A stretch of 41,144 nucleotides of DNA from Luteitalea sp. (GTDB lineage Bacteria > Acidobacteriota > Vicinamibacteria > Vicinamibacterales > Vicinamibacteraceae): positions 1 through 41,144 of the forward strand of contig WHTT01000058.1 of the NCBI GenBank assembly GCA_009377605.1, in the 5' to 3' direction. The notes under the pieces were generated by a model. The model had not been told where the DNA came from, ran no database searches, and saw nothing but the letters and a program-made list of their open reading frames with translations. This document shows, piece after piece, positions 1 to 41,144 of the stretch; position 1 is the first letter of the stretch, and each line of letters opens with the position of its first letter. A program made the translations under genes and the position numbers.

Positions 1-70
1 GAAAGTGGTGACCCTAACCAGTTGTTACTATTCGACTTTTAACCGGACAGTAGTGGGGCTGTCCCCGTTT

Positions 71-1317
71 TCAGAGGTGCCGGCGCACCAGGTCGAGCGA
101 CGCCTGGACGGCGTGCGTACGCACGAGATAGCGAGACCCGCTGAAGCGGAATGTGCGCACATCTGCACCGCCGGGCGTCTCGACGGCGATCACGACCGTC
201 CCGACCGGTTTGGCCGGCGTGCCGCCCGTCGGTCCGGCGATCCCGGTGATGCCGAGGCCAACCTCCACGCGCGCCCGTTCGCGGATGCCGCGGGCCATGG
301 CCAGCGCCACGGCCTCGCTGACCGCGCCTTCGCGCTCGATGAGCCGCTCGTCAACGCCGGCCAGCTCCACTTTTGCCGCGTTGCTGTACGCCACGACGCC
401 GCGCTCCAGGTAGGCAGAGCTCCCCGCGACATCGGTGAGGCGGCCACTGAGCATCCCACCGGTGCACGATTCCGCAACGGCGATCCGGTATCCGCGCTCG
501 CGCAGTAACTCCCCCACGACCGCTTCGAGTGGTTCGCCCTGGCTGAACACATGGTCGCCCAGCACGCCCGAGGCTTCGGCGACCGCCCGGTCGAGCACCT
601 CCGCCGCAGCGCCTGCGCGCTCGGACCGCGCTCGCAAATGGAGCTCGACCAGGCCGGGCGACGCGAGCGTTGTGACGCCAATGCCAACTGGCTGCGTGCG
701 CCACCGCGCATAAAGCGGCTGCATCGTCTGCTCCACCTGCGACTCGGTGACGCCCGTCATGCACAGCGTGCGCTTCTCCTCTCGCGCCCCTGGGGCGCGC
801 CGAGCAAGCGAGCCAACCACCAGCGTTGCCAACATCGGCAGCGCCTCACGGGGTGGCCCCGGTAACAAGAGAATCACCTGATCGCCTTGCTCGACCCATT
901 GTCCCGGTGCTGTGCCGTGTGCATTGGGCACAGCCGTGGCCTCCTCCAAGACGAGCGCCTGACGACGATTCACCCGCGGCATGACGAGCCCTCGCGCCGC
1001 GAAGCGCTCCTCGATGGCATGAACGATGTCTCGCTGCTCTACTAGCTGGCGGCCCAACACACGCGCCACGGCTTGGCGCGTCACATCATCGTCGCTGGGG
1101 CCGAGCCCGCCAGTTGCAATCACGAGGTCTGCGCGCGCGAGGGCGTGCTTGAGCGCCGCGTCGATCTCCTCCACCTCATCGCGTACGACGGCGCTGACAC
1201 CGTCTCAATGCTCAGGGTCGACAGCTCGCGCGCGACCTGCTCACCGAGGGTTTCGTGGCGCACGCCGGTCAAGAGCTCCGTCCCAATTGCGACAATCGCG
1301 GCACGCCGTAGCAGCAT
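71..1317 (-). pseudogene. cinA: CinA-like protein (nicotinamide-nucleotide amidohydrolase), frameshifted
   Basis: Family role: the CinA C-terminal domain deamidates nicotinamide mononucleotide in pyridine-nucleotide salvage, and the N-terminal domain is MoCF/COG1058-like. Two overlapping frames encode it. The ATG at 1317 gives the typical N-terminus with AIVAIGTELLTG, and this frame stays CinA-like to about 1200. From there the homology continues one frame over (VVRDEVEEIDAAL, then TGGLGPSDDDVTRQA) to the TGA at 71-73. The C-terminal domain is complete: AVAESCTGG, GVVAYSN, GITGIAGPTGG and the KPVGTV strand. The downstream frame hits a stop at 1205-1207, so a one-base indel near 1198-1204 splits the gene. 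This is either a real pseudogene or a sequencing error; every other motif is intact, so the damage is recent or technical. The start lies directly behind a dispersed repeat (1320-1374) whose AAGGG could serve as Shine-Dalgarno. It is last in a minus-strand run after pgpA. Confidence 0.85.
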
Positions 1318-1319
1318 CA

Positions 1320-1374
1320 GAACCCTTGAGAAACCGAAACTTGACGTAGTGAGTCACGTTTCGGGGCTCGCAAG
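1320..1374 (-). repeat. Dispersed leader-like repeat with hairpin, copy 1 (upstream of cinA)
   Basis: A roughly 55-bp element that recurs at 24784-24838, with a shorter derivative at 26565-26580. Read on the minus strand it runs GC-AGCCCCGAA, then a stem-loop (plus-strand 1334-1364, CCGAAAC paired with GTTTCGG and an inner TGAC/GTCA pair), then TTCTCAAGGGTTCTG immediately before the cinA ATG. In both full copies the CTCAA-GGTT block ends a few bases from a minus-strand start codon and could supply the ribosome-binding site. The function as a cis-regulatory RNA is inference. Confidence 0.55.
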
Positions 1375-1389
1375 TGAGCGTCGGGGGGC

Positions 1390-1404
1390 GCGGCCAGAGG
1401 CCGC
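1390..1404 (-). terminator. Hairpin downstream of pgpA (no U tract)
   Basis: A perfect 6-bp GC stem with a 3-base loop (GCGGCC-AGA-GGCCGC on the plus strand) sits 6 bases beyond the pgpA stop codon. No T-run follows, so it may be only a transcript-end stabiliser or a Rho-dependent end. Confidence 0.3.
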
Positions 1405-1410
1405 GGCCCG

Positions 1411-1959
1411 CTAGAACATCCAACTCGGTGCAATCGCGACCAGCACACGGAGCCCCACGTGGGCATACAACGCGGCAAAGAGGTCATCGGTCATGACCCC
1501 CCAGCCGCCGGGAAGGGTCTCTGCGCGTCGGCACGGCGGTGGCTTGAGGACATCGAAGATTCGAAAGAGCACGAAGCCCACCAAGGCACCCGTCCAGCCC
1601 ACTGGCAGGAGCGTCAGCGTGAGCAGCATGCCGAAAATCTCATCGATGACAACCGGCCCGGGATCGTCGTGGCCGAAATGTCGCTCGGCCACCGTGGCTG
1701 CCCAAACACCTGTGAGGTAAATGACTGGAATCGCGACGAGCTCGAGCCATGGCTGGCCGCCGAAGCGAAGTGCAGCATACAGTACCAGCCCCACCGCCGA
1801 GCCGAATGTGCCCGGCGCGAACGGGATGTAGCCCACTCCTGCACCGGTGCCAAGGACCAACGCCACCGAGCGGACGAGGGGTCTCTGGACCGAGGGAGCA
1901 AGAGGTTCGCGCGATCCTCTGCTCCATCTCTGGCCTCGTTGATCCCGTGATCCCGTCAT
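1411..1959 (-). CDS. pgpA: Phosphatidylglycerophosphatase A
   Basis: PgpA dephosphorylates phosphatidylglycerophosphate to phosphatidylglycerol at the inner membrane, the last step of PG synthesis. The 182-residue product has the family pattern: GTGAGVGYIPFAPGTFGS near residues 37-54, hydrophobic helices around AVGLVLYAALRF and LVAIPVIYLTGVW, the acidic signature VIDEIFGMLLTL, then LFRIFDVLKPPPC and GGWGVMTDDLFAALYA. Length is normal apart from a 25-30 residue basic N-terminal extension, so the true start could be later. The ATG at 1959 overlaps the TGA of the upstream RDD gene in an ATGA junction (1956-1959), which implies translational coupling and supports this start. Confidence 0.9.
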   Translation of the reverse strand: MTGSRDQRGQRWSRGSREPLAPSVQRPLVRSVALVLGTGAGVGYIPFAPGTFGSAVGLVLYAALRFGGQPWLELVAIPVIYLTGVWAATVAERHFGHDDPGPVVIDEIFGMLLTLTLLPVGWTGALVGFVLFRIFDVLKPPPCRRAETLPGGWGVMTDDLFAALYAHVGLRVLVAIAPSWMF

Positions 1960-2912
1960 TCCGTCACGACAACCCTTGTGCCGGTGATGCGATCGTGCCA
2001 GGCGCGACGGTCGCTCCCGAACAGCATCGGAAGAAGACCGAGCCCCAGCGGCACAACCGAGACGAGGTACACCACGGCGCGGACGATGGCGTTGCCCAGG
2101 GGGACCCGGCTCGACGTCTCGCCCACCACGCGAAGCCGCATGATCGATTTTCCAATCGTTTGGCCCGAGGCGGCAGTGAACGTCACCAAGTATCCGGCGT
2201 CGAGAAGCGCCAAGAAGCCAATCAGTGGTGCGAGCGGTAGGAGGCGAAGCTCCGACCAGGAGACTCCCGTAACGCGACGCGTCAAATACAACACGGTCAG
2301 GTCGATGATCAAGAGCACGAACGCATCGACGAGGCCGGCGACCACCCGTCGGTCCAGTGGTGCCGGCAGCTCGTGCCGCTCGTCGACCCGCTGCTCGACA
2401 TCACCGATGTCGTGACTCTCCGGTTCGAACCTGCCTGCCGAATACGATTCCCGCTGGCGTCCGATGGTGAGCCCGCCCTCCCAGGGCTCATGTTCCTCCT
2501 CTCGATCGCTGAGTAAGGTTGGCTCGGGCCTCTCTCGGTCTTGCGGCGAGCGAGGAGCGTCGGATCCGCGCACCACAACCGGACGGCGCGGTGAGCGAGG
2601 CGCTCGGGCCGATGGCGGGAGTCCGGCCGGTGCTCGGCGCGCCCCCTCCTCTCCGAAGAGTGGCAGGTCCAGCGGCTCCGCGTTGTCCGGCAGCTCTGGT
2701 ACGGAGGGCGGCACTGAGGAGTCGTCCGCGCTGGGTGCTTCAGGGGCGAGGTCGAGATCGGCGGGCGACGAGGTCTCGTCGGGCTCGCTCCGTGAGATCG
2801 TCAGGTCCGGCTCCGGCTCCGCCGATGGGGCAACCAACGAGAGGTCGTAGCCGCAATTGCGGCAGCGCTCTTCGGTGTCGAAGCTAATGTATTGGCACTT
2901 CGGACATCTCAT
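1956..2912 (-). CDS. Zinc-ribbon and RDD-domain membrane protein
   Basis: 318 residues in three parts. The N-terminal zinc ribbon has two CxxC knuckles, CPKC (residues 3-6) and CRNC (17-20). Residues about 30-190 form a long acidic, Pro/Ser/Arg-rich, probably disordered linker. The C-terminal RDD domain starts at RRVVAGLVDAFVLLIIDL and carries the conserved Arg-Asp positions, several membrane helices and the GQTIGKSIMRLRVV block. RDD proteins are poorly understood polytopic membrane proteins, some linked to ion transport; I make no substrate claim. It lies 11 bases after the TPR gene and overlaps pgpA by four bases, so the three genes look co-transcribed. The zinc-ribbon plus RDD layout is a recurrent architecture; the linker is the least conserved-looking part. 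Confidence 0.8.
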   Translation of the reverse strand: MRCPKCQYISFDTEERCRNCGYDLSLVAPSAEPEPDLTISRSEPDETSSPADLDLAPEAPSADDSSVPPSVPELPDNAEPLDLPLFGEEGARRAPAGLPPSARAPRSPRRPVVVRGSDAPRSPQDRERPEPTLLSDREEEHEPWEGGLTIGRQRESYSAGRFEPESHDIGDVEQRVDERHELPAPLDRRVVAGLVDAFVLLIIDLTVLYLTRRVTGVSWSELRLLPLAPLIGFLALLDAGYLVTFTAASGQTIGKSIMRLRVVGETSSRVPLGNAIVRAVVYLVSVVPLGLGLLPMLFGSDRRAWHDRITGTRVVVTE

Positions 2913-2923
2913 CGCTGGGCATT

Positions 2924-3736
2924 CTATCGATCCGTCGGCGCCGGCCGAGGAGCGGTCCGATCGGGAATCGTGCTCAGCACCGCGCGCTGAACCTCAACAC
3001 GCAGAGCGGTCGCCTCTGTCGATCGCGCATCTCCAGGCGGGACTCGCGCGAGCTCGACTAACGCCTCCGCGAGGTCGCCACGCTCGTACAGGGCCCGCGC
3101 GCGCGCCAACACGACGGCCGAGGGGTCCGGAAGCGGTAAGCGTTCCGCCGTCACCGGTGCCGCGACCGCCTGCACGCTCGGCGTTCCCAGCCACCAGCCC
3201 GACACACGATTCCAGTCGAGCACCAGCCAGGCGGCCGCACTCAGGAGGATCACGGCAGCACCGGCGAGCACCGCCTGCGGCGCGACGCCCACGCGGAAGG
3301 AGCGTGCGACAGGCGCCGGTCCCATGGGCTCGCTCGCCTCCGCGTGCCCGCCGCCTGCGGTAAACGCCGTCAGGCGGTTCAAACGATCGAGCGCGGCAAG
3401 CGCTTCCACTTCCGATCCCCCACGATCGACCGCCGAGGTGAGCAGATCGCGCGCCCGCTGGGCGTCACCCGCGCTCAGCGCGCTCAAGCCGCCGGCGAGC
3501 AGCTCATCGGACTCGCGATGTCGCTCAGCGATCGCGCTGCGCGCGCGGTCGATGTAGGCGCGCGCACGCGCGTGAGTGCGATCGAGAAAGAACACGCGCG
3601 TCCACACTTGAATCGCGCGCTCGTACTGACCGGCAAAGTACTGGTCGAGGCCAGACAATAACAGCTTTTCAATAACCGCTTGATGGTCGGCGAGCGTTGA
3701 CGTCGCCGGAATGGGCTGACGGGCGGGATCGGGCAT
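2924..3736 (-). CDS. TPR-containing single-pass membrane protein
   Basis: About 270 residues from the ATG at 3736. A TTG eight codons upstream is possible but has no better ribosome-binding site. The N-terminal part contains TPR-like helical pairs (GLDQYFAGQYERAIQVWTRV, HARARAYIDRARSAI, GLSALSAGDAQRARDLL). One membrane helix, AVLAGAAVILLSAAAWLVL, lies near residue 165. After it come a Pro-rich stretch and another TPR-like segment (ARALYERGDLAEALVELARV). Such proteins usually scaffold envelope or motility assemblies; no partner is visible. It is first in the minus-strand run TPR-RDD-pgpA-cinA. Its upstream region was interrupted by the adjacent insertion sequence, so its native promoter may have been displaced. 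Confidence 0.7.
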   Translation of the reverse strand: MPDPARQPIPATSTLADHQAVIEKLLLSGLDQYFAGQYERAIQVWTRVFFLDRTHARARAYIDRARSAIAERHRESDELLAGGLSALSAGDAQRARDLLTSAVDRGGSEVEALAALDRLNRLTAFTAGGGHAEASEPMGPAPVARSFRVGVAPQAVLAGAAVILLSAAAWLVLDWNRVSGWWLGTPSVQAVAAPVTAERLPLPDPSAVVLARARALYERGDLAEALVELARVPPGDARSTEATALRVEVQRAVLSTIPDRTAPRPAPTDR

Positions 3737-3767
3737 AGCGACGTTCTTATTGTGGGGCAAAGCCGGC

Positions 3768-3819
3768 AGGGTGACAAGGTGACAGGGTGAGGGGGTAACA
3801 GGGTGAGGGGGTGAGGGGG
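3768..3819 (+). repeat. G-rich GGGTGA(GGGGG) tandem repeat
   Basis: Irregular tandem repeats built from GGTGACA and GGGTGAGGGGG units occupy the intergenic space between the TPR gene and the insertion sequence. The same word occurs in inverted orientation on the other side of the IS (5191-5212). The G-tracts could form a G-quadruplex; that is not testable here. Confidence 0.7.
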
Positions 3820-5190
3820 CATAAGCGTTAACCTAATAGTTGACCTCGCACGCAGACCAGCGGTAGCCTGTGCTGCATGACACCTGCCCCGAATGACGAA
3901 TGGCGAGTCATCCAATCGATGCTGCCGTCCGGTTGGCGGGAAGCCGCGCGAAGCTGCGGTGCGTTTCGACGCGCGCGCTATCTGGACGATCCCGCCGTGC
4001 TCCTGCGCCTGCTGCTGTTTCACGCGGTGAACGACGGCGGGTTGCGCGAAACCGTCGCCCAAGCCCGGGCCAGCGGTGTGGCGGCGCTGTCGCAGGTCGC
4101 GCTGCTGAAGCGCCTGCGCACGTCGGCGACATGGCTGGCCTGGATTGGCGCCGGCCTCTGCCGCGAGCTGCGGGACGTTCCCCGATTGCCGCACGGCGTG
4201 CGGCCCCGGGTCGTGGACAGCACGACGGTGCAAGGCCCCGCCAGCACGGGCACGGATTGGCGGGTCCACTATGCCCTGGACCTGACGACCCTGACCTGCG
4301 ACTGGTACGAACTGACGGATGCCCACGGGGGCGAACTGCTGGAACGCACGCCCATGCGAGCGGGCGATGTGGTGCTCGGCGACCGGAATTATCTGCGGCC
4401 CGCCGCCCGCGCGGCGCAGGCGCACGTGTTGCTGCGCTTGCGGTGGACGCACGCGCCGATGCGCGCCCTGAGCGGGCGGACGTTTCGGGCGCTGGGCCAT
4501 GCCCGTCGTCTCAAAGTCGGGCAGGTGGGCGAGTGGCCGGTCCGGTTGCGCGATCCGCAGGGGGCCGACATCGACGGCCGGGTCATCGCCACGAAACTGC
4601 CCGCCCCCCTCGCGGCCAAGGCCAAGCGGCGCGCCGTCAAGGCGGCGACCAAGAAAGGCAAGCGGCCCCATCCCCGGTCGCTGGAGGCCGCGCAGGTCGT
4701 GATGGTGTTTACCACCCTGCCGACGACACGGCTGGCGGCGGGCGACGTGCTGGAGCTCTATCGCTTTCGCTGGCAAATCGAACTGGCGTTCAAGCGCCTC
4801 AAGCAACTGCTGAAACTGAGTCGCCTGCCCCACAAGGATCCGCGGGCCGCCCACGGCTGGATCCTGGCCAAGCTGGTCGTGGCCTTGCTCCTGGAAACGC
4901 TCTATCGCACCGCCCACGCGATTTCCCCCTGGGGCTACCGCTTCCAACAACTCGGGGCGGTCCCGCACTAAGGGGATCGCGCCGATCCCCACACTGTGGC
5001 GCTGGACGGCGGTGTTCGTCCATGCTCTGCGGCAAGCACTGTGCCCGTCACCTGGATTGGTACAGCTCATGGATGCTACGGCTCGCGGTGAACTCAATCG
5101 CGACCTTCATGATGGTCGCCGTCGTCGTAGACTGCAATCTGCTGCTCTTCCCAGTCTCCTGAAAGGCTGGATATTAGGTTAACGTATATG
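3820..5190 (+). mobile_element. IS4-family insertion sequence
   Basis: A single transposase gene is bounded by inverted repeats. 3820-3838 (CATAAGCGTTAACCTAATA) matches the reverse complement of 5172-5190 at 17 of 19 positions. The similarity continues outward for 10 more bases (3810-3819 against 5191-5200, GGTGAGGGGG). Either the true terminal repeats are about 29 bp or the element sits in an inverted G-rich site. I find no convincing direct target duplication. Element size is 1.37-1.39 kb, normal for IS4. It lies between two divergent genes (TPR protein and lolA) and therefore replaces or separates their promoters. Confidence 0.85.
3877..4971 (+). CDS. IS4-family DDE transposase, C-terminus probably frameshifted
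   Basis: A 364-residue DDE transposase. Visible catalytic motifs are VVDSTTV (first Asp), VVLGDRNYL (second Asp) and the IS4 signature Y-x2-R-x3-E-x6-K in YRFRWQIELAFKRLK (catalytic Glu). The stop at 4969-4971 looks premature. One frame over, starting around 4970, a coherent IS4-like tail continues (IAPIPTLWRWTAVFVHALRQ and on to LLKGWILG). It ends at a TAA at 5180-5182, exactly inside the right terminal repeat, as expected for a full-length gene. A one-base deletion near 4968-4972, or a sequencing error, is the simplest explanation. All catalytic residues lie upstream of the lesion. Confidence 0.85.
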   Translation: MTPAPNDEWRVIQSMLPSGWREAARSCGAFRRARYLDDPAVLLRLLLFHAVNDGGLRETVAQARASGVAALSQVALLKRLRTSATWLAWIGAGLCRELRDVPRLPHGVRPRVVDSTTVQGPASTGTDWRVHYALDLTTLTCDWYELTDAHGGELLERTPMRAGDVVLGDRNYLRPAARAAQAHVLLRLRWTHAPMRALSGRTFRALGHARRLKVGQVGEWPVRLRDPQGADIDGRVIATKLPAPLAAKAKRRAVKAATKKGKRPHPRSLEAAQVVMVFTTLPTTRLAAGDVLELYRFRWQIELAFKRLKQLLKLSRLPHKDPRAAHGWILAKLVVALLLETLYRTAHAISPWGYRFQQLGAVPH

Positions 5191-5246
5191 CCCCCTCACC
5201 CCCCTCCCCCCTCGCTCCTTCCTGAGCCTGTGCTATCATCCGGCCA

Positions 5247-5933
5247 GTGGTGCGAAAAGCCATGTTTTCGACGGTTTCAGCGGGCCTCGGCCTGGCCGTG
5301 ACGATGCTGCTTGCGTCCGATGCGCGCGGCGCGGGAGCTGAACAGGCCGCCGCCGAGAGCCTCGCTCGCCAGGTGCAGACGCATTACGACGGCGTGCGCG
5401 ACTTCACCGCAGACTTCGAGCAGGCGTATCAGGGTGGCGTGCTCCGCCAGCGCACCATCGAGCGCGGGCGCGTATCGATCAAGAAGCCGGGCCGGATGCG
5501 CTGGGAGTACACCGCCCCTGAGCGCAAGCTCTTCGTATCGGACGGCAGTCAAATCTATTCGTATGTACCAGCCGACCATCAGGTCATGGTGCAGGGGCTC
5601 CCTACAGGGGACCGCGCGTCGACGCCGGTCTTGTTCCTCTCGGGTCACGGCAGTTTGCTGCGCGATTTCACGGTTGCGGCGCCAGGCGACAGCTCGTGGC
5701 CGTCAGGGACACGCGCGCTCAAGCTCGCACCGAAAAAGCCAGAGCCGGAGTATGAGTGGCTGGTGTTGGTGGTCGATGCCAAGAGTCTGGCGCTTCGGCA
5801 GCTCGTGACTCGCGACGGACAAGGCGGCACGTCAACGTTTACCTTCACGAACTTGCGTGAGAACGTCGGCCTCTCGGACAATCGGTTCGTCTTCGAAATC
5901 CCGCGCGATGCGGATGTCATCAGGCAAGGCTGA
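5247..5933 (+). CDS. lolA: Outer-membrane lipoprotein carrier protein LolA
   Basis: LolA is the periplasmic chaperone that carries lipoproteins from LolCDE to the outer membrane. The 228-residue product begins with a signal peptide (hydrophobic LGLAVTMLLASDARG). It then shows the LolA pattern: DFTADFEQAYQGG, GRVSIKKPGRMRWEYTAPE, LFVSDGSQIYSYVPADHQV, a central region with PVLFLSGHGSL, and the late strands FTFTNLRENVGLSDNRFVFE ending in IPRDADVI. Length fits the family. The start may be the GTG at 5247 or the ATG at 5262. No LolB or LolCDE gene is present. The secretin downstream overlaps its 3' end, so the two are probably co-translated. The upstream IS leaves only about 55 bp of native leader. 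Confidence 0.92.
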   Translation: MVRKAMFSTVSAGLGLAVTMLLASDARGAGAEQAAAESLARQVQTHYDGVRDFTADFEQAYQGGVLRQRTIERGRVSIKKPGRMRWEYTAPERKLFVSDGSQIYSYVPADHQVMVQGLPTGDRASTPVLFLSGHGSLLRDFTVAAPGDSSWPSGTRALKLAPKKPEPEYEWLVLVVDAKSLALRQLVTRDGQGGTSTFTFTNLRENVGLSDNRFVFEIPRDADVIRQG

Positions 5934-7887
5934 CGTGCAGCAGGCGCCCACTGCACGCTCGACGACGAATGGCCACCGGTGGAGCCAGCCCCGGCGCCGC
6001 GCGGCACGTCTCTGGCGGCTCGTGCCCCTCCTGCTCGCGGGCCTTACCGCGGTGGCATGCGCCGCGGGCGCAGCCCTGCGCAGTGGTCGCGCGGCCGAGC
6101 GTGTCGGCGAGTACGATCGCGCCATTGTCGAGTATACGAGAGCCGTACGCGCCCAGCCCGATAGTGTCGAGGCGCGAGGGGCGCTCCAGCGCGCTCGCCT
6201 GCGCGCGGCCGATCAGCACTTCCAGCGCGGCCGCCGCCTTGCAGGTGCGGGCAAGCTCGAGGAGGCGTTGATCGAGTATCAGCTTGCGGCAGATCTGAAC
6301 CCTGGCGCCAGCAACGTCGAACAAGCGCTCCGGGACACACGCGGCAAGCTGAAGGCGAAGCTGATCGTACGTGAGAGTGACCAGACAGAGCTGGAATCGC
6401 TCGTCGAACGAGCGCGCGCCCTCTCGGTCACGGCTGCAGAGCTGCCGACGGGCATCGAGCTGCCGGACTCGTTGGTGTTCCGCGACGCCGGCAGCCTCGA
6501 CATCTACACCGCAATCGCCCGATTCTCCGGCATCAGTATCGTCTTCGATCCGGAGTTTCGCAACGTGCCACTGTCGATCGACCTCCGCAATACGACACTG
6601 CAAGCGGCACTCGACTCGCTGTCGAAGAGCACGAGGCACTTCTACCGCTCGACGGGCGACAACACGATTACGATCATCCCCGACACCGCCGCCAAGCATC
6701 GCGAGTACGATGAGGATGTCGTCCGCACGTTCTATTTGAGCAACGCGGACCTCAGAGAAACGCTCGACCTACTCCGCATCGTCATCGACAGCCGGCGGAT
6801 CTCGACGGTGTCTGCGACGAACGCGATCACGATCAGCGACACGCCAGAGCGCATCGATGCGGCCGGCCGCATCATCGATGCCATCGACAAGGCCCGCGCG
6901 GAAGTCGTCATCGACGTGGAGCTGCTCGAGGTAGACCGCCGGCGCTTCAAGGAGTACGGCTTGCAGCTCGCGTCGCCCAATAGCGCTGGACCATCCGGTG
7001 CGGTTGGGATCGGGGACGGCGAGGAGACGGTCACCTTCGAGGATCTCCGAACGCTCAGCCGCAGTGACATCGTGTTCACGGGCCTGCCGCGATTGTTCTA
7101 TCGGCTCCTGAAGGAGGATGGTCACACTCGCGTGCTCGCCAATCCGCAGCTTCGCGCCTCCGACGGCGTCCCGGCAACGGCGGTCTTCGGGGAAGAAGTG
7201 CCGGTGCCGAATGTCACCTTCGCGCCCATCGCGACCGGTGGTGTTGCCCAGCAAGACATTACCTCGTTCGAGTTCCGGCAGGTGGGCGTGGCTATCGAGA
7301 TCACGCCACGCACGCACCACAACGACGATGTCTCGCTCGACTTGCAGATTGACGTGACGAGCCTGGCAGGAGCTGGGTTCGCCGACATCCCCATCTTTGG
7401 CAATCGATCGATCGGGACGACCATCCGCTTGCGCGACGGGGAAACGAACATGCTCGCAGGACTCATTCGAGACGACGAGCGGACCGTGCTGCGCGCTGTG
7501 ATCGGACTGAGCGACCTCCCCATCATCGGCCGCCTCTTCGCCGCCAACGAAAAGGAATCGGAGCAGACCGATATCGTCTTGATGATCACTCCACGCATCG
7601 TGCGCGTGCTCGATCTCATCGAGCAAGACTTGCGGCCGTTCCGGCTGCGCTCCGACGCTCGGAGCCGTGGCGGCGATGCGCTTTCCTCACCGGCTGAGCC
7701 CCGTGAGCCGGAACCCGAGCCGCAGCAGATTCCACCGGTCGAGCAAGAGCCCGAGGCGCAACCGCAAGAGCCAGGTCAGGCGCCCGGCCTCTCGCCTCTC
7801 CCCGGTCCGATACCGACGCCGACCACGCCGTCGGACACCCCACCGGAGCAACCGCGGTCCAAGAAGCCGCCACGGAAGCCTTCTTGA
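5914..7887 (+). CDS. Secretin (GspD/PilQ superfamily) with N-terminal TPR region
   Basis: Secretins form gated multimeric outer-membrane channels for type II/III secretion or type IV pili. From the ATG at 5914 (a later start than the in-frame ATG at 5857, which would overlap lolA by 77 bases) the protein has about 657 residues. In order: a basic N-terminus and hydrophobic helix ending AVAC (possible lipobox), two TPR-like pairs (GEYDRAIVEYTRAV, GKLEEALIEYQLA), an STN/N0-like segment (SISIVFDPEFRNVPLSIDLRN), N1-type repeats (VRTFYLSNADLRETLDLL), then the secretin domain. This includes VPVPNVTF, RQVGVAIEITPR, IGTTIRLRDGETNMLAGLI, SDLPIIGRLF and DIVLMITPRIVR. A Pro/Glu-rich tail follows. No ATPase or inner-membrane platform genes are nearby, so the substrate is unknown. 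Confidence 0.88.
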   Translation: MSSGKADVQQAPTARSTTNGHRWSQPRRRAARLWRLVPLLLAGLTAVACAAGAALRSGRAAERVGEYDRAIVEYTRAVRAQPDSVEARGALQRARLRAADQHFQRGRRLAGAGKLEEALIEYQLAADLNPGASNVEQALRDTRGKLKAKLIVRESDQTELESLVERARALSVTAAELPTGIELPDSLVFRDAGSLDIYTAIARFSGISIVFDPEFRNVPLSIDLRNTTLQAALDSLSKSTRHFYRSTGDNTITIIPDTAAKHREYDEDVVRTFYLSNADLRETLDLLRIVIDSRRISTVSATNAITISDTPERIDAAGRIIDAIDKARAEVVIDVELLEVDRRRFKEYGLQLASPNSAGPSGAVGIGDGEETVTFEDLRTLSRSDIVFTGLPRLFYRLLKEDGHTRVLANPQLRASDGVPATAVFGEEVPVPNVTFAPIATGGVAQQDITSFEFRQVGVAIEITPRTHHNDDVSLDLQIDVTSLAGAGFADIPIFGNRSIGTTIRLRDGETNMLAGLIRDDERTVLRAVIGLSDLPIIGRLFAANEKESEQTDIVLMITPRIVRVLDLIEQDLRPFRLRSDARSRGGDALSSPAEPREPEPEPQQIPPVEQEPEAQPQEPGQAPGLSPLPGPIPTPTTPSDTPPEQPRSKKPPRKPS

Positions 7888-7924
7888 GCTGTGAGTTGTG
7901 AGTTGTGAGTCAGCTCTCAGCGAT
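7888..7924 (+). terminator. Direct TGAGTTG repeats within a GAGCTG/CAGCTC stem
   Basis: Just after the secretin stop, three TGAGTTG-like words are enclosed by GAGCTG and CAGCTC, a weak 6-bp stem. It is located between convergent genes (secretin and murA), so a transcript-end role is plausible. There is no T-run. Confidence 0.25.
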
Positions 7925-7981
7925 GGTAGGGCGCGTCAGCCTCCCGCGCCGTCACGGCCGCCTTGGCGAGGCGGCGCTACC
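7925..7981. repeat. REP-like palindromic pair (modules A and B)
   Basis: Begins GGTAGGGCGCG and ends GGCGAGGCGGCGCTACC. It is a degenerate version of the two-hairpin unit at 34121-34185, in the same order. Its right end overlaps the murA stop codon (7977-7979). Related modules occur at 24883-24910 and 26620-26646. Confidence 0.6.
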
Positions 7982-9254
7982 GAGAACTCACCACTGGCTC
8001 CCGCTCTACCTGCGCGCCGAGTGACGTGAGCCGCTCGACCAGGCGCGCGTAACCGCGCTCGACTGTCTCGAGCGGGGCGAGCGAGCTCTCCCCGTCGGCG
8101 GCAAGCGCCGCTGCAATGAGCGCCATGCCGGATCGCAGGTCGCGGCTATCGAGATCGCGGCCTCGCAACGGCGTGCGCCCCGTAACGACAATGCGGTGCG
8201 GATCGCAGAGAAAGAGATCGGCCCGCATTCCACTCAGCTGTTCCAGCGCGAAGAGGCGCAGCTCGTACATCCAATCGTGAATGAGCGTGCGCCCCTCGGC
8301 CTGGGTTGCGAGGACCGTGATGAGGCTGACCATGTCACTTGGAAAGCCGGGCCACAGCCCCGTGACGAGACGCCGAATAGCGATGCAAGAAGACTGCCCA
8401 ACGTGCAGCACCTGATCATCCAGGCGACAGTCAACGCGCATACGCTGCATGACCGACGTGATGGGCTCCAAATCGTCCGGGTGCGCGCCGACGATCTCGA
8501 CCTCCCCGCTCGTCACCGCGCCGAGCACTGCCCAGCTGCCAGCCTCGATGTAGTCGCCTCTCAGGGTGTGCGTCGCACCGCGAACACGGCGTGTCCCGTG
8601 GACTCGGATACGCGGCGTCCCTTCTCCCTCCAGGTCGATCCCCATCGCTTGCATGAAGCGGCAGAGCTCGACGACATGCGGCTCGCAGGCGGCGTGTCGA
8701 ATCTCGGTGACACCCTCCGCCGCGGCCGCCGCAAGCAGCGCCGCTTCGGTCGCCGTCACCGAGGCCTCATCTAAATAGAACGAGGCACCAACAAGTCTCC
8801 CCTCCGGCGCCTCGAACACGTGCCCGGCTTCGGCCGGCAACTCGCGGGCGCCGAGTGCGCTGAGCGCTTGTACGTGGGTGTCGATCGTGCGACGCGTGGG
8901 AAAATCACCGCCGGGCGGCGCAAGCTGTACCCGGCCCTGCCGAGCCAGCAGCGGCCCAAGCAGCAGCACCGAGCCGCGAAGACGGCCGACCAGCTGCGGG
9001 TCTGGTTGATCCCCCGACAGCTTCGCGCAGCAGATCGTCACGTCGGTGGTGCCGCCGCCACTCACCTCTGCGCCTAAGCCCCGCAAGAGCTCGAGCATGG
9101 CTTGGACGTCACGAATGCGCGGCACGTTGTGCAGCGTGCACGGTTGATCGGTGAGTAGACAGGCGGCGATGAGCGGCAGCGCCGCATTCTTGTTGCCGTC
9201 GACGTCAATCCGGCCGCGCAGAGGCCGGCCGCCGACAATACGTAGGACAGACAT
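7977..9254 (-). CDS. murA: UDP-N-acetylglucosamine 1-carboxyvinyltransferase with Asp in place of catalytic Cys
   Basis: MurA transfers enolpyruvate from PEP to UDP-GlcNAc, the first committed step of peptidoglycan synthesis in the cytoplasm. The 425-residue product has the expected length and fold: VDGNKNAALPLIAACLLT with the conserved Lys22, the LHNVPRIRDV block, the LRGDYIEAGSWAVLGAVTSG segment and WPGFPSDMVSLITVLATQAEG. The active-site loop reads PPGGDFPTRRTIDTH, with Asp117 where E. coli has Cys115. Families with this Cys-to-Asp change (for example Mycobacterium and Chlamydia) are intrinsically resistant to fosfomycin, so the same is predicted here. It begins two bases after the murB stop and is co-transcribed with it. 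FPTRR instead of the usual IGARP marks it as a divergent MurA subgroup. Confidence 0.93.
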   Translation of the reverse strand: MSVLRIVGGRPLRGRIDVDGNKNAALPLIAACLLTDQPCTLHNVPRIRDVQAMLELLRGLGAEVSGGGTTDVTICCAKLSGDQPDPQLVGRLRGSVLLLGPLLARQGRVQLAPPGGDFPTRRTIDTHVQALSALGARELPAEAGHVFEAPEGRLVGASFYLDEASVTATEAALLAAAAAEGVTEIRHAACEPHVVELCRFMQAMGIDLEGEGTPRIRVHGTRRVRGATHTLRGDYIEAGSWAVLGAVTSGEVEIVGAHPDDLEPITSVMQRMRVDCRLDDQVLHVGQSSCIAIRRLVTGLWPGFPSDMVSLITVLATQAEGRTLIHDWMYELRLFALEQLSGMRADLFLCDPHRIVVTGRTPLRGRDLDSRDLRSGMALIAAALAADGESSLAPLETVERGYARLVERLTSLGAQVEREPVVSSR

Positions 9255-9256
9255 GG

Positions 9257-10270
9257 TTACTCAGCTGACCGTTCATCCCGGCCTGGGCTTGGATCGGACG
9301 CAGCGGCGTCACCGAAATCCCCGAGGTACACGACCTCGTCACGGAGGGTAATCCCCGTCGTTGCCGCGACCGAATCGCGACACCGTTCCACGAGGGCACG
9401 GATATCCGATGCAGACGCCCCTCCGTCCGACACGACGAAGTTGCCGTGCACGCTGGAGACCTGAGCCCCGCCCTGGCGTACTCCCTTGAGACCAGCTCGA
9501 TCCACGAGCGCACCAGCCGACCGCGGGACACCAGGCGGTAGCGGTTCCGCTGGATGCGGGTTCTGGAAGATGCAACCGGCACTGCGCATGTGCAGCGGCT
9601 GCGTGCGCTTGCGATATGTGAGAGAGCTGCGCGCAACGCGTCGGAGGCTCTCCGGATCGCCGGGCTCGACCATGAACGTGGCAGCCAATACCACCTCACC
9701 CGTCTGCTGGACGCGGCTCGTATCGTAGCCGAACATCATCTCACTCACCGGCCGCTCTGCCCGTCGACCGTCAGGCGTGACCAGCTCCACCGACGCGATG
9801 AGCTCACTGACGAGGCGGCCTTGAAAGTGCGCGTTCCCATGGATTGCTCCTCCAACCGTGCCGGGCGTCCCCGCCCAGGCTTCGAGACCGGCGAGCCCCC
9901 GACTGATGGTCCAACGCACGAGCCCATTGATGGTGACGCCAGCTTCGGCACGCACCCGACCAGCGGACGCGCGATCAATCGCACCGCCGTGAGCACGCAG
10001 CACCAGGCCGCGCACACCAAGGTCGCCCACGAGCACGTTCGAGCCACCACCGAGCAGCGTGACCGGCACGCCCGCGTCGCGGGCCAGCTCGAGCGCCCCG
10101 ACGAGTTCCGTGGACGAGCGCGCCTCGACGAGCAGCTCCGCTGGGCCACCGACCTTGAAGGTCGTATACGGGCCGAGCGGCACATCCGCGAGTACGCGGT
10201 GGGGCCCGAAGCGTGCGATGAGGCGGTCGCGCAGCTCGATCAAGCGATGATGCCCTTCACGTTCGCTCAT
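9257..10270 (-). CDS. murB: UDP-N-acetylenolpyruvoylglucosamine reductase
   Basis: MurB reduces UDP-GlcNAc-enolpyruvate to UDP-MurNAc with NADPH and FAD. Visible signatures are PLGPYTTFKVGGPAE, the FAD-binding GGGSNVLVGDLGVRGLVL, WAGTPGTVGGAIHGNAH, FGYDTSRVQQ, and the C-terminal SAGCIFQNP (proton-donor Ser) with the late GNFVVSDGGASASDI. About 337 residues from the ATG at 10270. In-frame ATGs at 10294 and 10321 are also possible, but none has a strong ribosome-binding site. A TATAAT box at 10333-10338 on this strand would leave only a few bases of leader before 10321, which favours the later starts. It is directly followed by murA, the enzyme preceding it in the pathway. Confidence 0.93.
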   Translation of the reverse strand: MSEREGHHRLIELRDRLIARFGPHRVLADVPLGPYTTFKVGGPAELLVEARSSTELVGALELARDAGVPVTLLGGGSNVLVGDLGVRGLVLRAHGGAIDRASAGRVRAEAGVTINGLVRWTISRGLAGLEAWAGTPGTVGGAIHGNAHFQGRLVSELIASVELVTPDGRRAERPVSEMMFGYDTSRVQQTGEVVLAATFMVEPGDPESLRRVARSSLTYRKRTQPLHMRSAGCIFQNPHPAEPLPPGVPRSAGALVDRAGLKGVRQGGAQVSSVHGNFVVSDGGASASDIRALVERCRDSVAATTGITLRDEVVYLGDFGDAAASDPSPGRDERSAE

Positions 10271-10331
10271 GGAGCGCAGTCCGAGTGTGGGCATTCGGTG
10301 AGAACCGCAACGCAGGGTCATCCATCGCCGC

Positions 10332-10341
10332 CATTATAATG
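10332..10341. promoter_or_regulatory. Symmetric -10 element shared by murB and polX
   Basis: The perfect palindrome CATTATAATG contains TATAAT on both strands (plus 10335-10340, minus 10333-10338). It sits between the divergent murB and polX starts. No good -35 box is seen 16-18 bases away in either direction. Bidirectional initiation is inferred from position and symmetry only. Confidence 0.5.
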
Positions 10342-10355
10342 AGCGCGATCACACC

Positions 10356-12086
10356 GTGGACAATCCTGCCATCGCGCACGTGCTCAGTGAGATCGCCGAT
10401 CTCCTAGAGATCAAGGGCGAGAACCTGTTCCGGGTCCGCGCGTATCGCAACGCGGCCAGCGCGGTGGCCGACTCGGGCGAGCGTGTCGCTGACCTCCCCG
10501 ACCAGGCGCTCCGCCAGATTCCCGGGATTGGGAAAGACATTGCCGGCCGTATCCGCGAGTTCGTCGAGAGTGGGCAGTGCCGGTATCATCAGGAGCTGCT
10601 CGCGGAGTTCCCTCCCGGCGTCCTCGACCTCCTGCACCTGCAAGGTATCGGTCCGAAGACGGTCGCTCTGCTCTACAGCTCGCGCGGCATTCAGTCGGTC
10701 GAGGAGCTCGAGCAGGCCGCCAAGAGCGGTGCGCTGCGTGGGCTCCGAGGGCTGGGCACGAAGCGAGAACAGCTCATCCTCAAGGCCATCGATGAATGGC
10801 GCCAGCATGCGGGCCGACACCTGACCCCAGACGCCTGGGAGATCGCCACCGCTGTCGTCGCGCACCTCCGCAGCGCCGCGCCCCAGGCAACCCTCGACAT
10901 CGTCGGCAGCCTGCGCCGTGGCGCGGACACCTGCGGCGACATCGACATTCTTGCGTGTGGTGCCGGCGGTGAGCTGATGGCCGCCTTCGTCGGTCATCCA
11001 CACGTCGAGCGTGTGCTGGGACGAGGCGAGACGAAGTCGAGCGTGCGGCTGCTGAAGGGGTATCAAGTGGATCTCCGGCTGGTCACGTCGGAGAGCCGCG
11101 GTGCCGCCATCCAATACTTCACCGGATCGAAGCTGCACAACATCGAGCTCAGGGACCGCGCATTGAAGAAGGGCTGGAAGCTCAACGAGTATGGCCTGTT
11201 TCGCGCAGGCGATGGGCGGCGCCTCGCGGGTGACAGCGAGGAGGCGCTCTACGCCGCGCTCGATCTTCCCATCATCCCACCGGAGCTGCGGGAAATGCGT
11301 GGCGAGCTCGAAGCCGCCGAGCGGGACGCGCTGCCACGGCTCATCGAGCACCGCGACCTCCGCGGCGATCTCCACATGCACACGACCGCCACTGATGGGC
11401 GAGACGACGTGGAGACGATGGCCCGCGCGGCGCAGGCGGCTGGGCTGTCCTACATTGCGATCACCGATCACAGTCAGGCGCTTGCCATGGCGAACGGCCT
11501 CGACGAGGCGCGGGCATTGGCCCACGCCCAGCGTATCCGTGAGGTTGACGCGCGGCTCGACGGCATCACGGTGCTCGCCGGTGTCGAGTGTGACATTCGC
11601 CCCGACGGGCAGCTGGATCTGGCGGAAGACTGTCTTGCACAGCTCGACATCGTGATTGCCTCGGTCCATTCGGCCTTCAACCAGGGCGCCGAAGAGATGA
11701 CCGACCGCGTCTTGCGGGCGCTGGAATGCCCCTACGTCGACGTCCTGGGTCACCCCACGGGACGTATGCTCTTGCGGCGCGACCCGTATGCCATCCACGT
11801 CGAGCGGGTGATCGACGCAGCCGCAGCGCGCGGCGTGGCGCTGGAGATCAACAGCCAGATCTACCGTCGTGATCTGAGCGATACCCATGCGCGGCTGGCA
11901 CGCGACCGGGGCGCCACGCTGGTCATCTCGAGCGACGCCCACTCGGCGCGCGCCTTCGGCGTCCTGGAGTGGGGCGTCATGACAGCCCGCCGGGGCTGGA
12001 TCGAGGCAGGTGACGTCCTGAACACGCGTCCGCTCGACGAGGTACGACGGGCGCTGCGGCGCCGCTCGAGAGACGCGCGGGGATAA
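10356..12086 (+). CDS. polX: Family X DNA polymerase with PHP exonuclease domain (PolX)
   Basis: Bacterial PolX fills short gaps in base-excision repair and carries a Mn-dependent PHP 3'-5' exonuclease. The 576-residue protein starts at a GTG. Domains: an N-terminal 8-kDa helix-hairpin-helix region (residues about 1-90, IPGIGKDIAGRIREFV), a second HhH (LQGIGPKTVALLYSS), and the polymerase palm with GSLRRGADTCGDIDIL (catalytic Asp pair near 194/196) plus VDLRLV (third Asp). A C-terminal PHP domain begins at GDLHMHTTATDG (about 337) with ITDHSQ, AGVECDI, VIASVHSAF, LGHPTGR and SSDAHSA supplying the metal ligands. All key residues are present, so both activities are expected. It is divergent from murB across the shared -10 element. 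Confidence 0.95.
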   Translation: MDNPAIAHVLSEIADLLEIKGENLFRVRAYRNAASAVADSGERVADLPDQALRQIPGIGKDIAGRIREFVESGQCRYHQELLAEFPPGVLDLLHLQGIGPKTVALLYSSRGIQSVEELEQAAKSGALRGLRGLGTKREQLILKAIDEWRQHAGRHLTPDAWEIATAVVAHLRSAAPQATLDIVGSLRRGADTCGDIDILACGAGGELMAAFVGHPHVERVLGRGETKSSVRLLKGYQVDLRLVTSESRGAAIQYFTGSKLHNIELRDRALKKGWKLNEYGLFRAGDGRRLAGDSEEALYAALDLPIIPPELREMRGELEAAERDALPRLIEHRDLRGDLHMHTTATDGRDDVETMARAAQAAGLSYIAITDHSQALAMANGLDEARALAHAQRIREVDARLDGITVLAGVECDIRPDGQLDLAEDCLAQLDIVIASVHSAFNQGAEEMTDRVLRALECPYVDVLGHPTGRMLLRRDPYAIHVERVIDAAAARGVALEINSQIYRRDLSDTHARLARDRGATLVISSDAHSARAFGVLEWGVMTARRGWIEAGDVLNTRPLDEVRRALRRRSRDARG

Positions 12087-12208
12087 CTCATCGAGCCGTG
12101 CCTGGCGCGGCCGTGCCTGGTGAGCCGCCCTCTCGCCCCAGCCGCTCACCGCCGACCGCCTTGCCTCACACAGCCACGGCCGCCGCATCCATTCACGAGC
12201 TGGCGGAT

Positions 12209-12220
12209 TAGTTAATTTTC
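12209..12220 (+). promoter_or_regulatory. A/T-rich TTAGTTAATTTT motif upstream of the TonB-receptor remnant
   Basis: An island of A/T-rich DNA (about 12205-12250) in an otherwise GC-rich 173-bp intergenic region. It contains TTAGTTAATTTT, closely matched by TAAGTTAATTTA at 25055-25066 before another nutrient gene. It could be a promoter or operator element. The rest of 12087-12259 shows nothing I recognise. Confidence 0.35.
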
Positions 12221-12259
12221 CTTCCCAAGTAGCGCCTATGTTTATTAAGATGCTTACAA

Positions 12260-13060
12260 ATGCTGGCTGATTGGTTCAAGGCCTTCCCCGCCGTCTCGAG
12301 AAGGAGGGCCCGGCGCCTATCCCTCGGCGTCGTGCTCCTCGCGACCACTCGGCCCGCCGCGCCCCTTGACGCACAGGTCTTGTACGGCACGATTGTCGGC
12401 ACGGTCACCGATAGCTCGCGTGCGGCGGTGCCGGGCGCGACTGTCACCGCGACCAACACTGAGACCAACCTGGTCCTGACGAGCGTCACCAACGAGCGCG
12501 GCAACTTCACGATTGCCAACGCGCTCGCCGGCCCGTACGATCTCCAGGTCGAGCTCCAGGGCTTCCGGGAGTTCATCCAAACCGGTGTCCCGGTCACCGC
12601 CGGCACCGTGAGCCGCGTCGACGTGACGTTGGAGATTGGCACGCTCGCCGAGACCGTCACCGTCGCCTCTAGCGCGGCGCTTCTCCAGACCGATCGTGCC
12701 GACGTACACACCGAGCTGCGATCCAAGGAGATCACCGACGTCCCGCTGCCAGCCTACCGGAACTATCAGAGCCTGATGAATCTGGTTCCCGGGGCCACGC
12801 CAGCCACCGTGCAAAACGACCTCACCGACACGCCGGCGCGGTCGCTGCGCACCTTCGTCAACGGTCAGCATCCGAACAACAACGCCACGACGACCGACGG
12901 CGCGACCAACGTCAATCCGTGGCTCCCGCACCACGTCATGTTCAACCACACTCTCTTCGGCAACCCATCGGGCTCGGTGACGAGCTCCACGTTCATGCAC
13001 ATCTTCAACACGGCGGTGGCACCGCGTACCATCCGCCTCGGCCCACGGTTCAGTCTCTGA
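12260..13060 (+). pseudogene. Oar-like TonB-dependent receptor, internally deleted in frame
   Basis: The intact family members are about 1000-residue outer-membrane receptors. This frame has 266 residues. It begins with a signal-like segment (LSLGVVLLATTRPAA), then a carboxypeptidase-regulatory domain (YGTIVGTVTDSSRAAVPGAT, NFTIANALAGPYDLQVELQG) and the start of the plug (LPAYRNYQSLMNLVPGATP, TTTDGATNVNPWLPHH). At about residue 227 (nucleotide 12941) it jumps straight to a typical receptor C-terminus: FNHTLFGNPSGSVTSSTF, then PRTIRLGPRFSL, the last beta-strand. The whole barrel is missing but the reading frame is kept. It probably cannot form a receptor. No clear ribosome-binding site precedes the ATG. 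Downstream is the M19 dipeptidase. Confidence 0.82.
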
Positions 13061-13108
13061 GCAGGGATTCGACGACGTCGGACATCTCGTCGCACGATCG
13101 GACACGCT

Positions 13109-14242
13109 ATGGGGCAGGTCACGCGCAGATACTTCCTTCAACGATCGTCCACCGTCGCAGCAGCCGCCGCGCTCGGCGGCGGACGACCACTCGCAGCCGC
13201 CGCGCAGCGCGCTCGCACCTCGAAGACGCCGTACGACTTCATCCTGGTCGAGGGTCATCGCGACATCTACGAGTTCAATGACCGTTTTCGAGCCGGGGAA
13301 TCCTCGCCGCTCGTCGACAGCATGCTGCCGCGATACCTCGCGGGAGGCATCGATGTCGTGATCATGCCGGTCGGCGGCACGCACCCGGAGCTGCGTGGCG
13401 GCAACCACAAGATGCTGGAAGGCACGCTGCAGACCTTGGACATGATCCTCCGGGAGATCGCCAAGACCGGCGGGCAGGCGGCGGTCATCAGAACCAAGGC
13501 AGAGATTCCCACGAAGCCCGACAAGCAGCGAGTGCTCTTCTTTCTCGACATGGAGGGGGCCGAACCGATCTAGGTCGATCCCGAGTCTGGTTTCTCGCGC
13601 GCGACACGGCTGGCGCTCGTCCGAGACTTCTACCGGATGGGCGTTCGCGGAATCCAGCTGACCCACAATGAGCGGAACTATCTCGCCGACGGGATCGCCA
13701 TGGAAGGCCGTGGCGCCGGAAAGCTGACCCCGTTCGGCATCGAAGTCATCGAAGAGATGAACCGGCTCGGTATGATGGTCGGTGTCTCGCATCTCGCGGA
13801 GGTCGGCATCCGCCACGCCGCCGAGGTTTCCACCGCCCCAATCGTGTCGACGCACACCAATATTCGGCCGTTCGTCGACACGCCCAGGCAGCACAGCGAC
13901 GCTGCGGTGAAGGCCATCGCGGCCACGGGCGGCTTGGTGGGCGTTCGGTATATCCTGACCCGAAGCCAGACCGTGCCATACCCCTTGCTCACCGACGAGA
14001 TCGAACATATCGCCAACCTGGTGGGCGTCGAGCATACCGGCGTCGGCTGGTTCGGGCACGACAAGGGCGATCCCCGGGGAGGGGCGCATCCCGGCCACAC
14101 CGAGGTCGAGCTGCAATCCATGTACGAGCAGCGGGACAGCTTCTTGCAGCCCCTGAGCCAACGTGGCTTCTCGGATGACCAGATCGGCCTGGTGCTCGGA
14201 GGGAACTTCCTTCGGGTGTGGCGCGAGATCCTGAAGGACTAG
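13109..14242 (+). pseudogene. M19 (renal) dipeptidase, Tat-exported, with in-frame amber codon
   Basis: M19 metallopeptidases hydrolyse dipeptides, including D-amino-acid-containing ones, with two zinc ions. The frame is continuous for 377 codons from 13109 to 14242 except for a single TAG at 13571-13573. The protein starts with a twin-arginine signal (TRRYFLQRSSTVAAAAAL). The first metal motif is EGHRDIYEFND (HxD), followed by FLDMEGAEPI, the stop, then VDPESGFSRATRLALVRDFY and GVRGIQLTHNERN. Further ligands are MVGVSHLAEVG and VSTHTNIRPF. The last acidic motif is degenerate (GHDKGDPRGG instead of the usual D-F-D-G). A one-base change creating TAG, or a sequencing error, is likely; I see no frameshift. 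The terminal TAG lies in the CTAG target site of the adjacent MITE. Confidence 0.8.
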
Positions 14243-14400
14243 TGGGCTGTCTCAGTCATTTGTGAAGGGGCTGGCGGAGCGCGGCGCCCGGCTGGCACGG
14301 CGCGAGGAGGGAGCATACAGGCGGTATATGACCGACGAGCAACGCCGCCAGGCGGACTCCCGCCCCCGCAAGGCGCTTCACAAATGACTGATACAGCCCA
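14243..14400. mobile_element. MITE, 158 bp with 25-bp terminal inverted repeats
   Basis: The ends 14243-14267 and 14376-14400 are inverted repeats matching at 24 of 25 positions (outer end TGGGCTGT, inner end TTTGTGAAG). Direct CTAG copies flank the element at 14239-14242 and 14401-14404, as expected for a 4-bp target duplication. The GC-rich interior of about 108 bp encodes no protein. CTAG duplications are known for part of the IS5 family, so a helper transposase of that type is plausible. It landed on the stop codon of the dipeptidase, recreating TAG from CTAG. Confidence 0.85.
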
Positions 14401-14450
14401 CTAGCGCCGTACCGTGCCCACGTGCCGTCCTACACAGACCAGGAGGTGTG

Positions 14451-15458
14451 ATGAAGTTCGCCTTGCTTACCGTCTCGTATTCGGGGTTGTTCTATGACGG
14501 CCCGGCGCTCTCGGTCGTCGAGCAGATTCGCCGAGCCAAGCGCCTGGGCTTCGACGGACTCTCTATCGAGGCCAAGCGACCGGTCGGATCACCGCTCGAT
14601 TTGAGCCCGGAGGACAGAACGGAGATCAGAGATGTCGCCGCCCGCGAGGGCATCGCGCTGTGTGCGGTCGAGAGCATGTCGAACTTCGCGAGCCCGTTCA
14701 TGGAGGAACGGGAGAACAACCTCGCCATGATGAAGGAAGTTCTGACGCTCGCGCAGGACCTCCAGATCGACCTCGTCAAGGTCTTCGCGGCCTGGCCCGG
14801 CATCATCGACGACGAAGACGACACGGGCATCTACGGCGCGTACGAGCGCGGGAAGCACTATAAGCGGCTCTATCCCGCCGATCTGCGTCGCTGGAATCGA
14901 GCCGTCGCTGGTATCCGGCAGGCTGCAGATTGGGCTGCCGATCGAGGCCTGACGCTGGCGCTGCAGAACCATGCCCCGCTGATCGCTCCAGGGTACGAAG
15001 ACGCCTTGATGATGGTGCATGAGATCGAGAGGACGAACGTGAAGCTCTGCCTGGACGCGCCGCTGTTCCAGGAACGTCAGAGCGATGACTATATCAAGGA
15101 AGCGACCGAGAAGTGCGGCGACAGAATCGTCCTGAGTCACTATGGTGCCTGGAACGTCGGCCTGTCGCCGGATGGCACGCCCGTTCAACAGCTATCGCCA
15201 TCGTTCGGCGGGCTGATCAACTATCCCGCATACCTGCGCGAGCTCGAGCGCGCGGGCTACGACGGCTTTCTCGTGTCGGAGTACTGTCTGCCCTGCATCA
15301 AGAACCACCAGCTCGCCGGGATCGAAGACATCGACAGCGCCAACGAGACCGCCCTCGCATACATGAAGGGTCTCGTCGCGACCACTGCGGCCGCGGCGGG
15401 GGCGCGGCCCACGCTCACGCACACGACATCCATGGCGGCGTCTCGAGCTACTCGCTGA
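14451..15458 (+). CDS. Sugar phosphate isomerase/epimerase (TIM barrel, AP-endonuclease 2 superfamily)
   Basis: Members of this fold isomerise or epimerise sugars and keto-sugars or act on inositols. The 335-residue product has no signal peptide, so it is cytoplasmic. It shows the characteristic strand motifs: RAKRLGFDGLSIEA, GIALCAVESMSNFASPF, IDLVKVFAAWPG, GLTLALQNHAPL (metal-site Asn/His), VKLCLDAPL (Asp), IVLSHYGAWN (His) and YDGFLVSEYCLP (Glu). The start is the ATG at 14451, preceded four bases away by AGGAGG; a GTG at 14448 is too close to that ribosome-binding site. A MITE lies directly upstream and may affect its expression. It is 40 bp before a NupG permease and then a ROK regulator, which fits a sugar or nucleoside catabolic unit. 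Confidence 0.8.
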   Translation: MKFALLTVSYSGLFYDGPALSVVEQIRRAKRLGFDGLSIEAKRPVGSPLDLSPEDRTEIRDVAAREGIALCAVESMSNFASPFMEERENNLAMMKEVLTLAQDLQIDLVKVFAAWPGIIDDEDDTGIYGAYERGKHYKRLYPADLRRWNRAVAGIRQAADWAADRGLTLALQNHAPLIAPGYEDALMMVHEIERTNVKLCLDAPLFQERQSDDYIKEATEKCGDRIVLSHYGAWNVGLSPDGTPVQQLSPSFGGLINYPAYLRELERAGYDGFLVSEYCLPCIKNHQLAGIEDIDSANETALAYMKGLVATTAAAAGARPTLTHTTSMAASRATR

Positions 15459-15498
15459 GATCACACGACGACGCGCCAATGGAAGTGACCTTCACCGT

Positions 15499-16743
15499 AT
15501 GACCGGCCTGCTCAGGTGTCGCCTCGGTATCATGATGTTCCTCCAGTTCTTCGTCTGGGGTGCATGGTACGCGACCGCCGGCAATTACATGGCAAGCGTT
15601 GGCATGACCGACGCCATCTACTGGGCATACACGGCCAGCCCAATTGGCGCCATCGTCTCCCCATTCTTTCTCGGTCTCGTAGCTGATCGCTTCTTCGCAG
15701 TGCAGAAGGTCTTGGCCGTGATGCACGTGCTGAGCGGCCTCTTCGTGTGTCTCGCGCCGCTTGCAGCCGGTGTGTGGCTGCTCTCCACACCGCTGTTCCT
15801 CACGCTCCTGTTCCTGCACATGCTCTGCTATATGCCGACGGTCGGCCTCGCAACCGCGATGGCATTTCACGGCCTGCGGGGCCGCGAGAGAGAGTTCCCG
15901 TGGATCCGCATGTTTGGCACGATCGGGTGGATCGCGGCTGGCTTCCTTGTTAGCTACGTCTTACACGCAGACACAACCGCCGTGCCGATGCAGGTTGCGG
16001 GGATAGCCGGAATCCTGCTCGGTCTCTATTGCCTCACACTTCCAGCAGTCCCACCACCCGCGTCTGGTAAGAAGGTCTCCGTGAGCGATGTCGTGGGCAA
16101 GGATGCCTTGGCTCAGTTAGCAGACCGGCCATTTCTCGTCTTTCTTGTCAGCTTGTTGCTGACCAGCATTCCACTGGCAACCTACTATGCGTACGTGCCA
16201 GTCTTTCTCAGTGCGACGACGATCCCGGACCCAGCCTTCAAGATGACGTTCGGCCAAATGGCCGAGGTGCTGTTCCTGTTGTTGCTGCCGTTCGCGCTCG
16301 CACGATTCGGCATCAAGTGGGTCCTGTTTGCCGGGATGTTGGCCTGGGTAGTACGATACGGGTTGTTTGCCCTCGCGGCGCCAGGCGCCATCACCTGGAT
16401 GATCCTTGCGGGTATCGTTCTGCACGGTATCTGTTACGACTTCGTGTACGTGGCAGGTCAGGTCTACATCGATAAGAAGGCAACACTAGATATTCGCGCC
16501 AGGGCGCAAGGCTTGTTCGTCCTAGTTACCTATGGTATAGGTCAAGGGCTGGGCACGTTGGTCGCAGGATGGCTATTCAATAGCATGATGACAGGCGATG
16601 CTCGTCAAGACCTCAATGCATGGCAGACATTCTGGATCATACCTGTTGCGTTTGCGACGCTCGTCACGCTCGGCTTTGGCGTTCTCTTTCGAGATGAAGC
16701 TCTGGTAAGTGATCAGCAAGGTGCCGCAGCGCTCGCGAAGTAG
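15499..16743 (+). CDS. NupG-family nucleoside/sugar permease (MFS)
   Basis: Nucleoside:H+ symporter family (NupG/Nuc_H_symport), inner membrane. The 414-residue sequence begins with the family's hallmark N-terminus (LGIMMFLQFFVWGAWYAT). About 12 hydrophobic segments follow, with SPFFLGLVADRFFA between helices 2 and 3, RMFGTIGWIAAGFLV in helix 5, and RARAQGLFVLVTYGIGQGLG late in the protein. In this phylum such permeases often accompany TIM-barrel isomerases and Gfo/Idh oxidoreductases, so the substrate may be a sugar rather than a nucleoside. It follows the isomerase by 40 bp and precedes the ROK regulator. A second paralogue starts at 40691. No strong ribosome-binding site is visible at the start. 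Confidence 0.87.
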   Translation: MTGLLRCRLGIMMFLQFFVWGAWYATAGNYMASVGMTDAIYWAYTASPIGAIVSPFFLGLVADRFFAVQKVLAVMHVLSGLFVCLAPLAAGVWLLSTPLFLTLLFLHMLCYMPTVGLATAMAFHGLRGREREFPWIRMFGTIGWIAAGFLVSYVLHADTTAVPMQVAGIAGILLGLYCLTLPAVPPPASGKKVSVSDVVGKDALAQLADRPFLVFLVSLLLTSIPLATYYAYVPVFLSATTIPDPAFKMTFGQMAEVLFLLLLPFALARFGIKWVLFAGMLAWVVRYGLFALAAPGAITWMILAGIVLHGICYDFVYVAGQVYIDKKATLDIRARAQGLFVLVTYGIGQGLGTLVAGWLFNSMMTGDARQDLNAWQTFWIIPVAFATLVTLGFGVLFRDEALVSDQQGAAALAK

Positions 16744-16878
16744 CGTCACGACGCCCGGGACGCCTCACGACCGTTGCGTGTTACGCACTCGATCGTGGGC
16801 AGCACGGACACTCGAGACGTTGGATGGCGGGATGATCTCGGCCGGTCGCAAGAGATATATAGTATTCGGTTGCGAACA

Positions 16879-18114
16879 ATGACAGTCAGGCGTGCAGCGT
16901 CGAAAGTCAATGCGGAGGATGGGGGGCGGGACGCCGCGCAGCTGCGGGCGTTCAACCTCGAACGGGTTCTCGGGGTGGCAATGGACCGGGATGGGCCCTT
17001 CACCCGCGCCGTGGTCAGCGAGGTGACCGGTCTGTCGGCGCCGACCGTCGGGAGCCTGTCGTCCCATTTGATTCGTAGCGGCTTGGTGAGGGATCTCGGC
17101 GCCGGACCGTCGCGCGGTGGTCGCCGTCCTTCGTTCATGGAGTTCAACGCCAGACACGGGTTCGTGGTCGGTATCGATCTCGCGATCACACAGAGCCGGC
17201 TCGCCGTCGCCGACCTGCGCGGCGAGCTGGTGAGCGAGCGGCTCATTCCCACCCCGAAAGAGCGCGGCCCGGTTGCCCTGCTCTCGCGCATCGGCAAGGA
17301 AATGCGGGCTCTCCTTCGCGATAGCGGCGTTCCGGTCGGGCGGCTGCTCGCGGTTGCGGCGGGCGCACCGGGTGCTGTCGATCGCAAGAGAGGCATGGTG
17401 GTCGACCTCGCTCCCAACCTCAAGGGCTGGTCGCGAGTGCCGATGGCCGCCATCTTGCGCCGCGCGCTGGGTGCACCAGTGGTGGTCGAGAACGACGTGA
17501 ATCTCGCCATCCTTGGGGAGCGGTGGCGAGGTGCCGCGCGTGGACACGATACCTGTGCGTTCCTCGTCGCCGGCACTGGCATCGGCGCCGGCATCATCGT
17601 CAACGGCGAGCTGCACCACGGCCATCACTTCCTCGCCGGTGAGGTCGCTCTCATGTGCATGGGCCGCGAGTACGTCGAGAAGGACTTCGGCTCGCGCGGC
17701 TGCCTCGAGACACTCGCCGGCCGCTCTGCGCTGGCGGCGCGCTGGTCGGCGTCGAGCGCAGGTGATGAACAGGGCCGGATCGGCGACTTGTTCGACGCGG
17801 CTCGTCATGGCGACGCCAAGGCTCGACAGATCGTCAACGAGGCCGCCACACTTCTCGGAATGGCGACAGCGAACTTGAGCATCGTGCTCGACCCCTCGAT
17901 CGTGGTGCTTGGCGGGCCGCTCATGACGCAGAGCGACCTCCTGGCCCGAGAGCTGCGGCGGATCGTCAGCCGCATCGTGCCCAGTCCGCCGCAAATCGTG
18001 GCGACCGAGCTGCAGGAGACCGCATCGCTGTGGGGAAGCCTGCTCGTCGCGATGACGGAAGCCAGAGAGCGCATTCGTCAACAGCTCCGCCGCAACGGCC
18101 GCTCGGCTGCATAG
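16879..18114 (+). CDS. ROK-family transcriptional regulator
   Basis: ROK repressors (NagC, Mlc, XylR type) pair an N-terminal winged helix with a sugar-kinase-like sensor domain. From the ATG at 16879 the product has 411 residues; an in-frame ATG at 16774 would add 35 residues of poor quality. Residues about 20-75 form the wHTH (GPFTRAVVSEVTGLSAPTVGSLSSHLI). The ROK domain follows: GIDLAITQSRLAVADLRG, VVVENDVNLAILGERW, FLVAGTGIGAGIIVNGELH, GHHFLAGEVALM. The ATP-site GGT is replaced (DLAITQ) and the zinc Cys cluster is reduced to GSRGCLET, as expected for a regulator rather than a kinase. An A/T-rich, -10-like stretch (TATATAGTATTC) lies just upstream. It probably controls the adjacent isomerase and permease genes. 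Confidence 0.88.
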   Translation: MTVRRAASKVNAEDGGRDAAQLRAFNLERVLGVAMDRDGPFTRAVVSEVTGLSAPTVGSLSSHLIRSGLVRDLGAGPSRGGRRPSFMEFNARHGFVVGIDLAITQSRLAVADLRGELVSERLIPTPKERGPVALLSRIGKEMRALLRDSGVPVGRLLAVAAGAPGAVDRKRGMVVDLAPNLKGWSRVPMAAILRRALGAPVVVENDVNLAILGERWRGAARGHDTCAFLVAGTGIGAGIIVNGELHHGHHFLAGEVALMCMGREYVEKDFGSRGCLETLAGRSALAARWSASSAGDEQGRIGDLFDAARHGDAKARQIVNEAATLLGMATANLSIVLDPSIVVLGGPLMTQSDLLARELRRIVSRIVPSPPQIVATELQETASLWGSLLVAMTEARERIRQQLRRNGRSAA

Positions 18115-18120
18115 ATCCTT

Positions 18121-18202
18121 GGTTCTTGGTGCGTAGTGCGTAGTGCGCCTATCACCCCGATGCCAAGGCGCACCAAGAACTAAGAACTAAGGACCAAGAA
18201 CC
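18121..18202. terminator. Inverted repeat between convergent genes
   Basis: 18122-18133 (GTTCTTGGTGCG) is the exact complement of 18169-18180. Further CCAAGAAC and AAGGACCAAG words follow to about 18202. It lies between the ends of the convergent ROK regulator and PQQ dehydrogenase genes, so a bidirectional transcript-end hairpin is plausible. The loop is long (35 bases) and contains GCGTAGT direct repeats. Confidence 0.45.
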
Positions 18203-18211
18203 AGGAACGGC

Positions 18212-20173
18212 TTACCGATCCGGCAGCGCAAACGCGACATACGCGCCGGGGATCGGCGAGTCCGAGGCGGGATGTCCAGGGCTGGCATGCGTACGCGTCG
18301 TTGCTCGCGCCGCCGCGCAGTAGACGACGTACTGTCTCCCGTTCACCTCATACACGGCGGGAATGCCCTCAATCGCCGCATCGACCTCCGCCTTCCACAA
18401 CACCCTCCCGGTGTCCACGTCCAGCGCGCGGATCTGCCGATCGCGCGTCCCCGTGAAAATCAGGCCTCCCGCGGTGACCACCGGCCCCACCTTCGGGAAG
18501 TGCCCGCCGGTGTCCCTGAACCCTTTCGCCGCAAGCTCCGGGACCTCGCCGAGAGGTGTCTGCCATGTGATAGTGCCCGTGTTCAGATCGTAGGCGGTCA
18601 ATGTCGTCCACGGCGGTGCGACCGCGGAGAGCCCACTCGTGGTGATCATGAAGCCGAACGTGCTCGTATAGCGAATCGAGCTTGGATCGGCCGCGCCGAG
18701 AGGCGCCGAAGCGGTCGACGGTGGCGGTACCAGCTTCAACATGGAGGGAAAGTCTTTGGAGACGACGAACATGGTGCCTTGCGTCGGATCCACGGCGGCG
18801 CCGCCGAAGTTCGCCCCACCATTGTTGCCGGGCATCTGGATGGTATCGGCAAGACCGGGCGGCGTGAACATGCCCTCGTTCCGTGCGTTGCGAATCGCCT
18901 GACGAAAACGGGCTCGCTCTACAGGATCGTCGATAAACGGGCTGAGGTCCTTCTCGGTAAATGTCTGGCGAGCGAAGGGCGGAGGGGCAAGCGGAAACGG
19001 CTGCGTCGGCCAGGTCTCTTCTCCAGGCATATGGGAGCGAGGAACGGGCCGCTCCTCGCTCGGCCACAGCGGCGCCCCGGTCACGCGGTCGAAGACATAC
19101 AGAAAGCCTGTCTTGCCGGCGTGCGCGACGATGTCGACCAGCTTGCCCTCGTGCCGTACCGTCAGGAGCTTCGGCGCCGTGGCATTGTCGTAATCCCAGA
19201 TGTCGTGGTGCACCATCTGGAAGTGCCAGATGCGGCGCCCAGTCCTTGCATCGAGCGCGAGGAGACAGTCGGCGAAGAGATTGGCCCCCTTGCGGTTGGC
19301 GCCGTAGAAGTTGTACTTCGCGCTGCCCGTCGGGATGTAGACGATCCCGCGCTGCACGTCGACCGACAGCTCTCCCCAGGCGTTCGCGCCGCCGACGGTC
19401 TTCCACGCGTCCTCGGCCCACGTCTCGTACCCCACCTCACCTGGGTGTGGAATCGTGTGAAACGCCCACACCAGTTTCCCGGACCGTACGTCGTAGGCCC
19501 GGATGTCCCCAGGCGCCGACTCGTACTCCTGGTTGGTCGCCGAGCCGAGAATGATTAGATCTTCGAACACCCTCCCCGGAGTCGTGGACTGCACCGAGAT
19601 CGTCGCGGGATCGCGCCTCAAGCCTTCTCTGAGATCGACACGGCCCTCCACGCCAAACGACGAGATCGGCTCGCCGGTTCGCGCATCAATCGCCTGCAGG
19701 TCGTTGTCGTTCGAGAACAACAGACGGCGCTCCGATCGATCCGGGCTCTCCCAGTAGTTGATCCCGCGGGTCGTGATACGCCCCCGCGGGTTCGGACGCG
19801 CCCAGATTTCCCGTCCGGTCGCGGCGTCCAGGGCGACAATCGAGTTGTTCTTCGCCAGGACATACATGGTGCCGTCCACGACGAGCGGGTTGAACAGATA
19901 GTTCTTGCCATCCCCGGTCGGGTAGGTCCAGACGGCCTGCAGCTCGCCCACGTTCGAGCGATCGATCTGGCTGAGCGCCGAATACTGTGCGGCATCCGGT
20001 GAGCCGCCATAGTCACTCCACGTCCTGTACGGAGCCGTCTGCGGCCTGACCGGCTTCGACCCATTTGTCTGTGCCCGGCCAACACGAATCGCGAGCAGGA
20101 GTCCGCAAGCCAGCAGCAGGCATGCAGTGCCGGTGTGCCACTTCCGAAGACGCTTATCGTGAGTATTGGCCAT
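18212..20173 (-). CDS. PQQ-dependent dehydrogenase, periplasmic (no heme domain)
   Basis: Quinoprotein alcohol/sugar dehydrogenases oxidise substrates in the periplasm with pyrroloquinoline quinone. The 653-residue protein has a signal sequence (GTACLLLACGLLLAIRVGRA) and then an eight-bladed propeller with tryptophan-docking repeats: ALDAATGREIW, AYDVRSGKLVW, ALDARTGRRIW, VFDRVTGAPLW, AYDLNTGTITW, ALDVDTGRVLW. YNFYGANRKGANLFADCLLA and HHDIWDYDNATAPKLL match quinate/glucose-type enzymes. There is no CxxCH motif and only one N-terminal hydrophobic segment, so electrons must leave through a separate carrier. It is the last gene of the dikinase operon, 33 bp after the preceding stop, with a weak ribosome-binding site. 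A heme-containing paralogue is at 35452. The substrate is unknown. Confidence 0.85.
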   Translation of the reverse strand: MANTHDKRLRKWHTGTACLLLACGLLLAIRVGRAQTNGSKPVRPQTAPYRTWSDYGGSPDAAQYSALSQIDRSNVGELQAVWTYPTGDGKNYLFNPLVVDGTMYVLAKNNSIVALDAATGREIWARPNPRGRITTRGINYWESPDRSERRLLFSNDNDLQAIDARTGEPISSFGVEGRVDLREGLRRDPATISVQSTTPGRVFEDLIILGSATNQEYESAPGDIRAYDVRSGKLVWAFHTIPHPGEVGYETWAEDAWKTVGGANAWGELSVDVQRGIVYIPTGSAKYNFYGANRKGANLFADCLLALDARTGRRIWHFQMVHHDIWDYDNATAPKLLTVRHEGKLVDIVAHAGKTGFLYVFDRVTGAPLWPSEERPVPRSHMPGEETWPTQPFPLAPPPFARQTFTEKDLSPFIDDPVERARFRQAIRNARNEGMFTPPGLADTIQMPGNNGGANFGGAAVDPTQGTMFVVSKDFPSMLKLVPPPSTASAPLGAADPSSIRYTSTFGFMITTSGLSAVAPPWTTLTAYDLNTGTITWQTPLGEVPELAAKGFRDTGGHFPKVGPVVTAGGLIFTGTRDRQIRALDVDTGRVLWKAEVDAAIEGIPAVYEVNGRQYVVYCAAARATTRTHASPGHPASDSPIPGAYVAFALPDR

Positions 20174-20206
20174 CGTCTACAAGTGAGAATTCACGGGAGC
20201 TCTGGA

Positions 20207-21922
20207 CTACGCCTGGACCGCGGCTGCCACGGGGGTGTCGAGAAGCTCGACGATTCCAGTCGTGCCATTCACGCGGAGGCGCTGGCCGGTCGTGATCTGC
20301 TCCGTGGCGACACCAGTACCCACGACAGCGGGGATATTGAACTCGCGGGAGACGATCGCGGGATGTGAGAGCACCCCGCCAGCATCGGTGACCAGGCCAC
20401 TGATCTTCGTGAACAAGAGAACCCACGCCGGGTTGGTCATCTTGCAGACGAGGATGTCGCCCTCTCGCACCTGGTTGAACTCTTCCGGCGATTCGACGAT
20501 GCGGGCAACGCCCTCGACCACGCCTGGCGAGGCGCCCAAGCCCTGCAGGGTGCCACTGGGCTGCGCCGCCTGAGTCGCAGCACGCGTGTACACGTCCGGC
20601 CAGCCCCAATGCCCTTTGTAAGGCTCGCTGTGAAGCGACCAGTTCGTAATGGTGCCAAGCCAGGCGCGGGGCCGCTTGCCGATCGCCTCCTCGCGTGCTC
20701 GCCGACGCGCCTGGACGCGAGCCTTCGCGTCGAATGCCGTGGAGCTCGCGCTAACCAGACGTAACTCGTGATACGTCAGGAAGAAGACATCGTCCGGCTG
20801 GAGCATGACGCCGGCGTCGACGAGCCTGCGTCCAATCGCCATGAACACGAGCCGAACTCTGGCGTACGTCCCTTGATCCATGTAGAAGTGATGATCCGGC
20901 GTGAGCGGTGTCATGCCCAGCGCCAGGTCCAGCGCCTTCTGCAGGCGTTGCCGATCCTCTTCGGCCCGATCGGCTGGGACGAGCGACCACATCTCGGCGA
21001 TCGCATCGTCGCGATTCTTGCGCAGAGCGGCGACCTCGGCCGGATAGTCATAGTCTGAGTGGAGATAGCCGCGCAACCCCTCGATGATGGGCGTCGGATC
21101 CTCGCGCCAGGTGGGAACGATGTACTCGTGTGTGTAGATGGACTTGTTGCCGTACTCGAGCTTGTACGCGTCCAGCGCTCGCAGCAGCTCACGACCTTGC
21201 TCGGATTCTCCGAGGGCGCGAAGGACATCATCCACACTGGCCGCGCTGACCGCCCGCCGCAGGACGTCGCTTCCTTTGACCGTCTCCTTCAGCGTCCATA
21301 ACTCGCGAATCGAGTCCCAGTTCCGATCCTCATCGGAGACCAGGATGCGGCCCACGAGCGCAGTGTGCGACTCTCCGACGAGCTCTTTGAACAGCGTCTG
21401 GAAGTCGAGCGCCGACTGGAACTGCGCCAGGTTGAGGATCCAGTGCAATCGGAAATGCCGCTCCTGGATATCGAGGGCGTCCTCGAGCAAGACCATCAGC
21501 TCGGCGAGAGAGGCCTCTTCCGTGGGATAAGTATCGAGATATTCGAAGTTGCGTCGAATCTCCGGAAGATAGCGGTGCTTCCACCAGCGCAGGAACTTCT
21601 CCGCATAGACTGGCGTCACCATCTGGTAGTACGCTTCTAACTCCTTGGCTTCGGGCTCCTCGCGTGGCACGACCGCCGTGAACACGTAGCCTCCGACGTT
21701 CTTTGCCACCCAGTCTCGGCCGAACGGAACACCAAAACGTCGATACATGTACGCACACGTGTACCACCAACCGCCTATGTCGAACCACATCGGAGAAATC
21801 GGCTCCGGGCAGTGCAAATCATCGAACCAAAAATGGAGCCGTTTTTCCTCCTCGCTCGCCCATTCGACTGGAGTCGACGCATCGCCAAAGAACTGATCAA
21901 TCACTTCGTGTCGTTCCGCCAT
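20207..21922 (-). CDS. Dikinase phosphohistidine (swivelling) subunit, PEP-utilizing mobile domain
   Basis: About 571 residues from the ATG at 21922, preceded by AAGGGG eight bases upstream (a GTG at 21940 is an alternative). Residues up to about 470 form a largely helical domain rich in Trp, Tyr and charged residues, with no catalytic motif I can name. The last 90 or so are a PEP-utilizers mobile domain: LGASPGVVEGVARIV, DILVCKMTNPAWVLLF, then GGVLSHPAIVSREFNIPAV with the phosphorylatable His. There is no PEP-binding TIM barrel. This order (helical substrate domain, then His domain) matches the middle and C-terminus of rifampin phosphotransferase and the roughly 70-kDa protein 1 of phenylphosphate synthase. 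The matching ATP-grasp half is encoded 1.1 kb upstream. The substrate is inferred to be a hydroxylated compound. Confidence 0.75.
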   Translation of the reverse strand: MAERHEVIDQFFGDASTPVEWASEEEKRLHFWFDDLHCPEPISPMWFDIGGWWYTCAYMYRRFGVPFGRDWVAKNVGGYVFTAVVPREEPEAKELEAYYQMVTPVYAEKFLRWWKHRYLPEIRRNFEYLDTYPTEEASLAELMVLLEDALDIQERHFRLHWILNLAQFQSALDFQTLFKELVGESHTALVGRILVSDEDRNWDSIRELWTLKETVKGSDVLRRAVSAASVDDVLRALGESEQGRELLRALDAYKLEYGNKSIYTHEYIVPTWREDPTPIIEGLRGYLHSDYDYPAEVAALRKNRDDAIAEMWSLVPADRAEEDRQRLQKALDLALGMTPLTPDHHFYMDQGTYARVRLVFMAIGRRLVDAGVMLQPDDVFFLTYHELRLVSASSTAFDAKARVQARRRAREEAIGKRPRAWLGTITNWSLHSEPYKGHWGWPDVYTRAATQAAQPSGTLQGLGASPGVVEGVARIVESPEEFNQVREGDILVCKMTNPAWVLLFTKISGLVTDAGGVLSHPAIVSREFNIPAVVGTGVATEQITTGQRLRVNGTTGIVELLDTPVAAAVQA

Positions 21923-21991
21923 CGACGTCACCCCTTGCACAAGACACGTTCTTCGGCTGTGGTTGGCCGTAGGCCGGGGAGAACGACCGCA

Positions 21992-23008
21992 TCACCGGTC
22001 TTCCGCCTTTGCCGCCGCAGCCACCGCCTCGACGATGCGGCTGTAACCGGCGCACCGGCACAGATTGCCAGCCAGCCCCTCCTTGATCTCCGCGACCGTA
22101 GGGTGGGCATTCGTCATCAGGAGATACTTCGCCGACATGATCATGCCGGGGATACAGAAACCGCACTGGACGGCGCCCTTGTCCAGGAACGCTTCCTGCA
22201 GCTTGTCGAGCCGGTCGTGAGCCGCCAAGCCCTCGACGGTGAGGATGTCGCTGCCAGCCGCTTCAACCCCCAGCATGAGACAGGAGTTCACGCTGTGCCC
22301 ATTCACCAGCAGCGTGCACGCGCCGCACTCGCCCTCCGCACAGCACTCTTTGGTACCGGTCAGACCGAGCTGGTCGCGCAAGACTTCGAGCAATGTGTGG
22401 TGCGGACGGACATCGAGTGCACACTCCCGGCCGTTGACGGTGAGCGCCACCCGCATCGTCGTCATGCCGGCCAACTGGGCCTTCGCGTGCTCGAACATCG
22501 GCCGGGCGAGCTCGCGGGCATGCAAAATCTGGATCCGCTCGTAGGTATGGTCGAACTTCCACGAGACCTCATCCGTGGAGTAGCGTCCAGACTGGATGAA
22601 GCTCAGAAAGAGGTCGATGTTCGTCTCGAGGAAGCTCAGGCTGTCCGCGGCTTGAACCATGTTGGCTTCCGGCCAACCACCGCATTCATGCACGCGCACG
22701 AGCGCTTCCACGTCGTCAATGAGCGCGGCAGCCGCACCCTGCTCGCGAAGCCACGCGCCGACGATCCGAGCACTGCGCTCCGAATGGGCTGTGTCGTAGC
22801 TGGGGTCGCCCAACGTGCCCGCGATCGGTTGATCCGGTCCAGGAAACGCGCGCTCCATGTCGTGCGTGAGCGCGGCGAGGCGCACGGCCTCAGTGGTGTC
22901 AGGCGCGATTCTATCCAGCCATTCCAATGACTTCAACAGGTGGTGACTGTTGTACGGGTACTTGTCAACCACCCAGCGCTGCGCCGCTTGGATGAGTGCC
23001 GACTCCAT
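21992..23008 (-). CDS. HD-domain protein fused to CoxS-type [2Fe-2S] subunit
   Basis: 338 residues in two halves. Residues 1-180 look like an HD metal-dependent phosphohydrolase: HH at 22-23, ALTHDMER with His49-Asp50, DTAHSER (His75), VRVHECGG (His107) and AADSLSF. From Met182 the sequence is a molybdenum-hydroxylase small subunit. It has VNGRECALDVRPHHTLLEVL, the plant-type cluster CAEGECGAC with a fourth Cys 12 residues on, then CGFCIPGMIM and NLCRCAGY for the second cluster. No stop separates them, and the internal ATG at 22465 has no good ribosome-binding site, so a fusion is favoured over two genes. It sits between the two dikinase halves and 12 bp after the ATP-grasp gene. The only other molybdenum-hydroxylase piece in the window is the FAD subunit at 39766. 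An HD-CoxS fusion is unusual. Confidence 0.75.
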   Translation of the reverse strand: MESALIQAAQRWVVDKYPYNSHHLLKSLEWLDRIAPDTTEAVRLAALTHDMERAFPGPDQPIAGTLGDPSYDTAHSERSARIVGAWLREQGAAAALIDDVEALVRVHECGGWPEANMVQAADSLSFLETNIDLFLSFIQSGRYSTDEVSWKFDHTYERIQILHARELARPMFEHAKAQLAGMTTMRVALTVNGRECALDVRPHHTLLEVLRDQLGLTGTKECCAEGECGACTLLVNGHSVNSCLMLGVEAAGSDILTVEGLAAHDRLDKLQEAFLDKGAVQCGFCIPGMIMSAKYLLMTNAHPTVAEIKEGLAGNLCRCAGYSRIVEAVAAAAKAEDR

Positions 23009-23020
23009 GGCTTGCCCACT

Positions 23021-23989
23021 CTAGAGGGTCGTAATTGGACGGCTCTGCAAGAGCCGCAGGTCGCCCTCACGTATGCACCACTCGACGTCCTGCGGCCCGC
23101 CGAAGAACGTCTCGAGGCGAAGCCCCAGCTCACGCAGTCCGCTCAACTCCGCGCCGCTCAGCACACGGGCACTGCCCTCCGCCTTGGAAAGCCGAGCCTG
23201 ACGTGTGCCGCCATTCTCGCCATCGTAGACGACCGCCGTTTCCTGGGACGCGATGAATTCCCGCAGCAGCGCGCCGTCGTCGCGGCCGACCACGTAGTGA
23301 TCGGGCGTGATCAGCCCCGAGACGATGCCCTCGCCCAGACCGAACACGGCCTCGATGACCAGGCGATCCGTGAGCTTCTGCACGGGATCCATCGTGAACA
23401 TCACGCCGCTCTTGTCGGCCTGCACCATCTCTTGCACGACAACGGCAATGCGGGTGTCGTCCAGCGCCCCCTTTTGGGATCGGTAGAACAGAGCCCGTGA
23501 CGCAAAGAACGAGGCCCAACATAGCTTGAGGCGGTCAAGGACAGCATCGATACCGCGCGTATTCAAGAAGGTGTCTTGCTGGCCGGCAAAGCTCGCCGCC
23601 TCACCATCTTCGCTGACCGCGCTGGATCGAATCGCCACGGGGAGGTCGACGCCGAGCTGGTGGTAGGCAGTCCGCACGCGCGCACTGAGATCCGTAGGAA
23701 GCGGATTGGAGACAATTAGATCACGCATCCGCGCGGATGCCGCTTCCAGGGCGCCGTTGTCTTGGACGTCGAGGTCGCGGGTCAGGCTTCGGAGAATCTC
23801 CACGCCACCGTAGTAATTCAAGAATGTCCCAAACGCAGACGCACAGACGACGAACCCGGGCGGAACAGGCAGCCCCGCCTGGCTCATGCGGCTCAAGCTC
23901 GCGCCCTTGCCACCGGCACTCGCCGTCGCCTCGACGGGGAGGCGGCCGAGCGAGCTGACCACGGACTCATCCGAGAATCCCGCGCTCAT
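23021..23989 (-). CDS. Dikinase ATP-grasp subunit (PPDK/PEP synthase N-terminal domain)
   Basis: 323 residues from the ATG at 23989, which overlaps the SDR stop in an ATGA junction (23986-23989). This indicates translational coupling and fixes the start. The domain is complete: GGKGASLSRMSQAGLPVPPGFVV, VAIRSSAVSEDGEAASFAGQ, SGVMFTMDP, EAVFGLGEGIVSGLITPDHYVV and DVEWCIREGDLRLLQSRPI. These contain the Lys, Arg and acidic residues that bind ATP and metal. It lacks the His and PEP domains of a full dikinase. Together with the product of 20207-21922 it would total about 890 residues, close to a single-chain rifampin phosphotransferase, and it resembles the roughly 40-kDa protein 2 of phenylphosphate synthase. 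Predicted activity: transfer of the ATP beta-phosphate to the partner's His, releasing AMP and Pi overall. Confidence 0.83.
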   Translation of the reverse strand: MSAGFSDESVVSSLGRLPVEATASAGGKGASLSRMSQAGLPVPPGFVVCASAFGTFLNYYGGVEILRSLTRDLDVQDNGALEAASARMRDLIVSNPLPTDLSARVRTAYHQLGVDLPVAIRSSAVSEDGEAASFAGQQDTFLNTRGIDAVLDRLKLCWASFFASRALFYRSQKGALDDTRIAVVVQEMVQADKSGVMFTMDPVQKLTDRLVIEAVFGLGEGIVSGLITPDHYVVGRDDGALLREFIASQETAVVYDGENGGTRQARLSKAEGSARVLSGAELSGLRELGLRLETFFGGPQDVEWCIREGDLRLLQSRPITTL

Positions 23990-24777
23990 TGCGTCGTTGT
24001 GATGCCGCCGTCCAAATAGAGCGTCTGCCCCGTGATGAAGTCGGAAGCGGGCGACACGAAGAACAGCACGCTCCCGGCGACATCCTGAGTTTCGGCGATA
24101 CGACCGATCGGAATACGTGAGACCAGATTGCGATAGAAGTCCGGATCTTCCAGCCACCGTGCTACCTGCTGGGTGCGCACGAAAGTGGGCGCGACGACGT
24201 TCACGTTGATCCGGTGCTCAGCCCACTCCGCGGCCAGTTGCCGGCAGAGCACGCTCAAGCCGCCCTTTGCGGCGCAGTAGGCTGCGAATCCACGACCGCG
24301 CAGCGCGAGCAGTGTGCGGACCGACCCCATGTGGACCTGCTTGCCGCCGGTGCCTTGCTGGATCATGTGCCGCGCCGCCGCTTGTGCCTGAAACATCACA
24401 CTCTTCAAGTTCAGGTCCAGCACGAAATCGAAGTTCTCTTCGGTGACTGCATCCGCCTGCTCTTCGCGTTGCCCCCCGACGGTATTCACCAGGATGTCCA
24501 GTCGGCCAAAGTGCGCGACGACCTCATCGACCATCCGCCGCGTGTCCGCCACGGAAAGGGCGTCGAAGGCCGTGGCGTAGGCGTCCCCCCCCAGGCGGCG
24601 CAGCATCTCGGCGCACGCATCCGCCTTGGCGGCGTCATGGCCGGTCACTGCGACCTTCGCCCCCTTCGACGCGAGCGCCCGACAGACGCTCTCGCCGATC
24701 CCACCATACCCTCCGGTCACCAAGGCGACTTTGGCGTCGATCCGGAACAAGTCATCTGCCGACGTCATCTGCTCCAC
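23986..24777 (-). CDS. Short-chain dehydrogenase/reductase (SDR)
   Basis: A classical SDR of 263 residues, cytoplasmic and NAD(P)-dependent. The cofactor motif is VTGGYGGIGESV (TGxxxGIG). NTVGG stands in for NNAG, the catalytic Ser is in HMGSVRT, and the Tyr-x3-Lys pair is YCAAKGG. The end has the family's GSVLFFVSPASDFITGQTLYLDGG. The start may be the GTG at 24777 or the ATG at 24768, which has GGAG three bases before it. It is the first gene of the minus-strand operon (SDR, ATP-grasp, HD-CoxS, His subunit, PQQ dehydrogenase), and its leader is a copy of the dispersed repeat. The likely reaction is oxidation or reduction of a hydroxy or keto group on the pathway intermediate; the substrate is not evident. 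Confidence 0.88.
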   Translation of the reverse strand: MEQMTSADDLFRIDAKVALVTGGYGGIGESVCRALASKGAKVAVTGHDAAKADACAEMLRRLGGDAYATAFDALSVADTRRMVDEVVAHFGRLDILVNTVGGQREEQADAVTEENFDFVLDLNLKSVMFQAQAAARHMIQQGTGGKQVHMGSVRTLLALRGRGFAAYCAAKGGLSVLCRQLAAEWAEHRINVNVVAPTFVRTQQVARWLEDPDFYRNLVSRIPIGRIAETQDVAGSVLFFVSPASDFITGQTLYLDGGITTTQ

Positions 24778-24783
24778 GCGTTA

Positions 24784-24910
24784 CAACCTTTGAGAACCCT
24801 GACTTTGACGCCTCGTATCAAGCTTCGGGGCTGGCAACCGACGTCACGAACACCTCGGCGAGGCGTCCGTACCTTCCGCTCTGGTAGGGCGCGTTCGCCG
24901 AATGCGCCGT
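24784..24910 (-). repeat. Dispersed leader-like repeat, copy 2, with adjacent REP-like module
   Basis: 24784-24838 matches 1320-1374 closely: on the plus strand AACCTTTGAGAA, then TTTGACG, then TTCGGGGCT-GCAA. It lies directly upstream of the SDR start on the minus strand. The stem (plus 24798-24829) keeps its pairing although the paired bases differ from copy 1. Beyond it are a GGCGAGGCGTCC word (24857-24868) and a palindrome, GGTAGGGCGCG followed by TTCGCCGAATGCGCC (24883-24908), also present in the copy at 26565-26650. The rest of 24911-25045 shows nothing I recognise. Confidence 0.55.
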
Positions 24911-25071
24911 GCTCGACGTCTCCGCGGCTGTCGAGCCGTTTCACCTGCTGGCACGACTGGAACGTGCGAGACGGGTGAAGGGCAGTTCCTTCTTTTCCTG
25001 CGCCGCGGGCGCTCACTCTATCACAGCGCGCATCGTTGGGCCGAGATACTAATTTAAGTTAATTTAGTGTC

Positions 25072-25100
25072 TTGCCTATCGACGGCACGGGTGTTTTAAT
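25072..25100 (+). promoter_or_regulatory. Sigma-70-type promoter for the truncated DUF1080 gene
   Basis: TTGCCT (25072-25077) is separated by 17 bases from TTTAAT (25095-25100). These match the consensus at 4 and 5 of 6 positions. The ATG is at 25137. A TAAGTTAATTTA word at 25055-25066 just upstream resembles 12209-12220 and may be an operator. Confidence 0.5.
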
Positions 25101-25136
25101 ATGCCCACACACTGTTCTGCTTTCAAGGAGTCCACG

Positions 25137-25307
25137 ATGAGCCGCGCCTCCCTCGCCGCCGTTTCCTGTGCCGCGCTGTTGCTGATCGGTTCCGCCGCAA
25201 CGGCTCAAGACCATTCGGAGAGGGTCGACCTGTTCGACGGTTCGAGCCTCGAAGGGTGGCAGCCTGAGGGTGAGACGATTCACGACATCGTGCTGGCCAA
25301 TATCTGA
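25137..25307 (+). pseudogene. DUF1080 (3-keto-disaccharide hydrolase) gene, internally deleted in frame
   Basis: A 56-codon frame starts at an ATG with AAGGAG six bases upstream. It encodes a clean signal peptide (LAAVSCAALLLIGSAATAQ) and the first DUF1080 strand (RVDLFDGSSLEGW). It then continues immediately as QPEGETIHDIVLANI. That ending aligns with the C-terminus of the intact DUF1080 protein encoded at 27610 (QAEGAEIFFRRIDLEPL): the penultimate Q-x-EG turn and the last strand. The roughly 200-residue catalytic middle is missing, with the joint near nucleotide 25257. The promoter and ribosome-binding site look functional, so a short exported peptide could still be made. Whether it is a relic or a functional small protein cannot be told from sequence. 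Confidence 0.75.
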
Positions 25308-25405
25308 TCAGGGACCAAGGGATCAAGGGATCAAGGGCACAGGGGTCAGGGTCAGGGATCAGAGGTCGGGACGAGGGGTCAGGGGAGAAAGGGATCAAGG
25401 GGAAG
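25308..25405 (+). repeat. Low-complexity GGGATCA/GGGTCAG tandem repeats
   Basis: Irregular tandem copies of AAGGGATC, GGGTCAGG and related words fill the gap between the truncated DUF1080 gene and the alpha/beta hydrolase. The style is like the G-rich repeats at 3768-3819, though the unit differs. No coding capacity is evident. AAGGGGAAG at its end may act as ribosome-binding site for a GTG at 25409. Confidence 0.6.
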
Positions 25406-25408
25406 AGC

Positions 25409-26515
25409 GTGTCCATCGACCCAGTGAGCTCAGGCGCTATGAAAGCTTCTTTGTCCTTTGCTCGACGCGCTGTACCGTGGCTCGCGCTCGTCGCTATTAC
25501 CATTGTTGTGTCCGTGCGAGATGTGAAGATCCAAACGCCTGTGCCGGAACCGCTCGAAGTACCGGCGCGCACCGTGCCGGTGCCAAGCACGGTGAGCCCC
25601 GAGATGCAAAAGCTCATCGGGGCGCCGCTCAGCGACAATTGGAACGATGTTCCCCAAACCGTCGACGAATGGAAAGCGATTGCCGCGCGTTCCGCGGCCG
25701 GCGGTCGAGATCTCGCAGCGCTTCGCCAGGAGCTAGGCGTCCAGGCAGAGCCGCTGACCCTGGGCGGGGTGAAGGGCTTCATGGTGACGCCGCAAGCCAT
25801 GCCACCAAAGAATCGAGACAGGCTCCTCATCCATCTTCATGGCGGCTGCTACGTGCTTGGCGGCGGAGCGGCCGGAACGAGAGAAGCCATGTACATGGCG
25901 GCCTTCGGCAGGTTCAAGGTCATGTCGATCGACTATCGCATGCCACCCGCGTTCCCGTATCCTGCCGCTCTGGATGACGCGGTCGCGGCGTGGAAAGCCG
26001 CCCTGACGATGGCGCAGCCGAAGAACATGGCGGTCTTCGGCACATCAGCCGGCGGCGCGTTGACGCTCGCCGTGGTGCTGCGCGCAAAGCAAGAGGGTCT
26101 GCCGGTGCCGGGGGCGATAGCCCCTGGCACACCGATGTCCGACCTGACGAAGACCGGCGACTCGTTTCACACCAACGCGCTGCTGGACAACGTGCTCGTC
26201 GCCAGCGATGGCCGCTGCGATGCGATGGCCAAGCTCTATGCGAACGGCCACGATCTGAAGGACCCGATGCTCTCGCCTGTCTACGGCGATATGCACGGCT
26301 TTCCGCCGGCAATCCTGACGACCGGGACACGTGATCTCTTGCTCAGCAATACGGTCCGCGTGCACCGAAAGCTGCGCCGGGCCGGTGTCGAGGCGGCGCT
26401 GCACGTCTATGAAGGTCAGTCGCACGCCCACTACCTCCGTGACCGCACAGCGCCTGAGACCAAGGAGGTATTCGAAGAAATCGCACGCTTCTTCGATGAG
26501 CACCTCGGGAGTTAG
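25409..26515 (+). CDS. Alpha/beta hydrolase, HSL/carboxylesterase type, exported
   Basis: 368 residues from the GTG at 25409, or 358 from the ATG at 25439. It begins with a signal-anchor (FARRAVPWLALVAITIVVSV). The esterase core shows the oxyanion motif HLHGGCYVLGGG (HGG variant of HGGG), the nucleophile elbow FGTSAGGAL (GxSxG), an acid in TTGTRDLLLSN and a His in YEGQSHAHYL. Family role: hydrolysis of short-chain esters or lactones. It probably acts in the periplasm, perhaps deacylating decorated glycans alongside the PIG-L deacetylase downstream. A tandem-repeat region lies just upstream, and 168 bp containing a dispersed repeat separate it from PIG-L. Confidence 0.82.
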   Translation: MSIDPVSSGAMKASLSFARRAVPWLALVAITIVVSVRDVKIQTPVPEPLEVPARTVPVPSTVSPEMQKLIGAPLSDNWNDVPQTVDEWKAIAARSAAGGRDLAALRQELGVQAEPLTLGGVKGFMVTPQAMPPKNRDRLLIHLHGGCYVLGGGAAGTREAMYMAAFGRFKVMSIDYRMPPAFPYPAALDDAVAAWKAALTMAQPKNMAVFGTSAGGALTLAVVLRAKQEGLPVPGAIAPGTPMSDLTKTGDSFHTNALLDNVLVASDGRCDAMAKLYANGHDLKDPMLSPVYGDMHGFPPAILTTGTRDLLLSNTVRVHRKLRRAGVEAALHVYEGQSHAHYLRDRTAPETKEVFEEIARFFDEHLGS

Positions 26516-26564
26516 GATCCCTTCGAGCGAGCCTTCCGCCGTGCACTGTCTCAGAATGGGCTGT

Positions 26565-26650
26565 AAGAACCCTTGAGAACTCGACACGGGCGCCCCGGCG
26601 AGGCGTCCCTGCCAAGGAAGTAGGGCGCGCTCGCCGAGCGCGCCGCGAAC
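26565..26650. repeat. Dispersed repeat, shortened copy with REP-like palindrome
   Basis: AAGAACCCTTGAGAAC (26565-26580) matches the first block of the repeats at 1320 and 24784. The hairpin block is missing. GGCGAGGCGTCC (26598-26609) and TAGGGCGCG with CTCGCCGAGCGCGCC (26621-26644) then align with the second half of copy 2. It looks like a deletion derivative, here between two plus-strand genes rather than before a minus-strand start. Confidence 0.5.
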
Positions 26651-26683
26651 GTCTGGGGCAGCCCGCTAAAACATGAGGACCCG

Positions 26684-27586
26684 ATGAAATCGCTCTCTTC
26701 AGCCGTCTTGCTCGTCCTGACGCTCGGGCTGTTGGCCGGCACGACAACCGCAACCCAGTCGTCTCCGTCCACGCCACTCCGCGTCATCGCTTTTGGCGCG
26801 CACCCGGATGACGCCGAGCTCAAGGCGGCGGGTGTCGCCGCCCTGTGGGCCTCGCAGGGCCATCACGTCAAGCTCGTGGCAATGACCAATGGCGACGTCG
26901 GTCATTTCGCCATGGCGGGTGGACCGTTGGCGACGCGCCGGAAGGCGGAAGTCCAAGAATGTGCTCGCATCTTTGGGACCGAGGTCGAGGTGCTCGACAT
27001 CCACGACGGCGAGCTGATGCCCTCGCTCGAGAACCGCAAGAACGTCGCACGTCTCATCCGTAACTGGCAAGCCGACATCGTCCTGGGACATCGTCCATAC
27101 GACTACCACGCCGATCATCGATACACGGGAGTGCTGCTCGACGATGCGGCGGTGGTGGTGGCTGCGCCGTTCTTCACACCGGACACGCCGCCGGTGAAGC
27201 GGAACCCGGTCTTCATGTACTACTCGGACGCGTTCAAGCGGCCCTACCCATTCGAGCCGACGATCGTGGTGTCGATAGATGCCGTGGCGGAGAAGAAATG
27301 GAAGTGCGTCTCGGCGATGCCCTCGCAGTTCGGCGATGCGGACTCTTGGCAAGCGCGAACCCAGCCCGACGCTCCCGACGACGACCAAGGGCGGCGCGCG
27401 TTCTTGCTCGACATGGTCAAGGCGCGGAGCGCGGCGGTCGCCGATCAATATCGTGAGCAGCTGGTCGCGCTCTACGGGGAGCAACGCGGGCGCCAGGTGA
27501 AATACGCGGAGGCGTTCGAGCTCGGACAATACGGCCGTCAACCCACGATGGACGAGCTGAAGCAACTGTTTCCGATCGCCCCGTAG
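26684..27586 (+). CDS. PIG-L family deacetylase, exported
   Basis: LmbE/PIG-L enzymes are zinc-dependent N-deacetylases acting on GlcNAc-type substrates. The 300-residue protein has a signal peptide (VLLVLTLGLLAGTTTA) and the zinc site AFGAHPDDAELKAAG (AHPDDxE). MTNGDVGHFAMAGG and TRRKAEVQECARIFG follow, then the third ligand region GHRPYDYHADHRYTG. The C-terminal third is longer than in minimal PIG-L domains and includes YYSDAFKRPYPFEPTIVVSI. The ribosome-binding site GAGGA lies four bases before the ATG. It is 23 bp upstream of the DUF1080 gene, so the two are probably one transcript with the SIS gene that follows. The set would suit deacetylation of an N-acetylated glycan or amino sugar outside the cytoplasm. 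Confidence 0.87.
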   Translation: MKSLSSAVLLVLTLGLLAGTTTATQSSPSTPLRVIAFGAHPDDAELKAAGVAALWASQGHHVKLVAMTNGDVGHFAMAGGPLATRRKAEVQECARIFGTEVEVLDIHDGELMPSLENRKNVARLIRNWQADIVLGHRPYDYHADHRYTGVLLDDAAVVVAAPFFTPDTPPVKRNPVFMYYSDAFKRPYPFEPTIVVSIDAVAEKKWKCVSAMPSQFGDADSWQARTQPDAPDDDQGRRAFLLDMVKARSAAVADQYREQLVALYGEQRGRQVKYAEAFELGQYGRQPTMDELKQLFPIAP

Positions 27587-27609
27587 CACCAGAAAAGGAG
27601 TCAAGATTC

Positions 27610-28470
27610 ATGGGCCAGCGTTCCGCAGGGACGATTCTTGCCGGTTCGATCGCCTTACTGGCGTTGATGGTGCCTCCGCGCTCGCTGTCGGGCCAGGCGC
27701 CCTCGCAGGCGATCACCCCTACGGCCACGATCAACCTGTTCGACGGTCAGTCCTTGGCGAATTTCGACACCTGGCTGGTCGATCAGCACGAAGCGGACAC
27801 CTTGGGTGTATTCAGCGTCGTGGATGACATCGATGGCGCTCCGGCGATTCGCATCAGCGGCCAGCAGTGGGGTGGCCTTCTGACGAAGGAGGCATACCGA
27901 GACTACCGGCTGATCGTCGAGTACCGCTGGGGAGGTGCCACGTGGGGCGAGCGAAAGATGCGCGCTCGCGATAGCGGCGTGCTCCTGCATGCACAAGGAC
28001 GACCCGGCAACACCGAAGAAGATTTCAACGGCCCGTGGCTGCGGTCGATTGAGTTTCAGATCATCGAAGGCGGGGTCGGCGACATCATCCTCGTCGCCGG
28101 TTACGGTGACGACGGCGAGCGGATTCTGCCCTCACTGAAGGTGACGAGCCGAACCGACCGTGACGGAGAGAATGTGTACGACCCTCGCGGCGTACCGAAA
28201 GTCTTCTCGTCGGGCCGCATCAATTGGTGGGGCCGCAGCGAAGACTGGGAGGATCGTCTCGGCATGCGTGGCTCGCAAGATGTCGAAAGCCCCGGCCTCG
28301 AGTGGACCCGGCTCGACGCCGTGGTCGATGGGCGAAATCTGACGTTCTCGGTCAACGGCAAGCGGGTCAACGCAGGCTCGGAATCGTCGGTGACCGATGG
28401 GAAGATCATGTTCCAAGCGGAGGGCGCGGAGATCTTCTTCAGACGCATCGACCTCGAACCGCTGCCGTAG
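27610..28470 (+). CDS. DUF1080 (3-keto-disaccharide hydrolase) family protein, exported
   Basis: This fold is a concanavalin-like jelly roll; characterised members cleave 3-keto-glycosides. The product has 286 residues with a signal peptide (TILAGSIALLALMVPPRSLSG). It shows the domain's typical order: INLFDGQSLANFDTWL, IRISGQQWGGLLTKEAYRDY, RARDSGVLLHAQG (the conserved SG-hh-H strand), SIEFQIIEGGVGDI, WTRLDAVVDGRNLTFSVNGK and the final QAEGAEIFFRRIDLEPLP. AAGGAG precedes the ATG. It lies between PIG-L and a SIS-domain gene. Paired with the PQQ dehydrogenases, Gfo/Idh oxidoreductase and TIM-barrel isomerases it suggests a 3-keto glycoside route. It is also the in-window template showing what is missing from the truncated copy at 25137. 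Confidence 0.86.
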   Translation: MGQRSAGTILAGSIALLALMVPPRSLSGQAPSQAITPTATINLFDGQSLANFDTWLVDQHEADTLGVFSVVDDIDGAPAIRISGQQWGGLLTKEAYRDYRLIVEYRWGGATWGERKMRARDSGVLLHAQGRPGNTEEDFNGPWLRSIEFQIIEGGVGDIILVAGYGDDGERILPSLKVTSRTDRDGENVYDPRGVPKVFSSGRINWWGRSEDWEDRLGMRGSQDVESPGLEWTRLDAVVDGRNLTFSVNGKRVNAGSESSVTDGKIMFQAEGAEIFFRRIDLEPLP

Positions 28471-28553
28471 GAAGGCGACGACGCCGTCGTCCAGCCAGTC
28501 GGACTTACCCGTATCTTCCCTGGCTCGATTTCCCTGGAGAGCTCGCGATCGTG

Positions 28554-29594
28554 ATGATACCGATCATAAATGCCGAAGACACCCGAATGTTTGCCGAAGC
28601 CGCCGAGGCGCCCCGCGCGGTGGCCGCCCAACGCGACGCGAATCATGGACAACTGCAGCGCATCAGCCGAGTGCTGCGCGAGCGCCAGCCGCGCGCCGTC
28701 GTCACCTGCGCCCGCGGCAGCTCCGATCGCGCTGCAACGTTTGGCAGGTACCTCATCGAGACGAGGGCGGGAGTATTCACGTCCTCGCTTGCGCCGTCGG
28801 TGAGCTCTGTCTACGCCGCCCGGCGTGATCTCGAGGGCTTCGTCTTCCTCGCGATCTCGCAGTCTGGTCAAAGCCCCGATCTGTTGGCGTCGGTAGAAGC
28901 GGCGCGCGGCGCCGGCGCCTTCGTGATTGCCCTCGTCAACGTGGAAGACTCGCCGCTGGCGCGCATTGCGCACGAGACCCTGCCGCTCGGCGTAGGCCCG
29001 GAGACCAGTGTCGCCGCCACGAAGTCTTACGTCGCGTCACTGGCGGCACTGCTCCACCTCGTCGGCGAATGGACTGAGGACCCGACGCTTCTTCAGGCAC
29101 TCGCCGCTGCACCCGATCTGCTCGCAGAGGCATGGACGCTGGATTGGAGCCCTGCCGTCGAAACGCTGCAGGACGCCACGAACCTCTATGTCATCGGCCG
29201 CGGCCTCGGACTCAGCGTCGCTCAGGAGGCCGCGCTCAAGTTCAAGGAAACCTGCGGGCTGCACGCTGAGGCCTTCAGCGCCGCCGAGGTGCGCCATGGA
29301 CCGATGGCACTGCTGCGCGGCGGCTTTCCCGCGCTGCTCCTCTCGCAGCGCGACGAGACACGCGCCAGCATCGATTCGCTCGCCGCGGATATCGTCGCGT
29401 ACGGCGGGACGTTGCTGCTGGCAGGAACGCGAGCACCAGGCGCCCTCGCGTTGCCAACGGTGCCTGCTCATCCCTCACTCGAGCCCATGCTGATGATCCA
29501 AAGCTTCTATCGCATGGTGAACGCGCTGGCTGTCGCCCGAGGCCACGATCCCGACCGGCCGCCGCACTTACGCAAGGTGACCGAGACGGTGTGA
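28554..29594 (+). CDS. SIS-domain sugar isomerase/deaminase (GlmS-like, AgaS/NagB-II type)
   Basis: Two tandem SIS domains without the glutaminase domain of GlmS: a family of amino-sugar-6-phosphate deaminases/isomerases, cytoplasmic. About 346 residues from the ATG at 28554 (28587 is also possible). SIS-1 has VVTCARGSSDRAATFGRYLIE and VFLAISQSGQSPDLLASVEAA (SGxS/T phosphosugar loop), then SVAATKSYVASLAALLHL. SIS-2 has LYVIGRGLGLSVAQEAALKFKETCGLHAEAFSAAEVRHGP, the hallmark Glu/His region. It ends convergently, 20 bp from the Gfo/Idh gene. With PIG-L upstream it fits conversion of a deacetylated amino sugar to a fructose-type phosphate. A longer frame upstream to 28224 exists but is Arg-rich and overlaps the DUF1080 gene. 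Confidence 0.85.
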   Translation: MIPIINAEDTRMFAEAAEAPRAVAAQRDANHGQLQRISRVLRERQPRAVVTCARGSSDRAATFGRYLIETRAGVFTSSLAPSVSSVYAARRDLEGFVFLAISQSGQSPDLLASVEAARGAGAFVIALVNVEDSPLARIAHETLPLGVGPETSVAATKSYVASLAALLHLVGEWTEDPTLLQALAAAPDLLAEAWTLDWSPAVETLQDATNLYVIGRGLGLSVAQEAALKFKETCGLHAEAFSAAEVRHGPMALLRGGFPALLLSQRDETRASIDSLAADIVAYGGTLLLAGTRAPGALALPTVPAHPSLEPMLMIQSFYRMVNALAVARGHDPDRPPHLRKVTETV

Positions 29595-29614
29595 GCCCAC
29601 CACGAAGACCACCC

Positions 29615-30667
29615 TCACTCGATTCGCTGCGGCCGCCCCGCACGCGCCGACTCATACGCCGCCAACGCGACGACCAGTGATCGCCGCGCCTCGTGGATGG
29701 TCACCTCCGGCCGCCGTCCAGACTCGAGGCAGTCGACCAGGTGATCGAGAGGGAACGGCGACGGAGGGCCGAAGGGCGCTTCAGCGTGTTGCTCGAAGAC
29801 CCAATCACGCGCGCCGGCCGCCAGCACCGCGCGGCCCGGCGCTCTGAACCACTGATCGATGATCTCCCCTCGGCTACCGACAATCTCCAGGCGGACGACG
29901 CTGTTCTGTTTCGGCGACGGGCCGCTCTTCGTGGGAGCGTTGATGGTCCACGAAGCCTCCAATGTCGCCAGGGTACCGTTGGCGAACGTGAAGGTGGCCA
30001 TGCCCCAGTCCTCCACGTCGATGTCCTTGTGAACCAGGTTGGCCATCTTCGCTTCGACCTGCACCACCTCACTTCCCGATAGCCACATGAAGAAGTCGAT
30101 CCAGTAAATGCCTTCGTCGATGAAGGCGCCGCCCGGAACATGGCGGGGATCCACGAACCACCCGGGCTTGCCAGAGCCGTACCAGTCCTCGGCGATCGAC
30201 CAGCGGCTCGTCTGGTGCATCAGCAGGAGCTCACCGATCTCTCCCTGCTCGATCCGTGCCTTCAGGTCACCGCCGCGGAGACGCATGATTCCCTGAAAGG
30301 GAACGCACGAGACACCTGCGGCATCGACCGCTTCAATCATTTGGTCCGCCTGCGCGACGCTCATCGCCATCGGCTTTCCCAGGATGATGTGCTTCCCGGC
30401 GCCAGCAGACCGAATCGTCAGATCCTTGATTTCAGAGACAGGAGAAGCAATGTGCACGATGTCGACCTGCTCTCGCTCGAACAGGGCCTCGTAGTTGTCG
30501 TAGCCGGTGATGCCAAACGTCTTCGTAAAGCTGTTCAGCTGGTCGGGCCGATGCCAAGCGGCTGCAACCAGCTCCGCTCGAGGATATTCACGGAGCGCCC
30601 GCGCTAAGTTGTACGCCGAATACCAATGGCCCAGTCCCAGGATCGCTACGCGCCATGTATGGGTCAT
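29615..30667 (-). CDS. Gfo/Idh/MocA-family oxidoreductase
   Basis: NAD(P)-dependent sugar oxidoreductase, 350 residues, no signal peptide. The N-terminal Rossmann fold has VAILGLGHWYSAYNLARAL and DIVHIASPVSEIKDLTIRS. The catalytic Lys is in ILGKPMAMS, where most members have EKP. The C-terminal alpha/beta domain shows GGAFIDEGIYWIDFFMWLSG, where the usual D-x3-D-x2-H triad lacks its His, and FTFANGTLATLEASWTI. These changes suggest altered chemistry or substrate, but the fold is complete. It follows the Tat-exported isomerase by 30 bp on the same strand and is probably co-transcribed with it and the TonB receptor. Its presence supports keto-sugar interconversion in this locus. Confidence 0.87.
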   Translation of the reverse strand: MTHTWRVAILGLGHWYSAYNLARALREYPRAELVAAAWHRPDQLNSFTKTFGITGYDNYEALFEREQVDIVHIASPVSEIKDLTIRSAGAGKHIILGKPMAMSVAQADQMIEAVDAAGVSCVPFQGIMRLRGGDLKARIEQGEIGELLLMHQTSRWSIAEDWYGSGKPGWFVDPRHVPGGAFIDEGIYWIDFFMWLSGSEVVQVEAKMANLVHKDIDVEDWGMATFTFANGTLATLEASWTINAPTKSGPSPKQNSVVRLEIVGSRGEIIDQWFRAPGRAVLAAGARDWVFEQHAEAPFGPPSPFPLDHLVDCLESGRRPEVTIHEARRSLVVALAAYESARAGRPQRIE

Positions 30668-30697
30668 CTTGGATAAGGGAAACGTGTCAGCCCTTCG

Positions 30698-31555
30698 TCA
30701 GACCTCGAGCTCCCGAAGATAAGGCATACTCGCCTTCATTAAATCGAGATTCATCTCGACGAAGTAGTTCTTGACGCCACCGGTCTTGGCCGCTGTGAAG
30801 ATCTTCTTCCAGTCGAGCGTGCCCTCTCCGACAGCCATTCTCTCCTTCGTCTTCGCCGACCAGCCTTGGACGTGCATCGAGCCGAAGCGGCCCGGGTACT
30901 TGGTGAAGTACTCGATCGAATCGTAGCCGCGGCTGATCGTCGAGATCTGGAACTGAAACGTGACCAGCTTTGGGTCGAGTAGTTCCAGCAAGACGTCGTA
31001 CGTCCGCCGACCTTCGACCATCGAGAGCTCGAAGCCCTCGTTGTGCACGCCTTGCAAGAGGCCAGCCTGGGCAGACTGCGCCGCCATCTCGTTGTATTCG
31101 TCGGCCACCCGCTTGACGTCGTCCATGGTCGGATTCTCCGGACCGGCGAGCGTCGGCACCATCATTTGCGTCAAGCCGACGTCCTTCGCCCAGGCAATCC
31201 TGCCCGGGAGATCCTCTCTGAGCTCCTTCATGCTGAAGTGCGCACTCACGCACGTCACACCCAGGTCACCGAAGATCTTCCGGAGCTCCGTGCCCGAGTA
31301 TTTGGCGATGCCCTTGAAGTCCTCGTACCCAACCGGCGAGCAGAGCTCGATGCTCTCGAACCCGATGTCGGCGAGCTGCGTGATGGTGCCCACGAAGTCC
31401 TGGCTCAGCATGTCCCTGACCGGATACGTCTGGCAGCCGAGCGGTAGGCCAAGCGGCTTCGCGCGAAGCTCGGATACGCTCGCCGCCAGGACCCCGACCA
31501 CGGCGGCCTCAGCCGCCGTCCTCCTGAAGAACTCTCGTCTCGAAATCGCAGTCAT
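30698..31555 (-). CDS. Tat-exported sugar phosphate isomerase/epimerase (TIM barrel)
   Basis: 285 residues from the ATG at 31555, which has AAGGAGA six bases upstream; an upstream in-frame start at 31645 adds only non-conserved residues. The twin-arginine signal SRREFFRRTAAEAAVVGVLA directs export. The barrel motifs are LGCQTYPVRDML, IGFESIELCSPVGYEDFKG, GVTCVSAHFSM, GLTQMMVPTLAGP, LQGVHNEGFELS, LVTFQFQISTI, RFGSMHVQGWS and NYFVEMNLDLM, which carry the expected metal-site Glu, Asp, His and Glu positions. Such exported barrels are common in this phylum next to PQQ enzymes and probably act on free keto-sugars in the periplasm. It lies between the TonB receptor and the Gfo/Idh gene. Confidence 0.83.
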   Translation of the reverse strand: MTAISRREFFRRTAAEAAVVGVLAASVSELRAKPLGLPLGCQTYPVRDMLSQDFVGTITQLADIGFESIELCSPVGYEDFKGIAKYSGTELRKIFGDLGVTCVSAHFSMKELREDLPGRIAWAKDVGLTQMMVPTLAGPENPTMDDVKRVADEYNEMAAQSAQAGLLQGVHNEGFELSMVEGRRTYDVLLELLDPKLVTFQFQISTISRGYDSIEYFTKYPGRFGSMHVQGWSAKTKERMAVGEGTLDWKKIFTAAKTGGVKNYFVEMNLDLMKASMPYLRELEV

Positions 31556-31666
31556 ACACGTCTCCTTCTGCCACTCTTCTTCGTACGCTGCGAGCGCCTC
31601 GAGGCTCGCTACGCGTGTGGAAGACCCCAAGGTTCGGGCCCACATGTTCGGTCGCGGCAGCAGCCG

Positions 31667-33970
31667 CTACCGTCCGGCAAAGCGCGCCCGTACGCCGATA
31701 TGCACGAGGCGCGGCGAACCGATGGTCGTGGGATTGGTGCCCACGAAATACTCCTGGCCCAGGAGGTTCTGGGCCCCCACAAAGACTTGAAGGCCACGCC
31801 CGACATCCCGTGACGCGGTCACGTCGACGACCGCGTATCCCGGAAGCCCGGGCGCGCCCTCGCCCGGCACGACCCGGATGTTTTGATCGTCGTCGAACTG
31901 ACGGCCGATGACCTGCACGCCGAAGCCCAGTGTGACCAACCGGGGGTCCGAGTAGACAACGTGCATCGCGCCGCGATGCTTGGGCACCTGCGGCAGGAAG
32001 TTGCCGACCAGGACCGGGCTCGCGTCGAACTCTCGGACCGTCGCGTGGTTGAAGAGATAGCCGCCCGAGAGCCGCCACGTGGATCCGAGCCGGTACTCCA
32101 CGTCGGTCTGAAGACCACGAATCCTCGTGCGCCCGAGGTTCTGGCGCTGTCGGACGTTGGTCGCCACGGTCACGTTAGAGACCGGGTTCTTCACGCGATT
32201 GTCGTACCAGGTCGCGCGCACGGTCATGTTGCGCGAGGCCGCGACGTTCACACCGGCTTCTCCGCCCAAGAGACGCTCTGGTCCGAGATCCTCGTTCGCC
32301 CGCGTCAAGGTGGCACCGACGCGAAACTGCCGGTACAGCTCGTTTAGCGTCGGCGCGCGGAATCCCCAATTGATGGCACCCCAGGCGCTGATGCGATCGG
32401 TGAAGCGATACGACAGCGCCCCACGCGGGCTGACAACCGTATCGCTGCGGGTCGGCAACAGCGGCCGGTGTTGCTCGGTCGGCTGGCCGGTCGCGACCGA
32501 CGTCTCGAGATGGTGACCGTCGTAGTTCCTCCAGTGATCGACGCGGGCCCCGAGCGTCACGTTCAGGTTCGGCCTCGGCGTGAAGATATCCTGGACGAAC
32601 ACACCGACGCTGCGCTGTGTCCCGCCCGCGACGCGCTCGGTAACGACCGATGTGCCGGTCTCGAAATCGAGCACGCTCTCCTCGCTGTCGCCATCTACCC
32701 AACGCCAGTCGGTGCCCGCGGTGACGTAGTGCAGGCCCCCGACGGCCTTCGACCACTGCGCCATGCCACCAATGCCCTTCGAGGGCACCTCTTGATCGAG
32801 CGCCATCCGACCGATTGACCTGGTCGTCAAGTCAGGAACAGCCAGGAACGTGCTGTGAAAGGTCTCGAAGTCGGCGAACAGACGTACCTGTAGGTCGCTT
32901 TCACCAGGTAAGGCGAGGCGCACGCCGCCGTTGAGGGACGTCCATGTCGTGTCGTTGGCCTCGGGATCGCCCGTGAAGGTGCTGACCTTGCCATTGTTCC
33001 GCTCCTCGCGGAAATAGCCTGCCCGCGCGAATGCGCTCATCCGGTCCGTGGGACGGTAGTCCACTTTGACATTGACGTTCTTGAAGTCCACGCGCGCATT
33101 CGTGTCGACGGCGCCGCGCTCGGCGGCCACGACGCTGGGAAATCCATCGGTGTCGAACAGACTGCCGTCGACGACCACACCGAGGTTGCCCCGAACGTCG
33201 CTGCCGAAGAAGTCCAGCTTGGGGCTGCTTCGGTTGCCATACTGCGCCTTGAGCTCCACCGTCCGCGCGGCTGCACGGCTGCTCATGACGTTGATGACCC
33301 CTCCCATGGCATAGTTGCCATACAGGCTCGAGCTCGGTCCATCGACGACCTCGATCCGCTCCACGCTGTCGATGGGCACACGCGTCCAGTACACCCAGCC
33401 ACCGAACGGGTCGTTGAACGGGACGTTGTCAATCAGGACCAGCGTGCGACTGACACCGCTCGGGCCGATACCGCGCAGCGACACGCCCTGCGCCGTCGGA
33501 TGCGACGACAGGCTGCTCGTGCGGCGAAACAGACTGAACGTCGGAAGCTGACGCAGCACATCGTCGGCGACAATGGCCGCCGACGCGCGCAGCTCGTCAC
33601 GGTCGAGCACGTTGACGCTCGCCGGAGTGCTGCCCAACCGCTGCTCGCTCCGTGTCGGTGTCACGGTGAGCGTCTCGAGCAGGCTGGCGGGAGACAGAAC
33701 GACCTCGATCTCGCTCGCCCCCGTAATCGGTTGCTCGCGCGCCGCGAAGCCGCCAGCGCGCACGATGAGCGTCGTGCCGTCGGCGACGTTGTCGAACGCA
33801 AAGCGGCCGTCCGGTCCGGTCACCGTCTGCTGCTCGACACCGTCGCTCGTCTGCAGGATCACCGTCGCGCCCGAGACGGCACCGCCGCTCGTGTCCCTGA
33901 CTATCCCGCTGAGCATGTCTGCTCCGCCTGCCTGCATCATTGACAGAGCGACGACAAAAGCCAGTAGCAT
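31667..33970 (-). CDS. TonB-dependent receptor with carboxypeptidase-regulatory domain, intact
   Basis: 767 residues, outer-membrane active importer. It has a signal peptide (LLAFVVALSMMQAGGA), then a CarboxypepD_reg domain (SGIVRDTSGGAVSGATVIL, GRFAFDNVADGTTLIVRAGG). The plug follows (LGSTPASVNVLDRDELRAS, GVSLRGIGPSGVSRTLVLID, VDGPSSSLYGNYAMGGVINV). The barrel ends in a typical C-terminal strand (PRLVHIGVRARFAG). The architecture resembles BtuB/FecA-sized receptors more than the roughly 1000-residue Oar type. The ribosome-binding site GGAG lies seven bases before the ATG, and a palindrome (33996-34008) sits in its leader. It heads the group receptor, isomerase, Gfo/Idh, so it likely imports the sugar processed by them. 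The ligand is unknown. Confidence 0.9.
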   Translation of the reverse strand: MLLAFVVALSMMQAGGADMLSGIVRDTSGGAVSGATVILQTSDGVEQQTVTGPDGRFAFDNVADGTTLIVRAGGFAAREQPITGASEIEVVLSPASLLETLTVTPTRSEQRLGSTPASVNVLDRDELRASAAIVADDVLRQLPTFSLFRRTSSLSSHPTAQGVSLRGIGPSGVSRTLVLIDNVPFNDPFGGWVYWTRVPIDSVERIEVVDGPSSSLYGNYAMGGVINVMSSRAAARTVELKAQYGNRSSPKLDFFGSDVRGNLGVVVDGSLFDTDGFPSVVAAERGAVDTNARVDFKNVNVKVDYRPTDRMSAFARAGYFREERNNGKVSTFTGDPEANDTTWTSLNGGVRLALPGESDLQVRLFADFETFHSTFLAVPDLTTRSIGRMALDQEVPSKGIGGMAQWSKAVGGLHYVTAGTDWRWVDGDSEESVLDFETGTSVVTERVAGGTQRSVGVFVQDIFTPRPNLNVTLGARVDHWRNYDGHHLETSVATGQPTEQHRPLLPTRSDTVVSPRGALSYRFTDRISAWGAINWGFRAPTLNELYRQFRVGATLTRANEDLGPERLLGGEAGVNVAASRNMTVRATWYDNRVKNPVSNVTVATNVRQRQNLGRTRIRGLQTDVEYRLGSTWRLSGGYLFNHATVREFDASPVLVGNFLPQVPKHRGAMHVVYSDPRLVTLGFGVQVIGRQFDDDQNIRVVPGEGAPGLPGYAVVDVTASRDVGRGLQVFVGAQNLLGQEYFVGTNPTTIGSPRLVHIGVRARFAGR

Positions 33971-33995
33971 TGCTGCACTCCGCTACATATACGCC

Positions 33996-34008
33996 CCGAG
34001 AATCTCGG
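33996..34008. promoter_or_regulatory. Palindrome CCGAGAATCTCGG before the TonB receptor
   Basis: A perfect 13-base palindrome 26-38 bases upstream of the receptor ATG. It could be an operator or a leader hairpin. No strong -10/-35 pair is seen around it. Confidence 0.3.
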
Positions 34009-34118
34009 AGCGTTGACAAGGTGAAGAAGATCGGTCGCCTGAGATGGCAGCTCCGTCTTCTTCAGCCCTGCCTATTTGTACAGCAAAACGCCTGGCACAC
34101 CATTTTCGACGTCGACGA

Positions 34119-34185
34119 TGGTACGGCGCGTTCGCCGAACGCGCCGTGAGCCATGGTAGGGCCGCCTCGGCGAGGCGGCCCTACC
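34119..34185. repeat. Two perfect REP-like palindromes (modules A and B)
   Basis: 34123-34147 is a perfect 25-base palindrome (12-bp arms ACGGCGCGTTCG). 34155-34185 is a perfect 31-base palindrome (15-bp arms GGTAGGGCCGCCTCG). Seven bases separate them. Degenerate versions of the pair occur at 7925-7981, and single modules at 24883 and 26620. Module B ends at the stop codon of the truncated TonB gene. The remainder of 34009-34118 shows nothing I recognise. Confidence 0.7.
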
Positions 34186-35108
34186 TAGAATTCCACGCGG
34201 AGCGTGAGAGCCAGGATGCGCGGCGGGATGACGTCCACGTACCTGCCGGTGTCGGTGCTGTTGATGATGGAGTTGTTCGCGCCCGTGAAGTCGAAGTCTG
34301 CGTCGAGCTCGGTGAACTCCACCTGGTTGAATAGGTTGTACGCCTGGAACTGCAGGCGGATGTTGGCGCTCGGGCTCAGCACGCGCAGCGGAAAGCGGCG
34401 CTCCAACGTGAGGTCCCACGTGCTCCAGGACGGGTGGCGCAGCATGTTGAGCGGCGCGTTGCCGAAGTTGCCTTCGGTTGCGCTGACTGGCTGCGCCATC
34501 GCGAAGGCGTCCGGGTTGAAATGGACCGCAACCGCCGGATCGGGGTCGACCGTGAAGCCGCTGTCGATCGACTCACCGGTCAGCATGCAGCGCGCCGCTT
34601 CGTCCTCGCCGGTGACCGCGGCGAGCCCCGTGAGGGTCGGATCGGAGTTCGCAATACCAGCATTGTTCGAGCTGCACGTCGGGTTGACCGGCGCCCCGCT
34701 CAGGAACTTCGTCACACCGGCCACGAGCCAGTCGCCGAGCACGGCCTTGAGGATCGGCGTGTTCGGCGTGGGATTCGGCACCATGTAGCTGTAGTGCACC
34801 ACCAGGTTGTGGGGCCGGTCCAGCTCTGTCGGCCCCCAGTACCGCGCCCGCAGCGCCTCCTCTCCTCCGAGCTGCTCCGTGTACGGATCGTAGCCCTGCA
34901 ACCCTCTTCCCCTCGAGTACGTGTACGCCGCGCCGAACTGCAAGCCACCGGCCAACCGGCGCTCCACTTTCAACTGCAACGAATGGTAGGTCAGCGAGTC
35001 CACGCCGCTGACTACGTCGCCAACCTCGCCGATGGCGAGACCGATCATCACCACGATGTGGGACACCACCCACATCCACGATCGTGCACGTCTCCAGATT
35101 TTCAGCAT
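34185..35108 (-). pseudogene. Second TonB-dependent receptor, internally deleted in frame
   Basis: 307 residues from the ATG at 35108, which has GGAGGGGG just upstream. The N-terminus is a signal-like segment (RRARSWMWVVSHIVVMIGLA). Within about 35 residues it passes directly into the last quarter of an Oar-like barrel: LTYHSLQLKVERRLAGGLQF, AYTYSRGRG, ELDRPHNLVVHYSYMVPNP, GDWLVAGVTKFLSGAPVNPT, WSTWDLTLERRFPL, NIRLQFQAYNLFNQVEF, and a final strand ending LALTLRVEF. The regulatory domain, plug and most of the barrel are absent. The signal, start site and C-terminal beta-signal remain, joined in frame near nucleotide 35018. It cannot be a normal receptor. It is the third gene in this window with the same kind of loss, and it lies downstream of the cytochrome-containing PQQ dehydrogenase. 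Confidence 0.8.
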
Positions 35109-35451
35109 GTCCCCCTCCCACATCTCTTCATGCAGTCGTCCCCGAGCAGGCGTTCATTCCACGATGCGGGAAGAACGCCGCGCTCACTCCCTCACGATGC
35201 AAGCTCGATCTTGCGTGGTCGGCCGCCGTGCATCCCGGCGCCTCGTTTACTTCCGCATGCAAGTTTTTAAAGACCGGAACACAACGATCACACCGTCGCA
35301 ACCCTGATGTGCGCCGCGGCGAGATTTTTCGCCGCGCCGCCCTCGCTGAGTGCACGCCGCTGCTTGTCGTGTGGAGAACGTCGACGTCGTGTGGGCGTCC
35401 TGGCGCTGTTCAGGCGCTCAGTCGTTCCACACTACGAGACCGCGTCTAGGG
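35109..35451. other. Intergenic region with hairpin and near-palindrome
   Basis: 343 bp between two minus-strand genes, with no credible coding frame. ACTTCCGCATGCAAGT (35249-35264) is a near-palindrome centred on GCATGC next to an A/T-rich patch, and may be an operator or promoter for the receptor remnant. At about 35317-35338, CGCGGCGA and TCGCCGCG form an 8-bp stem around GATTTT, a possible end signal for the PQQ gene. Nothing else is recognised. Confidence 0.35.
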
Positions 35452-37785
35452 TCATCGTCGCGATAGAGCGAACGCGACGTACCCGCGTGGAGTGTCCGCC
35501 GAGACTGCGTCGCCCTGCTCGCCGCGCGGGTCTGACGCAAAGACCACGTATTGCCGGCCCTTCGCTTCGTAGCTCACCGGGATTCCGCTCGACGCGCCGG
35601 GCAGCGTGCCGGTCCACAGCACCTCGCCGTTGTCCTCGTCGTAGGCTCGAACCTTGCCGTCGCCACCCGCCACGAACACGAGGCCAGTCTTCGTCGTGAC
35701 GATGCCGTGGCGCAATCGCATGCCGCCGGTGCCGGTTGGACCGCCGCGCGCGCTGGTCGCGGGATCGTCGCCCACGGGAACCTGCCACTTGATCGTTGCC
35801 GTGTTGAGGTCGTAGGCAACCAGCGTCGTGTAGGGTGGAGCCGTCGCTCGGGACATGACGCCGTAGTCACTCATGTAGCGAACGGGCGGCACGTCGACGT
35901 CGGGCGGGTACGGCACGCTTCCCGCGTTGCCGCCGTTCCCGCCGTAGCTGGGCGCCGCATCGAGGTCGCGGGGCCGTTGCGAAGGTAGCGGTGCACCACC
36001 GGAGGCCACGACCGGGCCGGGCGGAAACGCCGAGGCAACCGGACTTGCACCCGCGCGTCGCCGGCGGCCATCCGGATTTGCCAGATACCGCAGCAAGGTT
36101 GTCAGCTCCGCGTCGGTGATGCTCGACACTGGGCGCATGAAGCCCTTGCCGTCGGTCACGATAGTCCGAATCACATCCTCGCCGATGCGGTCGGTCACGC
36201 CCGTCAGCGGCGGCGCGATGTCGCCGGCCATGCCGCTGGCACCCGATCCGTCCAACGCCCCGTGGCACACCTGGCACTGCTGTTGATACACCTGCGCGCC
36301 AGCAGCCGCCTCGGCACGACGATCGAGGCCACCTCGCGTCTTGACGTTCTCGAGCTTGAGTATCGCCACGGAATCGAGGTTGAGCACGTAGACGAGCCCC
36401 TTCTCCGGATTGGCCGCGGTCGTGCCCCAGTTCGATCCACCTTGGTTCCCAGGCATCGAGATCGTGTCGATCAAGGCGGGCGGCGTGTAGAGGCCCTCGT
36501 TGCGCGCCTTCGACACCCGCTCCCGCATCTCGGCATACTCGTCCGGATCCAGAAGCCAGCGGTTGATGTCCTCCACGCCGAACGTCTGCCGCGCAAATGG
36601 CGGCGGCTTGGTCGGAAAGGGCTGCGTCGGCCATGCCTGCTCGCCCGGGACGTCACTCTTCGGCACTGGGCGCTCTTCGATGGGCCACAGCGGCTCCCCG
36701 GTCACGCGGTCGAACACGTAGAGGAACCCCGTCTTCCCCGCGTGCGCCACGGCGTCGATGCGACGCCCGTTGTGCTCAACACTCACCAGCTGCGGCGCCG
36801 ACACGTTGTCCAGGTCCCACAAGTCGTGATGAATCGTTTGGAAATGCCACAGGCGCTTCCCCGTGCGCGCGTCGAGCGCAAGCAGGCTGTTGGCGAACAA
36901 GTTCATCCCGTGCCGATCCGCACCATAGAAGTCGTAGGTCGCCGAGCCGGTCGGGAGATAGACGATGCCTCGTGCCTCGTCTATCGACATGGCGGCCCAG
37001 TTGTTGACGCCGCCGGCATACTTGTAGGCATCCTTGGGCCACGTGTCGTAGCCGTACTCACCAGGTCCCGGCACCGTGTGAAACTGCCAGACACGCTTGC
37101 CCGTCAGCACGTCGTACGCGCGGATGTCGCCAGGCGGCGCCATGTAGGCCTCGCCGATCGCCGAGCCCATGATGAGCAGGTTCTTCCACACCTTGCCGGG
37201 GCTCTTCGACTGGATGCGCCCGTCGGTGCCCTCCACGCGCACCACGCCGTCCCGCAGGTCGACCACGCCGTCGGTCCCGAAGCTCGGAATAGACTCGCCG
37301 GTTCGCGCATCGATGGCTTGCAGATAGCCATCGATGGCAAAGAACAGCCGATTCTGCTTGCCGTCCTCGCTCTGCCAGTAGTTGACGCCGCGGCTGGTCA
37401 TGCCCGACAAGCCTTCATGGATCCAGATCTCCTTCCCGCTCGTCGCGTCCAACGCGATCAGCGCGTCGTCGCGCCCCGCCACGTACATCACGTCGTCGAC
37501 CACGATCGGATTGAACCCGGTCGTGCCGTGCGGATAGAACCACGCCACCTCGAGCTGCCGCACATTGGACTTGTCAATCTGATCGAGGCTCACGAAATGT
37601 GAGCTCCCCGGATCGCCTTCGAAGTCCCACCACCACTTGTTGCTCCGCTCGTCGCTCACGGCCGTCACGCTGACCAGGCCGATGAGCACCACGACGAAGA
37701 GCGGTAACGCGAGACCGACGCCGCGTGAACGGCCATCGGCCCGGCTCCACGATCGAGAATCCTTATCCACGAGTGGCCGGTGCAT
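35452..37785 (-). CDS. PQQ-dependent dehydrogenase with cytochrome c inserted in the propeller
   Basis: 777 residues, exported or anchored by one N-terminal hydrophobic helix (VGLALPLFVVVLIGLVSVTA). Propeller repeats occupy residues about 50-485 and 590-777: ALDATSGKEIW, AYDVLTGKRVW, ALDARTGKRLW, VFDRVTGEPLW, then VAYDLNTATIKW and AYDEDNGEVLW. Between them lies a heme c domain with CQVCH at 504-508 and a Met550 ligand in GKGFMRPV. The cytochrome is thus inside the sequence of the propeller rather than at an end. This should allow direct transfer from PQQ to heme, whereas the paralogue at 18212 has no heme. AGGAG lies six bases before the ATG. It is 27 bp downstream of a Tat-exported isomerase and probably shares its transcript. 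A sugar or alcohol substrate is inferred. Confidence 0.88.
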   Translation of the reverse strand: MHRPLVDKDSRSWSRADGRSRGVGLALPLFVVVLIGLVSVTAVSDERSNKWWWDFEGDPGSSHFVSLDQIDKSNVRQLEVAWFYPHGTTGFNPIVVDDVMYVAGRDDALIALDATSGKEIWIHEGLSGMTSRGVNYWQSEDGKQNRLFFAIDGYLQAIDARTGESIPSFGTDGVVDLRDGVVRVEGTDGRIQSKSPGKVWKNLLIMGSAIGEAYMAPPGDIRAYDVLTGKRVWQFHTVPGPGEYGYDTWPKDAYKYAGGVNNWAAMSIDEARGIVYLPTGSATYDFYGADRHGMNLFANSLLALDARTGKRLWHFQTIHHDLWDLDNVSAPQLVSVEHNGRRIDAVAHAGKTGFLYVFDRVTGEPLWPIEERPVPKSDVPGEQAWPTQPFPTKPPPFARQTFGVEDINRWLLDPDEYAEMRERVSKARNEGLYTPPALIDTISMPGNQGGSNWGTTAANPEKGLVYVLNLDSVAILKLENVKTRGGLDRRAEAAAGAQVYQQQCQVCHGALDGSGASGMAGDIAPPLTGVTDRIGEDVIRTIVTDGKGFMRPVSSITDAELTTLLRYLANPDGRRRRAGASPVASAFPPGPVVASGGAPLPSQRPRDLDAAPSYGGNGGNAGSVPYPPDVDVPPVRYMSDYGVMSRATAPPYTTLVAYDLNTATIKWQVPVGDDPATSARGGPTGTGGMRLRHGIVTTKTGLVFVAGGDGKVRAYDEDNGEVLWTGTLPGASSGIPVSYEAKGRQYVVFASDPRGEQGDAVSADTPRGYVAFALSRR

Positions 37786-37812
37786 GCTCTTCTCCTGGCG
37801 ACACGACGTTGG

Positions 37813-38775
37813 TTATCGGGCCGAGATGTTCGCCGTCAGCGCCTGAATCATGGCCTTCGCCGCGGCAATCGTGTCCTTCGGTGGACGCCCGTAGAACTCG
37901 ATCGAGTAGATGCCCTGGAAGCCGGAGGCCTCCGTGGCTTTGATGAGTGGAACGACGTCGTAGTTGATGTGGCGGTTCTCGTCATCGAAGTCGAGCTGTT
38001 TGGCCGACACCAGCTCGAGATACGGGAACAGCTTGCTCAACCCCGCGACCTGCGCCTCCGGAGAGCCCGACGGAGTGTTGCCCCAGTCCGCGATGACACG
38101 ACAGCTCGGATCGTCGACGGTCTTCGCGATGGCGACGACCTTGTCGATATCCGCGCTGTACCCTACGTGGTTCTCGATCAGGATCGTCACGCCGATCTGT
38201 TTGCCGTACTCCGCCAGTTGGCGGAACGAGTCGGCGGTGCGCTCCACGTCCCAGGCGTCAGGCGGTCCACCGCCGGTGTTCGCGCGCAGCATGGACGCGC
38301 CGACCGCAGCCGCCCGATCCATCCACTGCTTGATGGACGCGATGGATTCAGACCGCGCCGCCTCGTCTGGGTCGGAGAGGTTCTCCGGGCCATCCACCTG
38401 GATGTTGATGATCCGCGAGCCTACGGCCGCCGCTGCCGCTTTGATCTCCCGGCAGTAGTCGATCGAGGTGTCGGCGAATTGCATGCTCCAAATCTCCACG
38501 TTGTGGAGGCCGAGCGCGTCGGCGATGAACTTCGGCGCGGTCAGCAGCGTGAGCTCCTGGCCGGCCGGCAGCGGGCCCGCCTTCCGATCACGGGTGGCGG
38601 TGAAGCGGTCGCGGAAGCAGACCGTCGTGATCCCGATCCGCCTCAGGACCGATGCAGGAGCCGACTGCCACGCACTGACCGCCCCCACGGTCCGGCCGAG
38701 CGCGGGCACGCTCGCACCAAGCGACACCGCCGCCAGCGTGCGGCTGCTACACCAAATGAACGACCGGCGCGTCAT
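37813..38775 (-). CDS. Tat-exported sugar phosphate isomerase/epimerase
   Basis: 320 residues from the ATG at 38775 (GAGGAGA about six bases upstream); upstream in-frame starts at 38796 and 38961 are less likely. The Tat signal is TRRSFIWCSSRTLAAVSLGA. The TIM-barrel signatures are IGITTVCFRDRF, LGLHNVEIWSMQF, IINIQVDGPENL, VGASMLRANTGGG, GVTILIENHVGY (Glu/Asn/His metal region), CRVIADWGNTP (Asp) and FQGIYSIEFYGRP (Glu). It is periplasmic and co-transcribed with the cytochrome-PQQ dehydrogenase that follows, so it may reshape the keto-sugar that enzyme makes or supplies. It is one of three members of this superfamily in the window. It is divergent from the cyclase gene across a 258-bp regulatory region. 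Confidence 0.83.
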   Translation of the reverse strand: MTRRSFIWCSSRTLAAVSLGASVPALGRTVGAVSAWQSAPASVLRRIGITTVCFRDRFTATRDRKAGPLPAGQELTLLTAPKFIADALGLHNVEIWSMQFADTSIDYCREIKAAAAAVGSRIINIQVDGPENLSDPDEAARSESIASIKQWMDRAAAVGASMLRANTGGGPPDAWDVERTADSFRQLAEYGKQIGVTILIENHVGYSADIDKVVAIAKTVDDPSCRVIADWGNTPSGSPEAQVAGLSKLFPYLELVSAKQLDFDDENRHINYDVVPLIKATEASGFQGIYSIEFYGRPPKDTIAAAKAMIQALTANISAR

Positions 38776-39033
38776 GGATCTCTCCTCGATGCTCATCGTC
38801 ATCCCGCCACCGGGACGACACGTCAACGCTACAATCGGAGACAGGAGTGTGTACCACGTTCGCCGACATGTGTAAACCGCATTCGAAACTCGAGAACGTG
38901 GCGTCCCGGCATACGGAACATGTGCGTCGGCGCCGGGGCAAGGGCATAATGTGCACCACACTCGCGGATCGCGATCAACGAGACCGCCGCGCCCCCGGAC
39001 CGAGACGTCATCTACCTATGAGGAGACTGGTTC
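38776..39033. promoter_or_regulatory. Divergent regulatory region with imperfect direct repeats
   Basis: A gap between the divergent isomerase and cyclase genes. 38848-38866 (TGTGTACCACGTTCGCCGA) and 38950-38968 (TGTGCACCACACTCGCGGA) match at 15 of 19 positions, 102 bases apart. They may be paired operator sites. AGGAG at 39021-39025 is the cyclase ribosome-binding site. No clear -10/-35 pairs are seen. Confidence 0.4.
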
Positions 39034-39753
39034 ATGCCCCGGAAGCTGATTGACTTGAGTATGCGCGTTCACAACGATATGGTGGCTTTTCCTCGCGTGG
39101 TGCGCCCCTCGATGGCGATGTACGAGACGTGGCAGCAGTTTGCCGACCGCATCGGCGCCGCCAAGCATGGCGTCGACTGGCTCACCGCCAGCTATCTGGT
39201 GGTGCTCGGCGACCATATCGGCACCCACCTGGATTCGCTGCGCCATCTACGCGATGATGCACCGGGGCCGGAGGGCATTCCGCTCGAGTACTGCTATGGT
39301 GACGGCGTGTGTCTGGACTTCCGCCATCTGCCGAAAGGGGCCGGGATCAGCGTGGACGACATGAAAGCGGCGCTCACGAAGATCAGGTATACGTTGAAGC
39401 CGCTCGATATCGTGCTCATTCACACGGGGGCCGGTGCAATCCAGGAGACCGAGGCATACCTCACGGACCACGTGGGGATGACCGGCGAGGCCACCGAGTG
39501 GATGCTCGATCAGGGCGTGAAGCTGGCGGGTATCGATGCGATCACCTTCGATCCGCCGGTGTGGGCGATGTTCGAGCGCAAGAAGTTCTGGGAAGCGCAC
39601 CGTGTGATGCTCGAGCGCGAGTACTATCACCTCGAGAACATGACCAATCTCGATCAGCTGCCCTCGTCTGGGTTCACGCTCAGCGTGTTTCCCGTCAAGT
39701 GGGTCGATACGACCGCCGCGCCGGTGCGAGCGGTGGCCATTCTGGACGACTGA
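39034..39753 (+). CDS. Cyclase-family (kynurenine formamidase-like) metal hydrolase
   Basis: The family (PF04199) includes metal-dependent formamidases, isatin hydrolases and polyketide cyclases. 239 residues, cytoplasmic. The metal motif HxGTHxDxxxH is present as GDHIGTHLDSLRH (residues about 66-78). The N-terminus IDLSMRVHNDMVAFP is typical, and LDIVLIHTGAGA and GIDAITFDPP follow the family's strand order. The C-terminal FTLSVFPVKWVDTTAAPVRAVA is also typical. AGGAG lies eight bases before the ATG. It is 12 bp upstream of the CoxM gene, so the two are co-transcribed. Hydrolysis or ring-opening of an aromatic or heterocyclic intermediate is a reasonable inference, not shown. Confidence 0.85.
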   Translation: MPRKLIDLSMRVHNDMVAFPRVVRPSMAMYETWQQFADRIGAAKHGVDWLTASYLVVLGDHIGTHLDSLRHLRDDAPGPEGIPLEYCYGDGVCLDFRHLPKGAGISVDDMKAALTKIRYTLKPLDIVLIHTGAGAIQETEAYLTDHVGMTGEATEWMLDQGVKLAGIDAITFDPPVWAMFERKKFWEAHRVMLEREYYHLENMTNLDQLPSSGFTLSVFPVKWVDTTAAPVRAVAILDD

Positions 39754-39765
39754 GCCGGAGAGCAC

Positions 39766-40629
39766 ATGCGACCGTTTGGTTATCTTCGGCCCGATAGCCT
39801 CGATGAGGTCCTGGCGCTGCTGACCAGGCATGGACCGGACGCCCGGCTGCTGGCGGGTGGCACCGATCTCATCGTACGGCTCCGGTTGGGCCACGTACGG
39901 CCGACGCTCGTCGTCGACGTCAAGCGGGTTGGCGCCTTGCGGGCAGACATCGTCGAGGAGGAGGCCCACCTGAGAGTCGGCGCTCGCGTCGTCATGACGG
40001 ATCTCATTCGAGACGAGCGCGTCCGACGCCACTTCCCTGCGCTGGTCGAGGCGGCTGCTGTTGTCGGGTCGGTGCAGATACGGAATCGCGCGACGCTCGT
40101 AGGCAACGTCTGCAACGCTTCACCGGCGGCCGACACGGCGCCCGCGCTGCTCGTCTATGGGGCGATCGCGAACGTCGTTGGCCCCGCCGGCCCCCACCGC
40201 GTGGCGCTCACCGACTTCTTCACGGGTCCAGGACAGACGGCGCTGAACCGCGGTGAGATCGTGGAGTCGATTGACCTCCCGCTCCCCTCGAGCGCACGCG
40301 GCGCCGCCTTCGGGCGTGTGACCCGGCGTTTCGGCGTCGACATTGCCACGATCAATATATGCTGTCTCGTCAGTGCCTCGGGGCCGACCCGCTTCGCGTA
40401 CGGAGCGGTCAGCTCGCGTCCATTGCTCGTCGAGGACGAGAGCGGCGTGCTTGCCGACGACAGTGCGCCGGCCGCCGCGCGATCCGAACGGCTCCAGCGC
40501 CTCATCAGCAACGCCAGCCCGATCTCCGACGTAAGGGGCAGTCGCGAGTATCGTCTCGCAATGCTCGAGGTCATGAGCCGACGCACCCTTGACGCCGCAC
40601 GCGATCGCCTGCGCGGCTCGGAGACGTAG
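39766..40629 (+). CDS. Molybdenum hydroxylase FAD-binding subunit (CoxM-like)
   Basis: Medium subunit of xanthine dehydrogenase/CO dehydrogenase-type hydroxylases; it passes electrons from the [2Fe-2S] subunit to FAD. 287 residues. FAD motifs: the N-terminal PDSLDEVLALL, LLAGGTDLIVRLRLG, then SVQIRNRATLVGNVCNASPAADTAPALL (the conserved IRN-x-x-T-x-x-GN signature). The C-terminal CO_deh_flav_C-like part includes ATINICCLVSASG and FAYGAVSSRPLLV. GGAGA precedes the ATG. No large Mo-binding subunit is in the window, and the only small subunit is the HD fusion 17 kb away on the other strand. The neighbours are a cyclase upstream and a NupG permease downstream. Confidence 0.88.
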   Translation: MRPFGYLRPDSLDEVLALLTRHGPDARLLAGGTDLIVRLRLGHVRPTLVVDVKRVGALRADIVEEEAHLRVGARVVMTDLIRDERVRRHFPALVEAAAVVGSVQIRNRATLVGNVCNASPAADTAPALLVYGAIANVVGPAGPHRVALTDFFTGPGQTALNRGEIVESIDLPLPSSARGAAFGRVTRRFGVDIATINICCLVSASGPTRFAYGAVSSRPLLVEDESGVLADDSAPAAARSERLQRLISNASPISDVRGSREYRLAMLEVMSRRTLDAARDRLRGSET

Positions 40630-40690
40630 CCGCGTGCCAGCTCGCTTGGGTCCATGTGTCGATTGCCGTTAACCCCTTCAGGAGTCTGTT

Positions 40691-41144
40691 GTGTCCAGCT
40701 TTCTCAAGACGCGCCTCGGCGCAATGATGTTCCTCCAGTACATCATCTGGGGCTCGTGGTACGTCGTGCTCACCACTTACCTCACTCAGACACTTCATTT
40801 CTCGGGGACCCAGGCCGGAGCCATCTTCGGCACGACCGCCCTCGCGTCGTTGGTGTCGCCCTTCTTCGTCGGGCTGGTCGCCGACCGCTTCTTCGCGACA
40901 GAGCGAGTGCTGGCGGCGCTCTACGGGCTGGGGGCCGTCTTCCTGCTGCTCGCCACGCAGGTCACCAGCTTTGGCGCCGTGTACTGGGTCTTGCTGGCCT
41001 TTTGCCTCTGCTACTTTCCGACGATCGCGTTGACCAACTCGATCACGATGCAGCAGGTGGAGAATCCTGGCCGCGCTCGAGAGAAGGGACGGCACGGTCT
41101 ATCTGCTGCGCTTCGAGCAGGGCACTACCGTAGAGGAACAGAGC
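40691..41144 (+). CDS. NupG-family permease, 5' part (cut by window end)
   Basis: It starts at a GTG with AGGAG six bases upstream. The sequence parallels the permease at 15499: LGAMMFLQYIIWGSWYV, SLVSPFFVGLVADRFFATERVL, then VLLAFCLCYFPTIALTNSIT. Four hydrophobic helices are visible. After NPGR (about 41074) the frame no longer resembles the family, which should continue into a helix beginning near a GTIGWI motif, and becomes basic and polar to the window end. The last 70 bp may therefore be chimeric or carry an indel. The intact part supports transport of the substrate handled by the cyclase/CoxM genes or of sugars. Confidence 0.75.
   Translation, partial: MSSFLKTRLGAMMFLQYIIWGSWYVVLTTYLTQTLHFSGTQAGAIFGTTALASLVSPFFVGLVADRFFATERVLAALYGLGAVFLLLATQVTSFGAVYWVLLAFCLCYFPTIALTNSITMQQVENPGRAREKGRHGLSAALRAGHYRRGTE

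What the first reader, a model, noticed from the sequence alone, without database searches (positions are those of the whole stretch)
1320..1374. Repeat with conserved hairpin directly before two unrelated start codons (candidate cis-regulatory RNA)
Copies at 1320-1374 (before cinA) and 24784-24838 (before the SDR operon) share AGCCCCGAA, a stem and CTCAA-GGTT in the same orientation and distance to the start. Copy 1 pairs TGAC with GTCA where copy 2 pairs TTGA with TCAA, so pairing survives base changes. The CTCAAGGG part could be the ribosome-binding site and might be masked or released. A third, shortened copy (26565) lacks the hairpin.
Basis: partly seen in the sequence, partly recalled or inferred. 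Interest (0 to 1): 0.55.

Follow-up and report, generated by a model that had tools for sequence, protein, structure and literature searches.

The report
Mobile hairpin repeat at gene ends
The two matching hairpins are copies of a roughly 95-base repeat that has spread through two related bacteria, often landing exactly on a gene's stop signal and supplying a new one, so it looks like a small jumping-DNA repeat rather than a gene switch in front of genes.

Summary
The shared sequence is real, but it is the left half of a dispersed repeat of about 95 bp (AACCCTTGAG–hairpin 1–GTGAGCGTCG–hairpin 2–CGCTAG). I read 106 full copies in two congeneric genomes, the window's own and Luteitalea sp. MAG Dino_bin50. 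In a 60-genome search no other relative gave a full copy. Both hairpins show compensatory changes. The strand opposite to the cinA and SDR mRNAs folds better in 98 of 102 copies. Copies lie in every arrangement to genes; few abut start codons.

The strongest positional signal is at stop codons. In 32 of 106 copies the repeat's right-end CTAG supplies the neighbouring gene's stop, and 30 of those genes end in Phe. Of ten tested with Pfam, nine are outer-membrane beta-barrels. The left flank carries the presumed old stop (TAG, TAA or TGA), so joining the flanks restores Phe–stop; unoccupied orthologues mostly agree. The target is YYAG|AA, best CTAG|AA.

Best reading: a non-autonomous, REP/BIME-like element with a fixed target, no terminal inverted repeat and no target duplication, probably moved in trans by an HUH/Y1-type enzyme (inferred; no transposase was linked to it). 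A regulatory RNA before start codons is not supported as the family's role.

The parts
1321..1416 (+). full copy of the dispersed repeat, AACCCTTGAG...CCCGCTAGAA; element proper 1321-1414 (to CTAG), AA 1415-1416 assigned to the target/gene side
   Evidence: 98-nt consensus match 91% over 1-98; CM hit 111.9 bits; alignment A1
1317..1320 (+). left target flank TCAG; with the following AA it reads TTC-TGA on the minus strand (predicted pre-insertion Phe-stop of pgpA)
   Evidence: left4 of copy L015; inferred, not shown at this site because the G001 orthologue is unalignable here
   Evidence: fold; pair counts over the family
1379..1382 (+). CGTC motif in front of hairpin 2, invariant in the 38 aligned copies
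1386..1409 (+). hairpin 2, GC-rich; A-U/G-C compensatory pair in the family
1411..1413 (-). TAG stop codon of pgpA (1411-1959 -) supplied by the right end of the repeat; preceding codon TTC (Phe)
   Evidence: L015; PgpA PF04608
24785..24912 (+). degenerate composite copy: left end and decayed hairpin 1, then REPIN-type sequence
   Evidence: (D2, D3, D9)
26568..26672 (+). composite copy: left end AACCCTTGAGAAC, REPIN-type middle, right end CCCGCTAAAAC

Best explanation
The finding is one copy of a genus-restricted, non-autonomous, mobile-type repeat of REP/BIME kind. Shown: (1) about 95 bp, fixed order of parts, two hairpins and fixed ends, left AACCCTTGAG and right CGCTAG; (2) no terminal inverted repeat, and the two flanks are not a duplicated target; (3) the left flank is YYAG, mostly CTAG, and the base after the right CTAG is A, so the joined site is YYAG|AA; (4) at many sites the joined flanks are the terminal Phe codon plus stop of a gene, and the repeat's own CTAG then serves as the new TAG stop, so the protein is unchanged; (5) tandem copies share one CTAG, giving the junction CGCTAGAACCC. 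Inferred: copies arose by insertion of a single-stranded or circular intermediate 3' of CTAG, by an HUH/Y1 enzyme acting in trans, and the hairpins are kept because the enzyme reads them on one strand. Inferred side effect: at stop sites the mRNA carries hairpin 2 directly behind the stop codon.
For: Copy number and spread: 21 exact cores versus 1 control; 39 and 67 full copies read in the two genomes. Right end as stop: coding-like frames reach it in offsets 0/1/2 as 33/1/1. One of the 33 (L036, CAAG) is not a stop, leaving 32 of 106; 30 of these end in Phe. Left flank in those 32: CTAG 21, TTAG 6, TCAG 4, CGAG 1. TTAG/TCAG occur in 10 of 33 versus 3 of 73 in the rest, Fisher p 0.0004. Orthologues: of 10 stop-class genes compared, 6 lack the repeat in the other genome and all 6 end Phe-stop at the same position; the stop type predicted from the left flank matches in 4 of 6. 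A further empty site, not at a stop, is clean: L034/L085. Covariation. Strand asymmetry: 98 of 102. Barrel identity: 9 of 10 proteins tested are PF25183, 1 weak porin match.
Against: No transposase was tied to the repeat. G000 has 2 Y1_Tnp hits and G001 has 1; none of nine Y1 loci tested shows the repeat at blastn E<=0.05. Excision or transposition was not observed. GT versus AC mispairs in the hairpin-1 arms are only 110 versus 61, and copies are related, so 98 of 102 is not a probability. Two of the 6 empty orthologues carry a different stop type from the left flank (L158, L207). CTAGAA sites outside the repeat are themselves often gene stops (4 of 14), so sequence preference alone may explain the CTAG cases.
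Confidence: 0.78

Rival explanations
1. Cis-regulatory leader RNA before start codons that masks or releases the ribosome-binding site.
For: Hairpin covariation; AAGGG lies 5 nt before cinA ATG; about 6 of 106 copies have a minus-strand start within 12 nt of the left end (window copy added by hand).
Against: All four neighbour arrangements occur; the mRNA strand is the weaker-folding one in 98 of 102; the exact positional signal is at stop codons; no Rfam match; the congener's cinA site lacks a recognisable copy.
Confidence: 0.06
2. A domesticated 3'-end element: kept at stop codons of outer-membrane barrel genes because hairpin 2 right behind the stop tunes mRNA stability or termination (REP-like RNA function), mobile origin notwithstanding.
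For: Hairpin 2 follows TAG almost directly on the mRNA; 19 of 33 stop-class C-termini fit a beta-barrel pattern; site L022/L083 is occupied in both genomes with both hairpins changed in a coordinated way; TTAG/TCAG flanks are at stops far more often (6 of 7, 4 of 6) than background TTAGAA/TCAGAA sites (1 of 9, 4 of 83).
Against: 6 of 10 orthologous stop-class genes lack it; background CTAGAA sites are at stops about as often (4 of 14) as copies are (32 of 106); the RNA-sense strand folds less well.
Confidence: 0.15
3. MITE of a DDE transposase that duplicates CTAG.
For: CTAG on both sides in about half of the copies (left flank CTAG in 51 of 106).
Against: The left flank differs from CTAG in the other 55 while the right end stays nearly constant; the ends AACCCTTGAG and CTAGCGGACC (reverse complement of the right end) are not inverted repeats.
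Confidence: 0.05

Closest known systems
REP / BIME elements, GTAG- and CGTC-tagged (Di Nocera et al. 2013, PMC3733652; abstract, passages and section 15 read)
   Same: Short palindromes, intergenic and often at 3' ends of genes; that paper states that GTAG REP termini often provide the TAG stop to flanking ORFs; CGTC REPs lack a dedicated transposase, as here; CGTC sits in front of hairpin 2.
   Different: Here a ~95-bp unit with two unlike hairpins and fixed ends; CGTC REPs there have 8-9 bp stems with A/T in the first two positions and mostly a CCA-like tail, which hairpin 2 lacks; a YYAG|AA target with replacement of the old stop is not in the parts I read.
REPIN / RAYT system (Nunvar et al. 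2010, PMC2817692, passages read; PMC8049555, search listing only)
   Same: Non-autonomous, hairpins with compensatory changes, mosaic with REPIN-type sequence; some REPINs also abut CTAGAA (7 of 19 CTAC ends).
   Different: No GTAG head on the repeat itself, no inverted-pair symmetry, no RAYT gene flanked by it.
IS200/IS605 ends (hairpin and guide details recalled; absence of TIR and larger target duplication seen in a passage of PMC2817692)
   Same: Subterminal hairpins, insertion 3' of a fixed tetranucleotide, no TIR, no TSD, one strand favoured.
   Different: No tnpA linked; guide sequences not identified.

Membership tests
GTAG REP / REPIN | GTAG head beside a palindrome | tested here: not met
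   ends are AACCCTTGAG and CGCTAG
GTAG REP / REPIN | RAYT gene flanked by the repeat | tested here: not met
   nine Y1 loci incl. L052, L053, L135 show no copy at E<=0.05
CGTC REP | CGTC tag beside the palindrome, unpaired | tested here: met
   CGTC invariant in 38 of 38 aligned copies and outside the hairpin-2 stem
CGTC REP | 8-9 bp stem starting with A/T pairs, CCA-like tail | tested here: not met
   hairpin 2 is GC-rich and followed by GCTAG; features from PMC3733652
IS200/IS605-type non-autonomous element | no TIR, no TSD, fixed flanking target | tested here: met
   left-flank and right-end tables
IS200/IS605-type non-autonomous element | mobilised by a Y1 transposase | not testable with these tools
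   needs in vitro cleavage or a transposition assay
MITE (DDE type) | terminal inverted repeats and target duplication | tested here: not met
cis-regulatory RNA | consistent position and strand before start codons | tested here: not met
cis-regulatory RNA | match to a known Rfam family | tested here: not met
   0 matches in the window

The most novel reading that the evidence does not exclude
A target-specific single-strand mini-element whose insertion site is a gene's terminal Phe codon and stop: it carries its own TAG in the right register, so it can enter the 3' ends of outer-membrane barrel genes without changing the protein's last residue, and there places a strong hairpin right behind the stop codon, forming a distributed 3'-end regulator of the barrel repertoire.
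Probability: 0.2. Interest if true: 0.62.

Novelty: new variant of a known kind. Interest (0 to 1): 0.42.

Why it matters
It gives a case in which a REP-like repeat's insertion site can be read from the sequence: the left flank keeps the presumed old stop codon and the right end supplies the new one. CGTC-tagged REPs were described in 2013 as lacking a dedicated transposase (PMC3733652), so a repeat with defined ends, a defined target and empty orthologous sites offers a testable substrate. It also warns that hairpins with compensatory changes near genes need not be regulatory RNAs.

Tried and rejected
Rfam on the window: nothing. RAYT/IS200 genes as partner: L052 seems flanked by GTAGCGCAGGCC-type repeats and L135 by AAAAGGGGCC-type repeats (by eye); g2-genus RAYTs L138-L140 have GTAG-REPIN matches around them; none carries this repeat. 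TSD/MITE model: rejected on flanks. Autonomous full-size copy: not seen among the copies read, but not searched systematically at kb spacing. Remnant of the repeat at the G001 cinA site: looked similar by eye, but nhmmer gave no significant hit. Literature: no hit for C-terminal phenylalanine with outer membrane protein, insertion sequence and stop codon; 'Vicinamibacter' with 'REPIN' 0 papers; 'Luteitalea' with 'repeat' 41 papers, 10 listed, none on such repeats by title; one search gave only a Drosophila paper; PMC5009743 held no REP passage in the part kept. A report that REPs close to a termination codon reduce translation through ribosome stalling (Liang et al. 2015) is recalled and was not found here.

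Limits: one search scored 40 of 106 candidates, and one search scored 150 of 6829 and 150 of 7144, so copy numbers are lower bounds. The 106 copies are those at places I fetched; 108 full-length hits became 106 by dropping two antisense hairpin hits. Gene calls come from my own codon-score caller, not from an annotation pipeline. The background count used loci chosen partly around barrel genes; one search used loci chosen around the repeat only.

Full report
What is there. Left to right it holds AACCCTTGAG, a long hairpin, GTGAGCGTCG, a GC-rich hairpin and CGCTAG. The exact 12-mer AACCCTTGAGAA occurs 21 times in the genome against 1 for the reversed control, and about 15 of those 21 continue into the consensus. 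A 98-base consensus gave 66 rows at E <= 1, antisense hairpin hits included.

Where it occurs. In 60 genomes (own, 1 of the same genus, 5 of the same family, 53 of the same order), 5 had any match; only G000 and G001 had full copies, while G007, G012 and G050 matched 27-34 bases. A pattern scan of the genome-contig collection returned 45 stretches, all from MAG Luteitalea sp. Dino_bin50; records near the window's own genome may be left out there. Contig lengths identify G001 as that MAG. Luteitalea is in Vicinamibacteraceae, Acidobacteriota.

The set used. From fetched loci a profile found 108 full-length hits; two were antisense hairpin hits and were dropped, leaving 106 (39 G000, 67 G001). 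Sixteen have a left flank that is the right end of another copy, that is, tandem units sharing one CTAG.

Structure. On 35 copies, 31 pairs were scored: 90.2% of cells paired, 11 pairs changed on both sides (shuffled mean 4.1, 0 of 500), covariation score 0.112 versus 0.082. Sliding the partners by 1-3 columns lowers paired cells to at most 47%. One pair of hairpin 2 is G-C in 18 and A-U in 16 of 35. Variants of hairpin 1 such as GAGAACCC/GGGTTCTC and GAGGCACC/GGTGCGTC are both well paired. The strand written here folds better than its complement in 98 of 102 copies, with RNA and with DNA parameters. GT mispairs exceed AC mispairs only 110 to 61, so the asymmetry may be partly due to loops, and related copies are not independent. 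The cinA and SDR messages carry the other strand.

Ends and target. Before AACCC the flank is C/T, T/C, A, G: in 90 copies whose left flank is not another copy's right end, G 83 at -1, A 72 at -2, T 58 at -3, C 61 at -4. After the right CTAG comes A in 106 of 106, then A in 100 of 106. The right CTAG hardly varies while the left does, so this is not a target duplication. CTAGAA is rare: 357 in G000 and 467 in G001, against 3609 and 3410 for the reversed hexamer.

Stop codons. Reading toward the right end on the minus strand, a coding-like frame ends exactly at the repeat's CTAG in 33 of 106 copies, against 1 and 1 in the other two frames. One of the 33 (L036) has CAAG and so no stop, leaving 32: 31 TAG and 1 TAA. 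Thirty of these 32 proteins end in Phe, and 19 of the 33 fit a beta-barrel C-terminal pattern. Ten tested proteins gave PF25183 outer-membrane barrel in 9 and a weak porin match in 1. Their left flanks are CTAG 21, TTAG 6, TCAG 4, CGAG 1 (of 32). Joined to the AA on the right, 31 of 32 read a stop codon (TAG, TAA or TGA) in frame, after Phe in nearly all.

Orthologous sites. Sixteen site pairs were compared. L034 is cleanly empty in G001. L022 is occupied in both genomes, with both hairpins altered together. L033, L051, L042 and the window site lack a recognisable copy in G001, but the intergenic DNA is not alignable. Of ten stop-class genes, six orthologues have no repeat (L158, L186, L180, L068, L207, L038) and all six end Phe-stop at the same position; stop type agrees with the left flank in four (L186 TGA, L068 TAA, L180 TAG, L038 TAG) and not in two (L158, L207). 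At three (L149, L070, L187) the other genome has a REPIN or composite at the same stop. At one (L044) it has a copy in opposite orientation just beyond the stop.

How much is targeting, how much selection. Outside the repeat, in 360 kb of Dino_bin50, 4 of 14 CTAGAA sites are coding stops, much like 32 of 106 copies, so for CTAG the motif is enough. For TTAG and TCAG it is not: copies 6 of 7 and 4 of 6, background 1 of 9 and 4 of 83. Loss of insertions inside genes would explain that.

Mosaics. Some units keep the left end and CTAG but have REPIN-type sequence in the middle (L006, L008, L218), and some REPINs abut CTAGAA themselves (7 of 19 CTAC ends). In the window, a REPIN at 34119-34184 ends at the Phe-TAG of a barrel gene (34185-35123 -, PF25183).

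Mechanism and standing. The anatomy is that of REP/BIME-type, single-strand elements. Movement by an HUH/Y1 enzyme in trans is inferred; the Y1 genes found do not carry the repeat. Di Nocera et al. 2013 (PMC3733652; abstract, passages, section 15) already note that GTAG REP termini often provide a TAG stop and that CGTC REPs lack a transposase, so stop provision itself is known. The replacement of the old stop, the Phe-stop target and the two-hairpin unit with fixed ends were not in the parts I read.

Noticed in passing
window 71-1317 (-): cinA appears frameshifted: the N-terminal frame from ATG 1317 does not join the CinA/MoCF ORF 71-1174; a small indel near 1200 (assembly error or pseudogene).
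   Followed up: partly
window 34119-34184: REPIN-type repeat whose CTAC end abuts CTAGAA, the Phe-TAG end of an outer-membrane barrel gene (34185-35123 -).
   Followed up: partly
window 7924-7981: REPIN-type repeat whose GTAG head (on the minus strand) overlaps the stop of the EPSP synthase gene 7977-9254 (-).
   Followed up: no
L052:1447-1920: Y1_Tnp (157 aa ORF) with GTAGCGCAGGCC-type palindromes around it by eye, perhaps a cognate REP family of its own.
   Followed up: no
L218 versus L149: 96% identical flanks in the two genomes but different repeats (composite versus standard) at the same Phe-TAG; recent replacement or independent insertion.
   Followed up: partly
window 3807-3838 and 5172-5203: 32-nt inverted repeat, 94% complementary, 1.3 kb apart, bracketing ORFs at about 3877-5162; possible element ends (I2).
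   Followed up: no
window 14239-14404: 58-nt arms 81% complementary with 50 nt between; another large palindrome (I1).
   Followed up: no
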